DNA of 64,000 nt, from positions 682,001 through 746,000 of the forward strand of contig NZ_JAKEDS010000002.1 in assembly GCF_021462415.1 (NCBI RefSeq). Direction: 5' to 3'. A model generated the notes under the pieces. That model saw nothing but the letters and a program-made list of their open reading frames with translations, was not told the origin of the DNA and searched no databases. A program made the translations under genes and the position numbers. Origin of the DNA: Rhodohalobacter sp. 614A. Its GTDB lineage: Bacteria > Bacteroidota > Rhodothermia > Balneolales > Balneolaceae. Below are positions 1 through 64,000 of the stretch, one piece after another. The first letter of the stretch is position 1; each line of letters starts with the position of its first letter.

Positions 1-567
1 ATTAAGTATTACACTTCCTTCTCCTTCAACCTGTACCGTTATTGAGAATGATTGAATCTCGAATACAGCAGTAACAGATATATCTTCATTGATAGTAATC
101 GTTTTTGGATTTTCGTTGCCCTCTATATTCCCACTCCATTCGATAAACTCCCAGCCTTCCGCTGGATTTGCAGTGAGTTGAACTATTGTACCATGAGGAT
201 AATCCGTCGTTTTTTGTTGAATAACTTCTTCCTGTACACTTCCTTCCCCTTCTACATTAATAGTTAACGGGTATTCTCTTTTTATAAACTGTGCAGTGAT
301 ACTCTTATCGGAATCCATCACGATAGAAGCTGGATTTCGATTTCCGGAATGGTCCCCCTGCCATCCATTAAAAACCCAATGTTCGTTTGGTGTTACAGTT
401 AATTCAACCTCGGTGCCTTCATCAAATTCACCAGAAGATGGATTTACTGAGCCTGCCTCAGAGGGATTAACATTTGTAGACAACGTATAGATCGGCGTGT
501 TCTCAGTAGAACAGTCCGTAAGAAGCAGTAAACTAGCAAGTAAAAATGGTATTGATAATTTTCTCAT
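1..567 (-). CDS. Lipoprotein with InlB-type B-repeats, 3' part cut by window edge
   Basis: Reading leftward from an ATG at 565-567, the frame stays open for 189 codons to the window edge. Residues 1-19 form a lipoprotein signal (hydrophobic stretch, then LLTDC), so the protein is probably anchored by Cys19. After it come at least two copies of a module of about 75 residues resembling the divergent InlB B-repeat family, with motifs such as HWVFNGWQG and GWEFIEWSG followed by SITAQF and SVTAVF. Such repeats occur in secreted or surface proteins. It starts 37 bp beyond attC site 1, so it is either the next cassette or the chromosome left of the array; the missing 3' end would decide. Confidence 0.75.
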   Translation of the reverse strand, partial: MRKLSIPFLLASLLLLTDCSTENTPIYTLSTNVNPSEAGSVNPSSGEFDEGTEVELTVTPNEHWVFNGWQGDHSGNRNPASIVMDSDKSITAQFIKREYPLTINVEGEGSVQEEVIQQKTTDYPHGTIVQLTANPAEGWEFIEWSGNIEGNENPKTITINEDISVTAVFEIQSFSITVQVEGEGSVILN

Positions 568-603
568 GAAGTAACGCAGTCTTGTTTTCTGGCCATTATT
601 GAC

Positions 604-693
604 CGCTAACGGTTTGGTGTTTCTGTTGCGGGGCTGTGATATTGAATTTCAGCAATCAACGCAAACCCGCCAGCAGGAAACACTTTGTTAGCT
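604..693 (-). other. attC recombination site 1
   Basis: The left core is CGCTAAC (604-610) and the right core is GTTAGCT (687-693). The arms GTGTTTC.TG.TTGCGGGG and, reverse-complemented, GTGTTTCCTGCTGGCGGG pair apart from extra bases on the right arm. The site lies 2 bp beyond the stop codon of the secreted protein at 696. Confidence 0.85.
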
Positions 694-695
694 GT

Positions 696-1388
696 CTATT
701 CATCATCGAGCTGAAAGAATCTGCGTAAGTAATAGTTTCCTGACTTTTTACCATCTAAACCAGAAGCAGCTCCTATCACAAAATATTTAAACTCAGATAA
801 TGCTCTAAAATTAACAGTCTCAATAGTATAACGTTCGTTATTGTGATTTAAGAGCACATGGTTGTAATAGTTGAATCTATAGTAACCAGATTGAGCGTAA
901 TTGTATGAGTAAAAATTCACCCAATTTCCCTCATTATTAGTTAGACGAATAATGTTTGTTAAGTCAGATATGTCTTGATTAAAATCCAATCCGTCTGTAG
1001 CTACTGTTCGCTTATATCTTGTTAAGGCGGTGAAAATATGATCAATTAAACCAACACTTATTCCATCACCAAAGTATTTTGATGACAAATTATGATTATA
1101 ATATTCAGTTCCTCTTGCAAAAATGTCTTCGTGCTTATATTTGGCTCTTATGGCAATATACCCTTGTCTATCCTCATAGCTGATTTCGATAATTATTGGC
1201 TTGATAGCATCAGTAACCCCGAAGTCTGATAAAACTGCCAAGAAAATATCAATGTTTTCTTGAAATTTATTTTCATACTCGACAGAGATACCATTTGTCT
1301 GTAACTCGATATCTTCTTCTAAAATTTGGGCATTTAACTTAGTAATACTCACAAAGAGCATAGTTAATATGATTAATAACAGTTTCAT
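696..1388 (-). CDS. Hypothetical secreted protein in an integron cassette
   Basis: This 230-residue protein opens with a Sec signal peptide (MKLLLIILTMLFVSITKLNA, cleavage near residue 20). The mature part is mixed alpha/beta and rich in Tyr and Asn, with no motif I recognise. Its start lies 2 bp after the stop of the nuclease-like gene at 1391 and its stop lies 2 bp before attC site 1, so the two genes are co-transcribed in one cassette. Export to the periplasm is inferred from the signal peptide. No function is assigned. Confidence 0.7.
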   Translation of the reverse strand: MKLLLIILTMLFVSITKLNAQILEEDIELQTNGISVEYENKFQENIDIFLAVLSDFGVTDAIKPIIIEISYEDRQGYIAIRAKYKHEDIFARGTEYYNHNLSSKYFGDGISVGLIDHIFTALTRYKRTVATDGLDFNQDISDLTNIIRLTNNEGNWVNFYSYNYAQSGYYRFNYYNHVLLNHNNERYTIETVNFRALSEFKYFVIGAASGLDGKKSGNYYLRRFFQLDDE

Positions 1389-1390
1389 TT

Positions 1391-2059
1391 TTAATTGGAA
1401 TTTATAAGAAGGGCAATGTCATTTATAAATTCATCGAAATCAGGTAATAGTGTAATTTCACGGTAAGCTTTTTGTGAACTCTGAATATTTGGATGTACTC
1501 CATCAGTGAAAAAGTAATATTTAGAATTTTTATAACCATTTTGCCCACAAAGTTCATCGAGCTGAGAACATAATGCATTGATATTTATGTTTTTTCGACT
1601 GATTACTGCTATTGGATAAGATGCTTTCTCTGATACTTTTATTACAAATTCTTCTTTTGTTATTCCATCTTTATAAGTTACTGATTTACCGCATACAGCT
1701 CTAAGATGTGATTTCGCCTTTTCGTGGATTGACAAAATAGCTTCTCTTTTTCTACCCAAATCCATTTTTAAATCTATAAAACACTTTATTTCATTGTTAA
1801 CAACTATTGAAAGGTCAGGGTGGATGGTCTTTTTCTTTGATCCTATTTGAAAAGTTATCGCTTGATCCAGCATAATTTTGTCAATCATTGGAAAGGCATC
1901 AACTAAATAACAAGCCAATAAATCTTCAACTGTACTCGATACAGTATGGCTTCTTCCTCTTCGAACTTTTGATTGAGAAATTTCAAGTTCAGCAAACCGC
2001 ACGTTTCTTGCGTCTACATAAATTTCAATTACATTATTCATAAATTCTCTTTTATTCAT
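1391..2059 (-). CDS. PD-(D/E)XK nuclease-like protein
   Basis: This 222-residue protein has the signature of the restriction-endonuclease-like fold: an upstream acidic helix (SSTVEDLLA, Glu45), then HPDLSIVV (Pro81-Asp82), then FIDLKMD (Asp96-x-Lys98). The spacing of about 13 residues between the Asp and the DxK is normal for the superfamily. It is the first gene of a two-gene cassette between attC sites 2 and 1. The specific family is not recognised; a restriction or defence nuclease is the most natural reading. Base composition is AT-rich like the other cassettes. There is an alternative start at Met7. Confidence 0.6.
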   Translation of the reverse strand: MNKREFMNNVIEIYVDARNVRFAELEISQSKVRRGRSHTVSSTVEDLLACYLVDAFPMIDKIMLDQAITFQIGSKKKTIHPDLSIVVNNEIKCFIDLKMDLGRKREAILSIHEKAKSHLRAVCGKSVTYKDGITKEEFVIKVSEKASYPIAVISRKNININALCSQLDELCGQNGYKNSKYYFFTDGVHPNIQSSQKAYREITLLPDFDEFINDIALLINSN

Positions 2060-2084
2060 TCGCCGAGTTCAAATTTGTAAAGAC

Positions 2085-2212
2085 AGCTAACGGCCTACCG
2101 CATAACCGGCGCAGGGATTATGATTTATTAAAAGGCTACTCATTTGAACAATTATTGGCAAGAAATTTAATCAAAGCCACGTCTGCGTCCGCCGTTAATG
2201 CGATTGTTAGGC
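2085..2212 (-). other. attC recombination site 2
   Basis: The cores are AGCTAAC (2085-2091) and GTTAGGC (2206-2212). The inner arms GCATAACCGGCGCAG and the reverse complement of the right arm, GCATTAACGGCGGACGCAG, pair with extra bases on the right arm. The central loop (GGGATTATGATTT...) resembles that of site 3, so these two are close relatives. Confidence 0.88.
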
Positions 2213-2218
2213 AACTTT

Positions 2219-3067
2219 TTACTTGAATTTAGTTTTATAAAAACTTTTGTGAACACTAGATTCAATTAGTGTTGATTCAGCTAGATTTTCTAAGAAATTC
2301 AATTCGTCTAAAAAACCATGCATTTTGTTAAATGCGAGACCATTGTAAAAGTGCATAAATAATTCGTGCTCCGATAATTCAGATTGGAAGAAATCTGAGT
2401 AAACAAATCGGTCATTACCATCTGCATGTTCACTTATATACTTCAAAATATGATATGCATTTCGAAAATAGTGGCCATAAATTTTCCCAACTTTCGAAAA
2501 ATATTCGTTATAAATATGGACTGAGCTTTCTTTCGAATAGTCTTCTTTAGTTATTGTATAATCCTCTGCAATTCTTTGATAGAATGTTTCTTCAGGTTTA
2601 GTTCGTAAACTCTGATCTGGATTAACTCCAACTCTATATTTGTAATATTTTAAGAAATCATATCTAATTACTTCAAATGCTCTAACCCCTTCATGTCTTT
2701 CATTTTTTGTAGAGTCATTATTACACATCAAACTTGCATCATAAATAACGATACTATCTTTTAGTTTTCTGTGATTATCTATCAATTTGAAAAGGATAGA
2801 CTCAAATTGCTGCTTACCAAGTACTTTTTTTGTTTCTTCTAATTCGCGTTTTTGTGATTTATAGGTTAGCCAAATTAAAACAACAGTAAGCGTTGATAAA
2901 AAGACACTCAATAAACTGTTTAAAAAAGTTCCAAAATAACTACTTATTGAGGGCTCAATAGTAAATGTTCCATTAATAAATCCAGAATTTAAATATACAC
3001 CTATTACAGCTATCAATATTAGTGCAACAGAGGTGCCTACGATCCAAAAAAAGGTTATAGTTTTCAA
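2219..3067 (-). CDS. putAbiC-type phage abortive infection membrane protein
   Basis: This 282-residue protein has two N-terminal membrane helices (about 7-27 and 44-68), a short coiled stretch (residues 70-85), and then the FESILFKLIDNHRKL segment with a long helical domain, as in the putative phage abortive infection family (putAbiC). It sits directly before attC site 2 and 34 bp after the AbiTii gene, in the same cassette. By family it should act at the inner membrane in phage resistance; the mechanism is unknown. The family call rests on the TM-TM-FExxxF layout, not on an alignment. Confidence 0.7.
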   Translation of the reverse strand: MKTITFFWIVGTSVALILIAVIGVYLNSGFINGTFTIEPSISSYFGTFLNSLLSVFLSTLTVVLIWLTYKSQKRELEETKKVLGKQQFESILFKLIDNHRKLKDSIVIYDASLMCNNDSTKNERHEGVRAFEVIRYDFLKYYKYRVGVNPDQSLRTKPEETFYQRIAEDYTITKEDYSKESSVHIYNEYFSKVGKIYGHYFRNAYHILKYISEHADGNDRFVYSDFFQSELSEHELFMHFYNGLAFNKMHGFLDELNFLENLAESTLIESSVHKSFYKTKFK

Positions 3068-3101
3068 TCTAATACTAAGTTTTCAAACGGTTATGTTTAT
3101 G

Positions 3102-4016
3102 CTACTCTATACCATAATAATTTGATAGTGCACCCGTCAATAATTTTGGAGCTGTTTCAAGGGCTACTTTCCAAGTTCCTTTTGATGCCTTAACCATCAT
3201 GTTCCCGATCCAGGATTTTACTTTTTCGCCAAAATCTTTTTTTACATTTCCATCTTCATCTATGGCGACTTTCAGTGTCTCTATATCACTATCAGTAATA
3301 CCAATTCCTTTTAAAAAATTAGCCAACGACTTTAAATCGTTCTCTTTGATGTTTTGATGTACAGTTTGATTAACCTTTTGCCCCCCAGCAACTATGTTAT
3401 TACTGCCATAGATTGTATAGTTGAATATATTTTTAACTTGTTCTTTAGGTAGATCAGAAATTGCCTCTTCAGAGGACATTATATTAGGGTCGACTTCACT
3501 CAATTCAAGTATAAAGTCTAACAACTTATTTCTTGTAGTATCAATTATTGCTTCGACAGAAGATTTTGATAATTCTGATTGGGCGCCTACCAAAGCATAA
3601 TCTGATGCATCTTCATATTCCATATTCCAGAGAACTACAGCTTCAGCGGGCCAACGTCTTACTAAAGTTGTTTGATCACTACCCTCAACTAAAGACTCTA
3701 ATTCTCTTATCCCATTTATAAATCTGGATTCATTCCACATTTTCTGAAAGTTTTCTGGCATTTTCCAAATTGGTACTCCCACATTTTTAGCACCACTACC
3801 AAATGGACCAGAAAAAGTCCCAAAATTTTGGCTTTTAATTATTCTATAGGAGGGTAACTCTGCATCTTCGTCATACCCATTCAATTCATTATCTACCCAT
3901 TCCTTAAACTCCTTATCCTGCAAAATAGATGCTAATACCTTTGCTTTACGAAGAGCACTTGAAAGTTTAGTCTCTGAATCGACTATATCGTTACGTAACT
4001 CTTTTATTATTTTCAT
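3102..4016 (-). CDS. AbiTii-domain protein
   Basis: This 304-residue protein has an N-terminal domain (about 1-190) that matches the AbiTii family: SSALRKAKVLASILQDKEF, then EFKEWVDNELNGY, then a LPSYR stretch. AbiTii is one half of the lactococcal AbiT abortive infection system. The rest is a linker (NNIVAGGQKVNQ) and a small helical C-terminal part (about 230-304). It is the first gene of its cassette and is followed after 34 bp by the putAbiC gene, which supports a joint anti-phage role. The start is the only good ATG and lies 34 bp inside attC site 3. Confidence 0.75.
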   Translation of the reverse strand: MKIIKELRNDIVDSETKLSSALRKAKVLASILQDKEFKEWVDNELNGYDEDAELPSYRIIKSQNFGTFSGPFGSGAKNVGVPIWKMPENFQKMWNESRFINGIRELESLVEGSDQTTLVRRWPAEAVVLWNMEYEDASDYALVGAQSELSKSSVEAIIDTTRNKLLDFILELSEVDPNIMSSEEAISDLPKEQVKNIFNYTIYGSNNIVAGGQKVNQTVHQNIKENDLKSLANFLKGIGITDSDIETLKVAIDEDGNVKKDFGEKVKSWIGNMMVKASKGTWKVALETAPKLLTGALSNYYGIE

Positions 4017-4049
4017 TGTTGTATCTGAATTTAATGATGCATCAAAGTT

Positions 4050-4171
4050 GCCTAACGACCCAGCGTTTAAACGACGCGGGGATTATGATTTCTTTGAAGT
4101 AGCGAAATTAATTTCTGGCAATCAAGTTCCATCGTACCCGTCCGCGTCCGATTTAAAACGCATTGTTATAG
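4050..4171 (-). other. attC recombination site 3
   Basis: The cores are GCCTAAC (4050-4056) and GTTATAG (4165-4171). The inner arms GTTTAAACGACGCGG and the reverse-complemented right arm GTTTTAAATCGGACGCGG differ by extra bases on the right arm, giving the same orientation as the other sites. The central loop is similar to that of site 2. Confidence 0.88.
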
Positions 4172-4200
4172 GGCGTTTCTTTTAAAATGAATTTATAATT

Positions 4201-4716
4201 TTACCCAAAGCATAACCGAGACCAACTGAAAAGGCTATTAGCCACCAATAGTTTTTTATAAGGGATATATATAAAAGAGTTTTGCTCTGTTAAATTTCTA
4301 ATTCTTTGTTCTTGTTCACGTATGGTTTTTTGATACTCTAGATTTTCAGTTTCTAGTTTTAATTTCTGTTTTTCTAATTCTTTTATCTGTGCTTCTTCCT
4401 CAAGTTCTTTTAATTGCAGTTGGTATTCCTTTGTAAAGCCTCCTGATTCCAAAAATTCTTCTGTGAATTCATTTTTTTTAATTTCCCAACAATCAAGATG
4501 GATATTTCTTTGAAATGTCGCTGGTTCAGGTTGTTGGTTATATGCCATATAATCGAATAAGTATTTTACTTTTTCGATTGCTACTGAACTCAAAAACTTA
4601 TCTCTAATTTCAATCGGATTATGCCACTTTTCTGGATATTCAAGTGTAAATTTTAAAATCCTATCACAGGTTTCAAATTGATTAAGCAACTCTTTTTCAC
4701 TCATATGTGTGTCCAA
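4201..4716 (-). CDS. Coiled-coil protein with possible frameshifted membrane tail
   Basis: The 171-residue frame has an N-terminal helical domain (1-100) and a strong coiled coil (about 103-145, heptads of Glu, Leu and Lys). Its last 25 residues look unnatural. If one A of the A6 run (T6 on the plus strand, 4252-4257) is skipped, the frame instead continues through NYWWLIAFSVGLGYALGKII and stops at 4182-4184, ending in a clean membrane helix 10 bp from the attC core. So either the locus has a 1-base insertion, the run slips in vivo, or there is a sequence error. The start overlaps the end of the upstream gene by 20 bp; Met5 is a second candidate. The function is not recognised. Confidence 0.6.
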   Translation of the reverse strand: MDTHMSEKELLNQFETCDRILKFTLEYPEKWHNPIEIRDKFLSSVAIEKVKYLFDYMAYNQQPEPATFQRNIHLDCWEIKKNEFTEEFLESGGFTKEYQLQLKELEEEAQIKELEKQKLKLETENLEYQKTIREQEQRIRNLTEQNSFIYIPYKKLLVANSLFSWSRLCFG

Positions 4717-5563
4717 GAAATAACAATCTAATGTTGAAGTTTTCCTTTAAGTAACTAGAAAAAGATGACACGTTGTAGTCATTCGATCCCATAAATTCGT
4801 TAATAAAATTTTGATATTCATTTGAACTATAACCCATTTCTAAATTGTCATAAAATTGCTCATAAATTTGAGAAATTTTATATGACAACCTGAAATCTCC
4901 ATCCATTATTGATCCACTGTGCCAACTAACATCACTTCCCAGTTTTGAATATGCATAGTAATGATTGGAAGATTGTACTTTTTCATGGGGTGATATAGAT
5001 ATATGTCCCCTTAAGAATGGTAGTATTTTAAATTCTTGTCGAAAAGAATTATGGTAATACCTTAATTCTTTGTGGAAGAAAGGGTCAATGAGAAATAATC
5101 TTCTTAAAAGTGACGAATTTAATGACTCATTATAATCCTCACTGGTTAGTGATAAAGGAGCAACATAAAGTCCATACTGTTTTGGTGGATCATGCATTGA
5201 CTTCAATATGTTATGTTGAAAGTCTTTTGCATTTTTTGCTAAGTCTCTAAGTTTGAAGTACAAGATTGGATTATCACTAAGAGAATTATCTCGTCTGAAC
5301 TTTCTTATTTTTTGTAGTGGTCTGTTTGGGCTTGTTAGATGAAAGTTAAATTTTAAAGGTTTCAAACCTTCAGATACTTTGAATTGGAGATAAAGTGGTA
5401 CAAATCTATTGAAAAGTTTATCAGCACCAGACAACTGTTCATCAATAGCGATTAGTTGAAATCTGTTAGACCAAAAAGGAGTTATATAACCTAAGTATGA
5501 TGCAACATCTGCTTCTATTTGTGATTCAGATAATTCACTATCAATCTTGTACCCTTTATTCAT
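4697..5563 (-). CDS. Hypothetical protein with QxK-type nuclease-like N-terminus
   Basis: This is a 288-residue protein. Residues 13-65 read ESQIEADVASYLGY ... LSGADKLF ... YLQFKVS: a helix with Glu17/Asp19, then Asp48, then Gln60-Phe-Lys62. This resembles the QxK variant of the PD-(D/E)XK fold seen in some restriction-like enzymes, but it is a motif match only. The remainder is mixed alpha/beta with no recognised domain. It leads a two-gene cassette between attC sites 4 and 3 and overlaps the coiled-coil gene by 20 bp, implying translational coupling and joint function. Confidence 0.6.
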   Translation of the reverse strand: MNKGYKIDSELSESQIEADVASYLGYITPFWSNRFQLIAIDEQLSGADKLFNRFVPLYLQFKVSEGLKPLKFNFHLTSPNRPLQKIRKFRRDNSLSDNPILYFKLRDLAKNAKDFQHNILKSMHDPPKQYGLYVAPLSLTSEDYNESLNSSLLRRLFLIDPFFHKELRYYHNSFRQEFKILPFLRGHISISPHEKVQSSNHYYAYSKLGSDVSWHSGSIMDGDFRLSYKISQIYEQFYDNLEMGYSSNEYQNFINEFMGSNDYNVSSFSSYLKENFNIRLLFLGHTYE

Positions 5564-5587
5564 ATTTCAGTCTTTGCTGGTTAAGCC

Positions 5588-5678
5588 CTATAACGTTGCA
5601 GCAATTAAGCGGCGGCGTTTATTAAATAGAAACGATAACCAGGACGGCTTTGCCGTCCGCTTGAATTGATTGTTATGT
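5588..5678 (-). other. attC recombination site 4
   Basis: The cores are CTATAAC (5588-5594) and GTTATGT (5672-5678). The arm TTAAGCGGCGG and the reverse-complemented right arm TTCAAGCGGACGGC pair with one extra A on the right arm, the classic extrahelical base, so the site reads leftward. The right core contains the ATG of the reverse-oriented gene at 5675. Confidence 0.9.
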
Positions 5679-5998
5679 GTATTTTGATTCTCGGAGAACA
5701 CGATAAAGGACTTGGTAAACCCTTCCCGAAAAGTACTGTTTCTGGAAGAAGGCTTAGGAATATTATTGATAAAATTTCTCTTGATTGTACAATTGAGAAT
5801 GCTTTTCAATTTGATGGTGAAATTAAAGAAAGAGACTTGGCTTTTGCGAATAATTATGATGTAGTAATTGCCCTTGGAAGGAGGTCTCACGATGAATGCC
5901 TTCGTCAAGGTATTAACGCAAAATATTTACCTCATCCAGCTGTAAGGACAAGGGCGCAATTGGAAAAACTTGAACAAGGTCTAAAAAAATACACATAA
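5675..5998 (+). CDS. Small uracil-DNA-glycosylase-like protein, reversed cassette gene
   Basis: This 107-residue protein lies on the strand opposite to all other cassette genes. The ATG sits inside the GTTATGT core of attC 4 and the TAA inside the ACATAAC core of attC 5, so the gene fills its cassette exactly. A TTG 9 bp upstream gives a slightly longer frame but lies in the attC arm. The motif order GEHDKGLGKPFPKSTVSG (6-23), VVIALG (about 67-72) and YLPHPAVR (about 86-93) is reminiscent of the UDG superfamily (GEAPG..., ALG, HPS). It is half the usual length, so a divergent or non-catalytic member is possible. Confidence in the gene is fair; in the function, low. Confidence 0.55.
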   Translation: MCILILGEHDKGLGKPFPKSTVSGRRLRNIIDKISLDCTIENAFQFDGEIKERDLAFANNYDVVIALGRRSHDECLRQGINAKYLPHPAVRTRAQLEKLEQGLKKYT

Positions 5999-6082
5999 CG
6001 ACCCGGCGTTTAAGCGGCGAGCCTGGGATTTAGAATTAAGGACCCGTATCGCATTCGAGTCCGCTTGTAACGCTTGTTATGG
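5993..6082 (-). other. attC recombination site 5
   Basis: The cores are ACATAAC (5993-5999) and GTTATGG (6076-6082). The arm TTTAAGCGGCGAG and the reverse-complemented right arm TACAAGCGGACTCGA show the extra A on the right arm. The stop codons of both flanking genes (plus-strand gene at 5998, minus-strand gene at 6077) lie inside its two cores. Confidence 0.9.
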
Positions 6083-6802
6083 CCCGTGGTAATACTGAGC
6101 ATTGTCAAGATTTCTTAATAGAAATGAGATAAAGCTTAGTATGTCCAAACAATCTTGTTGAGAAATCGGCCAAAGAATAGCTGGCTCATGTGCTGTAGGA
6201 TTACGAATAGCTCTCATTAAACCAGATGAAAGAAATTTAACACCATCTTGAACATTTCGATCAGTTTCAGTTTCGCAGGGAGTTATTTTAAGGACCCCAT
6301 CACATCCCCAAACATTCATCATTAATGTTTGTCCATCATCTTCACTTTGTGATTTATTCTTCACATCGTAATTGTATGCCTTCGCAGCTTCAAAAACTGC
6401 GTGGAAAAAATTCCCTTGAATAAATAAATCTCTTGAATGCTGATATATAGATGGGTGGAAATTTCTAGATACAAATGCTTCATATAGCTCTCTATTAACT
6501 ACGTTTGGAGCAATCCCATTATCAAGCAGAATCTGGTTAATTTCATCTTTATGCTCTTCTGGAGTGATATTGCTACAAAACTGGGCTAATAGCTCATCTC
6601 TTTCATCATTATTCATTTGCCTTGTGGCGAGAGAGAGGATCCAGTTATATATCGTTTGAGCTCTTTCTGAAGTTATAGCATCGTTGGTAAAATTTTGGCA
6701 TTCGAAATTGAAAGTTGCTGTAGCATTTCTATTGATTGTGTTTATTGGAACATCCCATTTGAGAATGTCTCCAATTTGCACCGCTATTGCTTTATATGAC
6801 AT
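6077..6802 (-). CDS. Ymh (TIGR02391) family, HEPN-like protein
   Basis: This is a 241-residue protein. The C-terminal half (about 113-235) matches the Hypoth_Ymh/TIGR02391 domain: FHPSIYQHSRDLFIQGNF, HAVFEAAKAY, DDGQTLMMNVWG, and MRAIRNPTAHEP. The Arg200-x4-His205 (RNPTAH) is the motif expected of HEPN-fold RNases. The N-terminal 110 residues are helical and unassigned. The stop codon is provided by the attC 5 core. It follows the caspase-like gene after a 58 bp gap in the same cassette, so a protease-controlled RNase toxin is an attractive inference, but no direct evidence is in the sequence. Confidence 0.75.
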   Translation of the reverse strand: MSYKAIAVQIGDILKWDVPINTINRNATATFNFECQNFTNDAITSERAQTIYNWILSLATRQMNNDERDELLAQFCSNITPEEHKDEINQILLDNGIAPNVVNRELYEAFVSRNFHPSIYQHSRDLFIQGNFFHAVFEAAKAYNYDVKNKSQSEDDGQTLMMNVWGCDGVLKITPCETETDRNVQDGVKFLSSGLMRAIRNPTAHEPAILWPISQQDCLDILSFISFLLRNLDNAQYYHGP

Positions 6803-6860
6803 AAATTCTACTAATGTTTTTAAGTAGGATCATAAGATATTGTAGCTGACAAATATCTTT

Positions 6861-8297
6861 TCAAAAAGAAACTTCTTCTTCTTTAGTTTCACAATTTGTT
6901 AATTCTAAATTTGAATGAATTTGGACTAAACTTTCAGGAGCTGTTAAAAAATCAGCAATAGTCTTGGTTAATTTTTCCTTATCACTTCGATAAACTCCAT
7001 ATTTTTCAATTTTGTCTGTTATATCGATTGAGTTGTATGTTATTTCTTCAATAACTTGAACCTCAGTGTCTCCTGAAACACGTGATTTTCTGGTTGTCTT
7101 TGAGGCACTTACATCTACATCACAATATTCATCATTTTCAGATGGTATGTAGATTAGTTCATAATTCTGTTCAGAAAGCAGGTTTTGGATAAATTCAAAT
7201 GACTTTCTGTACTCGGTTATTTTTCTTAGTTGAAGTACATTTTCTAAACAATGTTTTTTAGTTCTATCAAATCTGAACAGGCCTTTTGAATCAAAATAAA
7301 TCTCAAATAAAATTCCATTCAATACGTGGTTTTCATGGTTCTCATTGTACTTACCAATATTGAGGTTAATGTTTTCCATAAATTCTACAGCTTTAAACGC
7401 AGCCCCACTTGCTTGTAATAGGTTTCTGCCCAAAAGAAATTTTTCATTTTTATTTAAGCTGTCACATGAGATATTTAATAATTGTTGTATTGCTGGGTTT
7501 TGAATATCCCAATCATATGATTTAACCTTCATGATTAATTCACCAAACTTTCCTGCTGGTTCGTATAGTGAGTCTTTAACAACCTTCTCGTCATAAGGAA
7601 TAGTTTGAGAATACACCAATTGCCCAGTGTTAAAATAAAAGTCACCAATAAGTGAAGTATGCTCCCAAGAGGTTTGTCTACCTCCGCTTAGATTAAAAAC
7701 TGTTTTCCTGACTTTTTTAAATAACTCTTCAACGAAAATGCCTTCTCGTCCTAAATATCTCAATAGAGATCCTGTATATATGCTGTTTCCTTCAAAACCA
7801 ATATCACTTGCGCCTTCATTTGGAGAGGTTGAAAAAGCAAGAAGAGTTCCTCTAGGTGCTTGAATAGGAGAAAATCCGATGTTTCCACTTCTATCAAAGC
7901 TTTTTCTACAAGCATCCATTATAACTATATTTACTTTATCGGTATGCTTTTTAAGGATGTCGAGAATTTCATTTAATCTGATACAAGTTCTAGAAAAGTA
8001 ATGTTTACTGTTAGTGCTTAATAATTGAGAATCAATTGCAGCTAAATAGTTTTCCCCATCAATTTCTAAACCATGTCCAGCGAAATAAAATATTGATGCA
8101 TCGTAATCAATAATTTTATTTTCAAACTCTTCCAAAATTTCAGAATACTGTTCAGATTTACAGTTAGTTTTTAAAATCACGTCATATTGAAGCTTGGTAA
8201 ATATTTCAGCAATTGCGTTTGCATCATTTACTGCATTTGTAAGTTTTGCAGATGCTTCATAGTCATTATTACCTATTACTAATGCTAGTGTTTTCAC
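6861..8297 (-). CDS. Caspase-like (peptidase C14 / metacaspase) protein
   Basis: This is a 478-residue protein. Residues 1-220 form a caspase p20-like domain: LALVIGNNDYE at the start, IFYFAGHGLEIDGENYL with catalytic His75, and VNIVIMDACRKSF with catalytic Cys130, followed by LLAFSTSPNEGASD and SIYTGSLLRYL. Both dyad residues are intact, so an active Cys protease is expected. The C-terminal 250 residues are helical then beta-rich and unassigned, perhaps a sensor or regulatory part. There is no signal peptide, so it is cytoplasmic. It leads the cassette between attC sites 6 and 5, with the Ymh/HEPN-like gene behind it. Prokaryotic caspases next to effector genes are a known theme of biological conflict systems. 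Confidence 0.85.
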   Translation of the reverse strand: MKTLALVIGNNDYEASAKLTNAVNDANAIAEIFTKLQYDVILKTNCKSEQYSEILEEFENKIIDYDASIFYFAGHGLEIDGENYLAAIDSQLLSTNSKHYFSRTCIRLNEILDILKKHTDKVNIVIMDACRKSFDRSGNIGFSPIQAPRGTLLAFSTSPNEGASDIGFEGNSIYTGSLLRYLGREGIFVEELFKKVRKTVFNLSGGRQTSWEHTSLIGDFYFNTGQLVYSQTIPYDEKVVKDSLYEPAGKFGELIMKVKSYDWDIQNPAIQQLLNISCDSLNKNEKFLLGRNLLQASGAAFKAVEFMENINLNIGKYNENHENHVLNGILFEIYFDSKGLFRFDRTKKHCLENVLQLRKITEYRKSFEFIQNLLSEQNYELIYIPSENDEYCDVDVSASKTTRKSRVSGDTEVQVIEEITYNSIDITDKIEKYGVYRSDKEKLTKTIADFLTAPESLVQIHSNLELTNCETKEEEVSF

Positions 8298-8325
8298 AAG
8301 AGATGGATTAAATATTTATTAAGGG

Positions 8326-8416
8326 CCATAACGGCCTTGGGCATATGCAGCGAGGCGACCAACACAAAAGTTAAGCAACCAACAGCTAACTCGACTGCAT
8401 GATGCCCTTGTTATAC
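8326..8416 (-). other. attC recombination site 6
   Basis: The cores are CCATAAC (8326-8332) and GTTATAC (8410-8416). The arm GGGCATATGCAGCGAG and the reverse-complemented right arm GGGCATCATGCAGTCGAG pair with extra bases on the right arm. The site lies between the caspase-like gene start and the end of the toxin gene. Confidence 0.88.
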
Positions 8417-8428
8417 CAAATACAGCGA

Positions 8429-8824
8429 TTAAACTGTGTATTCAATTAATTCCAGCTTCTTAATAAACCGAAAATCTTTCCGGTTTTTGGATAGTAAAGG
8501 GATTTCGAGGGTCAAGGCTGTAGATGCAATCAACATATCCGGAATCAGTACACCATGACTCAAACGATATTTTTTAAAAAGATCAACAGCAATCTCCGAA
8601 GTTGATTTACTTAATTGAATAATCTCAAAATTGGTCAAGAATTTTTGAAGGGATTTCAAATCGGTCTTATTCTCACAGCCCACCATCAGTTCAAGCTGAG
8701 TAACTACACTAATTGCTAGTATGTGATCAGCCTCAAGATTTTTCAGGAATCCTTTCGTTTTTTCAACTCCACGACTGTAATCAATAAGAACGTCAGTGTC
8801 GATAAGCAACAATCCGGCAGCCAT
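8429..8824 (-). CDS. PIN-domain toxin (VapC family)
   Basis: This 131-residue PIN protein has the expected acidic residues: LLIDTDVLIDYSRG near the N-terminus, TQLELMVGC with the conserved Glu, and LIPDMLIASTAL with the conserved Asp, ending in KNRKDFRFI. VapC-type PIN toxins are Mg2+-dependent RNases that act on tRNA or rRNA. The ATG lies 2 bp beyond the stop of the antitoxin gene, the usual antitoxin-first arrangement. It is the rightmost cassette cargo before attC 6; toxin-antitoxin pairs are common stabilisers of cassette arrays. Confidence 0.88.
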   Translation of the reverse strand: MAAGLLLIDTDVLIDYSRGVEKTKGFLKNLEADHILAISVVTQLELMVGCENKTDLKSLQKFLTNFEIIQLSKSTSEIAVDLFKKYRLSHGVLIPDMLIASTALTLEIPLLSKNRKDFRFIKKLELIEYTV

Positions 8825-8826
8825 GT

Positions 8827-9063
8827 TTATGGATTAGACCACTGTGATTTGCGAACCTTCCTGACCCATGCAGTGCTATCCTGCATATCTTCCCGATCTT
8901 TCCACATACCAAAAAACGAACTCTCTAAAATGCTTTTCTTTGTTGATTTTTTTGTCTCATCCTTTACATATCGCTCATAAAGAAAATCCACAAAATCCTG
9001 GGCTTGCTGTTTTGCCTCAGGAGGTAGCTTTTTAATTTTTTTTGAAACCGTTGATTCACTCAT
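8827..9063 (-). CDS. DUF2281-type antitoxin
   Basis: This 78-residue protein has the DUF2281 pattern: IKKLPPEAKQQAQDFVDFLYERY near the N-terminus, then a Lys-rich linker and a Trp-containing C-terminus (FFGMWKDREDM). DUF2281 proteins are usually partners of PIN toxins, binding the toxin and repressing the operon. It is first in the toxin-antitoxin operon; the toxin starts 2 bp later. It lies about 95 bp inside the right boundary of the cassette array. Confidence 0.82.
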   Translation of the reverse strand: MSESTVSKKIKKLPPEAKQQAQDFVDFLYERYVKDETKKSTKKSILESSFFGMWKDREDMQDSTAWVRKVRKSQWSNP

Positions 9064-9156
9064 AGTAAAAATGTTTATGTGTAATCTAATAAATGAATGC
9101 TAAAGATGAGAAAAAATTGTTCGGGCTGTTTCAACCTACATGAAATTTCTCCTTGG

Positions 9157-9212
9157 GTATAACATATAATTAAGCGGATTTCACAATCCGTTCGAATATG
9201 ACGCATAATATT
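9157..9212 (-). other. Decayed attC-like site at right edge of the array
   Basis: A core GTATAAC (9157-9163) is followed by an AAGCGGATT...AATCCGTTCG hairpin (about 9173-9195), and the other core has drifted to GCATAAT. Read leftward, the site ends in GTTATAC, identical to the right core of site 6 (8410-8416). It is much shorter (about 56 bp) than the other sites and could be a worn attC or an attI remnant. It separates the array from the sucD terminator. Confidence 0.45.
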
Positions 9213-9310
9213 TTAAACCCTCAAAAAAACCAAGTAAGAGGAAGTTTTTTCAATGTTATGCAAATTTATGCATGCATGAATGTTGCATAATATGATTGAT
9301 TAAATTTTCA

Positions 9311-9354
9311 ACAAACAAAAAAAGCCATCCAGGAACAAACCCGGATGGCTTTTT
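9311..9354 (-). terminator. Rho-independent terminator of sucD
   Basis: The stem AAAAAGCCATCC / GGATGGCTTTTT (9319-9330 with 9343-9354) is followed leftward by a T-rich run. It lies about 22 bp beyond the sucD stop codon. Confidence 0.85.
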
Positions 9355-9376
9355 GAATTTCAGTTGAGTCAGGAAT

Positions 9377-10246
9377 CTATCCCAATAACTCTTTTAGTGT
9401 AATGCCAATTTCGGCGGGGCTTTCGGCTACGGTTACGCCGGCATCTTTTAAGGCTTGTTTCTTATCTGCGGCAGTACCTTTTCCGCCGGAGATGATGGCG
9501 CCTGCGTGGCCCATTCGTCGGCCGGGAGGGGCGGTGCTTCCGGCAATAAATGCTACAACCGGTTTGTCCACATTTTCTTTAATGTAAGCCGCGGCTTCTT
9601 CCTCGGCAGATCCGCCAATTTCACCAATCAGCACAATCGCTTCGGTGTCGGGATCGTCCTGGAACAGTTTTACGGCATCGGTGTGGGTGGTTCCAATCAC
9701 GGGGTCACCGCCAATTCCGATCGCGGTACTTTGTCCGAGTCCGGCTTTGGTCAGCTGGTCAACCGCTTCGTAGGTCAGCGTTCCGGAACGGGAGATTAGT
9801 CCAACACTTCCGGGCGTAAAAATCATGCCGGGCATAATGCCGACTTTTGCCTCGCCGGGAGTAATCACGCCGGGGCAGTTCGGGCCAACCAATGTAGCTC
9901 CGTGATTCTTGCAAATCTGCTTCGCTTTCACCATATCCTGAACGGGAATTCCCTCGGTAATACAGATAATCACTTTGATGCCGGACACAGCGGCTTCAAT
10001 AATGGCATCGGCCGCAAACGGAGGCGGTACAAAAATAACCGATGTATTCGCTTCCTCTTCTTTAACAGCATCGGAAACCGTGTTAAAAACGGGTTTCTCG
10101 AGATGGGTTTGTCCGCCTTTTCCGGGCGTTACACCGCCAACTACATTCGTTCCGTATTCGATCATCTGGCCGGCATGGAACGTTCCCTCGCTACCGGTAA
10201 AGCCTTGTACAATCAGGCGGGTTTCATTACCAACTAATACACTCAT
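9377..10246 (-). CDS. sucD: Succinyl-CoA ligase (ADP-forming) subunit alpha
   Basis: This 289-residue protein is of normal family length. The N-terminal CoA-binding Rossmann domain has [15 protein letters not shown] (residues 11-25). The [12 protein letters not shown] segment (121-132) and the phosphohistidine loop [10 protein letters not shown] (His247) are intact. The enzyme converts succinyl-CoA to succinate with nucleotide formation in the TCA cycle and needs the beta subunit SucC, which is not next to it. It has its own terminator at 9311-9354. It is the first clear core gene to the right of the cassette array. Confidence 0.97.
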
Positions 10247-10390
10247 GAAACAGGTTAATTCGTTTGTTTTTTCGGGTTTTATTGATTCGGTCTGAATATA
10301 CCATCATTGGGAATCATTGCCAAAGTAATAGGTTGTTGAGTAAGCCATTTAACAAGATTATACGCTGATTCTAATTACAGATGTTTTGCC

Positions 10391-10439
10391 CTCTTACTTT
10401 TGAATCGTCAAAAGTAAGCAAAAACTCACGGCTGTGAAG
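10391..10439. repeat. Intergenic repeat copy 1
   Basis: A perfect 10-bp stem CTTACTTTTG/CAAAAGTAAG (10393-10402 with 10409-10418) is followed by AAAAACTCACGGCTGTGA (10420-10437). The same 18 bases recur exactly at 10879-10896 after a similar CTTTTG-type hairpin. Confidence 0.7.
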
Positions 10440-10746
10440 AAAAAACGGTGGGTGTTAGCTCAGCATGGCAACCTTCCCCGACGGTTCGGGACGCGGCGAA
10501 TGGTCCATAGCGCTTAGAGTTAGATTTTGGTTTATCACCGGTAACGAAGGCTGCCCTCTATGCTTCGCCAATTCCCCTTGTTTCCGTTTTTTCTTCAAGG
10601 CCGAATGGTTTGAAGCTTGAAATCGTGATTCAGGCTTCCGCGGGAATAGCGGGAAGGATAATCCGAGAGGTACGCAAGAACTGAAATCTCGTAATCCCAT
10701 TGAAAACATAGAACGTGGTTATCTCTATTCCCGATGTGCTTTTTGG

Positions 10747-10773
10747 GTACCTTTTTTCAGATAAAAAAGGTAC
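10747..10773. repeat. Perfect 11-bp hairpin
   Basis: GTACCTTTTTT (10747-10757) pairs with AAAAAAGGTAC (10763-10773) across a 5-base loop. It could act as a bidirectional terminator or be part of the local repeat element. Confidence 0.6.
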
Positions 10774-10850
10774 GATCCCTAACTTGGGTAAAACTCAGAT
10801 GAATATTGACAAGGTAAAACAGTGATATAAATAATAACCTTCATATTTCT

Positions 10851-10899
10851 CTTGTCCTTTTGGGCCGCCAAAAGAACGAAAAACTCACGGCTGTGATGG
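10851..10899. repeat. Intergenic repeat copy 2
   Basis: An imperfect CCTTTTGG/CCAAAAG hairpin is followed by the exact 18-base sequence shared with copy 1 (10879-10896). The two copies are 459 bp apart in direct orientation. Confidence 0.7.
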
Positions 10900-11210
10900 C
10901 TTCCGGGCAATCGGAGCACCGGCACGTGTACACAACACGAATGTCTCACTTCGTGAGCCGGTGTTGCGATTTCTCACGTGCTGTTATGCTTCTCATGCGA
11001 CTCCTCCATCCATCAAGGCCGAAGTAGTTGCTTGCCATAAACACACTTCTGTATTCTGAAACCTGCAATCTGCATTCTTCAATCACTCCTCGCGGGCCAT
11101 TCCCCTCAATTCCCCCTTCCAAGGGGAACTCTTATTTCGTCATTCGTAAATCCTTGTTCGATATTCAATATTCGTTTTATCTAGCCCCCAAATTTCCCTA
11201 TCATTTCACT

Positions 11211-13223
11211 ATGATATCAGACGATAAAAAAGAGGAAATTCGTGCGGCGGCGGACATCGTGGATGTGGTCGGCGATTATGTGAAGCTTAAGAAATCGGGC
11301 GGCGGATTTGTGGGGCTGTGTCCGTTTCATGATGAGAATACGCCTTCGTTTCATGTGACGCCTCGTCTCGGTATCTACAAATGTTTTGGGTGCGGCGAAA
11401 GCGGCGATGTTTTCAACTTTGTGATGGAAATGGAAGGCATCGGATTTCCGGAAACGCTCCGAACACTCGCCGAACGGTACGGAATTGATATTCCGGAGGA
11501 TCATTCCGAGGAAGACAGCCAGGAAACCAAAAAGCGGGAGGGAGTGCTTCATGCATTGAAGTTTGCCGGACTGTTTTATCATCGCCAGTTGCTGGAATCT
11601 CCCGAAGCAGAGAAAGCCCGTTCCTATCTCGACGGCCGCGGATATCCCATGAAAATCTGGAAGAATTTCGGATTGGGATATGCACCCAGCGGATCCGCTC
11701 TTTTGAAGGAAGCTCAAAAAGAGGGAATCGAAGAGGAGTATCTGCTTGAAGCCGATCTGATCAAACCTAGCAACCGAGGCGACGGTTACTTTGATTCGTT
11801 TCGCGACCGGCTGATGTTTCCAATCTTCAATCCATCAGGAAAACTGATTGCGTTTGCCGGACGAATTCTGAATGAGAATAAGAAGACGGCGAAGTATATC
11901 AACTCCTCCCAAACCATTGTCTACAACAAAAGTGAGGTTGTTTACGGTGTTAATTTTGCGAGAAATGACATTCGCAAAGAGGAAGAGGTGATCCTGGTGG
12001 AAGGTTACACGGACGTCATTACGATGCATCAAAAGGGAATCAAAAATGTGGTGGCATCGAGCGGTACATCGCTGACCTCCGGACAGATTAAGATTTTACA
12101 GCGGTATGGAAATCGTATCGTCATGATTTATGATGCGGATAACGCCGGACAAACCGCGATGGAACGCGGAATGAATATTGCGTTGGAGCAGGGAATGGAA
12201 GTGAAGCTGATGGAACTGCCCGAAGGTGAAGATCCCGATTCGTTTGTGAAGCAGTACGGGAAAGAATCGTTCAACGATTTCAAGAAAGAGCATGCTGAAG
12301 ATTTTATCACCTTTACCATTCACAAAGCGGAAAATGCCGGACGAATGGAAAGTCCCGGGGACCGATCATCTGTCATCAAACAAATTTTAGATAGCATCGC
12401 ACGAATTCCGGAAGAATTGGATCGTCAGGTGTACGTTCAGCATCTCCATCAAAAAACACAGGTGTACCGAAAGGGATCGGATCGCGAGCTTTTTCAACAG
12501 CTTGACCTGATTCTGAGTGAACGGCAAAAGCAGCAGCGATTTGAAAAGAGAAGAGAAGATTTCTCGCGACAACGAAATGCAGAATCATCGGTTCCGATGC
12601 AGGATGAACAACCAAGTCACCCGGCGGATCAAAAAGAAGTTCGAACTCGAAAACGTCCCCATTATGAATTGGAAATTATTCGACTGTTGCTTCAATTCGG
12701 AGAAAATATGCGGCGATTTATCGGGCACAACATCGGGGAGGATCATTTTGAAGATGAACAGGTGCGAACTTTTTTCAGTGACATCATGAAACGGCATGTG
12801 GATGGAGAAGACATCAGCGTGGATCATTACATGAATCGCGAGAGCCCGTATCCTGCGTTATTGGGAGATATTTTAGTGGACCGGCATACCATCAGCGAGA
12901 AGTTTGCCAAGCGTACGGGCAGTGAATTCAAAAAAGACAAAAACCCGATTTTGTCGGCAAAATCTGCCATGAAGCCATTGAGGCTTTATTACTGTGAACG
13001 GCGTAAAGAAGAGATTTCAAGAAAAATTGCGAATGCTTCCACTGAAGAAAAAGAGAAGATGATGAGCATGTTGAGCAAGCTTCAGAAGGAAATCACACGA
13101 ATAAAAAAAACAACGGCTGACGATCTTTTTGACAACCCCGACTTCCTGAATGACGAAAAGATGAAGGGAAGTGAGACGTTTGAGTACAAGATGAAAAACA
13201 GCATAGAGAGAAATTCCGGCTGA
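11211..13223 (+). CDS. dnaG: DNA primase
   Basis: This 670-residue protein starts from the ATG at 11211. An in-frame ATG at 11028 would add 61 residues unlike any primase, so it was rejected. The N-terminal CHC2 zinc finger has Cys37, His40, Cys58 and Cys61 (LCPFHDENTPSF, YKCFGCGESGDVF). The catalytic TOPRIM domain has VILVEGYTDV (Glu264) and MIYDADNAG (Asp308, Asp310). The C-terminal 150 residues are helical, as expected for the helicase-binding domain. It makes RNA primers at replication forks. It stands alone, with a repeat-rich leader upstream and a shared terminator region downstream. Confidence 0.96.
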   Translation: MISDDKKEEIRAAADIVDVVGDYVKLKKSGGGFVGLCPFHDENTPSFHVTPRLGIYKCFGCGESGDVFNFVMEMEGIGFPETLRTLAERYGIDIPEDHSEEDSQETKKREGVLHALKFAGLFYHRQLLESPEAEKARSYLDGRGYPMKIWKNFGLGYAPSGSALLKEAQKEGIEEEYLLEADLIKPSNRGDGYFDSFRDRLMFPIFNPSGKLIAFAGRILNENKKTAKYINSSQTIVYNKSEVVYGVNFARNDIRKEEEVILVEGYTDVITMHQKGIKNVVASSGTSLTSGQIKILQRYGNRIVMIYDADNAGQTAMERGMNIALEQGMEVKLMELPEGEDPDSFVKQYGKESFNDFKKEHAEDFITFTIHKAENAGRMESPGDRSSVIKQILDSIARIPEELDRQVYVQHLHQKTQVYRKGSDRELFQQLDLILSERQKQQRFEKRREDFSRQRNAESSVPMQDEQPSHPADQKEVRTRKRPHYELEIIRLLLQFGENMRRFIGHNIGEDHFEDEQVRTFFSDIMKRHVDGEDISVDHYMNRESPYPALLGDILVDRHTISEKFAKRTGSEFKKDKNPILSAKSAMKPLRLYYCERRKEEISRKIANASTEEKEKMMSMLSKLQKEITRIKKTTADDLFDNPDFLNDEKMKGSETFEYKMKNSIERNSG

Positions 13224-13238
13224 TTTTCATCAAAAATA

Positions 13239-13278
13239 AAAACCCACAGGTATCATCTCTAAAATACTCTGTGGGTTT
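13239..13278 (-). terminator. Terminator between convergent dnaG and OMP gene
   Basis: The stem AACCCACAG (13241-13249) / CTGTGGGTT (13269-13277) has an AT-rich run ATAAAAA on the left, which becomes a T-tract for the leftward gene. It may also serve dnaG. Confidence 0.75.
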
Positions 13279-13301
13279 GGTGTGATGGGTAATAAATGTG
13301 G

Positions 13302-13886
13302 TTAGTTCACATAAATACGTGCCCCAAATGTTACGGCTTCCAGATATTCCGCATCATCATTTAAGGGGATGTCACCTTCCAGCATTAAATCAACCGGGGC
13401 ATTTTCAATGTGGTAGTCAATGCCAATCGGCAGTAAAAATGCATTCGAAGTCACATCTTCAGAAATGAATACCGGTTGGTAGTTGAGTCCGCCGTATAAG
13501 CTGATGGGATGAAAATCTTTACTGATATTTAATCCGAATTTCAGCCCTGTGTCATACTGACTGTAAACACCGGCAAGTAGTGCCGCAGAAAGATCGGAAT
13601 TGGGTTCCGATACCAGGTTAAATTCAAGGTGGCCGCCGATATAAACATCATCCTGGAAAGCACCCACTTTAAAATGTCCTGTGATGCCGTGGGTCAGTCC
13701 GTATGCGCCTCGGAATATCATCATGAAGTCTTCCTGCTCGGTTAAGGCTACCGGTTGTAACCCTATGGCAAACGTGCCTTCCTGAAGAGTTTGGGCGTTT
13801 GAAAAGAAACCATCCTGAGCTTTGGCGGTTTCGGTTACTGAGACGAAACATAGTGTAATCGCCGCAAATAGTAATAGCTTTTTCAT
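13302..13886 (-). CDS. Secreted outer-membrane beta-barrel-like protein
   Basis: This is a 194-residue protein with a Sec signal peptide (MKKLLLFAAITLCFVSVTETAKA, cleavage near residue 23). The mature part is a run of amphipathic strands (FAIGLQPVAL, GHFKVGAFQ, VYIGGHLEF, LKFGLNIS, SLYGGLNYQ, VTFGARIYVN), and the C-terminal strand is of outer-membrane barrel type. No enzyme motif is visible. It is a single-gene unit that ends at the terminator at 13239-13278. The specific function is not recognised. Confidence 0.7.
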   Translation of the reverse strand: MKKLLLFAAITLCFVSVTETAKAQDGFFSNAQTLQEGTFAIGLQPVALTEQEDFMMIFRGAYGLTHGITGHFKVGAFQDDVYIGGHLEFNLVSEPNSDLSAALLAGVYSQYDTGLKFGLNISKDFHPISLYGGLNYQPVFISEDVTSNAFLLPIGIDYHIENAPVDLMLEGDIPLNDDAEYLEAVTFGARIYVN

Positions 13887-14124
13887 AAAAATAATTTAGT
13901 TCAAGTTCACAATCTTAGAGTAAAAAAATGATGTTATGTTCCAATTTCTTATGGGTTTAAAGTGATTTTTTAAACGAAGAAGAAATGACCGCCGGGATTT
14001 TAAATCTATAACCGGAACAAAACGATGAAAAAAATGCTCTCTTAACTGCCTGGTACTTATAAAAACTTGAAATTTATAGCACTTCGAATTACTATAAATA
14101 ATTCCATAACCTAATAGAAAACAA

Positions 14125-14715
14125 ATGAATAAGTCTATCTTAACACTCTCTATTCTATTTTTATTGACGGCAAACTTTGCCTATTCCCAAGACATGTCAG
14201 ACGAAGAAGTGGATGATAAAGGATTCTATCTTGGAGCTTCGTTGATGGGAACCAGTTTTGATATCCCCGATTTTTTTGATGACAAACACACAGGCGGAGG
14301 CATAGCCTTGAAGGCGGGATATAATTTTAGTACAAACTTTGCCATCTTTGCTAATCTTGACGGATCCAACATGAGTCCTGATGATGGGGATGATTATACA
14401 CTGGCCCATTTCGATTTGGGAGTGGAAGGACGGCTTGGAGATAGCAGCAGTAGTTTTCGTCCCTATGGACGGGCTTCATTTCTTGGCGTAGCCGCTACAT
14501 TTGAAAGTGAGGAAGGGGATGCGGAAATCAGTGGCGGCGGTTTTGGAGCCGGGGTTGGCCTTTATTATTTCGTCAATAACCACTTTGCATTTGAGGTCGG
14601 ATATACTCACAGTTGGATAAATATTAATGAAGTGTCATTCGGGTCCATTTCTGTTGAGATTGAAGAAACTGCTAATTCGGGAAGACTGGGATTAGGCTTT
14701 TCCTATCATTTCTAA
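14125..14715 (+). CDS. Outer membrane beta-barrel protein (OmpA/OmpX-like barrel)
   Basis: This is a 196-residue protein with a signal peptide (MNKSILTLSILFLLTANFAYS) and a mature part made of about eight strands with Gly/aromatic alternation (GFYLGASLMG, GIALKAGYNF, FRPYGRASFLG, GFGAGVGLYYFV, AFEVGYTHSW, GRLGLGFSYHF). It ends in Phe, the typical outer-membrane sorting residue. It resembles the OMP_b-brl family of small porin-like barrels. It is a single gene with its own terminator at 14742-14778. The ligand or role is unknown. Confidence 0.8.
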   Translation: MNKSILTLSILFLLTANFAYSQDMSDEEVDDKGFYLGASLMGTSFDIPDFFDDKHTGGGIALKAGYNFSTNFAIFANLDGSNMSPDDGDDYTLAHFDLGVEGRLGDSSSSFRPYGRASFLGVAATFESEEGDAEISGGGFGAGVGLYYFVNNHFAFEVGYTHSWININEVSFGSISVEIEETANSGRLGLGFSYHF

Positions 14716-14741
14716 ATCACTTGAAATTTTTAATGTGTTAT

Positions 14742-14778
14742 AAGGTTTTCCGGTGATCAATCGGGAAACCTTTTTTTT
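14742..14778 (+). terminator. Rho-independent terminator
   Basis: An AAGGTTTTCC...GGGAAACCTT stem is followed by eight T residues, 27 bp after the barrel gene. Confidence 0.85.
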
Positions 14779-14912
14779 ATCTGCCTTACAGAGAAAACGA
14801 TTTATGAATGCTGAATGTTAATTTCAGTGCGAATGGAACCATTTATTATCGTTAACTTCATTCGCATAACGAGTTTAAAATTTCTAACGAATCAACCAAA
14901 AAGAAGTATAAA

Positions 14913-15749
14913 ATGATCTCAGATCTGGACGTAGCAAAACAGGCTGCAAGAGAGGGTGTTCGAGTTATCAAATCATTTCGGGAAAAAGGCATTAAAATCA
15001 AGAAAAAAGGTTTCCACGATTTGGTGACGGATGCCGATGTTGAAACCGAAAAAGCAATTATCAAAGTCATAAAGAAGCATTTCCCTGATGATGAAATTCT
15101 TGCGGAGGAATCATCCGCTGAAGATGCGATGAGCGATTCGCGCGTATGGATTATTGACCCGATTGACGGTACAACAAATTTTGCCAACGGATTCCCGATT
15201 TATTGCGTATCCGTGGCATTGTGGGAAAACAAAGAGCCGAAAGTTGGAATTGTTATCGAGGTAAACCGCGAAGAAGAATTTACGGCCATTGCCGGAGAAG
15301 GCGCATGGTTGAACGACGAAGAGATTCATGTATCATCAACTGCTGAATATGAACACGCGTTTATCGGGACCGGCTTTCCCTATAACGATCTCTCTGTTGT
15401 GGATTCCTATCTCAAACTATTTCGCAAATTGATGGAAGACGTTCAGGGAATTCGGCGTCCCGGTTCAGCCGCTTATGATTTATGTTGTGTTGCCAGCGGC
15501 CGTTTCGACGGGTTTTATGAATATTCTCTCCACATTTGGGATGTTGCAGCTGCGGCATTGATTATTAAAGAAGCTGGTGGAACAGTAACCGACTGGGATG
15601 GAAGCGACAAATGGGCATTTGGTGAACGATTTGTTGCCGGGAATTCAGAGGTTCATTTCTATCTTCTTCATAAGATTCAGGAGTTTATCCCGGCTGAACA
15701 AAGAAAGGTGGTGACGGAGAGCCTCGATCATAAAAACTCCGCTTCATGA
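14913..15749 (+). CDS. suhB: Inositol monophosphatase family protein
   Basis: This 278-residue protein has the metal-binding motifs of the family: ILAEESS (residues 61-67), WIIDPIDGTTNFANGFP (75-91), and the C-terminal HIWDVAAAALIIKEAGG. It hydrolyses inositol-1-phosphate or related sugar phosphates with Mg2+. The gene symbol follows the closest bacterial namesake; the true substrate cannot be read from the sequence. It is followed after 1 bp by a membrane protein gene and then the LKR-like gene, suggesting a three-gene operon. Confidence 0.9.
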   Translation: MISDLDVAKQAAREGVRVIKSFREKGIKIKKKGFHDLVTDADVETEKAIIKVIKKHFPDDEILAEESSAEDAMSDSRVWIIDPIDGTTNFANGFPIYCVSVALWENKEPKVGIVIEVNREEEFTAIAGEGAWLNDEEIHVSSTAEYEHAFIGTGFPYNDLSVVDSYLKLFRKLMEDVQGIRRPGSAAYDLCCVASGRFDGFYEYSLHIWDVAAAALIIKEAGGTVTDWDGSDKWAFGERFVAGNSEVHFYLLHKIQEFIPAEQRKVVTESLDHKNSAS

Positions 15750-15750
15750 A

Positions 15751-16170
15751 ATGGAGTTTTCCCAATACATAACGTTGCCACATCTGTATCATTTATTAAG
15801 CAGCAAAGCAATATCGGCCACAATTTTAGGAATTTGCTTTCTTTTCATATTCAGCATGAACCTGGCAATAGTTAGTCTTTTTCTTATTTCGGTTTTAGCA
15901 ATTCCTTTTTCACTGTACATGCTTTTTGTTCTGTATAAGTACGAGAAAACTGGCTGGATAGCAGGTTTCATAGTCTGGATTGGAATTTCTTTTGTACCTC
16001 GTTTTTTTATCTCGGTTGACAATTTATTCCTGATTGCCTTCAAATATTTGCCGCTGTTTTTCTTTGTTTTGTATACCATTTTACTAAAAGAAAAAGTTGG
16101 GGAATGGATTATTGAAATGAAATTTGAACGAGAATCAAACCGACTCAGTCATTCAAAAGGAGATTTATGA
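15751..16170 (+). CDS. Small integral membrane protein
   Basis: This is a 139-residue protein with four hydrophobic segments (about 20-42, 45-65, 70-88, 94-112) and a charged C-terminal tail. It is not a recognised family. The ATG lies 1 bp after the suhB stop and its own stop overlaps the start of the LKR-like gene by 4 bp, so translation is probably coupled across all three. Confidence 0.7.
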   Translation: MEFSQYITLPHLYHLLSSKAISATILGICFLFIFSMNLAIVSLFLISVLAIPFSLYMLFVLYKYEKTGWIAGFIVWIGISFVPRFFISVDNLFLIAFKYLPLFFFVLYTILLKEKVGEWIIEMKFERESNRLSHSKGDL

Positions 16171-17465
16171 ACCGAATTGGAATCCGGCACGAAGATAAAT
16201 ATAAATTTGAGCGGAGAACGCCCATCATTCCGGATCACGTAAATGAACTCACCGAAAAGGAAGGTCTCTCATTTTTTGTGGAGAATTCCGAGAAGAGGAT
16301 TTTCAAAGATCAAGAGTATAAAGATGCCGGAGCTGTGGTAGCGGATGATCTTTCAGAATGTGATGTGATTTTTGGAGTGAAGGAGATGCCGGAGAATTAC
16401 TTTGAAGAGGGGAAAACTTACGTCTTTTTTTCTCATGTGATAAAGGGGCAGCCCTATAACATGCCGATGCTCAGGCGATTAATGGAGAAAAAAGCGACTC
16501 TCATCGATTATGAACGAATTGAGGGAGAAAAAGGACAGAGGCTGATCTTTTTCGGGCGTTATGCGGGGCTTGCCGGAATGATCAATACGCTGTGGACCAC
16601 CGGCCAAAGGCTTTTGGCAAATGGAATTGAAACTCCGTTCGCAAAACTCCAGCAAACAAGACATTACAATTCGCTGGATGAAGCAAAAGAAAATGTGTTT
16701 GAAATTGGCAACGAGATAAAAACTTCAGGATTATCGGAATCGGCCAAGCCATGCGTCATTGCGGTAACCGGAGATGGAAATGTATCGAAAGGAGCTTTGG
16801 AAATCCTGGATCTTTTGCCGGGTAAATCTGTCTCGGCGGAACAATTGAAAAATGGTGATTACGAAAAAAATCAGGTGATTATCAAAGTCAATTTGCTGGT
16901 CAGTGATTACATGATTCCAAATGGGGATTTTGAATTTGGCCTGCATCATTATATCAATAATCCTGATCAGTATACCTCAACCATTGAAGACTATCTGCCA
17001 AATATTGATGTCTTTGTGAATGGAATTTATTGGGATGAGAAATATCCCCGGTTAATCACCAAAAACTGGCTTCGGAAAATGGATGCTTCCAACCGATTGG
17101 AGCTAAAAGTAATCGGAGATATTACCTGTGATATTCATGGATCTGTTGAATGTACGGAGATGGCAACTCCAATTGAGGACCCGGTTTTTGTTTATAATCC
17201 TCAAACGGATTCCTTCCAAATGGGATTTGAAGGTCGGGGAGTAGCAGTAATGGCCGTCGATATTTTGCCCAGTGAATTGCCGCGAGAAGCATCCGTACAC
17301 TTCAGCGAAGCTTTAAAACCCTATCTTAAGAATTTTGCTGAGTCGGACTTTTCAAAATCTTTGGATCAACTAAATCTTCCTGATGAGATCAAAAAAGCAA
17401 TCATCGTTCATAAAGGAGAGCTCACGCCGGATTATAAGTATTTAGAATCAAGTTTGGCAGAATGA
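16167..17465 (+). CDS. Lysine-ketoglutarate reductase-like (saccharopine dehydrogenase, lysine-forming type)
   Basis: This 432-residue protein resembles the N-terminal half of eukaryotic alpha-aminoadipic semialdehyde synthase. It has the AlaDh/PNT-like N-terminus (GIRHEDKYKFERRTPIIPDH), KTYVFFSHVIKGQ, GRYAGLAGMINTLW, the nucleotide-binding VTGDGNVSKGALEIL (about residues 199-213), VNGIYWDEKYPRLIT, and DITCDIHGSVE. In the full animal enzyme this domain condenses lysine and 2-oxoglutarate to saccharopine; here the second (SDH) domain is absent and no separate partner is nearby. It overlaps the upstream membrane protein gene by 4 bp (ATGA). The reaction is inferred from similarity. Confidence 0.8.
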   Translation: MNRIGIRHEDKYKFERRTPIIPDHVNELTEKEGLSFFVENSEKRIFKDQEYKDAGAVVADDLSECDVIFGVKEMPENYFEEGKTYVFFSHVIKGQPYNMPMLRRLMEKKATLIDYERIEGEKGQRLIFFGRYAGLAGMINTLWTTGQRLLANGIETPFAKLQQTRHYNSLDEAKENVFEIGNEIKTSGLSESAKPCVIAVTGDGNVSKGALEILDLLPGKSVSAEQLKNGDYEKNQVIIKVNLLVSDYMIPNGDFEFGLHHYINNPDQYTSTIEDYLPNIDVFVNGIYWDEKYPRLITKNWLRKMDASNRLELKVIGDITCDIHGSVECTEMATPIEDPVFVYNPQTDSFQMGFEGRGVAVMAVDILPSELPREASVHFSEALKPYLKNFAESDFSKSLDQLNLPDEIKKAIIVHKGELTPDYKYLESSLAE

Positions 17466-17538
17466 TTTTGCTTCATTGTTGATTCTGATGGATGAATTAT
17501 TTAGAATTGATCCAAATTAGAAAACACAGATTACACTA

Positions 17539-18558
17539 ATGATTACGCACAGACACATTCTTTTTATCATCGCCGGTTTCCTTTTTTTCATCTCATGCTC
17601 GGATGAAGAAGTCGTGAATATTTACTCATCGCGGCATTACGATACGGATCTTCAACTCTACGAAAATTTTACAGAAAAGACTGGAATTGCAGTCAATTTA
17701 ATTGAAGGATCCAGTGATGAATTGATCGAAAGAATTAATAATGAAGGAATTAACAGTCCGGCCGATGTGGTCATTACGGTGGATGCAGGCCGCTTGTGGA
17801 GAGCAAAAGAGGCCGGTGTTCTCCAATCCTTTGAATCCGATTACTTAAGTGAAACGATTAACGACCAGATGCATGATCCCGAGGGATATTGGGTTGGATT
17901 GTCGAAGCGGGTGCGCGGAATTGTTTACAACAAAGAGGCAGTAGATACAACTGATCTGGAAGGATACTGGGAACTTGCAGATGACCAATGGAACGGAAGG
18001 ATTTGTATGCGGTCGTCCAACAATATTTACAATCAGTCTTTGGTTGCTTCTCTGATTGAAACGTATGGAGAAGAAGAAACAGAAGAGTGGGCAACAAATT
18101 TGGTCAATAATTTTGCACGATCTCCACAAGGTGGGGATACCGATCAGATCCAGGCTGTGGCTGCCGGTTTGTGTGATATTGCCATTGTAAATCACTACTA
18201 TTTGGCTCGTTTGATACGATCAGATTCTGAGGAAGATCGTGAAGTGGCCTCGCAAGTTGCCATGTATTTTCCTGCGGATGAGCATGGTGGGGCTCATGTG
18301 AATATCAGTGGAGCAGGTGTGGCAGCAAATTCACCAAATAAAGAAAATGCTATTCGGTTTATTGAATACCTGGCTACTGAAGAAGCCCAGCAATATTATG
18401 CAATTGCCAACAATGAATTTCCTGTTTTAACCACGATGGAACTTCCCGAAGTTTTGGGCCAGTTCGGCAATTTTGATACGGATGGAGTGAATGTGGCAAT
18501 GTATGGTATCAATAATCCAACGGCTATCCGTGTAATGGATCGGGCAGGGTGGAGGTAG
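17539..18558 (+). CDS. fbpA: Iron(III) ABC transporter substrate-binding lipoprotein
   Basis: This 339-residue protein has a lipoprotein signal ending at FFISC (Cys20). It then follows the FbpA/FutA pattern: VNIYSSRHYDTDLQLYENF, PADVVITVDAGRLWRAKEAGVLQ, a YNKEAV segment, a GRICMRSSNNIYNQSL loop, and the C-terminal GAGVAANSPNKENAIRFIEYL. It captures ferric iron outside the inner membrane and passes it to the permease. It converges with the fbpB-like gene at 18735-20444. No ATPase gene is close by. Confidence 0.88.
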   Translation: MITHRHILFIIAGFLFFISCSDEEVVNIYSSRHYDTDLQLYENFTEKTGIAVNLIEGSSDELIERINNEGINSPADVVITVDAGRLWRAKEAGVLQSFESDYLSETINDQMHDPEGYWVGLSKRVRGIVYNKEAVDTTDLEGYWELADDQWNGRICMRSSNNIYNQSLVASLIETYGEEETEEWATNLVNNFARSPQGGDTDQIQAVAAGLCDIAIVNHYYLARLIRSDSEEDREVASQVAMYFPADEHGGAHVNISGAGVAANSPNKENAIRFIEYLATEEAQQYYAIANNEFPVLTTMELPEVLGQFGNFDTDGVNVAMYGINNPTAIRVMDRAGWR

Positions 18559-18734
18559 CTCTTGACTTAAGACATGTTTTTTTGCTAAAAAATATCGGAT
18601 TGATCCCAATGGAAATATTGCTGTACATTCAGCATCGTGTCGAAAAAATACCATGTCTAAACAGGCCTATTCGTCAGATGAGGTTTTAGACAAAGAATTC
18701 GTTCTTAGCTGGCTCACTCATCCGATGAATCATA

Positions 18735-20444
18735 TTAAGTTTCCTTTTCTTCGGCTTTCCTCGTTTTTGCAATGGATCGGCTCAGGATATAAACGGGCAC
18801 AAGTCCAACAAGAATGATAGCCAGTGCAGCGCCTGACGATTCTCCCAGTCGTTCATCTGAAGCCAGCCGATAGACCTGAACGGCAAGAGTGTCAAAATTG
18901 AATGGCCGGACGATGATTGTTGCCGGCAACTCTTTGATAACATCTACAATTACAAGCATGATGGCTGTAAACAGGCTTCCTGACATCATCGGTACATGAA
19001 CCTTGCCTAATATTTTTCTGAAACTATATCCCATCCCTTCGGCCGCTTCATCCATGCTTGGGGTTATTTTTCCAAGACTCGCTTCAACCGTGTTGTAAGC
19101 CACAGCGAGGAAGCGAACCACATAGGCAAAGATCAGGGCGAAAATGGTTCCGCTTAAAATCAGTCCGGTTGAAACTCCAAATGAATCACGCATCCAGCTA
19201 TCAATTGTATTGTCGGTCCAGCCGAAGGGAATCAGGATTCCGACAGCAATCACTGATCCCGGAATAGCGTAACCCATAGAGCCAATTCTTGTTGCTGTCC
19301 GGGTGATCAAGTTTGGATTCAACCGAACGCCGTAAGCCATAATCAACGCAACCGCAAGCGCCACAAACCCGGCAATGAGAGCAACCAGGATAGTATTAAA
19401 ACTGAATTCAAAAAAGCGGGAATCAACGGCAATATCGAAGTTGGCGATCATCATATCCGTCAAAATCATCGTCGGGAATACAAAACCAATCAGTACCGGA
19501 ATAGTACAAAAAATGGTGCTACCCCATGCTTTCCACCCATTTAGCCGGTAAACGGAGAGCCGTTTAAAACGACCGGTGGTTTCGTGCTTCATTTTCATTT
19601 TATTCCGGCTTCTTCTTTCGAGAAGGATCAGAAACAGAATAAAAATCAACAGAAAAGCGGCGAGCTGAGCGGCAGCGGCCCGTTCTCCCAAACCAAACCA
19701 GGTTCGGTAGATTCCCGTTGTAAATGTCTGAACTCCGAAATAATCAACCGTACCAAAATCATTGAGAGTTTCCATCAAAGCCAATGCCATGCCGGCTGCA
19801 ATAGATGGACGTGCAAGAGGCAGTGCAATCTTATAAAAACTTTGAAAAGGTGTAGCACCAAGGCTCCGGCTCGCTTCAAGCAGGGACGTCGATTGCTCCA
19901 AAAAAGCTGCCCTCGTGATTAAATAAACATAGGGGAAGAAGACAAACGACATCATGATAATGGCCCCGCCAATGGAACGCACATCCGGGAAATAGTAATC
20001 GCCAAGTCCCCAGCCGGTGATATCACGAATCATATTTTGAAGGGGACCTGTATAGGCAAGAAAATCGGTGTAGGTATAGGCCATCAGGTAAGCCGGAACA
20101 GCCATGGGAAGTATCAACAGCCAATTAAAATATTTGCTGCCGGGGAATCGGCACATGGTAACCAGCCAGGCATTTCCAACGCCCAGAATAAAGACTCCGG
20201 TTCCGACACCAATCATGAGAATCAATGAATTCTTGATGTAGTCGGGGAGAACTGTTGAGGCGAGGTGTTGCCAGATATCACCGCTCGGGATAAAAATATT
20301 TGCAGCCACTGTTAGAACCGGAATGGAAACCATCAACGCTGCAAAAATGGTGAGAGCGTTCCACCAGCCCGATTCTGATTTGATGGAACCAGTCTTTGGC
20401 CAGAAATCACTGTTCTTCGTCATCTCAACAATGTTTCGGATCAT
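18735..20444 (-). CDS. fbpB: Iron(III) ABC transporter permease, fused two-domain type
   Basis: This 569-residue inner membrane protein has about twelve helices in two homologous halves. Each half carries the EAA-type ATPase-contact loop: EASRSLGATPFQSFYKIALP in the first and EAAEGMGYSFRKILGKVHVP in the second. This is the FbpB/SfuB layout. It moves iron delivered by the FbpA-type lipoprotein encoded convergently at 17539-18558. An FbpC ATPase is not in the window, so it must be encoded elsewhere or shared. Confidence 0.9.
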   Translation of the reverse strand: MIRNIVEMTKNSDFWPKTGSIKSESGWWNALTIFAALMVSIPVLTVAANIFIPSGDIWQHLASTVLPDYIKNSLILMIGVGTGVFILGVGNAWLVTMCRFPGSKYFNWLLILPMAVPAYLMAYTYTDFLAYTGPLQNMIRDITGWGLGDYYFPDVRSIGGAIIMMSFVFFPYVYLITRAAFLEQSTSLLEASRSLGATPFQSFYKIALPLARPSIAAGMALALMETLNDFGTVDYFGVQTFTTGIYRTWFGLGERAAAAQLAAFLLIFILFLILLERRSRNKMKMKHETTGRFKRLSVYRLNGWKAWGSTIFCTIPVLIGFVFPTMILTDMMIANFDIAVDSRFFEFSFNTILVALIAGFVALAVALIMAYGVRLNPNLITRTATRIGSMGYAIPGSVIAVGILIPFGWTDNTIDSWMRDSFGVSTGLILSGTIFALIFAYVVRFLAVAYNTVEASLGKITPSMDEAAEGMGYSFRKILGKVHVPMMSGSLFTAIMLVIVDVIKELPATIIVRPFNFDTLAVQVYRLASDERLGESSGAALAIILVGLVPVYILSRSIAKTRKAEEKET

Positions 20445-20488
20445 TTAAATGGTTTCATTTGTGATTGGATTGTTGATAGAGAAGAAAA

Positions 20489-21949
20489 TTAAATTCTGAA
20501 TTTCCATTCCGAAGAAGATTTTCCAAACTCTTTTTTCAGAACGAGGTTTGCGGCATGATAACCGCACATTCCGTGAACTCCGCCTCCCGGAGGGGTTGAA
20601 GAAGAACAAAAATAAATACCGTCAGCCGGAGTTGCATAAGGGTTTATCCAGTTGACAGGTCTTGAGAAAAGCTGCCAGATATCCTGCCGTCCGCCATTAA
20701 TATCTCCACCGATATAATTGGCATTGTACTCCTCAAAATCACTTGTATTCATTGTGACTTTCTTCTCAATAACATCTTTAAAACCGGGGGCGAACCGTTC
20801 AATCTGGTTTTCAATGATGTCGGTCATATCTTTTGTGGAACCGTTCGGTACATGGCAATATGCCCATAAAGTTTCCTTTTTATTCGGTGTTCGGGTTTTA
20901 TCAAACAAACTTTGCTGGGCAACCAGTACAAACGGGTTATCGGAATGATTTCCATTTGCTATCTCTTTTTCAGAAGCGGCGATCTCAGCAAAAGTTCCAC
21001 CAAGATGAACGGTTCCTGCCCGCCGGCATTCAGGATCTTTCCAGGGAACGGGTTCTTTTAAAATATAATCAACCTTAAAAACTCCGGAACCTCTTTTGAA
21101 TTTTCGCAATTTCCGTTTGTATGAGGATGGAAATTGGTCACCAACAATTAGCGAAACCTGTTGCGGTGTCAGGTCAAACAAAACTGCTTTTGAATCGGGC
21201 AGTTCTTTTAGCGACTCAACCTGGAAACCCGTTTCAATTTCGCCGCCTAAAGATTTAAAATATCCTGCCATTGCATTTGCCAACAACTGAGAACCACCTT
21301 CGGGCATAGGCCAGCCACCGGTATGTCCCGTTCCGAAGAAAACCAGGCCAATTGCTGTGGTAGCTATTTCATCAAGTGGGAGGATTGAATGAGCAGCCAT
21401 TCCTGCAAACAATGCTTTTGCCCGATCTGTTTTGAATTTTTTCTGGAACCTCGTGGCTGGCTGAAGTGCTTTCAATCCGAATAAACCCATTTGAACAGGA
21501 TTTTTGGGAAACGATAACGGACCTAAAAAATCCTTGCTCAAACCATCCCAGTTTTTTTGGATCGGCTTCATCAGCGTTCGATAATAATCCGCATCATCCT
21601 CCAAATGAAATGCTGTTTCCTGTAAGTCGTTAAACAAAACTCCGGCGGGTTGGTCGTCCAGCGGATGGACTGCCGGGTGAATCGGATGAATCCATTTCAG
21701 CCCAAATTTTCCCAAAGGCAACTTCTTGAGAAATGGGGAAGCAGCGGCCATTGGATGAATGGCAGAACAGATATCGTGAAAAAAACCAGGTTCTATCAAT
21801 TCTGCGGTTCTCACTCCCCCACCAATAGTTTCCGACGCTTCAAATATTTTAACGGAATAGCCTTCAAGTGCAAGCCGGATACCGGCGGCGAGACCATTGG
21901 GTCCCGAGCCTACAACAACAGCATCATAAGAAGAATCTTTTCGTGGCAA
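20489..21949 (-). CDS. Phytoene-desaturase-like NAD(P)/FAD-dependent oxidoreductase
   Basis: This is a 486-residue protein. The N-terminal FAD-binding Rossmann motif is VVVGSGPNGLAAGIRLALEG (residues 11-30), followed by the KIFEASETIGGGVRT segment of the CrtI/amine-oxidase superfamily. The C-terminal FAD motif is TPPGGGVHGMCGYHAAN. It is close to the PYROXD2/carotenoid-dehydrogenase-like group, and true CrtI activity is not certain. A phytoene synthase is present at 49512 but far away. It stands alone on the minus strand, 44 bp before fbpB, and the two may be co-transcribed. Confidence 0.82.
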   Translation of the reverse strand: MPRKDSSYDAVVVGSGPNGLAAGIRLALEGYSVKIFEASETIGGGVRTAELIEPGFFHDICSAIHPMAAASPFLKKLPLGKFGLKWIHPIHPAVHPLDDQPAGVLFNDLQETAFHLEDDADYYRTLMKPIQKNWDGLSKDFLGPLSFPKNPVQMGLFGLKALQPATRFQKKFKTDRAKALFAGMAAHSILPLDEIATTAIGLVFFGTGHTGGWPMPEGGSQLLANAMAGYFKSLGGEIETGFQVESLKELPDSKAVLFDLTPQQVSLIVGDQFPSSYKRKLRKFKRGSGVFKVDYILKEPVPWKDPECRRAGTVHLGGTFAEIAASEKEIANGNHSDNPFVLVAQQSLFDKTRTPNKKETLWAYCHVPNGSTKDMTDIIENQIERFAPGFKDVIEKKVTMNTSDFEEYNANYIGGDINGGRQDIWQLFSRPVNWINPYATPADGIYFCSSSTPPGGGVHGMCGYHAANLVLKKEFGKSSSEWKFRI

Positions 21950-22050
21950 TGGATTACAATCATTTTGAATCTTAACGGCCTGAAAGATACAAATGATTCA
22001 CCAAAGCTATAGACCATTTGCCGGGAATTCAGGAGAGAAAGAATTCGAAT

Positions 22051-22530
22051 TTATTCCGACGCTTGCGAAGAAGGAGGATGATTAAACAGCAGTTTTTTGA
22101 TTTTCCAATCTCCGTATTGATCTCGTTCCCAGTGAATCATTGATCGGGCCCAAAACGTTGAAGAATCACCTTCGGTAGAGATCCATTTTATTGAAAAGCT
22201 TCCAACTTCAATGGCTTGTTCTTTCGAAAAATTGATGGATTCCGTTACGTGATCGTACTCGGCACTCTGGTTCATATCAAAGAGGTCTTGATAAAATTCC
22301 TGAATGGCAGGTTTCCCTTCAAGCTCAAGAAGTTGCGGCGGGATCATAATCGCATCATCAAAAAAAATGGTCATACATCCTTCAGCATTCAAATCATTCC
22401 AATTCTGCCCAAATGTTTCCCAGCTTGCTTGTACGGCATCATAATCTTCAGGCGTATTTGTATCATTTTCACAACTGATTAAAGAAGCCAGCGAAATAAA
22501 GGCGAAGAATATATATAAGGATTCTTTCAT
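22051..22530 (-). CDS. SnoaL/DUF4440-like lipoprotein
   Basis: This is a 159-residue protein with a lipoprotein signal ending in LISC (Cys20). The mature domain has the cone-shaped NTF2-like pattern: VQASWETFGQNWNDLNAEGCMTIF, DDAIMIPPQ, GKPAIQEFYQDLF, ending in WKIKKLLFNHPP. This fold is common in small periplasmic or membrane-attached proteins and in some isomerases. The substrate is unknown. It is a single gene, divergent from the membrane protein at 22788. Confidence 0.8.
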   Translation of the reverse strand: MKESLYIFFAFISLASLISCENDTNTPEDYDAVQASWETFGQNWNDLNAEGCMTIFFDDAIMIPPQLLELEGKPAIQEFYQDLFDMNQSAEYDHVTESINFSKEQAIEVGSFSIKWISTEGDSSTFWARSMIHWERDQYGDWKIKKLLFNHPPSSQASE

Positions 22531-22787
22531 AGAATTCGGGAATCTGAGAGATTGTGAATGAAAGTTATAATTCTTTCAAGTCAAATACGCATTTTTGGTT
22601 TCAGAAAATGGTATAATCTCGATTTTTTTGATTCGAGGAGTTGGAAACAAATCAACAGAAGACATTCTAAGTTCTCGAGTGATCTTTTAAAAACATTTCG
22701 GATTTGACTTCTTCTTCCGCAAAGAAGTGGTTTTTTTTATTAGAACGATTCTTCATTACTTTTTACTGCACCATTTAAATAATCGGA

Positions 22788-23480
22788 ATGAATAATCATC
22801 CAAAACAATCTCCTGCCATAAATAAAAATGAACATCAGATCCATACGATCTTCATCCGGATATTGATGATTATTTTAACGATCGAATGGGCCTATCTGCT
22901 TTATGAAACACAATGGCTGTCACTTTTCCTTGTTTCACTAATTATAATTACACTTTTTGCTCCATCTCTTTTCAAAAGCAAAATGGATTTAGAGTTGCCG
23001 GCGGAATTCCATTTTATGGCCGTCATATTTGTTTTTGCATCGCTCTATCTTGGAGAAGTACAAGAGTTTTATCAAAGAATCTGGTGGTGGGATATCGCTT
23101 TACACACCACCGCCGGACTCATGATGGGAATTGTAGGGTTTCTGATGGTTTATATTTTAAATGAGAGTAAACATGTTGAGCTTCAAATGAGCGCAGCTTT
23201 CATAGCGCTCTTCGCTTTTGTATTTGCCGTATCGATTGGTACAATCTGGGAAATCTATGAGTTTTTTATGGATCAGGTGTTCGGTTTAAACATGCAAAAA
23301 GAAATGTTTACGGATCCATCCGGACTTACAGATACCATGTGGGATATGATTGTGAATGCATTAGGAGCATTTGTGATTAGTTTTACAGGGTGGATGTATA
23401 TCAGAAAGCAAAGACATTTCTTTATAAAATCTCTCATCCAGAAATTCATTGAAAAAAATCCATCCTGGTTTCGAAGATAA
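22788..23480 (+). CDS. DUF2238-like integral membrane protein
   Basis: This 230-residue protein has six hydrophobic segments. The conserved-looking WWWDIALHTTAGLMMG (about residues 97-112) and GTIWEIYEFFMDQVFG (about 149-164) fit the DUF2238 family of inner membrane proteins. The role is not known. It lies immediately upstream of the trp leader region but is separated from it by about 60 bp that contain the likely trp promoter, so it is probably not part of the operon. Confidence 0.75.
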   Translation: MNNHPKQSPAINKNEHQIHTIFIRILMIILTIEWAYLLYETQWLSLFLVSLIIITLFAPSLFKSKMDLELPAEFHFMAVIFVFASLYLGEVQEFYQRIWWWDIALHTTAGLMMGIVGFLMVYILNESKHVELQMSAAFIALFAFVFAVSIGTIWEIYEFFMDQVFGLNMQKEMFTDPSGLTDTMWDMIVNALGAFVISFTGWMYIRKQRHFFIKSLIQKFIEKNPSWFRR

Positions 23481-23540
23481 TATTCTAAAATTTTTTAAAG
23501 TGAAGTTGCATTTAAAAAACTGAACTGATAGTTTTCCTTC

Positions 23541-23621
23541 ATGATGAAAAATGGTTTAACAAATAACATTTGGTGGTGGCGCGGTCAAACATACTTTGGC
23601 AGTGGAATCACTATGATTTAA
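23541..23621 (+). CDS. trpL: trp operon leader peptide with three Trp codons
   Basis: A 26-codon frame starts with ATG ATG at 23541 and stops at 23619-23621. Codons 11-13 are TGG TGG TGG (23571-23579). It reads MMKNGLTNNIWWWRGQTY and then FGSGITMI. Three adjacent Trp codons in a tiny frame directly before a terminator and trpE are diagnostic of ribosome-mediated attenuation. A candidate promoter is TTG (23506-23508) with TAGTTTTC (23529-23536), 20 bp apart; this would place the transcript start very near the ATG, so the leader message may be almost leaderless. Confidence 0.88.
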   Translation: MMKNGLTNNIWWWRGQTYFGSGITMI

Positions 23622-23680
23622 ACCATACACAGAACGAATTTTAAAACCCACTGCAGTTACTCTGGAGTGGGTTTTTTTTT
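23551..23680 (+). promoter_or_regulatory. trp attenuator with mutually exclusive hairpins
   Basis: Segment 1, ATGGTTTAA (23551-23559), pairs with TTAAACCAT (23618-23626) around the Trp codons. GCAGTGG (23599-23605) pairs exactly with CCACTGC (23648-23654) as an antiterminator. The terminator stem AAAACCCACT (23643-23652) / AGTGGGTTTT (23666-23675) uses the same CCCACT bases, so antiterminator and terminator cannot coexist. A ribosome stalled at the Trp codons would block segment 1 and free the antiterminator, allowing trpE transcription when charged tRNA-Trp is scarce. Confidence 0.85.
23643..23680 (+). terminator. Attenuator terminator before trpE
   Basis: A 10-bp stem AAAACCCACT/AGTGGGTTTT ends in an uninterrupted T9 run (23672-23680). 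The trpE ATG is only 7 bp further on, so the hairpin may also hide the ribosome landing site. Confidence 0.9.
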
Positions 23681-23686
23681 GGACAT

Positions 23687-25156
23687 ATGACATTTAAAAC
23701 TTTTTCAAAACTTGCCAAGACATACTCAGCGATCCCGGTATCGCGCAGAATGCTGGCCGACATTTTAACGCCCGTTTCCCTTTTTCTTTCCATTCGCGAA
23801 GGGGCAAAATATCCATTTCTTCTCGAATCTGTTGAAGGTGGAGAGCATTTGGCGAGATACTCATTTATTGGCTGCAATCCGTATCAGGTTCTCTATGTGG
23901 ATGATGAAAATGTAAAGCTTATTAATCCCCAAAAAGAGGAAACAGCGCTACTTCAGGAATCCTATTTTGATGCGTTAAATCGTCTGGTACATCAGCATAC
24001 GGAGCCAAAATTGCCCGAACTACCCAGGTTGACGGGAGGTGCTGTCGGGTTTTCTTCATATGATACCGTACGCGATGTTGAACATCTGCCGGATGTACCA
24101 GAAAACGATCTTCATACGCCCGAAGCCATCTGGTCTTTTTATGATGAGGTCTATGCTTTTGATCACGTGAAGCAGCAAATTGTTTTAATGAAAACGATTT
24201 TTGTTGATGAAGAAACGGATCTAAAGAAGGCTTACGATTCAGCAATTGAGGCTTTGGATCGAATGGAGAACTCTGCCGTACGTCAGGTAAAAAAGGGTGA
24301 GGCATTTAATCTGGATGCAAAAAATCTTTCGAGCAATATGGATCAGGATAAATTCCATTCCATGGTGCAAAAGGGAAAGGAATATATTTATGAAGGCGAT
24401 ATTTTCCAGGTTGTTCTCTCCCAAAGGTTTGAAGTTCCGTTCGAAGGCGACAGTTTTACTCTTTACAGGGCATTAAGAATGGTGAATCCGTCACCCTATC
24501 TTTTTTATCTCGATTTTGATGGATTCTCCCTGGTTGGATCGTCTCCAGAAGTTTTGGTTCGCGTAACTGAATCGGAAGTAAGGCTTCTGCCCATCGCCGG
24601 AACACGAGCGCGTGGAAAGACCCATGAGGAAGATTTAGCTCTTGAAGAAGATTTGAAGAAAGATCCAAAAGAGATTGCTGAACACATTATGCTGGTTGAT
24701 TTGGGAAGAAACGACCTTTCGCGTGTATGCAAATCCGGCACCGTTCATTTAGAACGAAACCAAAGCATTGAGCGGTTTTCTCACGTCATGCATATTGTCT
24801 CCGATGTTGTAGGAAAAATCGCAGATGACAGAAATTCGGTTGATGCCCTTATGCAATGTTTTCCTGCCGGTACGGTCAGCGGGGCGCCAAAAATCCGGGC
24901 TATGGAAATCATTGATGAACTGGAGCCGACCAAACGCGGACCTTATGCCGGTGCAGTCGGGTACTTCGATTTTTCTGGAAATATGGATACTTGTATCGCT
25001 ATCCGGACGATGCTGGTTACAGGAGATCGGGTTTACATCCAGGCGGGAGCGGGAATTGTGGCCGACAGTGATCCTCAAAAAGAATTTGAAGAAACGAAAA
25101 ACAAAGCCGGCGCTTTAGTTGAAGCATTAAGCGTTGCACTTGAAATCACAACTTAG
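23687..25156 (+). CDS. trpE: Anthranilate synthase component I
   Basis: This 489-residue protein is of normal length. The N-terminal FLLESVEGGEHLARYSFIG carries the LLES element that forms the tryptophan feedback site. The chorismate-binding C-terminal half has DIFQVVLSQRFE, LVGSSPEVLVR, PIAGTRARGK, EHIMLVDLGRNDL, FPAGTVSGAPKIRAMEII and QAGAGIVADSDP. It converts chorismate and ammonia or glutamine (through TrpG) to anthranilate. It is first in the operon after the attenuator, so both transcription and enzyme activity respond to tryptophan. Confidence 0.97.
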   Translation: MTFKTFSKLAKTYSAIPVSRRMLADILTPVSLFLSIREGAKYPFLLESVEGGEHLARYSFIGCNPYQVLYVDDENVKLINPQKEETALLQESYFDALNRLVHQHTEPKLPELPRLTGGAVGFSSYDTVRDVEHLPDVPENDLHTPEAIWSFYDEVYAFDHVKQQIVLMKTIFVDEETDLKKAYDSAIEALDRMENSAVRQVKKGEAFNLDAKNLSSNMDQDKFHSMVQKGKEYIYEGDIFQVVLSQRFEVPFEGDSFTLYRALRMVNPSPYLFYLDFDGFSLVGSSPEVLVRVTESEVRLLPIAGTRARGKTHEEDLALEEDLKKDPKEIAEHIMLVDLGRNDLSRVCKSGTVHLERNQSIERFSHVMHIVSDVVGKIADDRNSVDALMQCFPAGTVSGAPKIRAMEIIDELEPTKRGPYAGAVGYFDFSGNMDTCIAIRTMLVTGDRVYIQAGAGIVADSDPQKEFEETKNKAGALVEALSVALEITT

Positions 25157-25196
25157 AAATTGATTAACTTAAGCTGTTAAATTTTTGATGTAAACC

Positions 25197-26186
25197 ATGA
25201 GTGATCAGAAAACCATTTTATCGGGAATTCAACCCTCCGGAAAACTGCATATCGGCAACTATTTTGGAGCCATGAGGCAGCATATCCGAATGCAAAAGGA
25301 GGGAGATGCTTTTTATTTTCTTGCGAACTACCACACACTTACTTCCATCAATGATGGTGAATTGCTGAGGCAGTACACACTCGACGTTGTTCTTGACTAT
25401 TTGGCTCTGGGATTGGATCCCAATGAGTGTACTTTTTTTGCCCAATCAGATGTACCGCAGACAACAGAGCTTGCTTGGATTCTGGGTTGCGTAGCACCGG
25501 TTTCACTCATGGAAAAAGGTGTGGCTTATAAAGATAAAGTCGCCCAGGGATTGCAACCGAATGTTGGCCTGTTCAGTTATCCGATATTACAGGCCGCCGA
25601 TATTCTGATTTATCATTCCGATTTGGTTCCGGTTGGGGAAGATCAAAAACAGAATATTGAGATCTGCCGTGACCTTGCTGGAAAACTGAATCGCGCTTTT
25701 GATGCAGAACTTCTGAAATTGCCCGAGGAATATATTGTGAAAAGTGTTGCTGTTGTCCCGGGAATTGACGGCCGAAAGATGAGTAAATCTTATAATAACA
25801 CCATCCAGATTTTTGATGAAGGCAAATCCCTGAAAAGCAAAGTGATGTCCATTCAAACGGACTCAACTCCGCTGGAAGAGCCAAAAGATCCCGAAACCTG
25901 CAACGTTTTTGCTTTGATTAAACTCTTTGCCGCAGATGACAAAAGGGAAGAAATAGCCGAGAAATATCGGGCGGGCGGATATGGATATGGCCATGCCAAA
26001 AAAGAATTATTGGGAATGATTACGGGTTACTTTTCCGAAGCCCGTGAAAAGCGAAAAGAATTGGTAAAGGACATGGATTATGTCCACGATGTACTAAAAG
26101 AAGGCGGAAAAAAAGCACGTGAACGCGCAGAATCCGTTATGGAACCGATACGATCAAACACAGGACTTTATAGAAGTTTTAAATGA
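25197..26186 (+). CDS. trpS: Tryptophanyl-tRNA synthetase
   Basis: This 329-residue class I synthetase has the HIGH-type signature GIQPSGKLHIGNYFGA (residues 10-25) and the KMSKS loop in DGRKMSKSYNN. It charges tRNA-Trp. It lies 40 bp after trpE and before trpG on the same strand, so it is probably read from the trp promoter and under the attenuator that senses charged tRNA-Trp. This would form a direct feedback loop on charging. It is of normal length and shows no odd residues. Confidence 0.96.
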   Translation: MSDQKTILSGIQPSGKLHIGNYFGAMRQHIRMQKEGDAFYFLANYHTLTSINDGELLRQYTLDVVLDYLALGLDPNECTFFAQSDVPQTTELAWILGCVAPVSLMEKGVAYKDKVAQGLQPNVGLFSYPILQAADILIYHSDLVPVGEDQKQNIEICRDLAGKLNRAFDAELLKLPEEYIVKSVAVVPGIDGRKMSKSYNNTIQIFDEGKSLKSKVMSIQTDSTPLEEPKDPETCNVFALIKLFAADDKREEIAEKYRAGGYGYGHAKKELLGMITGYFSEAREKRKELVKDMDYVHDVLKEGGKKARERAESVMEPIRSNTGLYRSFK

Positions 26187-26190
26187 TGTA

Positions 26191-26376
26191 GATACTGAAT
26201 ATTGAGTACTCCGTATCAAGTATCAAGATACGTTCTACTCATATTCGTTGTTCTCAATCCTTGTAATTATGCATTGATTGTAGATGTTAAATTTGAATTC
26301 CATTTATATGTATGAACGCAGAAATCAAATCTCCTTACAGAAAATCTCAATACTTACTACTTGATACTCGATACTA
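26191..26376. repeat. Inverted TACTTGATACT-type repeats between trpS and trpG
   Basis: Runs of TATCAAGTATCAAGATAC (about 26212-26232) and TACTTGATACTCGATACT (about 26358-26376) are near-complementary and flank roughly 125 bp. They may be remnants of a small mobile repeat. They create the largest gap inside the trp operon (191 bp), where a secondary promoter could sit. Confidence 0.5.
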
Positions 26377-26377
26377 A

Positions 26378-26962
26378 ATGATATTGATAATCGACAATTA
26401 CGACTCTTTTACCTATAACCTTGTGCATATAGTTGCGACGGAAACAGACGATTACAAGGTAATTCGAAACGATGCAATGTCGGTCGAAGAAGTGAAGGCA
26501 CTTAACCCGGATAAAATTTTGATTTCACCGGGGCCGGGCCGACCCGAAGATGCCGGTATTACTGAAGATTTAATTCGTGAACTTGGACCTGAAATTCCTG
26601 TACTCGGCGTTTGCCTTGGTCACCAGGCCATTGGCGATGTATTCGGTGCCAAAGTGGTATACGCACCAAGTTTGATGCACGGGAAGACATCCGAGATTTT
26701 TCATGATGGAAAATCAGTTTTTAAAGGGGTTGAAGATGGATTTACAGCAACGCGATATCACTCTTTGGTATTGGCTCCGGAAACGATTCCTGATGATCTT
26801 GAGATCTCAGCAAAGACAGAAGATGGAGTGATCATGGGAGTTCGTCATAAGTCGTTTCCAATTGAAGGAATTCAGTTTCATCCCGAAAGTATTTTGACAA
26901 CTGAAGGGCCGAAAATTGTAAAGAACTGGTTAAAGTCTTCATATCAAAAAGTAAAAGCCTAA
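26378..26962 (+). CDS. trpG: Anthranilate synthase component II (glutamine amidotransferase)
   Basis: This 194-residue class I amidotransferase has LIIDNYDSFTYNLVH at the start, the oxyanion segment ISPGPGRP, the nucleophile elbow GVCLGHQAIG (Cys79), and the catalytic His-Glu pair in IQFHPESIL. It supplies ammonia from glutamine to TrpE. It is separated from trpS by the repeat-bearing gap and followed 15 bp later by trpD. Confidence 0.95.
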   Translation: MILIIDNYDSFTYNLVHIVATETDDYKVIRNDAMSVEEVKALNPDKILISPGPGRPEDAGITEDLIRELGPEIPVLGVCLGHQAIGDVFGAKVVYAPSLMHGKTSEIFHDGKSVFKGVEDGFTATRYHSLVLAPETIPDDLEISAKTEDGVIMGVRHKSFPIEGIQFHPESILTTEGPKIVKNWLKSSYQKVKA

Positions 26963-26977
26963 TAAACGTTACGCATT

Positions 26978-28015
26978 GTGAATAAATCATTTACAGAAAT
27001 ACTTGAAAAAATTTCTATGCATGATCATTTGACAGATCATGAGGCTTCTTTGGCTATGAAGCTTATTCTGCATGGGGATATATCCGACGAAGAAATTGCT
27101 GCTTTTTTACTTGGCATGAGAATGAAAGGAGAAACGGTTGTTGAACTCACGTCATTCGTCCAGGAGATGCGTTCTGTTGCCGTTCCGGTTGAAGTGGATA
27201 CCAAACATGCGGTGGATTTATGCGGTACCGGTGGCGACAAATCCGGTACATTTAACATTTCTACAACAGCGATGTTCATTGTTGCCGGGGCCGGAGTTCC
27301 CGTTTTAAAACATGGAAACCGGAGTGTTTCCAGCAAAAGCGGAAGTTATGATGTTCTTGAACTTCTCGGAGCCGTTCCGAATCTTCAAAAAAAGCAGGTA
27401 GAAGAGTTATTCAATAAAACGGGAATGGCATTTATGTTTGCGCCAAATTTTCATCCGGCGATGAAATACGTAATGCCCGCACGCCGCGCTTTAAAAATGA
27501 GAACATTTTTCAATATTCTTGGGCCGCTCGTTAATCCGGCAAATGTGAAATGCCAGGTGATTGGAGCTTTTAATAAGGAGACGGCAAAGAAAATGATCCA
27601 AATTCTCGGAAATTTACACACAGAAAATGCTTATACCGTCAATGCACATGATGGTTTGGATGAGGTAAGCACAACGTCTCAAAGCGAAATTTTTGAACTA
27701 AAAACCCATCTGAGCGGTGATTCCGTGACTTTCGATCCCATTTCCCTGGGATATGAAAAAACGGATCATAATTCTCTTCTTGGAGGAGATGCAAAACAAA
27801 ATGCTCAAATCCTGATGAATGTGCTTGAAGGAAAATCAACAAAAGCACAGCGGGATATTGCAGAACTGAATGCATTGTTTGCCATCCGGGCGTCCAATAT
27901 TACAGATGATCTCGAAGAAGCGAAAGAGATGGCCGTACGAAGTATCGATTCCGGTGAAGCCGGGAAAAAGCTGGATCAGTTTATTAAAGAATCACAAGCG
28001 ATTGCAGCGGGATAG
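26978..28015 (+). CDS. trpD: Anthranilate phosphoribosyltransferase
   Basis: This 345-residue protein starts at a GTG. The PRPP-binding loop DLCGTGGDKSGTFNIST, the GNRSVSSKSGSYDVLE segment and the HDGLDEVS motif are all present. It transfers phosphoribose to anthranilate. It ends 2 bp before the trpC start, fitting tight operon packing. Confidence 0.96.
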   Translation: MNKSFTEILEKISMHDHLTDHEASLAMKLILHGDISDEEIAAFLLGMRMKGETVVELTSFVQEMRSVAVPVEVDTKHAVDLCGTGGDKSGTFNISTTAMFIVAGAGVPVLKHGNRSVSSKSGSYDVLELLGAVPNLQKKQVEELFNKTGMAFMFAPNFHPAMKYVMPARRALKMRTFFNILGPLVNPANVKCQVIGAFNKETAKKMIQILGNLHTENAYTVNAHDGLDEVSTTSQSEIFELKTHLSGDSVTFDPISLGYEKTDHNSLLGGDAKQNAQILMNVLEGKSTKAQRDIAELNALFAIRASNITDDLEEAKEMAVRSIDSGEAGKKLDQFIKESQAIAAG

Positions 28016-28017
28016 AT

Positions 28018-28839
28018 ATGGCTGATATTCTAAAAAAAATTACGGGTCAAACCTTCGAGGATCTCAAGAAACGTAAGCGAGAAATTTCATTTCGTGATTT
28101 GGAATCCCTTCGCGGATATGAGAAGGAAAGGCTGGATTTTGCCGGAGCATTGAAAACAGATTCAGTTTCAATCATATCCGAGATAAAAAAAGCGTCTCCT
28201 TCCAAAGGTATTATTCGGGATGATTTTGATCCGAAAAAAATAGCGGAGGCTTATGTCGAAAATGGGGCATCAGCCATTTCTGTATTGACAGACGAGCCAT
28301 TTTTTAAAGGCTCTTTGAAATATCTTGAAACTGTTTCAGAAGATTGTCCGATTCCATTGCTGCGCAAAGATTTCATCATAGATCCGTATCAAATAAAAGA
28401 AGCAAAATCTTACGGTGCAGATGCTGTACTTTTGATCGTAACGATGTACGAAGGAAGTCAACTTTCTGAGCTTCTTGCTGCGGCAAAAGAGTTTGAATTA
28501 GATGCATTGGTTGAATGCTATGAGCGTGAGGAAGTTGAAAATCTGGAATGGAAGGGAATTGAAATTTTAGGTGTAAATAACCGTGACCTGAAAACCTTTG
28601 AAGTTAACTTGCATCGCGGAATTGAACTTTTGCAATTGGCCCCCGATGAGGTCGTAACTGTCTCTGAAAGTGGAATACATAATCCGGATGATTTACTGAA
28701 GTTGTATAAAAACGGAATTCAATCTGCTTTGATCGGCGAGCATTTTATGAAACAACCGGATATTGGAGCGGGGTTAAGAAGCTTTTTAGAGGAGTTTGAA
28801 GAATTGAAATCCAGAGATATTTCCACAGAGGAAGTTTGA
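28018..28839 (+). CDS. trpC: Indole-3-glycerol phosphate synthase
   Basis: This 273-residue TIM barrel has the catalytic segments SIISEIKKASPSKG, PLLRKDFIIDPYQI, LVECYEREE, GVNNRDLKTFEV and VSESGIHNPDDL. It closes the indole ring to make indole-3-glycerol phosphate. It lies in the operon between trpD and trpF, 3 bp before trpF. It is not fused to TrpF. Confidence 0.96.
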   Translation: MADILKKITGQTFEDLKKRKREISFRDLESLRGYEKERLDFAGALKTDSVSIISEIKKASPSKGIIRDDFDPKKIAEAYVENGASAISVLTDEPFFKGSLKYLETVSEDCPIPLLRKDFIIDPYQIKEAKSYGADAVLLIVTMYEGSQLSELLAAAKEFELDALVECYEREEVENLEWKGIEILGVNNRDLKTFEVNLHRGIELLQLAPDEVVTVSESGIHNPDDLLKLYKNGIQSALIGEHFMKQPDIGAGLRSFLEEFEELKSRDISTEEV

Positions 28840-28842
28840 TTT

Positions 28843-29508
28843 ATGAGTGATTCATCAAACAAAAGAACAAAAGTTAAAATTTGCGGCATAACAACTCTGG
28901 AGGATGCACGGTTTGCATCGGGTGCTCTTGCTGATTATCTCGGATTCATTTTTTACGATAAAAGTCCCAGGTATATTGAACCGGCAAAGGCCGGCGCTAT
29001 TATCAATTGGATTGAAGGTCCGCAAAAAGTTGGCGTTTTTGTGAATCAGCCGTTGGATGATGTGAATGAAATTGCAATGCGAACAGGAATCGATTTGGTT
29101 CAGCTCCACGGCGATGAATCACCGGGATATTGCGATATGATCAATTTTCCTGTGATTAAAGTTTTTCATATCACCAAACAAACAAACTCCGGGGATTTGG
29201 TGTCTGAAATTGAAGCCTATAAAAATTCAGCCGATTACTTTTTGTTTGATACGAAAATTGATGATCTCTACGGTGGAACCGGTCAGACTTTTGATTGGTC
29301 GTTAATACAGGATTTATCTTTGGGGAAACCATTTTTTCTTTCTGGAGGATTGAATCCCGGAAATGTTGCAGAGGCTATTAAAAAAGTATCTCCGGATGTG
29401 GTAGATCTCTCCAGCGGATTGGAGGAAGCACCCGGTCTCAAAGATTTTGATAAAATTGAAACGTTCTTTGATGTGATGCGAGACATCTGGGAAGAACAAG
29501 AATCGTAG
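28843..29508 (+). CDS. trpF: Phosphoribosylanthranilate isomerase
   Basis: This 221-residue TIM barrel has VKICGITTLEDARFA (general base Cys), FVNQPLDDV, LVQLHGDES, FLLFDTKID-type strands, GGTGQTFDW and LSGGLNPGNV. It isomerises phosphoribosylanthranilate. A dispersed inverted repeat separates it from trpB. Confidence 0.95.
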   Translation: MSDSSNKRTKVKICGITTLEDARFASGALADYLGFIFYDKSPRYIEPAKAGAIINWIEGPQKVGVFVNQPLDDVNEIAMRTGIDLVQLHGDESPGYCDMINFPVIKVFHITKQTNSGDLVSEIEAYKNSADYFLFDTKIDDLYGGTGQTFDWSLIQDLSLGKPFFLSGGLNPGNVAEAIKKVSPDVVDLSSGLEEAPGLKDFDKIETFFDVMRDIWEEQES

Positions 29509-29534
29509 GATAATTTTATAGTGATAAATAGACT

Positions 29535-29612
29535 GGAGATTGCTTCGCTCTGCTCGCAATGACTTAATTTATTTGGTCATTGCGAAGGAGCACTGCGACT
29601 GTGGCAATCTCC
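29535..29612. repeat. Dispersed inverted repeat (REP-like) between trpF and trpB
   Basis: GAGATTGCTTCGCTCTGCTCGCAATGAC is mirrored by GGTCATTGCGAAGG...GTGGCAATCTC across an AT-rich loop (positions 29536-29612), giving a long cruciform. The GCAATCTC/GGTCATTGCGA wording is typical of a palindromic repeat scattered in many bacterial genomes. It may stabilise or attenuate the upstream trp mRNA. Confidence 0.7.
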
Positions 29613-29633
29613 TCATGACTTAATAAAACCTAA

Positions 29634-30824
29634 ATGAAATACACAGCACCCACAAAAACAGGTTACTTTGGCGATTATGGCGGAAAGTTTGTCCCCGAAA
29701 TTTTGATTCCGGCTCTGGATGAATTGGAAGCTGCTTATGAAGAGACTCAAAATGATCCTCTTTTTCAGAAGGAGTATCATGATCTGCTTCGGGAATATGT
29801 TGGCCGGCCGACAAAGCTGACTTTCGCAAACCGTCTCACTGACTATTACGGCAAGGCCAAAATCTATCTCAAAAGAGAAGATTTATGCCATACGGGAGCC
29901 CATAAAATTAATAATGCGATTGGCCAACTTTTGCTTGCCAGGAAAATGGGTAAACGCCGGATCATTGCCGAAACCGGGGCAGGTCAGCACGGTGTAGCCA
30001 CGGCAACTGCTTGCGCAAAATTCGGTTTCGATTGTGTGATTTACATGGGGGCTGAAGATATGGAGCGGCAAAAGCTAAATGTTGATCGCATGCAATTGCT
30101 CGGTGCCGAGGTTCGATCGGTAGAAAGTGGCTCAAAGACTTTGAAAGATGCCACAAACGAAGCAATTCGCGATTGGGTGACGAATGTGGACGATACGTTT
30201 TATATCATTGGGTCGGTGGTCGGGCCGCACCCATATCCTATGATGACCCGAAATTTTCAAAAGGTAATTGGCGAGGAAACCAAAGATCAGATCCGAAAAG
30301 CTGAAGGGAAATTGCCGGATTATCTTGTTGCGTGTGTGGGCGGCGGAAGTAATGCCATCGGTTTTTTCTATCCTTTTATTGAAGATGAAGACGTAAAAAT
30401 GATCGGGCTTGAAGCCGCAGGTTTGGGAGCGGATACGAACCAGACGGCAGCAACACTTACCAAAGGGACTCCGGGTGTACTACACGGTTCTCTAAGCTAT
30501 CTTCTGCAAAGTGATGAGGGCCAAATTCAACTGGCCCATTCCATCAGTGCCGGATTGGATTATCCCGGCATAGGCCCCGAACATTCCTATCTACATGATT
30601 CGAAACGAGTTCATTATCACGCTGTGACTGATAGCGAAGCAATGGAAGCGGTCGAATTGATCTCAAGAAAAGAAGGAATTATTCCTGCCATTGAGAGTGC
30701 ACATGCATTTGCATATCTCGAGAAGTTGATGCCGATGACTCAGAAAGACGAGATTATTATAGTAAACTGTTCGGGTCGTGGAGATAAAGACATGAAAACA
30801 ATATCCGAGTGGTTTTCTCAGTAA
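29634..30824 (+). CDS. trpB: Tryptophan synthase beta chain
   Basis: This 396-residue protein is of the normal TrpB1 length. The start reads [15 protein letters not shown], the PLP lysine is in [12 protein letters not shown], the catalytic Glu is in [15 protein letters not shown], and the phosphate loop is [10 protein letters not shown]. It condenses indole with serine. Its partner TrpA is not next to it but about 12.8 kb downstream at 43588. Confidence 0.97.
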
Positions 30825-31038
30825 GATTTCAGAATGTTGTTATATAATCAGTTTAGCTGAGGTTAGCTCTTTATCAGCTTTCTCACCACTTTTGAGGTCA
30901 GGTCTTTAGGCTCTTTTTCATACATAACGGTATTTCAGAAGGACCAGAATGAAAGATGTAATCCTGTTCCGCCTGATCTATTCTGATTTTTGCGGCTATG
31001 AAATCTAGCTGATTTTAAAACATATTGTTTATTTGCAG

Positions 31039-33843
31039 CTACAGTTTTATTTGAGTTAAATACTCCTTCACTTGTACAACTTTTTCATGACTCTCATCAT
31101 AATTTTCTTGAAATATTGAAAGACTTTTCTCAAATAGATCTATAGCACCTTCAGTTTCCATATTCATCATTTTTAGCCTTCCATATTCCATATAAAACTC
31201 TCCGGTTCTATAGTGATCGGGTGTAAATTTGTCCGTAATAATAGATTCTGCTTCAGAAAACAGTTGTTCAGCTTGTACAAAATTATTCTGGTCTCTGGTT
31301 ACGGCAGCTAATTTTACAAGATCAATTGCAATTTCTGAGTGATCGTCTCCTAACACTTTCTTATCCCGCTCAACAACTTCTTCAAAGAGTGTATGGGCTT
31401 GTTCAAGTTCATTCATTCTATAGTACAGATCAGCCAGATTATAGAGAACGACCGTTATTTCAGAGTGGTCGGATTCCAGGTAATTATCCATGATAGAAAG
31501 TGCATCATTGTAAAGATCCACGGCTTGGGTTAACTGACTGGTTGCGGCTTTTACAAGTGCTAGTCTGTTGATAATGGCAACGTAATCAAGGCTGTCTGTT
31601 AAAGCATTTCTTTCAAACAGCTGAAGGGCATCAGTCTGCATTTTTCCCGATTCCTCGTATTTTCCCATCCGGTAGAGAAGCAGACCGTATGAACTAAATG
31701 TTCGAATATGTTGTGGGTGATTTTCTCCCAACAATCGTTGTTTTAAACTTATCCCTTTTTGATAGTACTCCTCAGATTTTGCAAGATTTGAACGGTCTGA
31801 ATAGTACAAAGCAAGCGAATTATAAACATTTGCCAATTGTAGATGGTTATCCCCATACTTTTCTCGAAGCCTTTCTTCAGCCGACAACAAATTGATTTCT
31901 GCCTCATCAAAAAGTTCTTGTCTATTCTGCATACCGGCCAGGCTTATGAGTGTATTGATGGCCGATAAATCATTTTTTGCATCAAGTTTTTCATACAATT
32001 GCAAAGCCTGAATCAAATATTTAGCCGCATGTTCATAATTCATGCTATTGCTGTAAATCAATCCTATTTCGTAGTATCCATTCGCTACTTCAAGAGATTC
32101 TTTTCCATGTACGGTTTCATTGATCAACAGGGCATTATTCATCCAAACAAGAGCAGATTCATATTCTCCCTGTATCCGGTCCAGACGGGCTATCAGAGTC
32201 ATGTTTTCAGCTACTGCCGGATGATCTTCTCCATACAACGCAATGGTTTTTTCCAGTGATTTATTAATCAACTCTTTCGCTTGTTCGTATTCACCTAACC
32301 CGATAAGGGCTTTGCCTATTACAGTTTGCATTTCTGTATAAATTTCGGGTTCATCAACAAGCTCGGTTTCAATATTTAAAATACCGGCCTCAAGAAGCTG
32401 ATTTACCGTAACAGTTCTCCCAATGTTTTCTTCATAGTAGGGATTACTGGCATTAAAAAGTGTGGTTGTAAACTCTTTGATCCGTGTTGCTTTTTTGGCC
32501 TCCTGTTGAGCAATGTCTCGCTGCTTTTCTATTTGATAGATATGATAAATCCCGAAGCTTCCCACTGCGGCTAAAATAATCATGATGGTTGTAAGAACCG
32601 TTTTATGCCGCTTGGTAAATTTTGTTACTCTATACCGGATCGTTCCTTTTCGGGCAAAAAGTGGCAATCGCTTTTGATATCGATCGATATCTTCAAGCAG
32701 TTGTTCTACTGAATTATACCTATAGTTGGGTTCTTTGCGAATCGCTTTCAGAACTACAGCATCAAGGTCACCATAAAGCTTTTTGCGAAGTCCTGCCGGA
32801 GACGTCTTTCTTCGTTTGGCAATCTTTTGAGGAGGCCCATTTTTAAGAGATTGGCTGGGTAGTATCGGCACACCTTCCAATATGGTTCTTTCAATAGCAG
32901 AAATTTCCATCCCGCTTACATCCAGCGGATAAGTATCGGTCAGCAATTTGTGAAGTAAAACACCAAGTGCATAAACATCTGTCGTGACCGTTATGGTTTC
33001 GTTTTTGATTTGTTCGGGTGCTGCATATTGAGGGGTCCAGAATTTCTGCCCGGTCCGGGTTTCCAAAAGGTCTATATCCGTAAAGGCCGGGTCGAGGAGT
33101 TTTGCCACTCCAAAGTCCAGTATTTTAACAATGCCATCTTGATTTACATAGATATTTTGTGCTTTCAAGTCTCGATGTACAATCAGGTTACCGTGTGCAT
33201 ACTGAACGGCCGAGCAAATAGTCCTGAAGAGTTCAATACGTTCGTCTGTTGTCAACCGGTATTTGTTACAATATTCATCAACAGGGATACCATCAATAAA
33301 TTCCATAACCAGGTAAGGAGTGCCTTCTTGTGTAATTCCCCCATCATATAGACGGCAAATATTTGGGTGATGAAGACGTGCCAAAATTTCCTGTTCTATC
33401 CGAAATCGTTTGATATTATCTTCACTCTCAACTTCTTTTCGGATCATCTTAACAGCCACTTCCTGATGGAATTGGCTATCCGAACGTTCTGCTTTGAAAA
33501 CACTTCCCATACCTCCTGTACCCACAAGATCAGTGATCTGATAGTGCCCGATTTTTTTTCCAATCATTTTATTTCTCGATGAGATTTTTTGAAACTGATT
33601 GTAAAGTTCGGAAATCGTATCCTCACTAATTTCAAGTTCAGCCAAAAAATTTTCCTCTTCAGATTCTCGGATGGATTTTAAAAGCTGAAGAATTTCGTTC
33701 CGCAGTTCGTGATCATTCCCACAAATATTTGTGATATAATTCTGTCTCTCAGTATCCGTAAGTGTCAGAGCTTTATGGGCAATAGTTTTAATACGCTGCC
33801 AGCGTTCCGCTTCCATCTGATCTCCATCTAATAGAAAATGCAA
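31039..33843 (-). CDS. TPR-containing serine/threonine protein kinase
   Basis: This 934-residue protein has the kinase domain at about 97-380, with the glycine loop LVGTGGMGSVFKAE, VAVKMIRKE (ATP lysine), IVHRDLKAQNIYV (catalytic Asp), ILDFGVAKLL and YAAPEQI. A single membrane helix (about 415-435, TTIMIILAAVGSFGIYHIY) leads to about ten TPR repeats filling residues 480-930. The kinase is thus cytoplasmic and the TPR part extracytoplasmic. A start at Met10 (33816) looks more family-like than the first ATG. It follows the ECF sigma factor gene after 30 bp, a known sigma-kinase pairing. Confidence 0.92.
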   Translation of the reverse strand: MHFLLDGDQMEAERWQRIKTIAHKALTLTDTERQNYITNICGNDHELRNEILQLLKSIRESEEENFLAELEISEDTISELYNQFQKISSRNKMIGKKIGHYQITDLVGTGGMGSVFKAERSDSQFHQEVAVKMIRKEVESEDNIKRFRIEQEILARLHHPNICRLYDGGITQEGTPYLVMEFIDGIPVDEYCNKYRLTTDERIELFRTICSAVQYAHGNLIVHRDLKAQNIYVNQDGIVKILDFGVAKLLDPAFTDIDLLETRTGQKFWTPQYAAPEQIKNETITVTTDVYALGVLLHKLLTDTYPLDVSGMEISAIERTILEGVPILPSQSLKNGPPQKIAKRRKTSPAGLRKKLYGDLDAVVLKAIRKEPNYRYNSVEQLLEDIDRYQKRLPLFARKGTIRYRVTKFTKRHKTVLTTIMIILAAVGSFGIYHIYQIEKQRDIAQQEAKKATRIKEFTTTLFNASNPYYEENIGRTVTVNQLLEAGILNIETELVDEPEIYTEMQTVIGKALIGLGEYEQAKELINKSLEKTIALYGEDHPAVAENMTLIARLDRIQGEYESALVWMNNALLINETVHGKESLEVANGYYEIGLIYSNSMNYEHAAKYLIQALQLYEKLDAKNDLSAINTLISLAGMQNRQELFDEAEINLLSAEERLREKYGDNHLQLANVYNSLALYYSDRSNLAKSEEYYQKGISLKQRLLGENHPQHIRTFSSYGLLLYRMGKYEESGKMQTDALQLFERNALTDSLDYVAIINRLALVKAATSQLTQAVDLYNDALSIMDNYLESDHSEITVVLYNLADLYYRMNELEQAHTLFEEVVERDKKVLGDDHSEIAIDLVKLAAVTRDQNNFVQAEQLFSEAESIITDKFTPDHYRTGEFYMEYGRLKMMNMETEGAIDLFEKSLSIFQENYDESHEKVVQVKEYLTQIKL

Positions 33844-33873
33844 GGTTTTTTACTGCAGATGAGTGAAATACAT

Positions 33874-34455
33874 CTAGTTTACAGGGAGATACTGTTTTTT
33901 TAGTCTTTGATATAACCATCCCCTTGCAGTCACCCAATCTCTTTTAATCGTGCGTGCTGATAAATTTAATACCTTAGCAATATCATTGATTTTCATATCT
34001 CCGAAGTAACGGTAAACAACGATTTTTGCTAACCGGTCGTCAAATTTTTCAAGTTCACCCAGCGCGTCATCAATTAGTATTAATTCCTCTTCTGTTTGGT
34101 GTTCTGTACTTATAATTTCATCGATATAGGTAACCTCATTTTTCTTACCACCTCTTTTTTGGGCTCCTTTTTTTCGAGCATGGTCGATAAGAACATGGCG
34201 CATGGCCTGTGAGGCTACGGCATAAAAATGAGCCCGGTCATTCAGCGACATTGTCTCTTGAGATGTGAGCTTCAAATATACCTCGTGAACCAAATCAGTT
34301 TTTGAAAAGGTATGGTCAGGCGACTGCCCCTTCATCTGGCGTTGAGCCAAAAGTTTGAGGCGGTCATAGACTAGTGGGAAAAGTTTATTAAAAGCTGATT
34401 CTGATCCTTCCTGAATCTGATTTAACCACCCTGTGATATCCCCTGTACTATTCAT
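33874..34455 (-). CDS. ECF-type RNA polymerase sigma factor
   Basis: This is a 193-residue sigma-70 family protein. Region 2 has FSKTDLVHEVYLKL, HFYAVASQAMRHVLIDHARKK and a basic linker; region 4 has IAKVLNLSARTIKRDWVTARGWL (helix-turn-helix). The AHFYA...MRHVLIDHAR wording matches the ECF subfamily usually found beside serine/threonine kinases. No anti-sigma factor gene is adjacent, so the downstream kinase is the likely controller. The target promoters are unknown. Confidence 0.9.
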   Translation of the reverse strand: MNSTGDITGWLNQIQEGSESAFNKLFPLVYDRLKLLAQRQMKGQSPDHTFSKTDLVHEVYLKLTSQETMSLNDRAHFYAVASQAMRHVLIDHARKKGAQKRGGKKNEVTYIDEIISTEHQTEEELILIDDALGELEKFDDRLAKIVVYRYFGDMKINDIAKVLNLSARTIKRDWVTARGWLYQRLKKQYLPVN

Positions 34456-34875
34456 GCTTTGCTATTTCAATCAGTTAGTATCCTGGCAAACCATCGATTT
34501 GTCACTTTTTTGGTAGGTCTTTCGTGTTCATAATAAACACTATCTCTGGATCTCCGGAATTTTCATCAGTGAGGACTGAAAAGATTCAGAAAGTGTATTA
34601 GAAATTGATTGACTAAATAAGAATTCACTCTAACAGCATGAACCTGGAATAGTTCCAATTTCTGTTGAATCAATCAAGATTATAGAATCAAAACAAGTCT
34701 GAAATTCAAATCACTATACGTAAGAAAATGATGAGACCAAAAAGAATCAACGTCTCCCTTTTTTAAAACTGATGGCATTGGATTTGACGAATGACTCTTG
34801 CGAACCAACTGAAGAGCTTAATCTCAAAATTTCTATAAACTAAAATTATAACAAAGAATAGTGAAATAAATACAA
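34456..34875. other. Intergenic region between ECF sigma and HAF lipoprotein genes
   Basis: About 420 bp between divergent genes. I see no convincing small gene. A weak GAGAC...GTCTCCCTTTTTT hairpin lies near 34733-34766. It presumably holds promoters for both directions. Confidence 0.5.
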
Positions 34876-36024
34876 ATGAAACAGATTATCAGTTTTAGTG
34901 TCATTTTTATACTGGCAGGTTTTGTAGCCTGCAAGGGGCCTACAGATTCAAATAATTCACCAGATCCATCTGATCCGGCTCCGAAGCCGGAGGCCACTTT
35001 CGAAGGGTTAGGAGATCTATCAGGAGGTGATTTTCAGAGTTCTGCAATATCAACATCGGCAGATGGTTCTGTCGTAGTTGGGTTCAGCAGTTCCACAAAT
35101 GGTACAGAGGCATTTCGCTGGGAAAATGGTAAAATGGAAGGGCTGGGCGACCTTCCCGGAGGAGATTTTTACAGCGTTGCCCGTGATGTCTCCGCCGACG
35201 GTTCAGTTATAATTGGAACCGGAACTCTGGGTGATTTTCCCTCACAAATTGAAGCTTTCAGATGGGAGAGGGGAGTTATGGAAGGCTTGGGGCAACTGAA
35301 AATCGACATTGAGTATTCAGACGCACGCGGCGTATCAGCCGATGGAAGTATTGTGGTGGGCCTTGCCTCTTCTGCAAATGGCACAGAAGCGTTTCGCTGG
35401 GAAAATGGCATTATGACCGGGCTGGGAGATTTTCCAAGTGGAGATTTTCTTTCCATTGCTTCTGATATTTCTGCAGATGGTTCTGTTGTTGTGGGCTACG
35501 GACAGTGGGGAACAGTGTATAACGAGATTGAAGCCTTTCGATGGAAAGATGAGATAATGGCCGGTTTGAGTGGTTTGCCCGGTGCCGATTTGAATTCCAA
35601 TGCTTACGCTGTTTCAGCCGATGGGGCGGTAGTGGTTGGGAGAAGTAATTCTGCAAATGGAAATCAAGCCTTCCGCTGGGTTCGCGGCGATATTGAAGGT
35701 CTTGGGGATTTAGCCGGCGGCACCTATTCCAGTCTTGCACACGATGTTTCGGAAGACGGCTCAATAGTAGTAGGCAGAGGAAATTCTTCAATTGGCAACG
35801 AAGCGTTCATCTGGACAGAGTCGGAAGGGATGCAAAATCTGCAAGATGTACTGGAGAATGAATATAATCTGAATTTATCCGGATGGACACTTTCAGCGGC
35901 TTTCGGTATTTCTGATGACGGCATGGTGATTGTGGGAACTGGTACAAACCCGAATGGCGAGACCGAAGCCTGGCGTGCTTTTTTGGGAGAGCCAGGACAT
36001 AACGAAACAACGAAGATCCAATAA
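34876..36024 (+). CDS. HAF-repeat lipoprotein
   Basis: This is a 382-residue protein with a lipoprotein signal ending at GFVAC (Cys19). It holds seven or so copies of an approximately 45-residue repeat with the pattern GLGDLxGGDFxSxAxxxSADGSVVVGxSxSxNGxEAFRW, the HAF-type extracellular repeat. It probably folds as a beta-propeller-like surface protein. It lies 15 bp before the collagen-like lipoprotein gene, so the two form a pair. The function is unknown. Confidence 0.85.
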   Translation: MKQIISFSVIFILAGFVACKGPTDSNNSPDPSDPAPKPEATFEGLGDLSGGDFQSSAISTSADGSVVVGFSSSTNGTEAFRWENGKMEGLGDLPGGDFYSVARDVSADGSVIIGTGTLGDFPSQIEAFRWERGVMEGLGQLKIDIEYSDARGVSADGSIVVGLASSANGTEAFRWENGIMTGLGDFPSGDFLSIASDISADGSVVVGYGQWGTVYNEIEAFRWKDEIMAGLSGLPGADLNSNAYAVSADGAVVVGRSNSANGNQAFRWVRGDIEGLGDLAGGTYSSLAHDVSEDGSIVVGRGNSSIGNEAFIWTESEGMQNLQDVLENEYNLNLSGWTLSAAFGISDDGMVIVGTGTNPNGETEAWRAFLGEPGHNETTKIQ

Positions 36025-36039
36025 ACAATATTCAGTAAA

Positions 36040-36606
36040 ATGTTCAGCAGACAAATTAAATTCATATCTATTATTGCAATTGTACTAACGGGAGTTATCT
36101 CATGTGAAGGACCCGTGGGGCCGACAGGCCCACAAGGTGAGTCAGGTAAGCAAGGGCCACGGGGAGAAGAAGGGGCAGTCGGTTCAGCAAACGTGACATC
36201 ATACCTTTTCACAGATCTCGAGTGGTCGGGCTCAGCGAGATCGATTAACATCTTCTATGACGAGGTCTTTAACATTTCCGACGAAGTAAAAGAAGAAGGA
36301 GTGGTCCTTTTTTACCTCAAGTTTGACGTTTCACCTAATGTGTGGTGGCCTGCACCGGCACCGTACATATTGGTAGGCGATGAGCAGTACAGTATTGTAG
36401 CGGCGTTTGGCAATGGCGCGATTGTACTTTTGCTCAGGAATCCTGACGGAACCCAAATTCCAGCTAATGAGGATGTCATAAATGTTGCCGCTCTTCGGGT
36501 TATCCTCGTGCCGCCTGGTGCGCTGATTACATCGGAAATGGTGCCCAACGATATGATCAGTCTGAGCTACGATGAGGTTGCTATAAGGCTCCGCCTACAT
36601 GAGTGA
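36040..36606 (+). CDS. Lipoprotein with short collagen-like segment
   Basis: This is a 188-residue protein with a lipoprotein signal ending at GVISC (Cys22). It is followed at once by Gly-x-y triplets (GPVGPTGPQGESGKQGPRG) and a compact C-terminal domain of about 130 residues containing SSPNVWWPAP-like and VAALRVILVPPG strands. Short collagen-like stalks next to lipid anchors are common in Bacteroidota. It is co-transcribed with the HAF-repeat lipoprotein 15 bp upstream. The ligand is unknown. Confidence 0.8.
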   Translation: MFSRQIKFISIIAIVLTGVISCEGPVGPTGPQGESGKQGPRGEEGAVGSANVTSYLFTDLEWSGSARSINIFYDEVFNISDEVKEEGVVLFYLKFDVSPNVWWPAPAPYILVGDEQYSIVAAFGNGAIVLLLRNPDGTQIPANEDVINVAALRVILVPPGALITSEMVPNDMISLSYDEVAIRLRLHE

Positions 36607-36726
36607 AAACAGAAAATGGCAGACGCTTTTGTCACGAAGAAGAGCTATACGAGAAGGCCCGGACCCTATCTTAACAATCAATAAGCAGGTTTTCAATAGT
36701 CGGGAGATGATTATGTGAAAAACCGT

Positions 36727-37800
36727 TTAACCGAGGTTTTTCTGGTTTTCAGCCACTTTTTTTCTGGAAGAAGACTCCCGAATGATCAAGTTTGGCTCCA
36801 GCTTAGTTTTTTGTGGTGTGAAATCTTCCGGGTTTGTTCCGATCTGTGCCAGGAAATGTTTAGCAGCTAAATTGCCCATGCCAATGGTATGTTGATCAAG
36901 CGATGATAAAGCCGGTTCAATAACCGATGCAGAAAAATCATTACTGTAACCGACCAGTGCTATTTGATCCGGTATTTCGATATTGTTTTCCTTAAAAACC
37001 TGAATTGCTCCAATTGCAGCAAAATCACTGGAAGAAAAAATGCCATCGGGCATATTAGACATTTGCAAAAGCTTTTCACCCAACTGACGGCCGGTTTGTA
37101 AAATACTATAAGTATCTTTGATTAGATCTGATTCAATAATGAGATCTTCATCTACAGGTAAATTGTGTTTTTTGAGAGCTTGTATATATCCCCTCAGCCT
37201 GTTCTGATAAATATGAATATGTTGCCTGCCTGCAAAATGGGCAATACGTTTACACCCCTGTTCAATTAAATGGGTAACCGCTTTATACGCACCCAAACAA
37301 TCATCAGAGACGACAAGATTCACATCCAATGATTCAATAACCCTGTCATAAAGTACAAGAGGAACTCCTTGCTGTTTTATTCTTTCATAATGCGAAATAT
37401 CGGTAGTCTCCTTTGCTACGGATGCAATAATTCCGTCAACACGAACATTTAGCAAAGTGTCGATCCCGGCTTTCTCTTTGGCAAACTGATCATCCGATTG
37501 GCAAATTATCAGATTGTATCCCTCTTCTCTTACAATTTCCTCAATACCGCGAATAAACGAGGCAAAAAACTGGCGGTCGGAGGTAGGAACAATAACGCCG
37601 ATCATATTGCTTTTACCTTTTCGGAGGGCAGAGGCAATATTATTAGGCTGATAGTTTAGCTTTTCAACCATTTCCCATACAGCCTGTTTTGTGGAATCGC
37701 TGATTCTGGGATGATCGCCTAAAGCTCTGGAAACAGTAGAAGGTGTTGTATCCAATTCTCTGGCAATATCCGAAATGGTCGTCTTTTTTTTCTTCTTCAA
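36727..37800 (-). CDS. LacI-family transcriptional regulator
   Basis: This is a 357-residue protein. The N-terminal helix-turn-helix and hinge read TTISDIARELDTTPSTVSRALG ... RISDSTKQAVWEMVEKLNYQPN, and the C-terminal periplasmic-binding-like domain (about 65-340) has IGVIVPTSDRQFFASFIRGIEE and GIFSSSDFAAIGAI. It is divergent from the SusC/SusD genes, and an 18-bp dyad in between (38015-38032) is a plausible operator. It is expected to bind a sugar or its phosphate and control the pair. Confidence 0.92.
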   Translation of the reverse strand: MKKKKKTTISDIARELDTTPSTVSRALGDHPRISDSTKQAVWEMVEKLNYQPNNIASALRKGKSNMIGVIVPTSDRQFFASFIRGIEEIVREEGYNLIICQSDDQFAKEKAGIDTLLNVRVDGIIASVAKETTDISHYERIKQQGVPLVLYDRVIESLDVNLVVSDDCLGAYKAVTHLIEQGCKRIAHFAGRQHIHIYQNRLRGYIQALKKHNLPVDEDLIIESDLIKDTYSILQTGRQLGEKLLQMSNMPDGIFSSSDFAAIGAIQVFKENNIEIPDQIALVGYSNDFSASVIEPALSSLDQHTIGMGNLAAKHFLAQIGTNPEDFTPQKTKLEPNLIIRESSSRKKVAENQKNLG

Positions 37801-38014
37801 CCGTAGTTATGAAATTAAATTTACTTGAATCGATGAAGACGATTGTATCTGAATAAAAAACATAAACTCCATACGTATTGAAAATAGAAGTTTGACAATA
37901 AAAAAGCGTGAACAAACCAAATCGCTTCGAAAGGTTCAGAATAAAGTTAGCTGTTTTTTTTAGATGATCTACAAAATTTGGAGATCAATATAAATATTCT
38001 TTAATTTTTAGATA

Positions 38015-38032
38015 TGTGCAAACGATTGCGCA
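38015..38032. promoter_or_regulatory. Putative LacI-type operator
   Basis: TGTGCAAAC/GATTGCGCA is an 18-bp dyad, 7 of 9 positions symmetric with a central CG, as LacI-family operators have. It lies between the divergent LacI gene and the SusC gene. Confidence 0.55.
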
Positions 38033-38117
38033 AATCTTGTGATTTCATATTTTTCAAGGGCAATTGCCATTCGAATGCAACAATGAGCCTAACTTTAACC
38101 AATTAATGGACATCAGG

Positions 38118-41100
38118 ATGAAAAAGAGATATACAGTAAAGCTTTTATGCTTTTTATGTATGGGAGTGTTGGTGAATCATATCGCCATTGCACAAGATTT
38201 TACGGTTCAGGGAACCGTTTTTTCTTCAGACAATGAGGAAGCGCTTCCAGGAGTGAATATTATTGTGAAAAACACTGATATTGGAACGACAAGTAACGTA
38301 GATGGAGAATTTTCGCTTGTAGTTCCTTCCGAGAATGATACTCTTGTGTTTTCATACATCGGTTATGAAACACTGGAAGAGCCTATTGCCGGGAGGAGTA
38401 ATCTGGATATTTTACTTGTGCCACAGGCAATTGTAGGCGAAGAGCTCGTGGTAGTAGGTTACGGTGCAGTGAGGGAAGAGGCAGTAACAGGTTCAGTAGC
38501 CTCGATAAGTGGGGATGCTGTGGCAGAAGTGCCATCTGCCAATATTACTAACGCTTTGCAAGGTCGATTGCCGGGGGTTCAATTCTCGCAAACATCTTCT
38601 AAACCGGGATCTTCAATGCAGATCCGCATTCGTGGTACACGGTCGCTTACGGCCAGCAATGATCCTTTGGTAGTGTTGAATGGGATCCCTTTTTCAGGAT
38701 CCATCAGCGATATCAATCCCAACTCCATCCAGAGCATAGACATTTTGAAGGATGCCTCCGCAACAGCTATTTATGGTTCAAGGGGAGCGAATGGTGTCAT
38801 TCTGGTATCAACAAAAAGGGGAGAAAGAGGCCAGGAAGGGGCAACGATAAGTTATAATGGCTACACGGGCATCAACACTGTTTTTTCCAAATATCCCATG
38901 ATGAATGGTCCCGAATTTGTGGCTCTGAGAGAGGCTTCCGAAGACTACCCTACAAATGGAGCTGATGAGTCCAATGATATTAATACCGATTGGCAAGACT
39001 TATTATACCAAAATGGTGTAGTGACAAGCCACGATATAGCTGTTGCCGGTGGAACCGATCAGGGAAGCTATAACTTTGGCGTTGGATATTACAGTAATGT
39101 AGGAGTGGTTCCCACCCAAAAGTACGATCGGATTTCTTTACGGGGGTCAATCGATCAGCAGATCGGAGAATATTTTCGTTTTGGTCTCAATTCAAACAAT
39201 AATTACAACATTACGGAAGGCTCTCAAGTAGGTTTGTACGGCATTTTAAGTATGTCGCCTATTGCAGATCCCTATAACGATGATGGATCCTGGAAAAGAA
39301 CCATCAACATGCCGGATGATGAACAGTGGTTATATTCAGAAGAGATTTTGGAGGATATTGATGACTTGTGGTTAAGTGAAACCAGGGGTTATGCTACATA
39401 TAATTCTATATATGGTGAGCTGGATATTCCGGGAATTGAAGGTTTAACATATCGTGCGAACCTGGGTTTGGATTTTCGCCAGAGTAATGGCGGAGAATTT
39501 AAAGGACAGGGAATCAACAGTACCAATCCCGAAACCGAATCAACGGCATCAGTCAGTAATTCACATACCTATCACTGGATTATTGAAAATATCGTAACCT
39601 ACGATCGTATTTTTGCAGAAAACCATGAGGTGAATTTAACCGGGTTATACTCTGCAGAAGAGAATAAGTATAACCGATCATACATGGCCGCAAGAGATAT
39701 CCCGGTCTCCGCTTTTCAGTTCTACAATTTGGGACATGCGGCAGGGGAAAAGACGATTGATCCTGGGGAGCAACAATATGAGAAGAGTGGTTTGATGTCA
39801 TGGATGGGGCGAATCATGTATATCTATGATGATCGCTACATGTTTACAGCTACTTTACGATCTGATGGTTCCTCAAGACTGGCGGAAGGACATCAGTGGC
39901 ATACCTATCCTGCTATATCTGTTGGCTGGAATGTTGGCAACGAATCGTTTATGGAGGATGTAGAGCTGATTGACAGGTTGAAACTGCGGGCAGGTTATGG
40001 AGAAACTTCCAACCAGGCCATAGCTCCTTACGCCACTCTTGGTCGTTTAGCTACACGGCCATATAACTTTGGTCCGGATACTTATGATACCGGGTATTAT
40101 GTGTCTGAGCTACCAAACCCTAATTTGGGATGGGAGTATTCGGAAACATGGAATTATGGAGTGGATTTCGCGATTCTGAATCATCGATTGTCTGGTACCA
40201 TAGAGTATTACGTAACAAGTACGAAAGATATTCTGCTGGGAGTAAATCTGCCCGGTACCTCGGGTGTAGGCAGTTACACGGCAAATATTGGAGAGACGCA
40301 AAACAAAGGGTTAGAGCTTTCACTTAATGGTGTTATTCTGGAAAACCTAAACGGCTGGTCTTGGGAAGCCGGAATCAACGTTTACGGCAACCGAAATAAA
40401 CTGGTATCACTTGCTTCAGACCAGGAACGTGATGAAAGTAACTGGTGGTTCGTTGGACATCCCATTGATGTTATATACGGCTACAAAAAAATTGGGCTTT
40501 GGCAAGAGGGTGATCCCTACCTGGATATTCTGGAACCGGGAGGCAATGTAGGTATGATTAAAGTTGAATATACCGGTGAATACAACGAAAATGGCGAGCC
40601 CGTACGGGCTATTGGTCCGGAAGACCGGCAAGTCATTGATCTGGAACCCGATTTTCTGGGAGGTTTCAATACGCGTGTGGCATATAAAGGATTTGATTTG
40701 AATGTAGTTGGTGCTTTTCAGCGTGGCGGCATTCTCATCAGTACGCTTCATTCTGCATCAGGGTATCTCAATATGCTGAGCGGGCGCAGAAATAATGTAG
40801 ATGTAGATTATTGGACCCCAGAAAATACAGATGCCGATTATCCTGCACCCGGCGGTATTACCAGTGGAGACAACCCCGAACATGGAGAAACTCTTGCACA
40901 GTTTGATGCATCATACCTGAAAGTACGTACTCTCACACTTGGGTATAACTTCAGTCAGAGCAATTGGTTACAAAACGCCGGAATCAGCGGGTTACGGATT
41001 TATGCTACGGTACAAAATCCATTTGTATTGTTTTCACCATTTCACAGTGAAACAGGTATGGATCCGGAAACCAATTCGTATGGTGATGAAAATGCGGCCA

Positions 41101-41192
41101 CAACCGAGGTATATCCAAGCCGTTTGTTGACAGTAGGTACGAACTCTCCGGCTACACGCAACTACCTTTTAGGCATTAACTTTACATTTTAA
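38118..41192 (+). CDS. SusC/RagA-type TonB-dependent outer membrane transporter
   Basis: The ATG at 38118 gives 1024 residues and a proper signal peptide (MKKRYTVKLLCFLCMG...IAIAQ); the ATG at 38064 would add 18 unlikely residues. A carboxypeptidase-regulatory-like domain follows (VQGTVFSSDNEEALPGVNI), then the TonB box area EELVVVGYGAVREEAVTG, the plug domain (ALQGRLPGVQFSQ, SIQSIDILKDASATAIYGSRG) and a 22-strand barrel ending in LGINFTF. It imports a glycan or oligosaccharide together with the SusD partner 18 bp downstream. No glycoside hydrolase is nearby. Confidence 0.95.
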   Translation: MKKRYTVKLLCFLCMGVLVNHIAIAQDFTVQGTVFSSDNEEALPGVNIIVKNTDIGTTSNVDGEFSLVVPSENDTLVFSYIGYETLEEPIAGRSNLDILLVPQAIVGEELVVVGYGAVREEAVTGSVASISGDAVAEVPSANITNALQGRLPGVQFSQTSSKPGSSMQIRIRGTRSLTASNDPLVVLNGIPFSGSISDINPNSIQSIDILKDASATAIYGSRGANGVILVSTKRGERGQEGATISYNGYTGINTVFSKYPMMNGPEFVALREASEDYPTNGADESNDINTDWQDLLYQNGVVTSHDIAVAGGTDQGSYNFGVGYYSNVGVVPTQKYDRISLRGSIDQQIGEYFRFGLNSNNNYNITEGSQVGLYGILSMSPIADPYNDDGSWKRTINMPDDEQWLYSEEILEDIDDLWLSETRGYATYNSIYGELDIPGIEGLTYRANLGLDFRQSNGGEFKGQGINSTNPETESTASVSNSHTYHWIIENIVTYDRIFAENHEVNLTGLYSAEENKYNRSYMAARDIPVSAFQFYNLGHAAGEKTIDPGEQQYEKSGLMSWMGRIMYIYDDRYMFTATLRSDGSSRLAEGHQWHTYPAISVGWNVGNESFMEDVELIDRLKLRAGYGETSNQAIAPYATLGRLATRPYNFGPDTYDTGYYVSELPNPNLGWEYSETWNYGVDFAILNHRLSGTIEYYVTSTKDILLGVNLPGTSGVGSYTANIGETQNKGLELSLNGVILENLNGWSWEAGINVYGNRNKLVSLASDQERDESNWWFVGHPIDVIYGYKKIGLWQEGDPYLDILEPGGNVGMIKVEYTGEYNENGEPVRAIGPEDRQVIDLEPDFLGGFNTRVAYKGFDLNVVGAFQRGGILISTLHSASGYLNMLSGRRNNVDVDYWTPENTDADYPAPGGITSGDNPEHGETLAQFDASYLKVRTLTLGYNFSQSNWLQNAGISGLRIYATVQNPFVLFSPFHSETGMDPETNSYGDENAATTEVYPSRLLTVGTNSPATRNYLLGINFTF

Positions 41193-41210
41193 ATATTTGA
41201 GAGGAAAAAA

Positions 41211-43157
41211 ATGAAACGTTTAAAAATAAAATCTTTTTTAGGAACCGCTGTCCTGGCGTTTTTGATAGCGTCCTGCACTGATATTTTGAATGAGGAGCCA
41301 CGTAGCGTTTATGAACCGGGTTTTTTCGAGACTGAAGAAGGTGTCCGAGGCGGGTTAACATCAATGTACGCACACCTGCGCTATATTTATGGAAATGCCT
41401 ACTTTTACAACACCACTCAAACCGGTACAGATGAAGCGACGTACGCTCAAAGTGCAGACCAGAACTTCTTGGTTATGGATATTTCCGGTCGGGGAGATAT
41501 TACTCCTGAAACCAGCCGTGCTGATGTATTGTGGGGAAACTCGTTTAACAATATCAACACAGCTAACGGAATTATTGAGAATGGTGAAACCGTGGGCATT
41601 TCTGATGCTCTGATTGCCGAAGCCCGCTTTTTCCGTGCCTTCGACTATTTTATGCTTGTACAAACATTCGGCGGAGTTCCCCTGGATTTGGGTGCGGGAG
41701 AACTGGCGTTCAACGACAATCCTGTAAGAGTCTCTTCTCGTAATACCGTGCCGGAGGTTTATACTCAAGCCATATTTCCGGATCTGCTGCAAGCGGTAAA
41801 TGATCTTCCGGATAATCCACGGATTACGGGTGGCGTCACCAAAACGGTGGCACGTCTTTACCTGGCAAAAGCGTACCTGACATTTGGATGGTGGCTGCAG
41901 AATCCCAATAACATCCCGACATATCCGGAGACCAGCCGATCCGATCCTGACGGAAATGACGCCCAATGGTATTTTCAACAAGCGTATGATGTGGCAACTA
42001 CAGCTATCGACAATCCGGGCCCATTCGCCCTGCAGGATACGTATTACGATGTGAACTGGGCTCCAAATGATCGAAATAGCGAAATCCTGTTGTATGCCGA
42101 TCATACCGAGACTAGTGAATATTACAACGATTCCAGCCTTACGTATGCAAACGGAGGAGGCGCTGATAATTTTGCTGTCTGGATGATGACCTGGAATTAT
42201 ACCGTTCTGCGAAGTAGCTCTTCAAATACAGAATGGTTGGGTGATATAGAATCTGTTCGCCGGGAAGCAGTACAACCTCTCGGACGTCCTTGGATTCGGA
42301 TGAGCCCTACCATCGGAGCCATTACCAATACCTTTGATGATAAGACGAATGATTCTCGTTATGACGGTACTTTCACAACGGTCTATCGGTCTAATATTGA
42401 TGTAGAACCGGCCATATCAGGGCCTGTATATAACGCAAACGGTATGGAAGTAGCAGGCGGAGATCCAATTCTTACATTTTTGGATGAAGAGCCAGCTACC
42501 CCAATAGATTATTCGCTTCCACCCGAACAAGGTGCTAATGTAGGAGCAGGAGTACTGCCCGGCAGGCCGGATTTTGTTATTGGTCCAAATGATATAAGCA
42601 GAAGGGTATACCCGGGTCTTTGGAAACTTGGTGTTTACCGTACCGATAGTGGCAATGGGCTGGGGCAACCGAATGCGGCCAGCACACGTCCCTTCAATAT
42701 TGCTAAATTTTCTGAGTTGTATTTTATAGCTGCAGAAGCAGCCGTGAAAGGTGCGACAGGAAGCAGAAGTGCCAGAGAACTGATTAATGTAATTCGTGCA
42801 CGCGCAGGAATGTGGCGCTGGGACAATAGCGAAAATGAAGAGCGAATAGAAGACAACAGCGCAGAAATGGTAGCTGCAACACCCTCGATAATTGACATCG
42901 ATTATATTTTAGAGGAACGTTCTCGTGAATATTTCGGGGAAGGATACCGATGGTATGATCTGATTCGTACCCAAAAATGGGAAGAAGTTGCCGGTAGCTA
43001 TGAAATTGCGGGCGACAATTATGGAGATCATACTCCTCAAACGGTAACCCGTTCTATTCAACCCTACCATTATTTACGGCCGATTCCACAAGGTCAACTG
43101 GATGCCCTTGATATGAGTGCGGCTGAAAAAGATACATATCAAAATCCGGGATACTGA
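41211..43157 (+). CDS. SusD/RagB-type outer membrane lipoprotein
   Basis: This is a 648-residue protein with a lipoprotein signal ending in IASC (Cys22). The SusD helical framework is present: FFETEEGVRGGLTSMYAHLR, NNINTANGIIENG, EARFFRAFDYFMLVQTFGGVPL, VARLYLAKAYLTFG, FNIAKFSELYFIAAEAAVKG, LINVIRARAGM and ILEERSREYFGEGYRWYDLIR. It sits over the SusC barrel at the cell surface and binds the glycan. It is the last gene of the unit, followed by a terminator at 43218-43257. Confidence 0.95.
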   Translation: MKRLKIKSFLGTAVLAFLIASCTDILNEEPRSVYEPGFFETEEGVRGGLTSMYAHLRYIYGNAYFYNTTQTGTDEATYAQSADQNFLVMDISGRGDITPETSRADVLWGNSFNNINTANGIIENGETVGISDALIAEARFFRAFDYFMLVQTFGGVPLDLGAGELAFNDNPVRVSSRNTVPEVYTQAIFPDLLQAVNDLPDNPRITGGVTKTVARLYLAKAYLTFGWWLQNPNNIPTYPETSRSDPDGNDAQWYFQQAYDVATTAIDNPGPFALQDTYYDVNWAPNDRNSEILLYADHTETSEYYNDSSLTYANGGGADNFAVWMMTWNYTVLRSSSSNTEWLGDIESVRREAVQPLGRPWIRMSPTIGAITNTFDDKTNDSRYDGTFTTVYRSNIDVEPAISGPVYNANGMEVAGGDPILTFLDEEPATPIDYSLPPEQGANVGAGVLPGRPDFVIGPNDISRRVYPGLWKLGVYRTDSGNGLGQPNAASTRPFNIAKFSELYFIAAEAAVKGATGSRSARELINVIRARAGMWRWDNSENEERIEDNSAEMVAATPSIIDIDYILEERSREYFGEGYRWYDLIRTQKWEEVAGSYEIAGDNYGDHTPQTVTRSIQPYHYLRPIPQGQLDALDMSAAEKDTYQNPGY

Positions 43158-43217
43158 TAGTCATTTTTTTAACCAGGTAATACCGGTGTTAAATGAATAA
43201 TAATGGTGGATACGTTT

Positions 43218-43257
43218 TGGAAGTGGTCTTCTATGTGTAGGCCACTTCCATTTTTTT
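43218..43257 (+). terminator. Terminator after susCD
   Basis: TGGAAGTGG (43218-43226) pairs with CCACTTCCA (43242-43250), followed by seven T residues. The following ~330 bp before trpA have no visible gene or leader peptide. Confidence 0.9.
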
Positions 43258-43587
43258 AGATCTTGTTCCGTATGAAATAGCAGGATCATCACATCCGGAA
43301 AAATATATTTACCATAACATGTCTGTATAGTCTCAAGTCAGCGTTCAGGTAATTGGTATATTTACCTGAAGATATTCCGGAATCTATCCGGTTTTTTTGA
43401 AGGCTGATTCTTTTAGAAAGTGGGGTGTCCGTTCTCTGTATTTTTTCTTCATTTTCACCCTTGCTTTATTTTTTCTCAGCATCGATAATAAACAACATAT
43501 CTTTGTCAAAATTCCACTCATTTCCATACCTTACCCATCTTTACCGATTGATAGTTTAGATTGAAAATATTTTTAGACATTTAAAAA

Positions 43588-44406
43588 ATGATCGCACAAA
43601 AATCCCGTATTCAATCCCTGTTTGAAAATAAGTCTGACGATGAAAAAATCATGTCGCTCTTTATTTCTGCAGGTTATCCCGATTTAGAATCAACGGTTGA
43701 TTTGATTCTCGGATTTGAAAAAAACGGTGCTGATCTGATAGAGCTTGGGATGCCTTTTAGCGATCCGCTTGCAGATGGCCCTACCATCCAGTACGCCAGC
43801 AATATTGCAATAGAGAATGGAATAACGATGGATGGAATTTTTGTAATGGTTCGAGAGATCCGTAAATCATCCGAAATTCCATTGATCCTTATGGGATACA
43901 TCAACCCAATCATGAAATACGGCATTGATCGATTTTGTAAAGAAGCCGAAAGTAGTGGTGTAGATGGTTTGATTATTCCTGATGCACCGGTTGAGGAATC
44001 AACCATTATTTCTGAAAAAGCCGAGAATCATAATCTTGACCTTGTCTATCTGGTGGCTCCGAATTCATCGGATGAACGCATGAAAGTGGTTGATGAGCAC
44101 AGCAAAGGTTTTGTATACTGTGTGTCTGTTACCGGGGTAACAGGGGCCAGGGAAGGAGATGAGGTGGCAAAATCTGTTGAGAGATTTATCGACAGAGTCA
44201 AAACAAATGTTCGTAAAAATCCTAAGCTTGTGGGATTCGGAATCAAAAATTTTCAGGATGCTCAAATAATATCTAAAGAAGTGGATGGTTTTATAGTAGG
44301 AAGCGCCCTTATTGATGCCATCAGAAGTGAGTATCCCAAACAGGGATGGAAGAATCATGTTCTCTCCTTTGTTAAAGAATTAAAATATGGAAACAACCAA
44401 GCGTAA
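43588..44406 (+). CDS. trpA: Tryptophan synthase alpha chain
   Basis: This 272-residue TIM barrel has LFISAGYPDLESTV, IELGMPFSDPLADGP (catalytic Glu), and IPDAPVEES and GVTGAREGD loops. It cleaves indole-3-glycerol phosphate to indole for TrpB. It is detached from the trpE-to-trpB operon by about 12.8 kb and has its own upstream region with no Trp-rich leader, so it may escape the attenuator. The DUF4837 lipoprotein gene follows after 13 bp. Confidence 0.96.
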   Translation: MIAQKSRIQSLFENKSDDEKIMSLFISAGYPDLESTVDLILGFEKNGADLIELGMPFSDPLADGPTIQYASNIAIENGITMDGIFVMVREIRKSSEIPLILMGYINPIMKYGIDRFCKEAESSGVDGLIIPDAPVEESTIISEKAENHNLDLVYLVAPNSSDERMKVVDEHSKGFVYCVSVTGVTGAREGDEVAKSVERFIDRVKTNVRKNPKLVGFGIKNFQDAQIISKEVDGFIVGSALIDAIRSEYPKQGWKNHVLSFVKELKYGNNQA

Positions 44407-44419
44407 AGTATTCTGAGTT

Positions 44420-45529
44420 ATGATGAATAAATTTTTATTGGGTATTTCGGTTTTAGGAATTTTAATTTTTGTCGCCTGTGAAGGTGATTACAGGCCACAA
44501 TCGATTGGAAGTATTGACGATGTATACGTGGTGATGGATTCAACCGACTGGAATAGTAAAACCGCTCTTGCTATAGAAGAGACTTACGGTAAAGGGATTG
44601 AAACTCTTCCGGGTTATGAGCCGACCTATAACCTGATTTTCAGAGATTTTAATTCGAACGAAGAGCTGGAAACCATTCGTGATTTAAAAAATATTATTTT
44701 TGCGGCTCCCATTAATGGAGATAATAACGTTGCTGAATTAATACGTGCGCTTTTAAGTGATGACGTTGAAGAGAGGGTTAAAGCCGGAGAGAGTTTCGCC
44801 TTTCCTCTGGAAGACCGCTGGGTTCGCGATCAGTGGGTGATATTGTTAACATCTACTTCAGATTCTTCATTGGCCGAGAAAATTCGAAACTCCGAGCAAT
44901 CACTTGTCAATCATTTGATGGAGCGGGAATTTGAACGAAGGGAATACGAGATTTACCGGCGTGGTGAACAGTTGGCTTTAAACGATTCGCTCTGGACTGA
45001 ATATGGCTGGAAAGTACGCATGCAGCATGATTATATACAGACTGTTGATACAACAAATGTACTTGTTTTCAGACGGTCTCTGCCGGAAAACGATCGCTGG
45101 ATGATGGCATGGTGGAAGGATGACGTTGATGGGATCGGCTTCCTCAATAAAGAATGGATCAATGCCACACGAGATTCACTGCTTCAAAAATATGTACAGG
45201 GCACACGGGAAGGCTCATATGTAACCACAGAATACCGACAACCCAGAAACGTGATTACACAGCAAATGGAGCGCGATGATCACATCATTGGCTATGAAAC
45301 TCTGGGAACCTGGCGTATGACTAATGATTTTATGGGAGGGCCATTTGTGAACTTCACGTACTACGATCCTAAAACGGAACGATTATTTATGATTGAGTAC
45401 GGACAATTTGCTCCCAGCGTTGCTAAACGTCGATTTGTGCGCCAATTTCGGACAATGGGTCGTACCTTTGAATCTGATTCAACCTGGACCAATGAGCCGG
45501 AACCTTTAACAAATTTGATGAGTGAGTAA
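44420..45529 (+). CDS. DUF4837 family lipoprotein
   Basis: This is a 369-residue protein with a lipoprotein signal ending at IFVAC (Cys20). The body matches the DUF4837 family, found mostly in Bacteroidota and relatives: GSIDDVYVVMDSTDW, LPGYEPTYNLIFRDF, NDRWMMAWWKDD, and a C-terminal FMGGPFVNFTYYDP. The function is not known. It follows trpA closely, so the two may be co-transcribed. Met2 (44423) is an equally good start. Confidence 0.82.
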   Translation: MMNKFLLGISVLGILIFVACEGDYRPQSIGSIDDVYVVMDSTDWNSKTALAIEETYGKGIETLPGYEPTYNLIFRDFNSNEELETIRDLKNIIFAAPINGDNNVAELIRALLSDDVEERVKAGESFAFPLEDRWVRDQWVILLTSTSDSSLAEKIRNSEQSLVNHLMEREFERREYEIYRRGEQLALNDSLWTEYGWKVRMQHDYIQTVDTTNVLVFRRSLPENDRWMMAWWKDDVDGIGFLNKEWINATRDSLLQKYVQGTREGSYVTTEYRQPRNVITQQMERDDHIIGYETLGTWRMTNDFMGGPFVNFTYYDPKTERLFMIEYGQFAPSVAKRRFVRQFRTMGRTFESDSTWTNEPEPLTNLMSE

Positions 45530-45680
45530 ACGAAAAAATCCTGACGAGTAACTTCTCGCAAGATTTCAAAAATATCGCAGTATTACTCTACAATTCCGGT
45601 TAAAAATTCAGATTAAGAATACCACTCACATCGGCTCATCAAAAATAAGATTGCGATAAACTATTGAATACAGTTCAAGG

Positions 45681-46370
45681 ATGAGTGAGAAGAATGTTCA
45701 AATTATCGCGTATCATGGCTGGGGATTTGATTCTTCCATCTGGGACGGACTGAAAAAAAAACTGGATCCACATGTTCACTTTGAATGTGCTGATCGCGGT
45801 TATTTTTCCCATCCAGATAAACCTTCCTGGAATGATGATTTAAAATCTGAACCTGAGAAATTCCTGTTTTTGCATTCGTATGGTTTGCATTGGTGCGACC
45901 GGAAAATTCTTGAAGAGGCTGATCATATCGTGTTAATCGGGAGTTATTTAAATTTTCATCCGGTGGAAAGAAAAGCGTACAAACGGTCCAAACTTGTTCT
46001 CAGAAGAATGCTGACTCAATTTGTAGATGATCCCACAACAGTTCTTCAGAAGTATTATGAAAACGCATTTTATCCGGATAAGGCTGGATTGAATGTTCCG
46101 GGTCACCTGAACCACGATCTGTTATTATCGGATTTAAGTGATTTAGATCAGGACAATCGCGAAAATGCGGTATTATTTGATATGAGGGATATTACCATTA
46201 TTCATGGAGCTGAAGATCAAATTGTGAACAATGAACTTGCGCGGGATATGTACAAAAAGCTACGCTTACGGAGCCAGTATTTTGAAATAAAAAAAGGCGG
46301 TCACGCCTTACAATTCACCCACAGTTCCAAAGTATTCGAAATATTAAACTCTCTCTTCAAGTTCAAATAA
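45681..46370 (+). CDS. bioH: Alpha/beta hydrolase, BioH-like pimeloyl-ACP ester hydrolase
   Basis: This is a 229-residue alpha/beta hydrolase. The oxyanion segment is AYHGWGFDSSIWD, the nucleophile is Ser66 in LFLHSYGLHW (an H-S-Y-G elbow), the acid is in HGAEDQIVNN and the catalytic His is in KKGGHALQF. The next gene, 29 bp on, is BioC-like, and BioC and BioH-type esterases act in sequence to make pimeloyl-ACP for biotin. The function is assigned mainly from that neighbour. No other biotin genes are here. Confidence 0.65.
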   Translation: MSEKNVQIIAYHGWGFDSSIWDGLKKKLDPHVHFECADRGYFSHPDKPSWNDDLKSEPEKFLFLHSYGLHWCDRKILEEADHIVLIGSYLNFHPVERKAYKRSKLVLRRMLTQFVDDPTTVLQKYYENAFYPDKAGLNVPGHLNHDLLLSDLSDLDQDNRENAVLFDMRDITIIHGAEDQIVNNELARDMYKKLRLRSQYFEIKKGGHALQFTHSSKVFEILNSLFKFK

Positions 46371-46399
46371 TCGATTCTTTAACAATTTGATTTAAAACT

Positions 46400-47197
46400 A
46401 TGGTCTCCTTTATGGATAAGAAACTTGAGATTAAAAACAATTTCTCCAGGTCAGTTTCTTATTACGATAAAAATGCCACTATTCAGAAGGATGTTGCCGA
46501 TCGGATGGCCAAGGCTCTTGAACCCTGGCAACAATCCATTCCCGATGGACCCATTCTGGAAATTGGATCCGGTACCGGATTTTTTACTAAGCATTTGATT
46601 CGCATGTATCCCGGTAGGAACATTGTTGTATCTGATTTATGTGATAAGATGGTTCAGTTTTGCAGGGAGAAATTCGGTCCATCAGATTCTGTTGAATTTA
46701 AAACCATAGATGCCGAGAGTGATGTCTTCGAGGAAAAAAAACATGCGTTGATTGCCGGGAGTTATGCGGCCCATTGGTTTAATCATCCTTCAAAAAGTCT
46801 CTCCAAACTTGCTTCATCACTAAAGCCCGGTGGATTGATGCTGATCTCATTTCCAGTCAAAGAATCGTTTTCGAATTGGAGGAAATATTGTCTCGATTTG
46901 GGAATACCGTTTACCGGAAATACGCTGCCGGATCTGGAGCAGGTTGTCATTGAACTATCCATGGGGCCTGCCCAGGTAGATTATTATGAAGATGATATGA
47001 TTGATTCGTTTAAGAATGTTTTTGATTTTTTCAGGCATCTGAAGAATACGGGTACCTCCACAAACCTGGCAGATAAACAACTGTCTGTTAAACAGTTGAA
47101 ATTATTGAATAACTATTGGCTTGAAAAAGAGCACGCTCGCATTAGAGTTCAATATCATACAGCTTTTATAGCAGTAAAAAGAGATTTAGAACCATAG
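46400..47197 (+). CDS. bioC: Malonyl-ACP O-methyltransferase (BioC-like)
   Basis: This is a 265-residue SAM-dependent methyltransferase. The BioC-like N-terminus is IKNNFSRSVSYYDKNATIQKDVADRMA, motif I is ILEIGSGTGFFTKHL, and IVVSDLCDKMVQFC and LIAGSYAAHWF follow. It methylates malonyl-ACP to start pimelate synthesis on the fatty acid machinery. It pairs with the BioH-like hydrolase just upstream. Met5 (46412) is an alternative start. Confidence 0.8.
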   Translation: MVSFMDKKLEIKNNFSRSVSYYDKNATIQKDVADRMAKALEPWQQSIPDGPILEIGSGTGFFTKHLIRMYPGRNIVVSDLCDKMVQFCREKFGPSDSVEFKTIDAESDVFEEKKHALIAGSYAAHWFNHPSKSLSKLASSLKPGGLMLISFPVKESFSNWRKYCLDLGIPFTGNTLPDLEQVVIELSMGPAQVDYYEDDMIDSFKNVFDFFRHLKNTGTSTNLADKQLSVKQLKLLNNYWLEKEHARIRVQYHTAFIAVKRDLEP

Positions 47198-47357
47198 CGT
47201 TCTGTTATATGATTTACTCATAGGTAAATTTGATATCGTCTCTTACTCCAGAAATGCTGAAAGACGATTAAGAATAGATATAACTTTCCCTTGGAGATTG
47301 GCTGAAATTTTTCTGAGTTCTCTTGGTCTCTTAATTAAGAAAGTATTGATTCGTTAA

Positions 47358-48308
47358 TTACAGATAATCCTGGAAAATTCTATCTAATTCCTTATCAATA
47401 CTTTCAACAATTACCGGGTTAAATTTTTGCCCGGTTAACGTTTCATAAAGTTCGGCATAGCGTTGGTAAATGCTCCACCGAAACGTATCGGGAAGATCGG
47501 GCAGGGTTTGGCCTTCTTTGCCCTGGAATCCTTTATCCATTAACCATTCCCGAAGAAATTCTTTAGAAAGCTGTTTTTGGGGCTGACCGGCTTCCAGTCT
47601 TTTTTTGTATCCTTCCTGGTAAAAATAACGGGATGAATCTGATGTGTGGACCTCATCAATTAAAGTAAGTTGCCCGTTATGAAGACCCATTTCGTATTTT
47701 GTATCTACAAGAATAAGTCCTTGGTCGGCAGCTATTTCTGTGCCTTTTTTAAAAAGTTTAAAAGCTTTTTCGCGAATCTCCTTCCAAAGCTCAGGTTCCA
47801 CAATTCCCCGGTTAAGAATCTCTTGTTCAGAAATGTCTTCATCATGTCCTTCGGTTGCTTTGGTGGCAGGAGTCAGTATCGGCTCCGGAAACCTTTCATG
47901 TTCCCGCAATCCGGGAGGAAGAGGTACCCCGCATAACTCTCGCTTGCCGGATTTATAAACTCTCCAGGCATGTCCGGTCAGGTAACCTCTGACAACCACC
48001 TCAACCGGAATGGGGTCACATTTTTTTGCAATCATCACATTGGGGTGAGGGACATCTACCACATGGGTGGGCATAATTTCTTCCACTTTAGAAAACCCAA
48101 AAGCAGACAACTGGTTTAGGATTTGCCCCTTAAATGGTATTGCCTGTTTCATGATGTGATCGAACGCGGATATTCGGTCAGAAACTACAATGCCTAGTTT
48201 ATCGCTGCCAAGCGGATACACATCCCGTACTTTTCCTCGGTATGGCTCGCCTGCTGTTGTTGCGTCTGTGGATACGATACAATTAATGAGTGCTTCCTGC
48301 TGGTTCAT
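47358..48308 (-). CDS. purC: Phosphoribosylaminoimidazole-succinocarboxamide synthase
   Basis: This is a 316-residue SAICAR synthase with GKVRDVYPLGSDKLGIVVSDRISAFD near the N-terminus, PVEVVVRGYLTGHAWRVYK and DTKYEMGL in the middle, and the EVHTSDSSRYF loop. It joins CAIR and aspartate in purine synthesis. It lies 15 bp after a LacI-family regulator gene on the same strand, and the two are probably co-transcribed. Confidence 0.96.
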   Translation of the reverse strand: MNQQEALINCIVSTDATTAGEPYRGKVRDVYPLGSDKLGIVVSDRISAFDHIMKQAIPFKGQILNQLSAFGFSKVEEIMPTHVVDVPHPNVMIAKKCDPIPVEVVVRGYLTGHAWRVYKSGKRELCGVPLPPGLREHERFPEPILTPATKATEGHDEDISEQEILNRGIVEPELWKEIREKAFKLFKKGTEIAADQGLILVDTKYEMGLHNGQLTLIDEVHTSDSSRYFYQEGYKKRLEAGQPQKQLSKEFLREWLMDKGFQGKEGQTLPDLPDTFRWSIYQRYAELYETLTGQKFNPVIVESIDKELDRIFQDYL

Positions 48309-48323
48309 AAAGAATTCTATAAA

Positions 48324-49364
48324 TCAGGCTTTTACATTCTTTGATGAGTTTCTTGGTACAAGAATAGGATCAAGCACGGTTTGTATTTTTTCTTTTGGAT
48401 CATGCCGGATAATCTCTGCAAGCCGGCGAGTAGCAGTTACACCAACCGAGTACATTTTTTGGTCGATAGTGGTAAGATCCAGATACTTGGTAAACTTGAT
48501 ATTATCGTATCCCATAATGGCGATATCTTCCGGGATTCTCATGCCAAGCTTGGTCAACGCGTGATAAGCGCCAATTGCCTGAGTATCGTTAGAGCAGAAA
48601 ATGGCATCGGGGAAATCTCCCATTTGATCATATTTGTAAATGGCTTCAAATCCGGCTTCTTCGGTATAGCCTGCATGTTTTGTGGTGTCGCCGGATACGA
48701 ACAATTTCTTTTCAATAGGCATTTTAAACTCTTTGAGTGCCTCAAGAAACCCTGCTTCCCGTTCCTGGGATGAACTTGTATTTTTGAATGGACGGATCAT
48801 TCCAAGGCGTTCAAATCCTTGTTTAATCAGGTGTTCTCCCGCCAAAAAACCACCCTTACGATTATTTAGCTCGAAATAATTATAATCGGGGTGAGAACTG
48901 CCAATCAAAACAATTGGAATTTCAGATGATTGAAGTTGATGATGTACCGTTTCCGTAATATCAATACTGATTGTAATAACGGCATCCGCTGTTCCTCGGT
49001 CAAAGAAATTCTCTACACCTTCTTTAGGATTCTTGGAGCCCGTATTATAAATAACAATATCCAGGTCCATATCCTGGATTTCATCTTTTACTCCTTTCAG
49101 AACCTCATTATAATAGGGAGTGGTAAAAGAAGGAACGGCAATTGCCAGCATCTGTGGCTCACGGCTTGCAAGTTTCCGTGCACTTACCTGTGGCCGGAAG
49201 TTCAGTTCCCGGATGGCATCATTGACTTTTTCCTTTGTTTTTTCAGAGACATTCGGAGAATTATTCAAAACTCTTGATACCGTAGATATTGCAACCCCGG
49301 CTCTTTGTGCAACCTGGTAGATGGTGATCTTTTTATTTTTTGATTTCATGTTTCCCCAATTCAT
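48324..49364 (-). CDS. LacI-family transcriptional regulator upstream of purC
   Basis: This is a 346-residue protein. The N-terminus carries TIYQVAQRAGVAISTVSRVLNNSPNVSEKTKEKV (helix-turn-helix plus hinge, residues 13-55), followed by a periplasmic-binding-like domain with AIAVPSFTTPYYNEVLKGVKD and AIFCSNDTQAIGAYHALTKLGM. It sits 15 bp before purC in the same direction. E. coli PurR is also a LacI-family protein, so a purine-responsive role is possible, but ligand and target are not shown by the sequence. Confidence 0.88.
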   Translation of the reverse strand: MNWGNMKSKNKKITIYQVAQRAGVAISTVSRVLNNSPNVSEKTKEKVNDAIRELNFRPQVSARKLASREPQMLAIAVPSFTTPYYNEVLKGVKDEIQDMDLDIVIYNTGSKNPKEGVENFFDRGTADAVITISIDITETVHHQLQSSEIPIVLIGSSHPDYNYFELNNRKGGFLAGEHLIKQGFERLGMIRPFKNTSSSQEREAGFLEALKEFKMPIEKKLFVSGDTTKHAGYTEEAGFEAIYKYDQMGDFPDAIFCSNDTQAIGAYHALTKLGMRIPEDIAIMGYDNIKFTKYLDLTTIDQKMYSVGVTATRRLAEIIRHDPKEKIQTVLDPILVPRNSSKNVKA

Positions 49365-49511
49365 TCAAGATAGAATACGCACTTATCGGAAAATGAGACG
49401 CATTTGATTCAAGTTTAAAATAAAAGAAAAAAATGATATTTAATGTAATTATTAATTCGAAGGAACTTTTCATGAGTTAGTTGGCATTACTAAGATAAAT
49501 CACTTGCGCTT

Positions 49512-50492
49512 ATGACTGATCTCATTAAAATTCCCTACTTGGTACTTCGGCCTATTTATGAGAAGACCAGCTTTCATAAAGCGGTTATTTCAGAAATAGA
49601 AGATACGAAATTGAGGTTTGCTTATTCACATTGCAGAAGTATTACCCGTAAACATGCTAAAACATTTTATATGGCTACGCGGTTTCTGCCGTATCACAAA
49701 CAGAGAAGTATCTTTGCAATTTACGGACTCTGCCGAACCTTGGATGATATTGTTGATGAAAGTCCGGCGATGATTTATCAAAATAAGAGAAGTAAAAAAC
49801 AGATCATAGACAGTCTGGAAAAATTTCGGGTACAACTTATTAGTGCCTATCGGGGAATGGAACAGAAAAACAGTGTATTGATTGCTTTTGCGGATGTTCT
49901 CAATCGATATCAAATTTCACTGGAATATCCACTTACGTTGTTGGATGGCGTAAAAATGGATCTTGTTAAAAACCGGTATAAGAATTTCGATGAGCTTTAC
50001 GAGTACAGCTACAAAGTGGCATCTGTTGTAGGATTAATGACGACCGAAGTTTTTGGTTATAAAAATTCACAGGCTGTAGATTATGCCATCGACCTTGGGA
50101 TTGCCATGCAGCTTACAAATATTCTTCGGGATGTGGGCGAAGATTTATCCAAAAACAGAATTTATCTGCCAAAAGAAGATTTAAATCAGTTTGGTTTGAC
50201 CGAGAAAGATCTGTTTCAGCGAGAATTATCAGCTAATTTTGTGGAGCTGATGAAATTCCAGATTGAGCGGGCCAGAGAGTATTATCATCGGGCGGACAAA
50301 GGCATACCCATGCTTGAAAAAGACAGCCGCTTGCCCGTTCTGCTTGCCAGGGAAAATTACAGCAGAATTCTGGATAAAATTGAAGAGAACCAATACCAGG
50401 TATTTAATCAACGAGCTTACCTCAATTCAACCGAAAAGTTCTCAATTCTTCCAAAAGTTATGCTTCAATTGCGCAGCGATTCAACAGCCTGA
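49512..50492 (+). CDS. crtB: Phytoene/squalene synthase family protein
   Basis: This is a 326-residue prenyl-diphosphate-condensing enzyme with both aspartate-rich motifs: LCRTLDDIVDESP (about residues 75-87) and MQLTNILRDVGEDL (about 198-211), plus RIYLPKEDL. It is the phytoene synthase type, joining two geranylgeranyl diphosphates in carotenoid synthesis, though squalene-like products cannot be ruled out. It stands alone; the desaturase-like gene is 28 kb away. It is followed by the esterase-fold gene. Confidence 0.85.
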   Translation: MTDLIKIPYLVLRPIYEKTSFHKAVISEIEDTKLRFAYSHCRSITRKHAKTFYMATRFLPYHKQRSIFAIYGLCRTLDDIVDESPAMIYQNKRSKKQIIDSLEKFRVQLISAYRGMEQKNSVLIAFADVLNRYQISLEYPLTLLDGVKMDLVKNRYKNFDELYEYSYKVASVVGLMTTEVFGYKNSQAVDYAIDLGIAMQLTNILRDVGEDLSKNRIYLPKEDLNQFGLTEKDLFQRELSANFVELMKFQIERAREYYHRADKGIPMLEKDSRLPVLLARENYSRILDKIEENQYQVFNQRAYLNSTEKFSILPKVMLQLRSDSTA

Positions 50493-50596
50493 AAGTTTTT
50501 AAAATTCTTTTTCTCAGGCATTTACAGTTCAGTTTTTTTTCTACTATCTTAAAATAAAGAGAGCGAGTTATTGCCCGAAATGAAACTGATGCCTGT

Positions 50597-51310
50597 ATGA
50601 TGAAGTCGTACAAATCCTGGAAAAGTCCAAGCCTGGGAAAAAAAATGGAGATGCTCATTTTTGGCAAAGAGGGCACGCCTGTCATTTTGTTTCCATCAGC
50701 ATATGGTTCTTATAATGAGTGGGAAAATTGTGGTGCATTCGATGTTCTCCATCAGCAAATAGAAGAGGGATATAACCAGTTTTTCTGCGTGGACGCTTTT
50801 GCAACAGAGAGTTTTGTTAATCCATCCATTCCTCCACTGGCACGAATCCAGAGATTTAATCAATACCAGGAATATATTATTGACGAGTTGTTGCCTTTTA
50901 TCGCTCGTGAAAACTCCAATCCATTTATTATGGTGGCCGGTGTTGGTATAGGCGCGTACTGCGCGCTTCTTATGGGATTAAAACACCCGAAAGAATTTCA
51001 TAAAGTGATTGGAATCAGTGGATATTATGATATATCCGTTCACATGGATAGAGAAATTGACGATAGTATTTATTTCAACAACCCGGTTCAGTTTATCCCA
51101 AACCTTCATGATGATAAGCTCCTGCGTGACATTAGCTCTGTTGAGATACGGTTGTTAAATTACAAGAACGATCCGACGAATGAGGCCACGAAGAGAATGA
51201 GCGAGATATTATGGTTAAAGTTCATAGAACATGAACATTTTGTTTGGGATGAAGAAACCACAAATCTATGGACGTTAGCTCCGTACATTTTAAAAGATAA
51301 CCTGTTCTAA
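50597..51310 (+). CDS. Esterase-fold alpha/beta hydrolase lacking the nucleophile serine
   Basis: This is a 237-residue protein of the esterase (EstD-like) fold. The nucleophile elbow, normally Gly-x-Ser-x-Gly, reads AGVGIGAYCA: residue 117 is Gly, not Ser. The surrounding HPKEFHKVIGISGYYDI is family-like, so the fold should be intact. It is therefore probably not a normal Ser esterase; it may bind rather than cleave, or use another residue. It lies 5 bp before accC and is likely co-transcribed. Confidence 0.7.
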   Translation: MMKSYKSWKSPSLGKKMEMLIFGKEGTPVILFPSAYGSYNEWENCGAFDVLHQQIEEGYNQFFCVDAFATESFVNPSIPPLARIQRFNQYQEYIIDELLPFIARENSNPFIMVAGVGIGAYCALLMGLKHPKEFHKVIGISGYYDISVHMDREIDDSIYFNNPVQFIPNLHDDKLLRDISSVEIRLLNYKNDPTNEATKRMSEILWLKFIEHEHFVWDEETTNLWTLAPYILKDNLF

Positions 51311-51315
51311 ATATT

Positions 51316-52815
51316 ATGGCTTCAATAAAGAAAGTTTTGATTGCAAATAGGGGAGAAATTGCAGTTCGGGTTATTCGTACCTGCAAAGAAAGAGGCATTA
51401 AAACGGTGAGTGTGTATTCTACTCCGGATAAAATGGCCCCTCATGTGTTGGCCGCTGATGAATCGTATCACATTGGTGAAGCTGCATCTGCTGAGAGCTA
51501 TTTAAGAATGGATAAATTGATTGAGGTTTGCAAGGAATCTGGTGCCGATGCTGTTCATCCCGGATATGGTTTTTTGAGTGAAAACGCCAAATTTGCAAAT
51601 CTTTGCGAAGAGAATGGAATCAATTTTATGGGCCCGACCGCTTATGCTATTGAAATGATGGGGGATAAGACCAAAGCCCGCGAATTAATGGCAAAGACGG
51701 ATGTACCGTTTCCGCCCGGAACTGAATCGGCTATGGATGACGTTGAGGCTGCAAAGAAAATTGCAAAAGAGATTGGTTACCCGGTTTTGATAAAAGCTGC
51801 TGCAGGCGGCGGTGGAAAAGGGATGCGAATTGTTCATGACGAAAAGAACTTTGAAAATAGTGTAAAGGCTGCGCGGTCTGAAGCCAGAAGCGCATTTGGA
51901 GACGACCGTGTTTTCGTGGAGAAATATCTTGAAGAACCGCGTCATATCGAGTTTCAGATTTTTGCGGATAAACACGGAAATGTCGTTCACTTGTTTGAGC
52001 GCGAATGTTCAGTACAACGTCGTCATCAAAAAGTAATTGAAGAAGCTCCTTCGGCCGTTCTAACGGATGAACTTCGTGAACGCATGGGGAAAGCAGCCTG
52101 TACGGTTGCAAAAAGCTGTAATTATGTTGGTGCGGGAACCGTAGAATTTTTAGTTGATAAACATCTTCATTTCTACTTTCTGGAGATGAATACCCGTCTT
52201 CAGGTAGAACACCCGGTAACCGAATTAATAACCGGTCTTGATCTTGTCAGCCTTCAAATTGATGTGGCAGAAGGGAAGGAACTCCCTTTCAAACAAGATG
52301 ATATTAAGAAAAACGGGCATGCGATTGAGTGCAGGATTTATGCGGAAGATCCCGCCAATAATTTTTTGCCAAGTACAGGTACGCTCCACAGACATAGAAT
52401 TCCGGCCGGACCGGGTATTCGTGTAGATGCCGGAATTGAGGAGGGACAGGATGTTTCTATCCATTATGATCCAATGATTTCCAAACTTTGTGCATATGCC
52501 AAAGATCGTGAAAGAGCAATCGAACGGATGTTAAGAGCTTTGGATGAATATGAAATTTCCGGTGTTCGGACAACCATCCCGTTTTGTAGTTATACTCTGA
52601 ATCACGAGAAATTCAGAGAGGGAAAATACGACACACATTTTGTGCCGAATTATTTTACTCCTGAGAAAATCTCAGATTTCACTGACATAAAACTGGCTGC
52701 TATTGTATCTTCCGTTCTCAGGTTGAGAAATCAACAGCATAAGTCAAATTCAAAGCCTTCAGGTGATCTTGTTGAAGAGAGCATCTGGTGGAAAAACCGT
52801 AAAGCAACTCTGTGA
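51316..52815 (+). CDS. accC: Acetyl-CoA carboxylase, biotin carboxylase subunit
   Basis: This is a 499-residue protein with the biotin carboxylase domains: IANRGEIAVRVIRTCKERG (residues 8-26), the ATP-grasp loop LIKAAAGGGGKGMRIV, and EMNTRLQVEHPVTEL. It carboxylates biotin on AccB using bicarbonate and ATP for fatty acid synthesis; AccB is not adjacent. Its TGA overlaps the GTG of murQ. It could alternatively serve another acyl-CoA carboxylase, since its partner is not here. Confidence 0.93.
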   Translation: MASIKKVLIANRGEIAVRVIRTCKERGIKTVSVYSTPDKMAPHVLAADESYHIGEAASAESYLRMDKLIEVCKESGADAVHPGYGFLSENAKFANLCEENGINFMGPTAYAIEMMGDKTKARELMAKTDVPFPPGTESAMDDVEAAKKIAKEIGYPVLIKAAAGGGGKGMRIVHDEKNFENSVKAARSEARSAFGDDRVFVEKYLEEPRHIEFQIFADKHGNVVHLFERECSVQRRHQKVIEEAPSAVLTDELRERMGKAACTVAKSCNYVGAGTVEFLVDKHLHFYFLEMNTRLQVEHPVTELITGLDLVSLQIDVAEGKELPFKQDDIKKNGHAIECRIYAEDPANNFLPSTGTLHRHRIPAGPGIRVDAGIEEGQDVSIHYDPMISKLCAYAKDRERAIERMLRALDEYEISGVRTTIPFCSYTLNHEKFREGKYDTHFVPNYFTPEKISDFTDIKLAAIVSSVLRLRNQQHKSNSKPSGDLVEESIWWKNRKATL

Positions 52816-53732
52816 AATCTAATCCAAAATTATTCAACCAGCTCGAAAAACTACTAACCGAACAACGAAATCCAAACAGCAGTGAGATTGATCTTGCTGA
52901 CTCTCGAACGATTGTCCAAATCATCAACGAAGAAGACAAGAAAGTAGCCAACGCCGTTGAAAAGAAACTGGATGTAATTGCTGATGCTATTGATGCCATT
53001 GTCGAGAAACTGAAAATCGGTGGACGCATTCTCTATTTTGGAGCCGGTACCAGTGGTCGCCTTGGAGTATTGGATGCTGCTGAATGTCCACCCACTTTTG
53101 GTACAAAACCTGAAACCGTTCAGGGATATATAGCCGGTGGAGAAAAAGCTATGTTTGAGGCCCAGGAGGGAGCCGAAGACAGTGAAAAGATTGGAGAAGA
53201 TGAAGTTGATTCTCTGAATATAACGGATAAGGATGTTGTCATCGGTTTAGCTGCAAGCGGCCGTACGCCATATGTTCATGGGGCATTGAAGCGTGCAAAC
53301 TCCATTGGCTGCGTGACTGCGATGGTAACTACAGTTTCTGAAGAACAGGTTGAAGTAGATGTGAATTTCCTTGTGGCTGTACCCGTCGGCCCGGAAGTGC
53401 TGATGGGAAGTACCCGAATGAAAAGTGCTACTGCTCAAAAAATGATTCTCAACATGTTCACTACCGGGGCAATGATTCGGCTTGGGAAAGTCTATGAAAA
53501 TGTGATGGTAGACTTGCAGCTCACCAACAAAAAGCTCGAGGAGAGAGCAAAAAGGATCGTTATGAGTCTCTCAGGTGTTGATTACGATGAAGCGTCGAAA
53601 TTACTTGACAAAGCCGATAATCACGTAAAAACAGCACTACTGATGGCACTCACAAATGTGGATAGAAATACCGCTGAATTGAAACTAAAAGAGAACGACG
53701 GTTTTATCAGACGGGCCCTGCAAAACAGTTAA
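52812..53732 (+). CDS. murQ: N-acetylmuramic acid 6-phosphate etherase
   Basis: This is a 306-residue SIS-domain protein starting at a GTG that overlaps the accC stop codon (GTGA). It has GRILYFGAGTSGRLGVLDAAECPPTFG, GLAASGRTPYVHGAL and GPEVLMGSTRMKSATAQK. It splits the lactyl ether of MurNAc-6-phosphate to give GlcNAc-6-phosphate in cell-wall recycling. It is coupled translationally with accC, an unusual neighbour. Confidence 0.95.
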   Translation: MKSNPKLFNQLEKLLTEQRNPNSSEIDLADSRTIVQIINEEDKKVANAVEKKLDVIADAIDAIVEKLKIGGRILYFGAGTSGRLGVLDAAECPPTFGTKPETVQGYIAGGEKAMFEAQEGAEDSEKIGEDEVDSLNITDKDVVIGLAASGRTPYVHGALKRANSIGCVTAMVTTVSEEQVEVDVNFLVAVPVGPEVLMGSTRMKSATAQKMILNMFTTGAMIRLGKVYENVMVDLQLTNKKLEERAKRIVMSLSGVDYDEASKLLDKADNHVKTALLMALTNVDRNTAELKLKENDGFIRRALQNS

Positions 53733-53829
53733 AAAAATTTTCCATTCTTATCATGTATTGGCGTTGGAACCGTTCTATGCATAAATCATGTATATTTAAT
53801 GTTTATCAAAATTAAGCTAAACATAAGCG

Positions 53830-54516
53830 GTGGCTAAGAAACAGCATCAAAAAAACAGGCGGCTTTCGGACAAGGACTATCGGAATTTAGTTCTGACCAG
53901 CATCGTTCTTGTGGAGATCGGGCTGATTTTATTGATTCGTCTCTGGCCTGAAACCGTTTATGAGCCCGAGCTTGATTATCAAATACAGCAAGACGAAGTA
54001 ATAGCACTTGAAGAAATTGAAGTAACCAGGCAAGCATCTTCTCCGCCACCTCCACCAAAGCCACAAATACCTGTACCTGTTCCAAATGATGTAGTAATTG
54101 AAGAAGAGCTGGAATTCGAGCAAGATGTGGATTTGAGTACCCTGCCAATGCCGGAAGAAGGTGCGGGTACAGCTATGAGTGGAGATGAAGAACGGATTGT
54201 GGGAAATCCTGAAATTCCACCCTCGGTTGTACGTATTGTGGAAGCCACAACCCCGGCTGGAGTGCCTGAAGAGTACAAGGGCAGATTGGAAATGATCGTT
54301 AATTTTCTGGTAGACACAGAGGGGGAAGTAGAGGAGGTGAGTATCATGGAAATTCGTCTCTACGAAAGAGATGGCAGCGGCTTTGAACAACTTGAATTTG
54401 TACAGTACGGTTTGATGGATGCAGTTTTAAAAGCGGCTATGCAATGGCGTTTTCGTCCTGCAAGACAAAACGGGAGACCGGTGAAAGCTTTTACAAGACA
54501 AAGATTTAATTATTAG
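53830..54516 (+). CDS. TonB-like energy transducer
   Basis: This is a 228-residue protein starting at a GTG. It has one N-terminal membrane helix (about 24-43), a Pro-rich stretch (SSPPPPPKPQIPVPVPND), an acidic linker, and a C-terminal TonB domain (about 150-228) with VNFLVDTEGEVEEVSI and AAMQWRFRPARQNGRPV. It would link the proton motive force to outer membrane receptors such as SusC. ExbB/ExbD genes are not adjacent. Confidence 0.88.
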   Translation: MAKKQHQKNRRLSDKDYRNLVLTSIVLVEIGLILLIRLWPETVYEPELDYQIQQDEVIALEEIEVTRQASSPPPPPKPQIPVPVPNDVVIEEELEFEQDVDLSTLPMPEEGAGTAMSGDEERIVGNPEIPPSVVRIVEATTPAGVPEEYKGRLEMIVNFLVDTEGEVEEVSIMEIRLYERDGSGFEQLEFVQYGLMDAVLKAAMQWRFRPARQNGRPVKAFTRQRFNY

Positions 54517-54587
54517 AGATTAATTCTGGAATGGGGTTATAATTCAGGGGTTGGTAGCACGCATTAGATTTTTGATTCACTTCATCA

Positions 54588-54618
54588 TTGATAATAGATC
54601 GTTAAACCTCTATCTTTG
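54588..54618 (+). promoter_or_regulatory. Bacteroidota-type promoter of tRNA-Ser
   Basis: TTG (54588-54590), a 20-bp spacer, and TATCTTTG (54611-54618) match the -33/-7 pattern TTTG-N19-21-TAnnTTTG. A start near 54625 would leave about 30 bp before the tRNA. Confidence 0.7.
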
Positions 54619-54654
54619 AAATCTTTGTGAAAATCGAAGTGAGTTCGATTTTTC

Positions 54655-54743
54655 GGAGAGGTGCCAGAGTGGTCGAATGGGCTCGCCTGGAAAGCGTGTG
54701 TACCTCGAAAGAGGTACCGAGGGTTCGAATCCCTCCCTCTCCG
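54655..54743 (+). tRNA. tRNA-Ser(GGA)
   Basis: The 89-base cloverleaf has an acceptor stem GGAGAGG (54655-54661) / CCTCTCC (54736-54742) with discriminator G. The anticodon loop CTGGAAA gives anticodon GGA, the long variable arm (GTACCTCGAAAGAGGTAC) is of the serine type, and the T-arm contains GGGTTCGAATCCC. No CCA is encoded. A promoter and a terminator flank it, so it is a stand-alone unit. Confidence 0.95.
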
Positions 54744-54750
54744 CTGAAAT

Positions 54751-54791
54751 AGCCGATTATTGTTATTGAAAAACAATAATCGGCTTTTTTT
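54751..54791 (+). terminator. Terminator after tRNA-Ser
   Basis: The perfect 14-bp stem AGCCGATTATTGTT/AACAATAATCGGCT is followed by seven T residues. Confidence 0.93.
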
Positions 54792-54958
54792 ATAGTCATT
54801 CAAAACTGCTAAATATTGGTTTTCTGCTTATCTTTGTAAGATCAAACGACTATACTGGATGGTGAAATATCTAATCCCAGGGATTCATTTTTGATTTCAG
54901 TGAGATATAGATGTTAAATATTCAAGCGAGATAAATTTTTAAATAAACGAGACCTGTT

Positions 54959-55543
54959 TTGTTTTCTCTTTTAGATGTTATACCTGATTTTTACGTTCCC
55001 TTCTTTATCTTCTTTGCCCGAATTCTTGATGTGAGTCTCGGTACCCTTCGAATCATGTTTGTGTCAAAGGGATTACGTACAAAAGCTTCCATGCTTGGAT
55101 TTGTAGAGGTTTTAATCTGGATTGTGATTGTTGCACAGGTTTTTCAAAACCTGGATAACTGGGTAAATTATGTAGCATATGCCGGAGGATTTGCCACGGG
55201 AACTTTCATCGGCATGTTTATTGAAGAGCGGATGAAGGTTGGCGTACAAATTTTCAGAATAATCGTAGCCCAGGATAGTGATGTTCTTATCTCAAAGCTT
55301 CAAGAAGCAGATTTTCGGGTGACTGAGATTGATGGACAAGGTAAATTTGGTCCTGTAAAAATTCTATTTACTGTTGCAAGAAGAAAACGTTGGCAAAAGC
55401 TTGAAGAGCTGCTGAAGGAATATGCACCGGCTGCGTTCTTTTCTGTTGAAGACGTGAAAGATGTCTCAATGTTAGAGGATGAAACAGAACCTTATAAACA
55501 GGATGTTTTTACCCGGATGCTAAAGATGAAAAAAGGGCTATAG
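54959..55543 (+). CDS. UPF0316/DUF2179-type membrane protein
   Basis: This is a 194-residue protein with three N-terminal helices (about 10-30, 40-60, 65-85) containing FFARILDVSLGTLRIMFVSKG and GFATGTFIGMFIEERM, then a cytoplasmic domain with KFGPVKILFTVARRKRW. This fits the UPF0316 family of membrane proteins with a C-terminal DUF2179 domain. The start is a TTG at 54959; no in-frame ATG precedes the first helix. A TATCTTTG box at 54829-54836 may be its promoter. The role is unknown. Confidence 0.8.
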   Translation: MFSLLDVIPDFYVPFFIFFARILDVSLGTLRIMFVSKGLRTKASMLGFVEVLIWIVIVAQVFQNLDNWVNYVAYAGGFATGTFIGMFIEERMKVGVQIFRIIVAQDSDVLISKLQEADFRVTEIDGQGKFGPVKILFTVARRKRWQKLEELLKEYAPAAFFSVEDVKDVSMLEDETEPYKQDVFTRMLKMKKGL

Positions 55544-55544
55544 C

Positions 55545-56585
55545 CTAATTGTGATGATCGGAATTCCTGTAGTGTTCCCGCAGTAAATCCTTACCGAAAT
55601 CCCCGTCAAAATCTCTCCAGACAGTGTGAATATGATTGGCATCATCTTGGGTATTATCAAACTCTATTAAAAAAGTTTTGCCTTGTACACGGTAATAATG
55701 GGGTTTGCCAAGTTCAGTTGCACCAGCCCATGCAAACTTAATCTCTTCAAATTCTTCACTCTTAAGATTTTCATAGCGTTTTTGCGCAAGTTCCTCCGGC
55801 ATTGCTGACAAGTATTCATTAATGAGATCCAATAGAATCTTCTGTTGAGATTCATTCAATTCTCCCATCATAATGCCTTCAAAAGTCAAAGGCCCCACTT
55901 CGGTTGAGGTGGAAGTTACAATTTCCCAAAATGCTGTTTCCAGGAAAATTGCTTTGTCCAGTTGTTCATCAGACATAGACTGAATGAGCTCAATTCCATA
56001 ATCTTCCTCTTTGTGCAGAGCTGTTTTCTCACCTTTTCTGGAACCTTCAGGAATAACGGACGGACGTGCACCTAAAAATCGTGGAACCAATGAAACTTCT
56101 CCCTCAACAACTGTAAAATTCAGCGAAATATGATGGCCTTCGAATGACCAAGCCCACTTTTCTTCATTTGCCGGATCTCCATAAAACGTCGTGTAGTATA
56201 ATTCCGGGTTCCGAAAATCGGGATTGTTTTCAATTTCAGCCAGAACATTTTCAAGTTCCATAATGGAACGTGTTTTATCATATCCGGTTTTGCTTAGAAA
56301 TTCCTGAAGAACATCAAACAATAAATCCTTTTGATTCGGATTAAGCTCTTCGAGTGGAATTCCCGGCCGCGGCCACATAGCTGCCGGTAAAAAATGCCAT
56401 GTATGACGGGTCAACTCGTCAAATGGTTTTTGGGCTTTCTGAAGTTGTTCATCATTTAAAGAGTTAAGAAAAGTAGTTGCCGGGTCATTTTCCGGGATAT
56501 GAAATGATGTGAATGAAATGCTTGCAAGCAGGATTATAGACAGGATGTATTTCATTGGTAGAGTTTTGTTTATGGCATCAAGCAA
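55545..56585 (-). CDS. DUF3500 domain-containing secreted protein
   Basis: This is a 346-residue frame. Met11 (56555) starts a proper signal peptide (MKYILSIILLASISFTSF) and is the likely start. The rest matches DUF3500: FDELTRHTWHFLPAAMWPRPGI, LYYTTFYGDP, WAWSFEGHHISLNFTVV and VPRFLGARPSVI. The family is of unknown function. It is convergent with the UPF0316-like gene, only 1 bp between stop codons, and follows the membrane protein gene at 56650 by 64 bp. Confidence 0.8.
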   Translation of the reverse strand: MLDAINKTLPMKYILSIILLASISFTSFHIPENDPATTFLNSLNDEQLQKAQKPFDELTRHTWHFLPAAMWPRPGIPLEELNPNQKDLLFDVLQEFLSKTGYDKTRSIMELENVLAEIENNPDFRNPELYYTTFYGDPANEEKWAWSFEGHHISLNFTVVEGEVSLVPRFLGARPSVIPEGSRKGEKTALHKEEDYGIELIQSMSDEQLDKAIFLETAFWEIVTSTSTEVGPLTFEGIMMGELNESQQKILLDLINEYLSAMPEELAQKRYENLKSEEFEEIKFAWAGATELGKPHYYRVQGKTFLIEFDNTQDDANHIHTVWRDFDGDFGKDLLREHYRNSDHHN

Positions 56586-56649
56586 TCTGTTTGAATGTAA
56601 ACTAATCTCTTCAAACTGCCCAATGAGAATTTGGATGAGAGAAATCCCA

Positions 56650-57615
56650 TCAACTCAATAATGAATACTCAATCAATAACTCTTGATTATTTCTCCACTG
56701 GATCCATCCATCACCAACTTTTTGAAAATTTTGATCCTGGAGTTCTACTTCCATCCAATCTTCCTGGATGCGCAACGGTTTCATAAAGACAAAATCAGTA
56801 GTCACCTGTCCGGCGTAATTAAGAGGTTTAATCCGTACGGTTTGTGGCTGATTGGGTGGGAATTCAACAGAATGAACATTGAGTAAAAAGTCCGGCCAAT
56901 ATATAATCTGGCCTGCATGTCGATTGACATAAGCATTTCTTTGATCGGTTTTATTGACAATGACTTCTACGAAATCCCGATTGATGGATTTAATCTTAAA
57001 GTGAAGGATTTCATAATCCATTTTGAGGTGCTCAGGAACCAACCACGGAGGAGCATAAGAAATATCGAAACGATGTCCGTCCAACTGTTGGAAAGTGATG
57101 CTATCTGAAGGAGTGTGATCAGAAACGGGTTTTTCGAAATTTGGCATTCCATAAAAGTAAAGTACGGAGTGATTGATAAAATCTGGTGTGAAGAAACCAA
57201 GCCCAAATTCAGAATTTTCATCCGGCATTTGGATATCAACTTTGGGACCTGTAGCAACTGTTGGGGCAGGTCCTGGAGTGAGTTGTGAGGATGGCCCAGA
57301 AGTTGTTTCTGAGCGTTCTCTTGTGATAAGACGATAAGCGGTGATTGCGATAAAAATGAGAAAAACTATCCCAAGTACCTGGTTAATTCGAACAATCAGT
57401 TCACGTTCTGCATAATAAGCAATGATGAACGATACGAGCAGTGCTACAAAAGCGGAAATTACTCCATATCCTAAAACAATGGCTCCGCCCGCAAGGCCCT
57501 GACCTTCGGCTGCACCTGTAATTCCCGCATAGTATACGCCTGCGAAAAAAAACACAATGATCATAAAAAAGTAGAGGAGAAGAGAGGCTGGTTTGAATAA
57601 CTTTTTCATAATCAA
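56650..57615 (-). CDS. Membrane protein with large extracytoplasmic domain
   Basis: This is a 321-residue protein with three helices in the first 100 residues (about 10-30, 45-68, 77-95), then a Pro-rich linker and a domain of about 200 residues with no recognised motif. Met3 (57609) is a good start. It lies 5 bp after the VWA protein gene, so the two are co-transcribed and probably cooperate. The function is not assigned. Confidence 0.65.
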   Translation of the reverse strand: MIMKKLFKPASLLLYFFMIIVFFFAGVYYAGITGAAEGQGLAGGAIVLGYGVISAFVALLVSFIIAYYAERELIVRINQVLGIVFLIFIAITAYRLITRERSETTSGPSSQLTPGPAPTVATGPKVDIQMPDENSEFGLGFFTPDFINHSVLYFYGMPNFEKPVSDHTPSDSITFQQLDGHRFDISYAPPWLVPEHLKMDYEILHFKIKSINRDFVEVIVNKTDQRNAYVNRHAGQIIYWPDFLLNVHSVEFPPNQPQTVRIKPLNYAGQVTTDFVFMKPLRIQEDWMEVELQDQNFQKVGDGWIQWRNNQELLIEYSLLS

Positions 57616-57620
57616 CTGAA

Positions 57621-59291
57621 TTAGAAATTGGTCATTTTTTCTGTTGTTGATCCTTCTTCAACCGTCAGGGTAAATGTTTCTTTTTTCCCACTGTGAGTTC
57701 CAAGTGCGGTTAGAGTTACCTGGTAGGTACCCGGGTTCAAAATGAATTTCCTGGGATTGTTGGCATCCGATGTATAGGTTCTTGCTCCAGCTATGGATGT
57801 ATTCGTTTCTGCATCCCTGATGTCAACCATTGCATCAACAAGTCCATCCGAACTGGTAGCACCAATCATAGCAATTCCACTTCTAAAAATGTGTTCAGTT
57901 TTCACCGTTTCATTTGCCGTGACCACTAGTCCGTCAATGGAATGTTTTCTCGCAAGTCCGTTAATTGAGATTGCCTCCAGATCCACATTATACATTCCCG
58001 GTGTTAGCCTGAACGACTTTGGATTACTGCTCGCCGATGTATACGATCTTCCGCTGGCTATCGCCGATTCGGTCTCAGCATCATAAATCTGAATCATGGC
58101 ATCCACCAAACCATCCGAGCCATTTACACCGATACTTGCTATCCCACTTTTAAAATCATGCACAATTTCAACAATACCGCCACCTGTAACACTGACATCC
58201 TCAAACCGGTGAGATATTGATGAGCCATCAAGAGCAAGTGCATTTACTTCAATATCATATACGCCCGGGTTCAGTTCATAATCGTCAGTCTGACCATAAG
58301 TTCTCCCGCGGGTAACAGAACTGCCATCCTGCGAATAGATTTGAACAGCAGAATCCCAACCTTCTCCATTATTGGTGGCAATCACTCGAATCACTCCGCC
58401 ATCGAAACTTACAGTTTGATGGCCGAATTGATCTTCAATACTTTCAACTCCGTAAATCGTTATCGGATTCACGTCACTATTTTCAAGCGGTGTGACTTCC
58501 AAATCATAAGTGCCTGTTGGAAGAAACAGAAATGTTGAGTCGCGATAGGTACGGCCCGTCTCTACTTTGGTACTTGTTCCCGCCTGGAAGGCAACAACAA
58601 TTGCGTCAATAGGTTCATTGTTTTTAATAGCATAAATAGAAAAATTTCCCTCAGGTTCATCTACGGTAGATTCGGTTGCTTCATTCAAGACTGAACTCAG
58701 AGTTTCTGCATTTTCAGCATCATAATATTGGCCTCCGCCCGCATTTGCTGCACATTGCAGTTGTGTAGTTTCTTCTCCCTGAAGACCAAAACCAATAATG
58801 TGAAGTTTAAAATCAATGCCGTCATCTTTGGCAGCCTGCACGACTTCGCAGATATTGCCGTCGCAGGATTCAATTCCATCCGTTACCAAAATGACCGTAG
58901 CCTTTTCATCTGCTTCCCGCAACGTATTAATGACTTCAGTAGCGGAGTAGGCGAGAGGAGTCCGGCCGAGCGGTTTTATGCCGTTAAGAGTTCTGTTTAC
59001 AAGAGCTTTGTCATTATTATCCATTCCAATCATAAACTCTACATCCCGACAATCTCCTTCCCGCCGGTGACCGTAAGCAAAAAGCCCCACATTTTGATTC
59101 TCAGGAAAGTTATTTATTGAAGTTGAAAGGACATCAGTGGCGATTTCCATTTTAGAAATCCCATCAATTTGGCCCCACATGGATCCACTGGCATCATAAA
59201 TAAAAATAATAGGGGAGGGGGCTGAAGTTTCTTGTGCATGTACCTGAACTGCAAAGCATACCATGCAGAGAAGCAGAAATAATCGTCTCAT
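57621..59291 (-). CDS. Secreted VWA-domain protein with three PEGA-like repeats
   Basis: This is a 556-residue protein with a signal peptide (MRRLFLLLCMVCFAVQVHA). The von Willebrand A domain (about 26-205) has the metal-site residues DASGSMWGQ (Asp33-Ser35-Ser37), a conserved Thr in RTPLAYSA, and VTDGIESC. Four to five beta-sandwich repeats follow, each with a phrase like GRTYRDSTFLFLPTGTYDLEV or SGRSYTSASSNPKSFRLTPG. This suggests an envelope-associated metal-dependent binding protein. It leads the operon with the membrane protein and perhaps DUF3500. Confidence 0.85.
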   Translation of the reverse strand: MRRLFLLLCMVCFAVQVHAQETSAPSPIIFIYDASGSMWGQIDGISKMEIATDVLSTSINNFPENQNVGLFAYGHRREGDCRDVEFMIGMDNNDKALVNRTLNGIKPLGRTPLAYSATEVINTLREADEKATVILVTDGIESCDGNICEVVQAAKDDGIDFKLHIIGFGLQGEETTQLQCAANAGGGQYYDAENAETLSSVLNEATESTVDEPEGNFSIYAIKNNEPIDAIVVAFQAGTSTKVETGRTYRDSTFLFLPTGTYDLEVTPLENSDVNPITIYGVESIEDQFGHQTVSFDGGVIRVIATNNGEGWDSAVQIYSQDGSSVTRGRTYGQTDDYELNPGVYDIEVNALALDGSSISHRFEDVSVTGGGIVEIVHDFKSGIASIGVNGSDGLVDAMIQIYDAETESAIASGRSYTSASSNPKSFRLTPGMYNVDLEAISINGLARKHSIDGLVVTANETVKTEHIFRSGIAMIGATSSDGLVDAMVDIRDAETNTSIAGARTYTSDANNPRKFILNPGTYQVTLTALGTHSGKKETFTLTVEEGSTTEKMTNF

Positions 59292-59387
59292 GGTTTCTGG
59301 CTATGGTTTTGGGTGATCTACAGACAGAAATGCACATCTGCAAAGCCAACATACACAAATGAGACCATTAATCAGATTAAAAAAATT

Positions 59388-59813
59388 TCACTTTTTTTCA
59401 CCATTCAGAGTTACAACCAGTTTTCTTGATCCACCACGATTTCTGTGTTCACAAAGATAAATTCCCTGCCAGGTACCCAAATTGAACCGCCCATTTTTTA
59501 TTGGCACGGTTACGGAGTGACCCAGAATAGAACTTTTTAAATGGGAAGTCATGTCGTCAGCTCCTTCAAGTGTGTGTTCAAATAAAGACATGTCTTCGGG
59601 GACCATTCGGTTGAAGTGGGTTTCAAAATCGCGGCGAACTGATGGATCGGCGTTTTCATTGATCGTCAAACCGGCACTGGTATGTTTGATGAAAATATGA
59701 GCCAATCCTGTTTTTATCTCATTCAGCTTTTCAAGCTGAGAAGTAATTTCATTGGTGATTAAATGAAAGCCTCTAGATTTCGGAGAAAGTGTAATTTCTT
59801 TTTGATACCACAT
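59388..59813 (-). CDS. yjbQ: YjbQ (UPF0047) family protein
   Basis: This is a 141-residue protein of normal length with [21 protein letters not shown] and [22 protein letters not shown], the two conserved segments of the family (metal-binding His residues). Members can show thiamine-phosphate synthase activity, but the physiological role is unsettled. It is a single gene. Confidence 0.9.
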
Positions 59814-59907
59814 TTGTAAAGCTTTTGAATTCGGTTTTCATTTTAAAAATTAAAAACAACAAGTAGTTTAGAAATCGATCCTTCAGGGGTTTGTTCAATA
59901 TGGTTGA

Positions 59908-60525
59908 TTAAATCATAAATCCAATCGTTGAATAAGCCAGCAGATTTGCAATGGCATGTGCAATCCACCCGGGGATAATGCTACCATCTGCTACTTTCTC
60001 ATTCAGATATACTTTTATGTATGAAGCAATAGCTGGAAAGAGAAAAATAACCATCAGAAAAAAGAAACTGTCTGTCACAAAAAGAAACAGGGCCGAATGA
60101 ATCAAACCGAAAAGTACAGCCTGTAAAATATTGCCAATTTTGTAGTTTGTAAGGGCAATGAGTCTCTTGGCAATAAATCCCCTGAAGAGGATTTCTTCAG
60201 CAAGTGAGGTTTTAAAAACAGCGCCTACAATTAAAATGATTACAGATTCAGCATTGAATTCCATTTGCCGAAACTTACCTGTCATACTGCTTGGATCACT
60301 CATAATCCCAAAGAATTCGCTGTTGTACATACTTAAAAGTAGAAGAGGTCCTGCAATCAGCAATGACAAGAATATGGCAGAGAGATTGGCATCCGGGTTC
60401 GATTTTTTCAGACCGATATAGTCAAAGAATCCTTCTGTTTTTTTCATTTTTGTCAGGTAAAAAACAAAAGGAAGTGCGGCAAAAATCAGGATTTGCAGGA
60501 CGGCAGAGATTAATTCGTTGATCAT
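59908..60525 (-). CDS. CPBP-family intramembrane metalloprotease
   Basis: This is a 205-residue protein with about six membrane helices. The CPBP motifs are intact: AEEILFRGFIAKRL (Glu-Glu with Arg), FGLIHSALF (His) and WIAHAIANL (His). The group includes CAAX prenyl protease homologues and bacteriocin-immunity proteins; substrates are generally unknown. It stands alone in the minus-strand cluster, with no bacteriocin gene nearby. Confidence 0.85.
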   Translation of the reverse strand: MINELISAVLQILIFAALPFVFYLTKMKKTEGFFDYIGLKKSNPDANLSAIFLSLLIAGPLLLLSMYNSEFFGIMSDPSSMTGKFRQMEFNAESVIILIVGAVFKTSLAEEILFRGFIAKRLIALTNYKIGNILQAVLFGLIHSALFLFVTDSFFFLMVIFLFPAIASYIKVYLNEKVADGSIIPGWIAHAIANLLAYSTIGFMI

Positions 60526-60665
60526 GATAGCTTTTAATTATTTATTCTCAGATAGTTCCTTAAGAGCTTATTATCATATCGAGATTCCCATCGATTAATC
60601 AATTGGCTTTTCACGTAACTTTCTTTCTCTGTCAAAAATTTCGGCAGCATCGGAGGATGTTGATG

Positions 60666-61442
60666 CTACCCGAAGATTCCTTTTATTACTCCTCCGTCAT
60701 GGCTGATGGTTTGTCCGGTTACATAACCACTTTTTGGGGAAAGAAGCCATGCAGCAAGGGATGCGAGTTCCTCAGCCTTGCCCATCCGGCCAACAGGAAC
60801 ATTTTCTTCCATTTCTTTTTTGGCTTCATCATAGGTTATTCCCTGTACGCTACTATTATTTTTGATAACACGGTCAATTGCAGGGGTTTCATGAGAACCG
60901 GGTGCAAGTACGTTTACCGTTACTCCTTGTTTAGCAATTTCAAGTGCTAATGATTTTGCAAAGCCAACAACTCCCGCCCTGAATGAATTACTTAGAACCA
61001 ATGAAGGCAGAGGTTGTTTTACCGACTGACTTTCAATGAATAACATACGCCCATAGTTTTTCTTTGTGAGTATGGGGGCAAGACGGATGGCAAGGTCAAT
61101 TTTCCAGCGCATAACGAGCTGCCATGATGAATCCCAGTCTTTCATATCGGTTTGAAGTGGAGTGCCGGTAGGCGGACCACCTGCATTAAAAAGTACGCCA
61201 TGCAATTCTCCTGATTTCGCAGCTTTTTCAATCTGATCGATAGTATCATCATAAATCAGGCTTCCCTGAATGATGTTAATCTTACCACTATAATCCTTAA
61301 ATTTTTCCCTTAACAAGTCACCACGGCGGGCGACTAAAACTAATTCAGCTCCTTCTCTTAAAAGTTGCCTGGCTATGGCTTCTCCAAAACCGCTGCTGGC
61401 TCCGCAGATAATAAACCGTTGATTGGTGAGTTCTAAATCCAT
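60666..61442 (-). CDS. SDR-family protein with non-canonical active site
   Basis: This is a 258-residue Rossmann protein. The cofactor motif is IICGASSGFGEAIARQLL (Gly14-x3-Gly18-x-Gly20), with LFNAGGPPTG and a DGGVIKG C-terminus. The usual Tyr-x3-Lys pair is replaced: LVLSNSFRAGVVGF puts Ser151 and Arg155 at those places. A Ser at 138 or 140 remains. NAD(P) binding is likely, but standard oxidoreductase chemistry is doubtful. It is similar in layout to the group called BKR-like SDRs. Confidence 0.8.
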   Translation of the reverse strand: MDLELTNQRFIICGASSGFGEAIARQLLREGAELVLVARRGDLLREKFKDYSGKINIIQGSLIYDDTIDQIEKAAKSGELHGVLFNAGGPPTGTPLQTDMKDWDSSWQLVMRWKIDLAIRLAPILTKKNYGRMLFIESQSVKQPLPSLVLSNSFRAGVVGFAKSLALEIAKQGVTVNVLAPGSHETPAIDRVIKNNSSVQGITYDEAKKEMEENVPVGRMGKAEELASLAAWLLSPKSGYVTGQTISHDGGVIKGIFG

Positions 61443-61754
61443 GAATTCAAGATTTTGTCATTACAAATTTTTGTGTACGAATTCTTTATCTGATCACTTG
61501 AAACTACCCGTTTTATTGTAGCTTTGCTACTCCTATAAACTTTATTTGAATCTTCATTTGGAGAATTACACAAGCGTTTTTCAGATCATACTAATGGACA
61601 ACCGTCTTGGAATAAATCGATCAGTAAAACATTTTTAGTCTTTCGAATTTTCAAGTTTTTGAGAGTAAAAATATTTTAAGCAAAAGAATACGATTTTGGC
61701 GGAATTAACCGTATCTTGAAGGCTTCGAATTTTCACAGACTTATATCTCAAACA
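61443..61754. other. Intergenic region before typA
   Basis: About 310 bp between divergent genes. I see no gene, tRNA or clear hairpin; it presumably carries promoters. Confidence 0.5.
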
Positions 61755-63581
61755 ATGTCACAACAATTACGAAATATCGCCATCATCGCTCACGTAGACC
61801 ACGGCAAAACCACGCTTGTGGATCAAATGCTGAAGCAAAGCGGCACCTTCAGAGAAAATCAGCAGGTAGCCGAACGGGTGATGGACTCCGGCGATCTTGA
61901 GAGAGAAAAGGGAATTACCATCAGCTCAAAAAACACGGCTGTAAAATGGAAGGATACAAAAATCAATATTGTAGACACTCCCGGCCACGCTGATTTTGGT
62001 GGAGAAGTGGAGCGTATCCTGAAAATGGTAAATGGTGTAATTTTGCTGGTGGATGCCGCTGAAGGGCCCCTTCCTCAAACCAAATTTGTTCTTAGAAAAT
62101 CTCTGGCGCTTAACTATCGCCCCATTGTTCTTATCAATAAAATCGACCGGAAAGATGCACGGCCGGATGCTGTTTTAAATGAGATTTTTGACCTGTTTGT
62201 TTCTCTGGATGCAACCGACGAACAATTGGATTTCCCAGTTCTCTATGCGATTGGGATTGATGGAATTGCTAAAACAGAACTCGAAGACGAGGGGAAAGAT
62301 TTATCCCCATTGTTTGATTTGATTGTGAATCATATCCCACCGCCAGAACAAATTTCCGATTCACCTTTTAAAATGTTGGTCAGCAGTGTTGACTGGAATG
62401 ATTATGTTGGCCGAATTGCCATCGGCAGGGTTGAGCAGGGTACCATCAAGACCAACCAGGAAATTGTATTGATGGACCGAAAGGGAAATCAAAAAGCAAA
62501 GGCAAAAGCTACCAAGTTGTTTACGTTTAACGGTTTGAATCGTGAACCCGTTGATCAGGCCAATGCCGGTGATATTTTTGCACTTGCCGGATATGAAGCC
62601 GTTGAGATCGGTGATACTCTCACACACATTTCCGATCCAACACCTATCGAATATTTCGATATCGATCAGCCAACAATGGCAATGTATTTTCGGGTCAATA
62701 ATTCACCTTTTGCAGGTCGTGAAGGGGATTATGTGACATCGAATATGATCAAAGATCGCCTTCAGAAGGAGATTCGAACAAATGTATCCATCCACGTTGA
62801 ACAAACAGATAATCCGGATATTTTTAAAGTATCCGGCCGGGGAGAACTTCAGTTGGCTATTCTCACGGAAACCATGAGACGTGAAGGATATGAATTTGCT
62901 GTTTCCCGTCCCGAAGTTCTTTATCGGGAAGTGAATGGTCAACTCCAGGAACCGTTTGAGGAAGTGGTGATTGATGTTCATTCGGACTACAGCAATAAAG
63001 TGATTGACAATCTCCAGAAACGAAAAGGGATCATGACATCGATGGTCCAGGAAGGGGAAAATCACCGGATTGAATTTAGTGTTCCTTCAAGAGGTTTGAT
63101 TGGTTTTCGTGGAGAAATGTTAACAGAAACCCGCGGAACAGGTATTATGCATCAGCAATTTTCGGAGTACAAAGAGTTTGCCGGAGACATTCCGGGACGA
63201 ACCCGAGGTGCACTGATTGCTCTTGAACAGGGTGATGTTACATCGTATGCACTGGAAGGATTACAGGATCGGGGTCAGTTTCTTGTTGAGCCTGGCAATC
63301 CTGTTTATGCCGGACAGGTTGTTGGAGTGAACAACCGTGTGGATGATTTGGTTGTGAATGTTGTGAAGAAGAAAAATCTAACCAATCACCGCGCCACTCA
63401 AACAGCCGATTCAGTTAAGATTTCTCAAGCTAAAAAAATGACTCTAGAGCAGTGCATTGAATTCATCGATAATGATGAACTTCTTGAAGTGACTCCTGAA
63501 AGTCTAAGAATTAGAAAATTGCACCTGGATCATAACGACAGAAAGCGGGCAGAGAAAAAGAAAGAAGCTGTAGAACAGTAA
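61755..63581 (+). CDS. typA: Translational GTPase TypA/BipA
   Basis: The ATG at 61755 gives 608 residues (MSQQLRNIAIIAHVDHGKTT); the frame extends 13 codons further upstream to a TTG, which is unlikely to be used. The GTPase motifs are G1 AHVDHGKTTL, the ERGITI-equivalent EREKGITISS, G3 DTPGHADFGGEVERI and G4 NKIDRKDARP. The EF-G-like domains II, III and V and the BipA-specific C-terminal domain follow (GRTRGALIALEQGDVTSYALEG). It assists ribosome function in stress. It has its own terminator. Confidence 0.96.
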   Translation: MSQQLRNIAIIAHVDHGKTTLVDQMLKQSGTFRENQQVAERVMDSGDLEREKGITISSKNTAVKWKDTKINIVDTPGHADFGGEVERILKMVNGVILLVDAAEGPLPQTKFVLRKSLALNYRPIVLINKIDRKDARPDAVLNEIFDLFVSLDATDEQLDFPVLYAIGIDGIAKTELEDEGKDLSPLFDLIVNHIPPPEQISDSPFKMLVSSVDWNDYVGRIAIGRVEQGTIKTNQEIVLMDRKGNQKAKAKATKLFTFNGLNREPVDQANAGDIFALAGYEAVEIGDTLTHISDPTPIEYFDIDQPTMAMYFRVNNSPFAGREGDYVTSNMIKDRLQKEIRTNVSIHVEQTDNPDIFKVSGRGELQLAILTETMRREGYEFAVSRPEVLYREVNGQLQEPFEEVVIDVHSDYSNKVIDNLQKRKGIMTSMVQEGENHRIEFSVPSRGLIGFRGEMLTETRGTGIMHQQFSEYKEFAGDIPGRTRGALIALEQGDVTSYALEGLQDRGQFLVEPGNPVYAGQVVGVNNRVDDLVVNVVKKKNLTNHRATQTADSVKISQAKKMTLEQCIEFIDNDELLEVTPESLRIRKLHLDHNDRKRAEKKKEAVEQ

Positions 63582-63611
63582 TAAAAGTCTGCTTTGAATG
63601 ATGATTTTTGC

Positions 63612-63643
63612 GGCTCAGTCATTTTTTGACTGAGCCTTTTTTG
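63612..63643 (+). terminator. Terminator after typA
   Basis: GGCTCAGTCA (63612-63621) pairs with TGACTGAGCC (63627-63636), followed by six T residues. Confidence 0.93.
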
Positions 63644-63719
63644 TTTCTACTATTTTTTTGACAAGGAATTGAAAATAGTTTTCAGTTGTTGATAAAGGGA
63701 ATTGAAAACAGATCCCTCT

Positions 63720-64000
63720 ATGAAGAATATTAACAGTTACCGGGTTTTTAATAACAACGATCATAAACCAAATAAAGATGGCGATTTTGTAGTCTACTGG
63801 ATGCAGAATACCCGACGATTTCATTACAATTTTGGTTTGGAGTACGCGGTTAGCTGGGCAAACAAACTTGGGAAACCACTTCTCATTTACGAGGCTTTTT
63901 CATGCCACTACCGCTGGGCAACTGATCGCTCACATACATTTATGATGCAGGGAATGAAAGAGCATTTGGATTTTGCGGAGAAACAAGATCTCAACTACCT
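63720..64000 (+). CDS. phrB: Class II CPD photolyase, 5' part cut by window edge
   Basis: A frame starts at the ATG at 63720 and stays open to the end of the window (about 93 codons). It reads KDGDFVVYWMQNTRRFHYNFGLEYAVSW near residues 19-46, then GKPLLIYEAFSCHYRWATDR, the antenna-domain pattern of class II photolyases (VVYWMQ, then N-x-L-E-x-A). The enzyme repairs UV dimers using light. Only the N-terminal domain is here, so the FAD-binding part was not seen. Confidence 0.78.
   Translation, partial: MKNINSYRVFNNNDHKPNKDGDFVVYWMQNTRRFHYNFGLEYAVSWANKLGKPLLIYEAFSCHYRWATDRSHTFMMQGMKEHLDFAEKQDLNY

Follow-up and report, generated by a model that had tools for sequence, protein, structure and literature searches.

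In the trp attenuator of E. coli (RF00513, Trp_leader), a leader with tandem Trp codons is combined with four RNA regions, mutually exclusive 2:3 and 3:4 pairings, and a U-run before trpE. Outside the Proteobacteria, leader-peptide attenuation has been documented in Actinobacteria (PMC1262725) and, in Flavobacterium psychrophilum, pointed out for amino-acid operons (PMC9723704), and the Bacteroid-trp RNA (RF01692) was described by Weinberg et al. 2010 as a Trp-leader RNA of Bacteroidetes (PMC2864571). The trpLE(G) transcript of Sinorhizobium meliloti begins with the trpL AUG and is leaderless, its WWW lies at codons 10-12, and attenuation operates there without transcription repression (PMC7298713). 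Leader-peptide attenuation has also been predicted for aminoacyl-tRNA synthetase genes, namely Streptomyces trpS (PMC1262725) and Rhodobacterales cysS (uORFC-8-2; PMC8632094). Switches of this type have thus far been recognised, in principle, in the broad group to which Rhodohalobacter belongs. Here, we describe an element upstream of the trp operon of a halophilic Rhodohalobacter that has all of the E. coli features listed above and is very probably a classical ribosome-mediated trp transcription attenuator. The first-pass annotation had put this locus forward as a clear example from a lineage distant from the Proteobacteria; an attenuator is indeed found in Balneolota, although the precedents in Actinobacteria and Bacteroidetes weaken its novelty.

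The window, that is, the whole stretch of DNA that was analysed, comprises 64,000 nucleotides, and the trp locus lies on its forward strand from the promoter to trpB. Its nearest named TrpE is that of Rhodohalobacter sulfatireducens (89% identity), and the window's genome falls in the same genus. The initial description of the host as "Bacteroidota-like" was correct: the genus is Rhodohalobacter, which belongs to Balneolota in NCBI and is placed within Bacteroidota in GTDB usage. The leader peptide ORF trpL (23541-23621; ATG at 23541, TAA at 23619-23621) consists of 26 codons plus stop and encodes MMKNGLTNNIWWWRGQTYFGSGITMI, with three regulatory Trp codons, TGGTGGTGG, as codons 11-13 (23571-23579). 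Region 2 (GCAGTGG, 23599-23605), the 5' arm of the antiterminator, lies within the ORF and is the 7-bp complement of region 3 (CCACTGC, 23648-23654), which overlaps the 5' arm of the intrinsic terminator. The terminator, or 3:4 structure (23643-23680), comprises a 10-bp stem with the arms AAAACCCACT (23643-23652) and AGTGGGTTTT (23666-23675), a 3-bp upper stem, and a T9 run at 23672-23680. Direct reading of the sequence bore out the coordinates, the 26-codon leader with its three consecutive Trp codons, the 7-bp antiterminator and the 10-bp terminator of the first-pass annotation; the T9 run likewise lies just upstream of trpE, at a distance of 6 nt from its ATG (23687) rather than the 7 initially given.

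Thermodynamic folding, which had been proposed as a check on the locus, showed the leader to be more stable than expected from its composition: the 150-nt fold reached -43.7 kcal/mol, compared with -27.6 +/- 3.3 in dinucleotide shuffles (z = -4.9, 0/200 as good). The 1:2 and 3:4 structures are both present in this fold, as would be expected for untranslated leader RNA. The former consists of a 9-bp outer helix, P1, whose fold-derived arms are 23551-23559 and 23618-23626 (the latter overlapping the trpL stop codon), and an inner hairpin containing the Trp codons. When the terminator arm was held fixed and the sequence 3' of the Trp codons was shuffled, a 2:3 helix of the real length arose in none of 300 shuffles for the window species, and the same test across the 47 loci with a leader (see below) gave p <= 0.05 in 30 of them. 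Chance is ruled out by the recurrence of this set of elements before trpE in 47 of 49 Balneolales genomes.

This count comes from the trpE upstream regions of 50 genomes, the window's own included, 49 of which had an intact upstream region, the contig of the remaining one being truncated. A short ORF with tandem Trp codons followed by a terminator was found in 47 of these 49 Balneolales loci, and it is missing in the marine Balneola lineage and one further genome (G056). The leaders carry WWW or longer in 43 cases, WW in three and WCW in one, and the first Trp codon is invariably 8-11 codons past an in-frame ATG, that is, at codon 9-12 (47/47). Two layouts were observed. Most Balneolaceae leaders have 22-26 codons (about 23) with region 2 inside the ORF. 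Leaders of the remaining families, and those of L025, L010 and L019, have 15-20 codons, stop 6-10 codons past the first Trp, and carry region 2 at or near the stop codon. Either way, region 2 is positioned beyond a Trp-stalled ribosome and beneath a ribosome at the stop codon. A hairpin with a G+C-rich base followed by a U-run, as in an intrinsic terminator, is present in all 47.

The pairing itself is also maintained. Over 47 species, the first seven 2:3 pairs are standard in 94.8% of cases, compared with 27-42% when the register is slid by 1-2 nt. One position changes jointly in regions 2, 3 and 4, from T-A-T to C-G-C with G-U intermediates: the 2:3 pair is TA in 22 species, TG in 7 and CG in 18, and the matching 3:4 pair is AT in 22, GT in 5 and GC in 20. 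The 2:3 duplex has -13.6 kcal/mol with its own partner and -8.0 with partners exchanged between two clades, and the P1 duplex has -10.4 kcal/mol with its own partner and -7.35 +/- 0.35 with partners permuted between species (0/2000 as strong), relatedness being only partly corrected in these controls. Within the Balneolaceae alignment, 5 of 12 pairs of the terminator stem show compensatory change. Conserved Trp codons and covarying stems were the support that the first-pass annotation had named in advance, and the comparison supplied both, the latter as coordinated 2-3-4 changes and compensatory terminator pairs.

Past the WWW, the sequences argue that RNA rather than peptide is conserved. Many leaders end in AVESL, which is region 2 and the following bases read in frame (GCA GTG GAA TCA CTA TGA). 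In the window species, a 1-nt insertion shifts the conserved GCAGTGG to another frame, so that ...GSGITMI replaces ...AVESL, and the L010 and L019 leaders end before this segment with the region 2 nucleotides unchanged. Because such frameshifted or truncated leaders keep region 2, the RNA appears to be under selection, with the peptide mattering only through the position of its Trp codons. The same observation bears on an arrest peptide of the TnaC type, in which the nascent peptide together with free tryptophan would stall the ribosome, so that free Trp and not tRNA charging is sensed. The TnaC system likewise has a Trp-containing leader upstream of Trp-related genes; however, frameshifts or truncations alter the peptide of several species with no change in the RNA, which speaks against a sequence-specific arrest peptide, and stalling at high Trp would switch biosynthesis on when Trp is plentiful. 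We regard this mechanism as very improbable.

The position of the promoter relative to the leader is similarly constant. A predicted promoter, TTGC-N19-TAgtTTtC (23506-23536; -7 box at 23529-23536), precedes trpL in the window, and TTG[AC]-N19-TAnnTT with its TA 11-16 nt upstream of the leader ATG was found at all 47 loci (46 with exactly N19, one with N20), whereas shuffled sequences gave it at 0.12 of 47 loci and the loci contain the motif at 0.23 per kb. In Flavobacterium, the sigma-A -7 box maps to -12..-5 (PMC9723704). Transferred to a Balneolota host, this consensus places the predicted transcription start of the window's leader on the first base of its ATG, or a few nt to either side of 23541, and that of nearly all relatives 0-4 nt before their ATG. 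To our knowledge, transcription starts have not been mapped in Balneolota. Ordinary genes in a 464-kb sample of the same genome have a similar motif at a distance of 33-96 nt from the start codon, apart from a single case at 6, so the spacing at the leader is not the genome's norm; the strict form TTG[AC]-N19-TAnnTTTG occurred too seldom there to yield a promoter consensus for the whole genome. In Bacteroidota, leaderless mRNAs are uncommon, at 3.7-5.5% (PMC7366714, PMC9723704).

A promoter in this place also bears on whether the hairpin could simply be the terminator of the upstream gene, with the short ORF incidental. An unrelated gene does end at 23480, 160 nt upstream. Nevertheless, that gene and the leader are separated by the predicted promoter, the element is kept beside upstream neighbours of unrelated kinds (the gene preceding it in the window was detected at only 3 other loci), and the conservation or covariation of Trp codons, region 2 and region 3 is at odds with a mere upstream-gene terminator. 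Taken together, we consider this explanation so improbable as to be almost negligible.

Downstream of the attenuator, trpE (anthranilate synthase component I, 23687-25156; TIGR00564, 566 bits, over the cut-off) is followed by trpS, encoding tryptophanyl-tRNA synthetase (25197-26186; TIGR00233, 290.7 bits), and then by trpG (26378-26962), trpD (26978-28015), trpC (28018-28839) and trpF (28843-29508), each identified by an NCBIfam match, and trpB (29634-30824; TIGR00263, 645 bits), the last gene of the contiguous operon. The trpA gene is located about 13 kb past trpB, at 43588-44406, and no Trp leader was seen upstream of it in the window. The stretch from 31039 to the end of trpA at 44406 also holds a SusC/SusD-like pair (38064-43157) and, likewise between trpB and trpA, a gene for a LacI-type regulator; trpA follows close behind trpB in several relatives.

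The trpS gene directly follows trpE in all 50 Balneolales loci and comes after trpE in 14 of the 15 other Rhodothermia loci sampled, with a trpE-trpS gap of -1 to about 240 nt. The window's genome has one TrpS over the cut-off; a second, weak match is far below it and has the size of a tyrosyl-tRNA synthetase. Since the leader-type promoter motif was found in the 300 nt upstream of trpS at 0 of 50 loci and the gene is single, the synthetase appears to be expressed from the attenuated promoter. TrpRS, which sets the signal, thus appears to be under the control of the attenuator. This arrangement differs from Streptomyces trpS and Rhodobacterales cysS, where the synthetase has its own attenuator, whereas Rhodohalobacter trpS is a member of the biosynthetic operon. 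With trpS under the attenuator, basal TrpRS would have to come from leaky termination, and the level of TrpRS is predicted to respond to a charging level that TrpRS itself sets. If true, such feedback by way of tRNA charging would be unusual, and it would hold throughout the order, with trpE-trpS linkage extending over most of the class.

Gene order also informs the comparison with S. meliloti. The two systems share the leaderless layout (predicted in Rhodohalobacter) and a similarly placed WWW (codons 10-12 and 11-13, respectively), but S. meliloti is an alphaproteobacterium whose 14-codon leader precedes trpE(G) alone, without trpS (PMC7298713). The common layout is best read as convergence, which is likelier than horizontal transfer from Alphaproteobacteria because the operons differ. 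Compared with the E. coli attenuator and RF00513, the Rhodohalobacter element has a predicted leaderless start and a longer 1:2 structure that encloses the Trp codons, trpS lies within the operon, and TrpR was not found.

The attenuator would work as follows. RNA polymerase would begin on the leader AUG itself or a few nt away, and the ORF would be read from a leaderless or nearly leaderless transcript. With tRNA-Trp uncharged, the first ribosome should stall on the Trp codons 11-13 and cover the 5' arms of the 1:2 structure, which would free region 2 for region 3; the 2:3 pairing would then block the terminator and allow trpE-trpS-trpG-trpD-trpC-trpF-trpB to be transcribed. When tRNA-Trp is charged, the ribosome would reach the stop codon and cover region 2, leaving region 3 to pair with region 4, and transcription would stop upstream of trpE. 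Low charging would then yield more tryptophan synthesis together with more of the enzyme that charges tRNA-Trp, the sole trpS being the second gene of the operon. A leaderless start predicts that the first ribosome at the 5' AUG loads fast enough to control RNA polymerase, and the mechanism as a whole implies tight transcription-translation coupling at the trp operon in a lineage mostly without Shine-Dalgarno-like sequence.

Ribosome-masked folding, for which we assumed a 15-nt downstream footprint, is consistent with both states. With a ribosome on the first Trp codon and RNA available through region 3, the 2:3 helix formed in 47 of 47 species; with a ribosome at the stop codon, 3:4 formed without 2:3, again in 47 of 47. 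Once region 4 is present, 3:4 is usually the more stable structure, with a stalled ribosome as well, which means that read-through has to depend on 2:3 being trapped kinetically. For 15 of the 47 species, 2:3 also tends to form in naked RNA that ends before region 4, and these modelled folds suggest that the 1:2 structure is not equally protective among species. Of the alternatives to control by tRNA charging, the two that were searched for found no support: no TrpR over the cut-off was detected in 21 relatives, and the T-box (RF00230) was detected in 0 of the 21 relatives' genomes, with positive controls matched.

The switch could also act on translation, with the leader peptide governing trpE: the hairpin would hide the initiation region, and stalling would open the hairpin. 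The hairpin and its U-run do stop only 6 nt short of the trpE AUG in the window, and with a Shine-Dalgarno-like sequence in few genes of this genome (11/206), unstructured RNA near the AUG may matter. This seems very improbable, as the terminator-like form of the hairpin, with its G+C-rich base and U-run, is kept in 47 of 47, and several species (L025, L026, L034, L036 and L044) have some 60-110 nt between the hairpin and the trpE start, which the hairpin is then too distant to hide. Transcription attenuation is the reading that we retain.

We then compared the element with described RNA families. The window's leader had no Rfam match at the gathering threshold; RF00513 aligned over its full length with 26.5 bits (E 0.0024 in 401 nt), short of its gathering value of 41 bits. 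His_leader matches in a relaxed, sub-threshold search were rejected as reflecting the terminator hairpin. RF01692, whose published members are flavobacteria, matched 27 of 248 genomes, all but one from a single family, and at its gathering value of 49 bits it matched neither the window nor any Balneolales genome sampled. Both RNAs are Trp leaders upstream of trpE within the same broad phylum, and the RF01692 loci that we re-read encode WWW leaders (L187, MKISTVHTWWWKNLRQTS; L188, MQTILNNTWWWNNLRQTS), but the sequence core of the Balneolales element is distinct (GNAGTGG / CCCRCT in Balneolaceae), as is its operon, in which trpS accompanies trpE. With a covariance model built here, R1, 84 of 196 class genomes, every one of them from Balneolales, had a full-length match at E <= 1e-9; 40 of the matched sequences had served to train it. 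Among its weaker full-length matches are real trp leaders of family f10 upstream of trpE (L146/L174, L147), and matches below about 35 bits, mostly generic terminators, were excluded from the counts. The element is a new sequence family of a known switch type; it extends ribosome-mediated trp attenuation to Balneolota with covariation support, and current RNA family models miss it.

R1 also matched leaders with Cys codons and the same region 2/region 3 design. One of them lies in the window's own genome, outside the window (G000:C4, L199 275-385), where the Cys leader MNQKKPTTNILAPAHRNMCCMMCCMMMPRKVVERIC is followed by the terminator AAGCCCGCTACC...GGTGGCGGGCTTTTTT and then by genes for a sulfurtransferase, an assimilatory sulfite reductase, a uroporphyrinogen-III methyltransferase and a cysH-like protein. 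From its sequence, we consider it a candidate Cys attenuator of sulfate assimilation. Thirteen of 13 Cys leaders have an 8-12 bp region 2 able to compete with the terminator (for example, GGTAGTGG / CCGCTACC, GATAGTGG / CCACTATC and AATGGTGGTGG / CCGCTGCCATT), and no Rfam family matches the Cys leader. Cys attenuators with terminators have been described for Rhodobacterales cysS (PMC8632094), and mycobacterial cys operons have Cys leaders that lack terminators (PMC1262725). We tentatively propose, as a possibility rather than a probability, that Balneolales use one attenuator design (region 2 GNAGTGG in the leader ORF, terminator arm CCCRCT) for more than one amino acid, a single genome having both a leaderless Trp version over an operon containing the sole trpS and a Cys version over sulfate assimilation. 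The notable additions to what is known of this kind of switch are a leader predicted to be leaderless, a sole trpS gene placed under the attenuator, and a related Cys element.

Cys-rich leaders of the MCCMMCC type, with a region 2 competing with the terminator and with a sulfurtransferase - sulfite reductase - uroporphyrinogen-III methyltransferase - cysH operon downstream, were seen at ten loci (L199, positions 275-430, and L191-L196, L198, L200 and L201). A second type (MTTT...CMCC...), also with a terminator, occurs in another Balneolales family (L153, L154 and L156; G048, G051 and G055), and in L154 it precedes a DASS-type anion symporter.

Several observations concern trpE upstream regions in other lineages. 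In the marine Balneola lineage (L029, L074-L079, L171), a promoter-like sequence and a conserved hairpin/terminator precede trpE without a Trp leader ORF, and a conserved non-coding 5' region, partly AACCTCCAAAGGTTG-like, takes the place of the leader. Rhodothermia outside Balneolales also have WWW leaders upstream of trpE (L174, L147, L179 and L186), with trpS linked to trpE in L174, L179 and L186. Finally, two Deltaproteobacteria MAGs (L085, L086) contain WWW leader ORFs (e.g., MTDSESTCVHNVVLEWWWVYHIDRDLCAPFVGY) 137-139 nt upstream of trpE.
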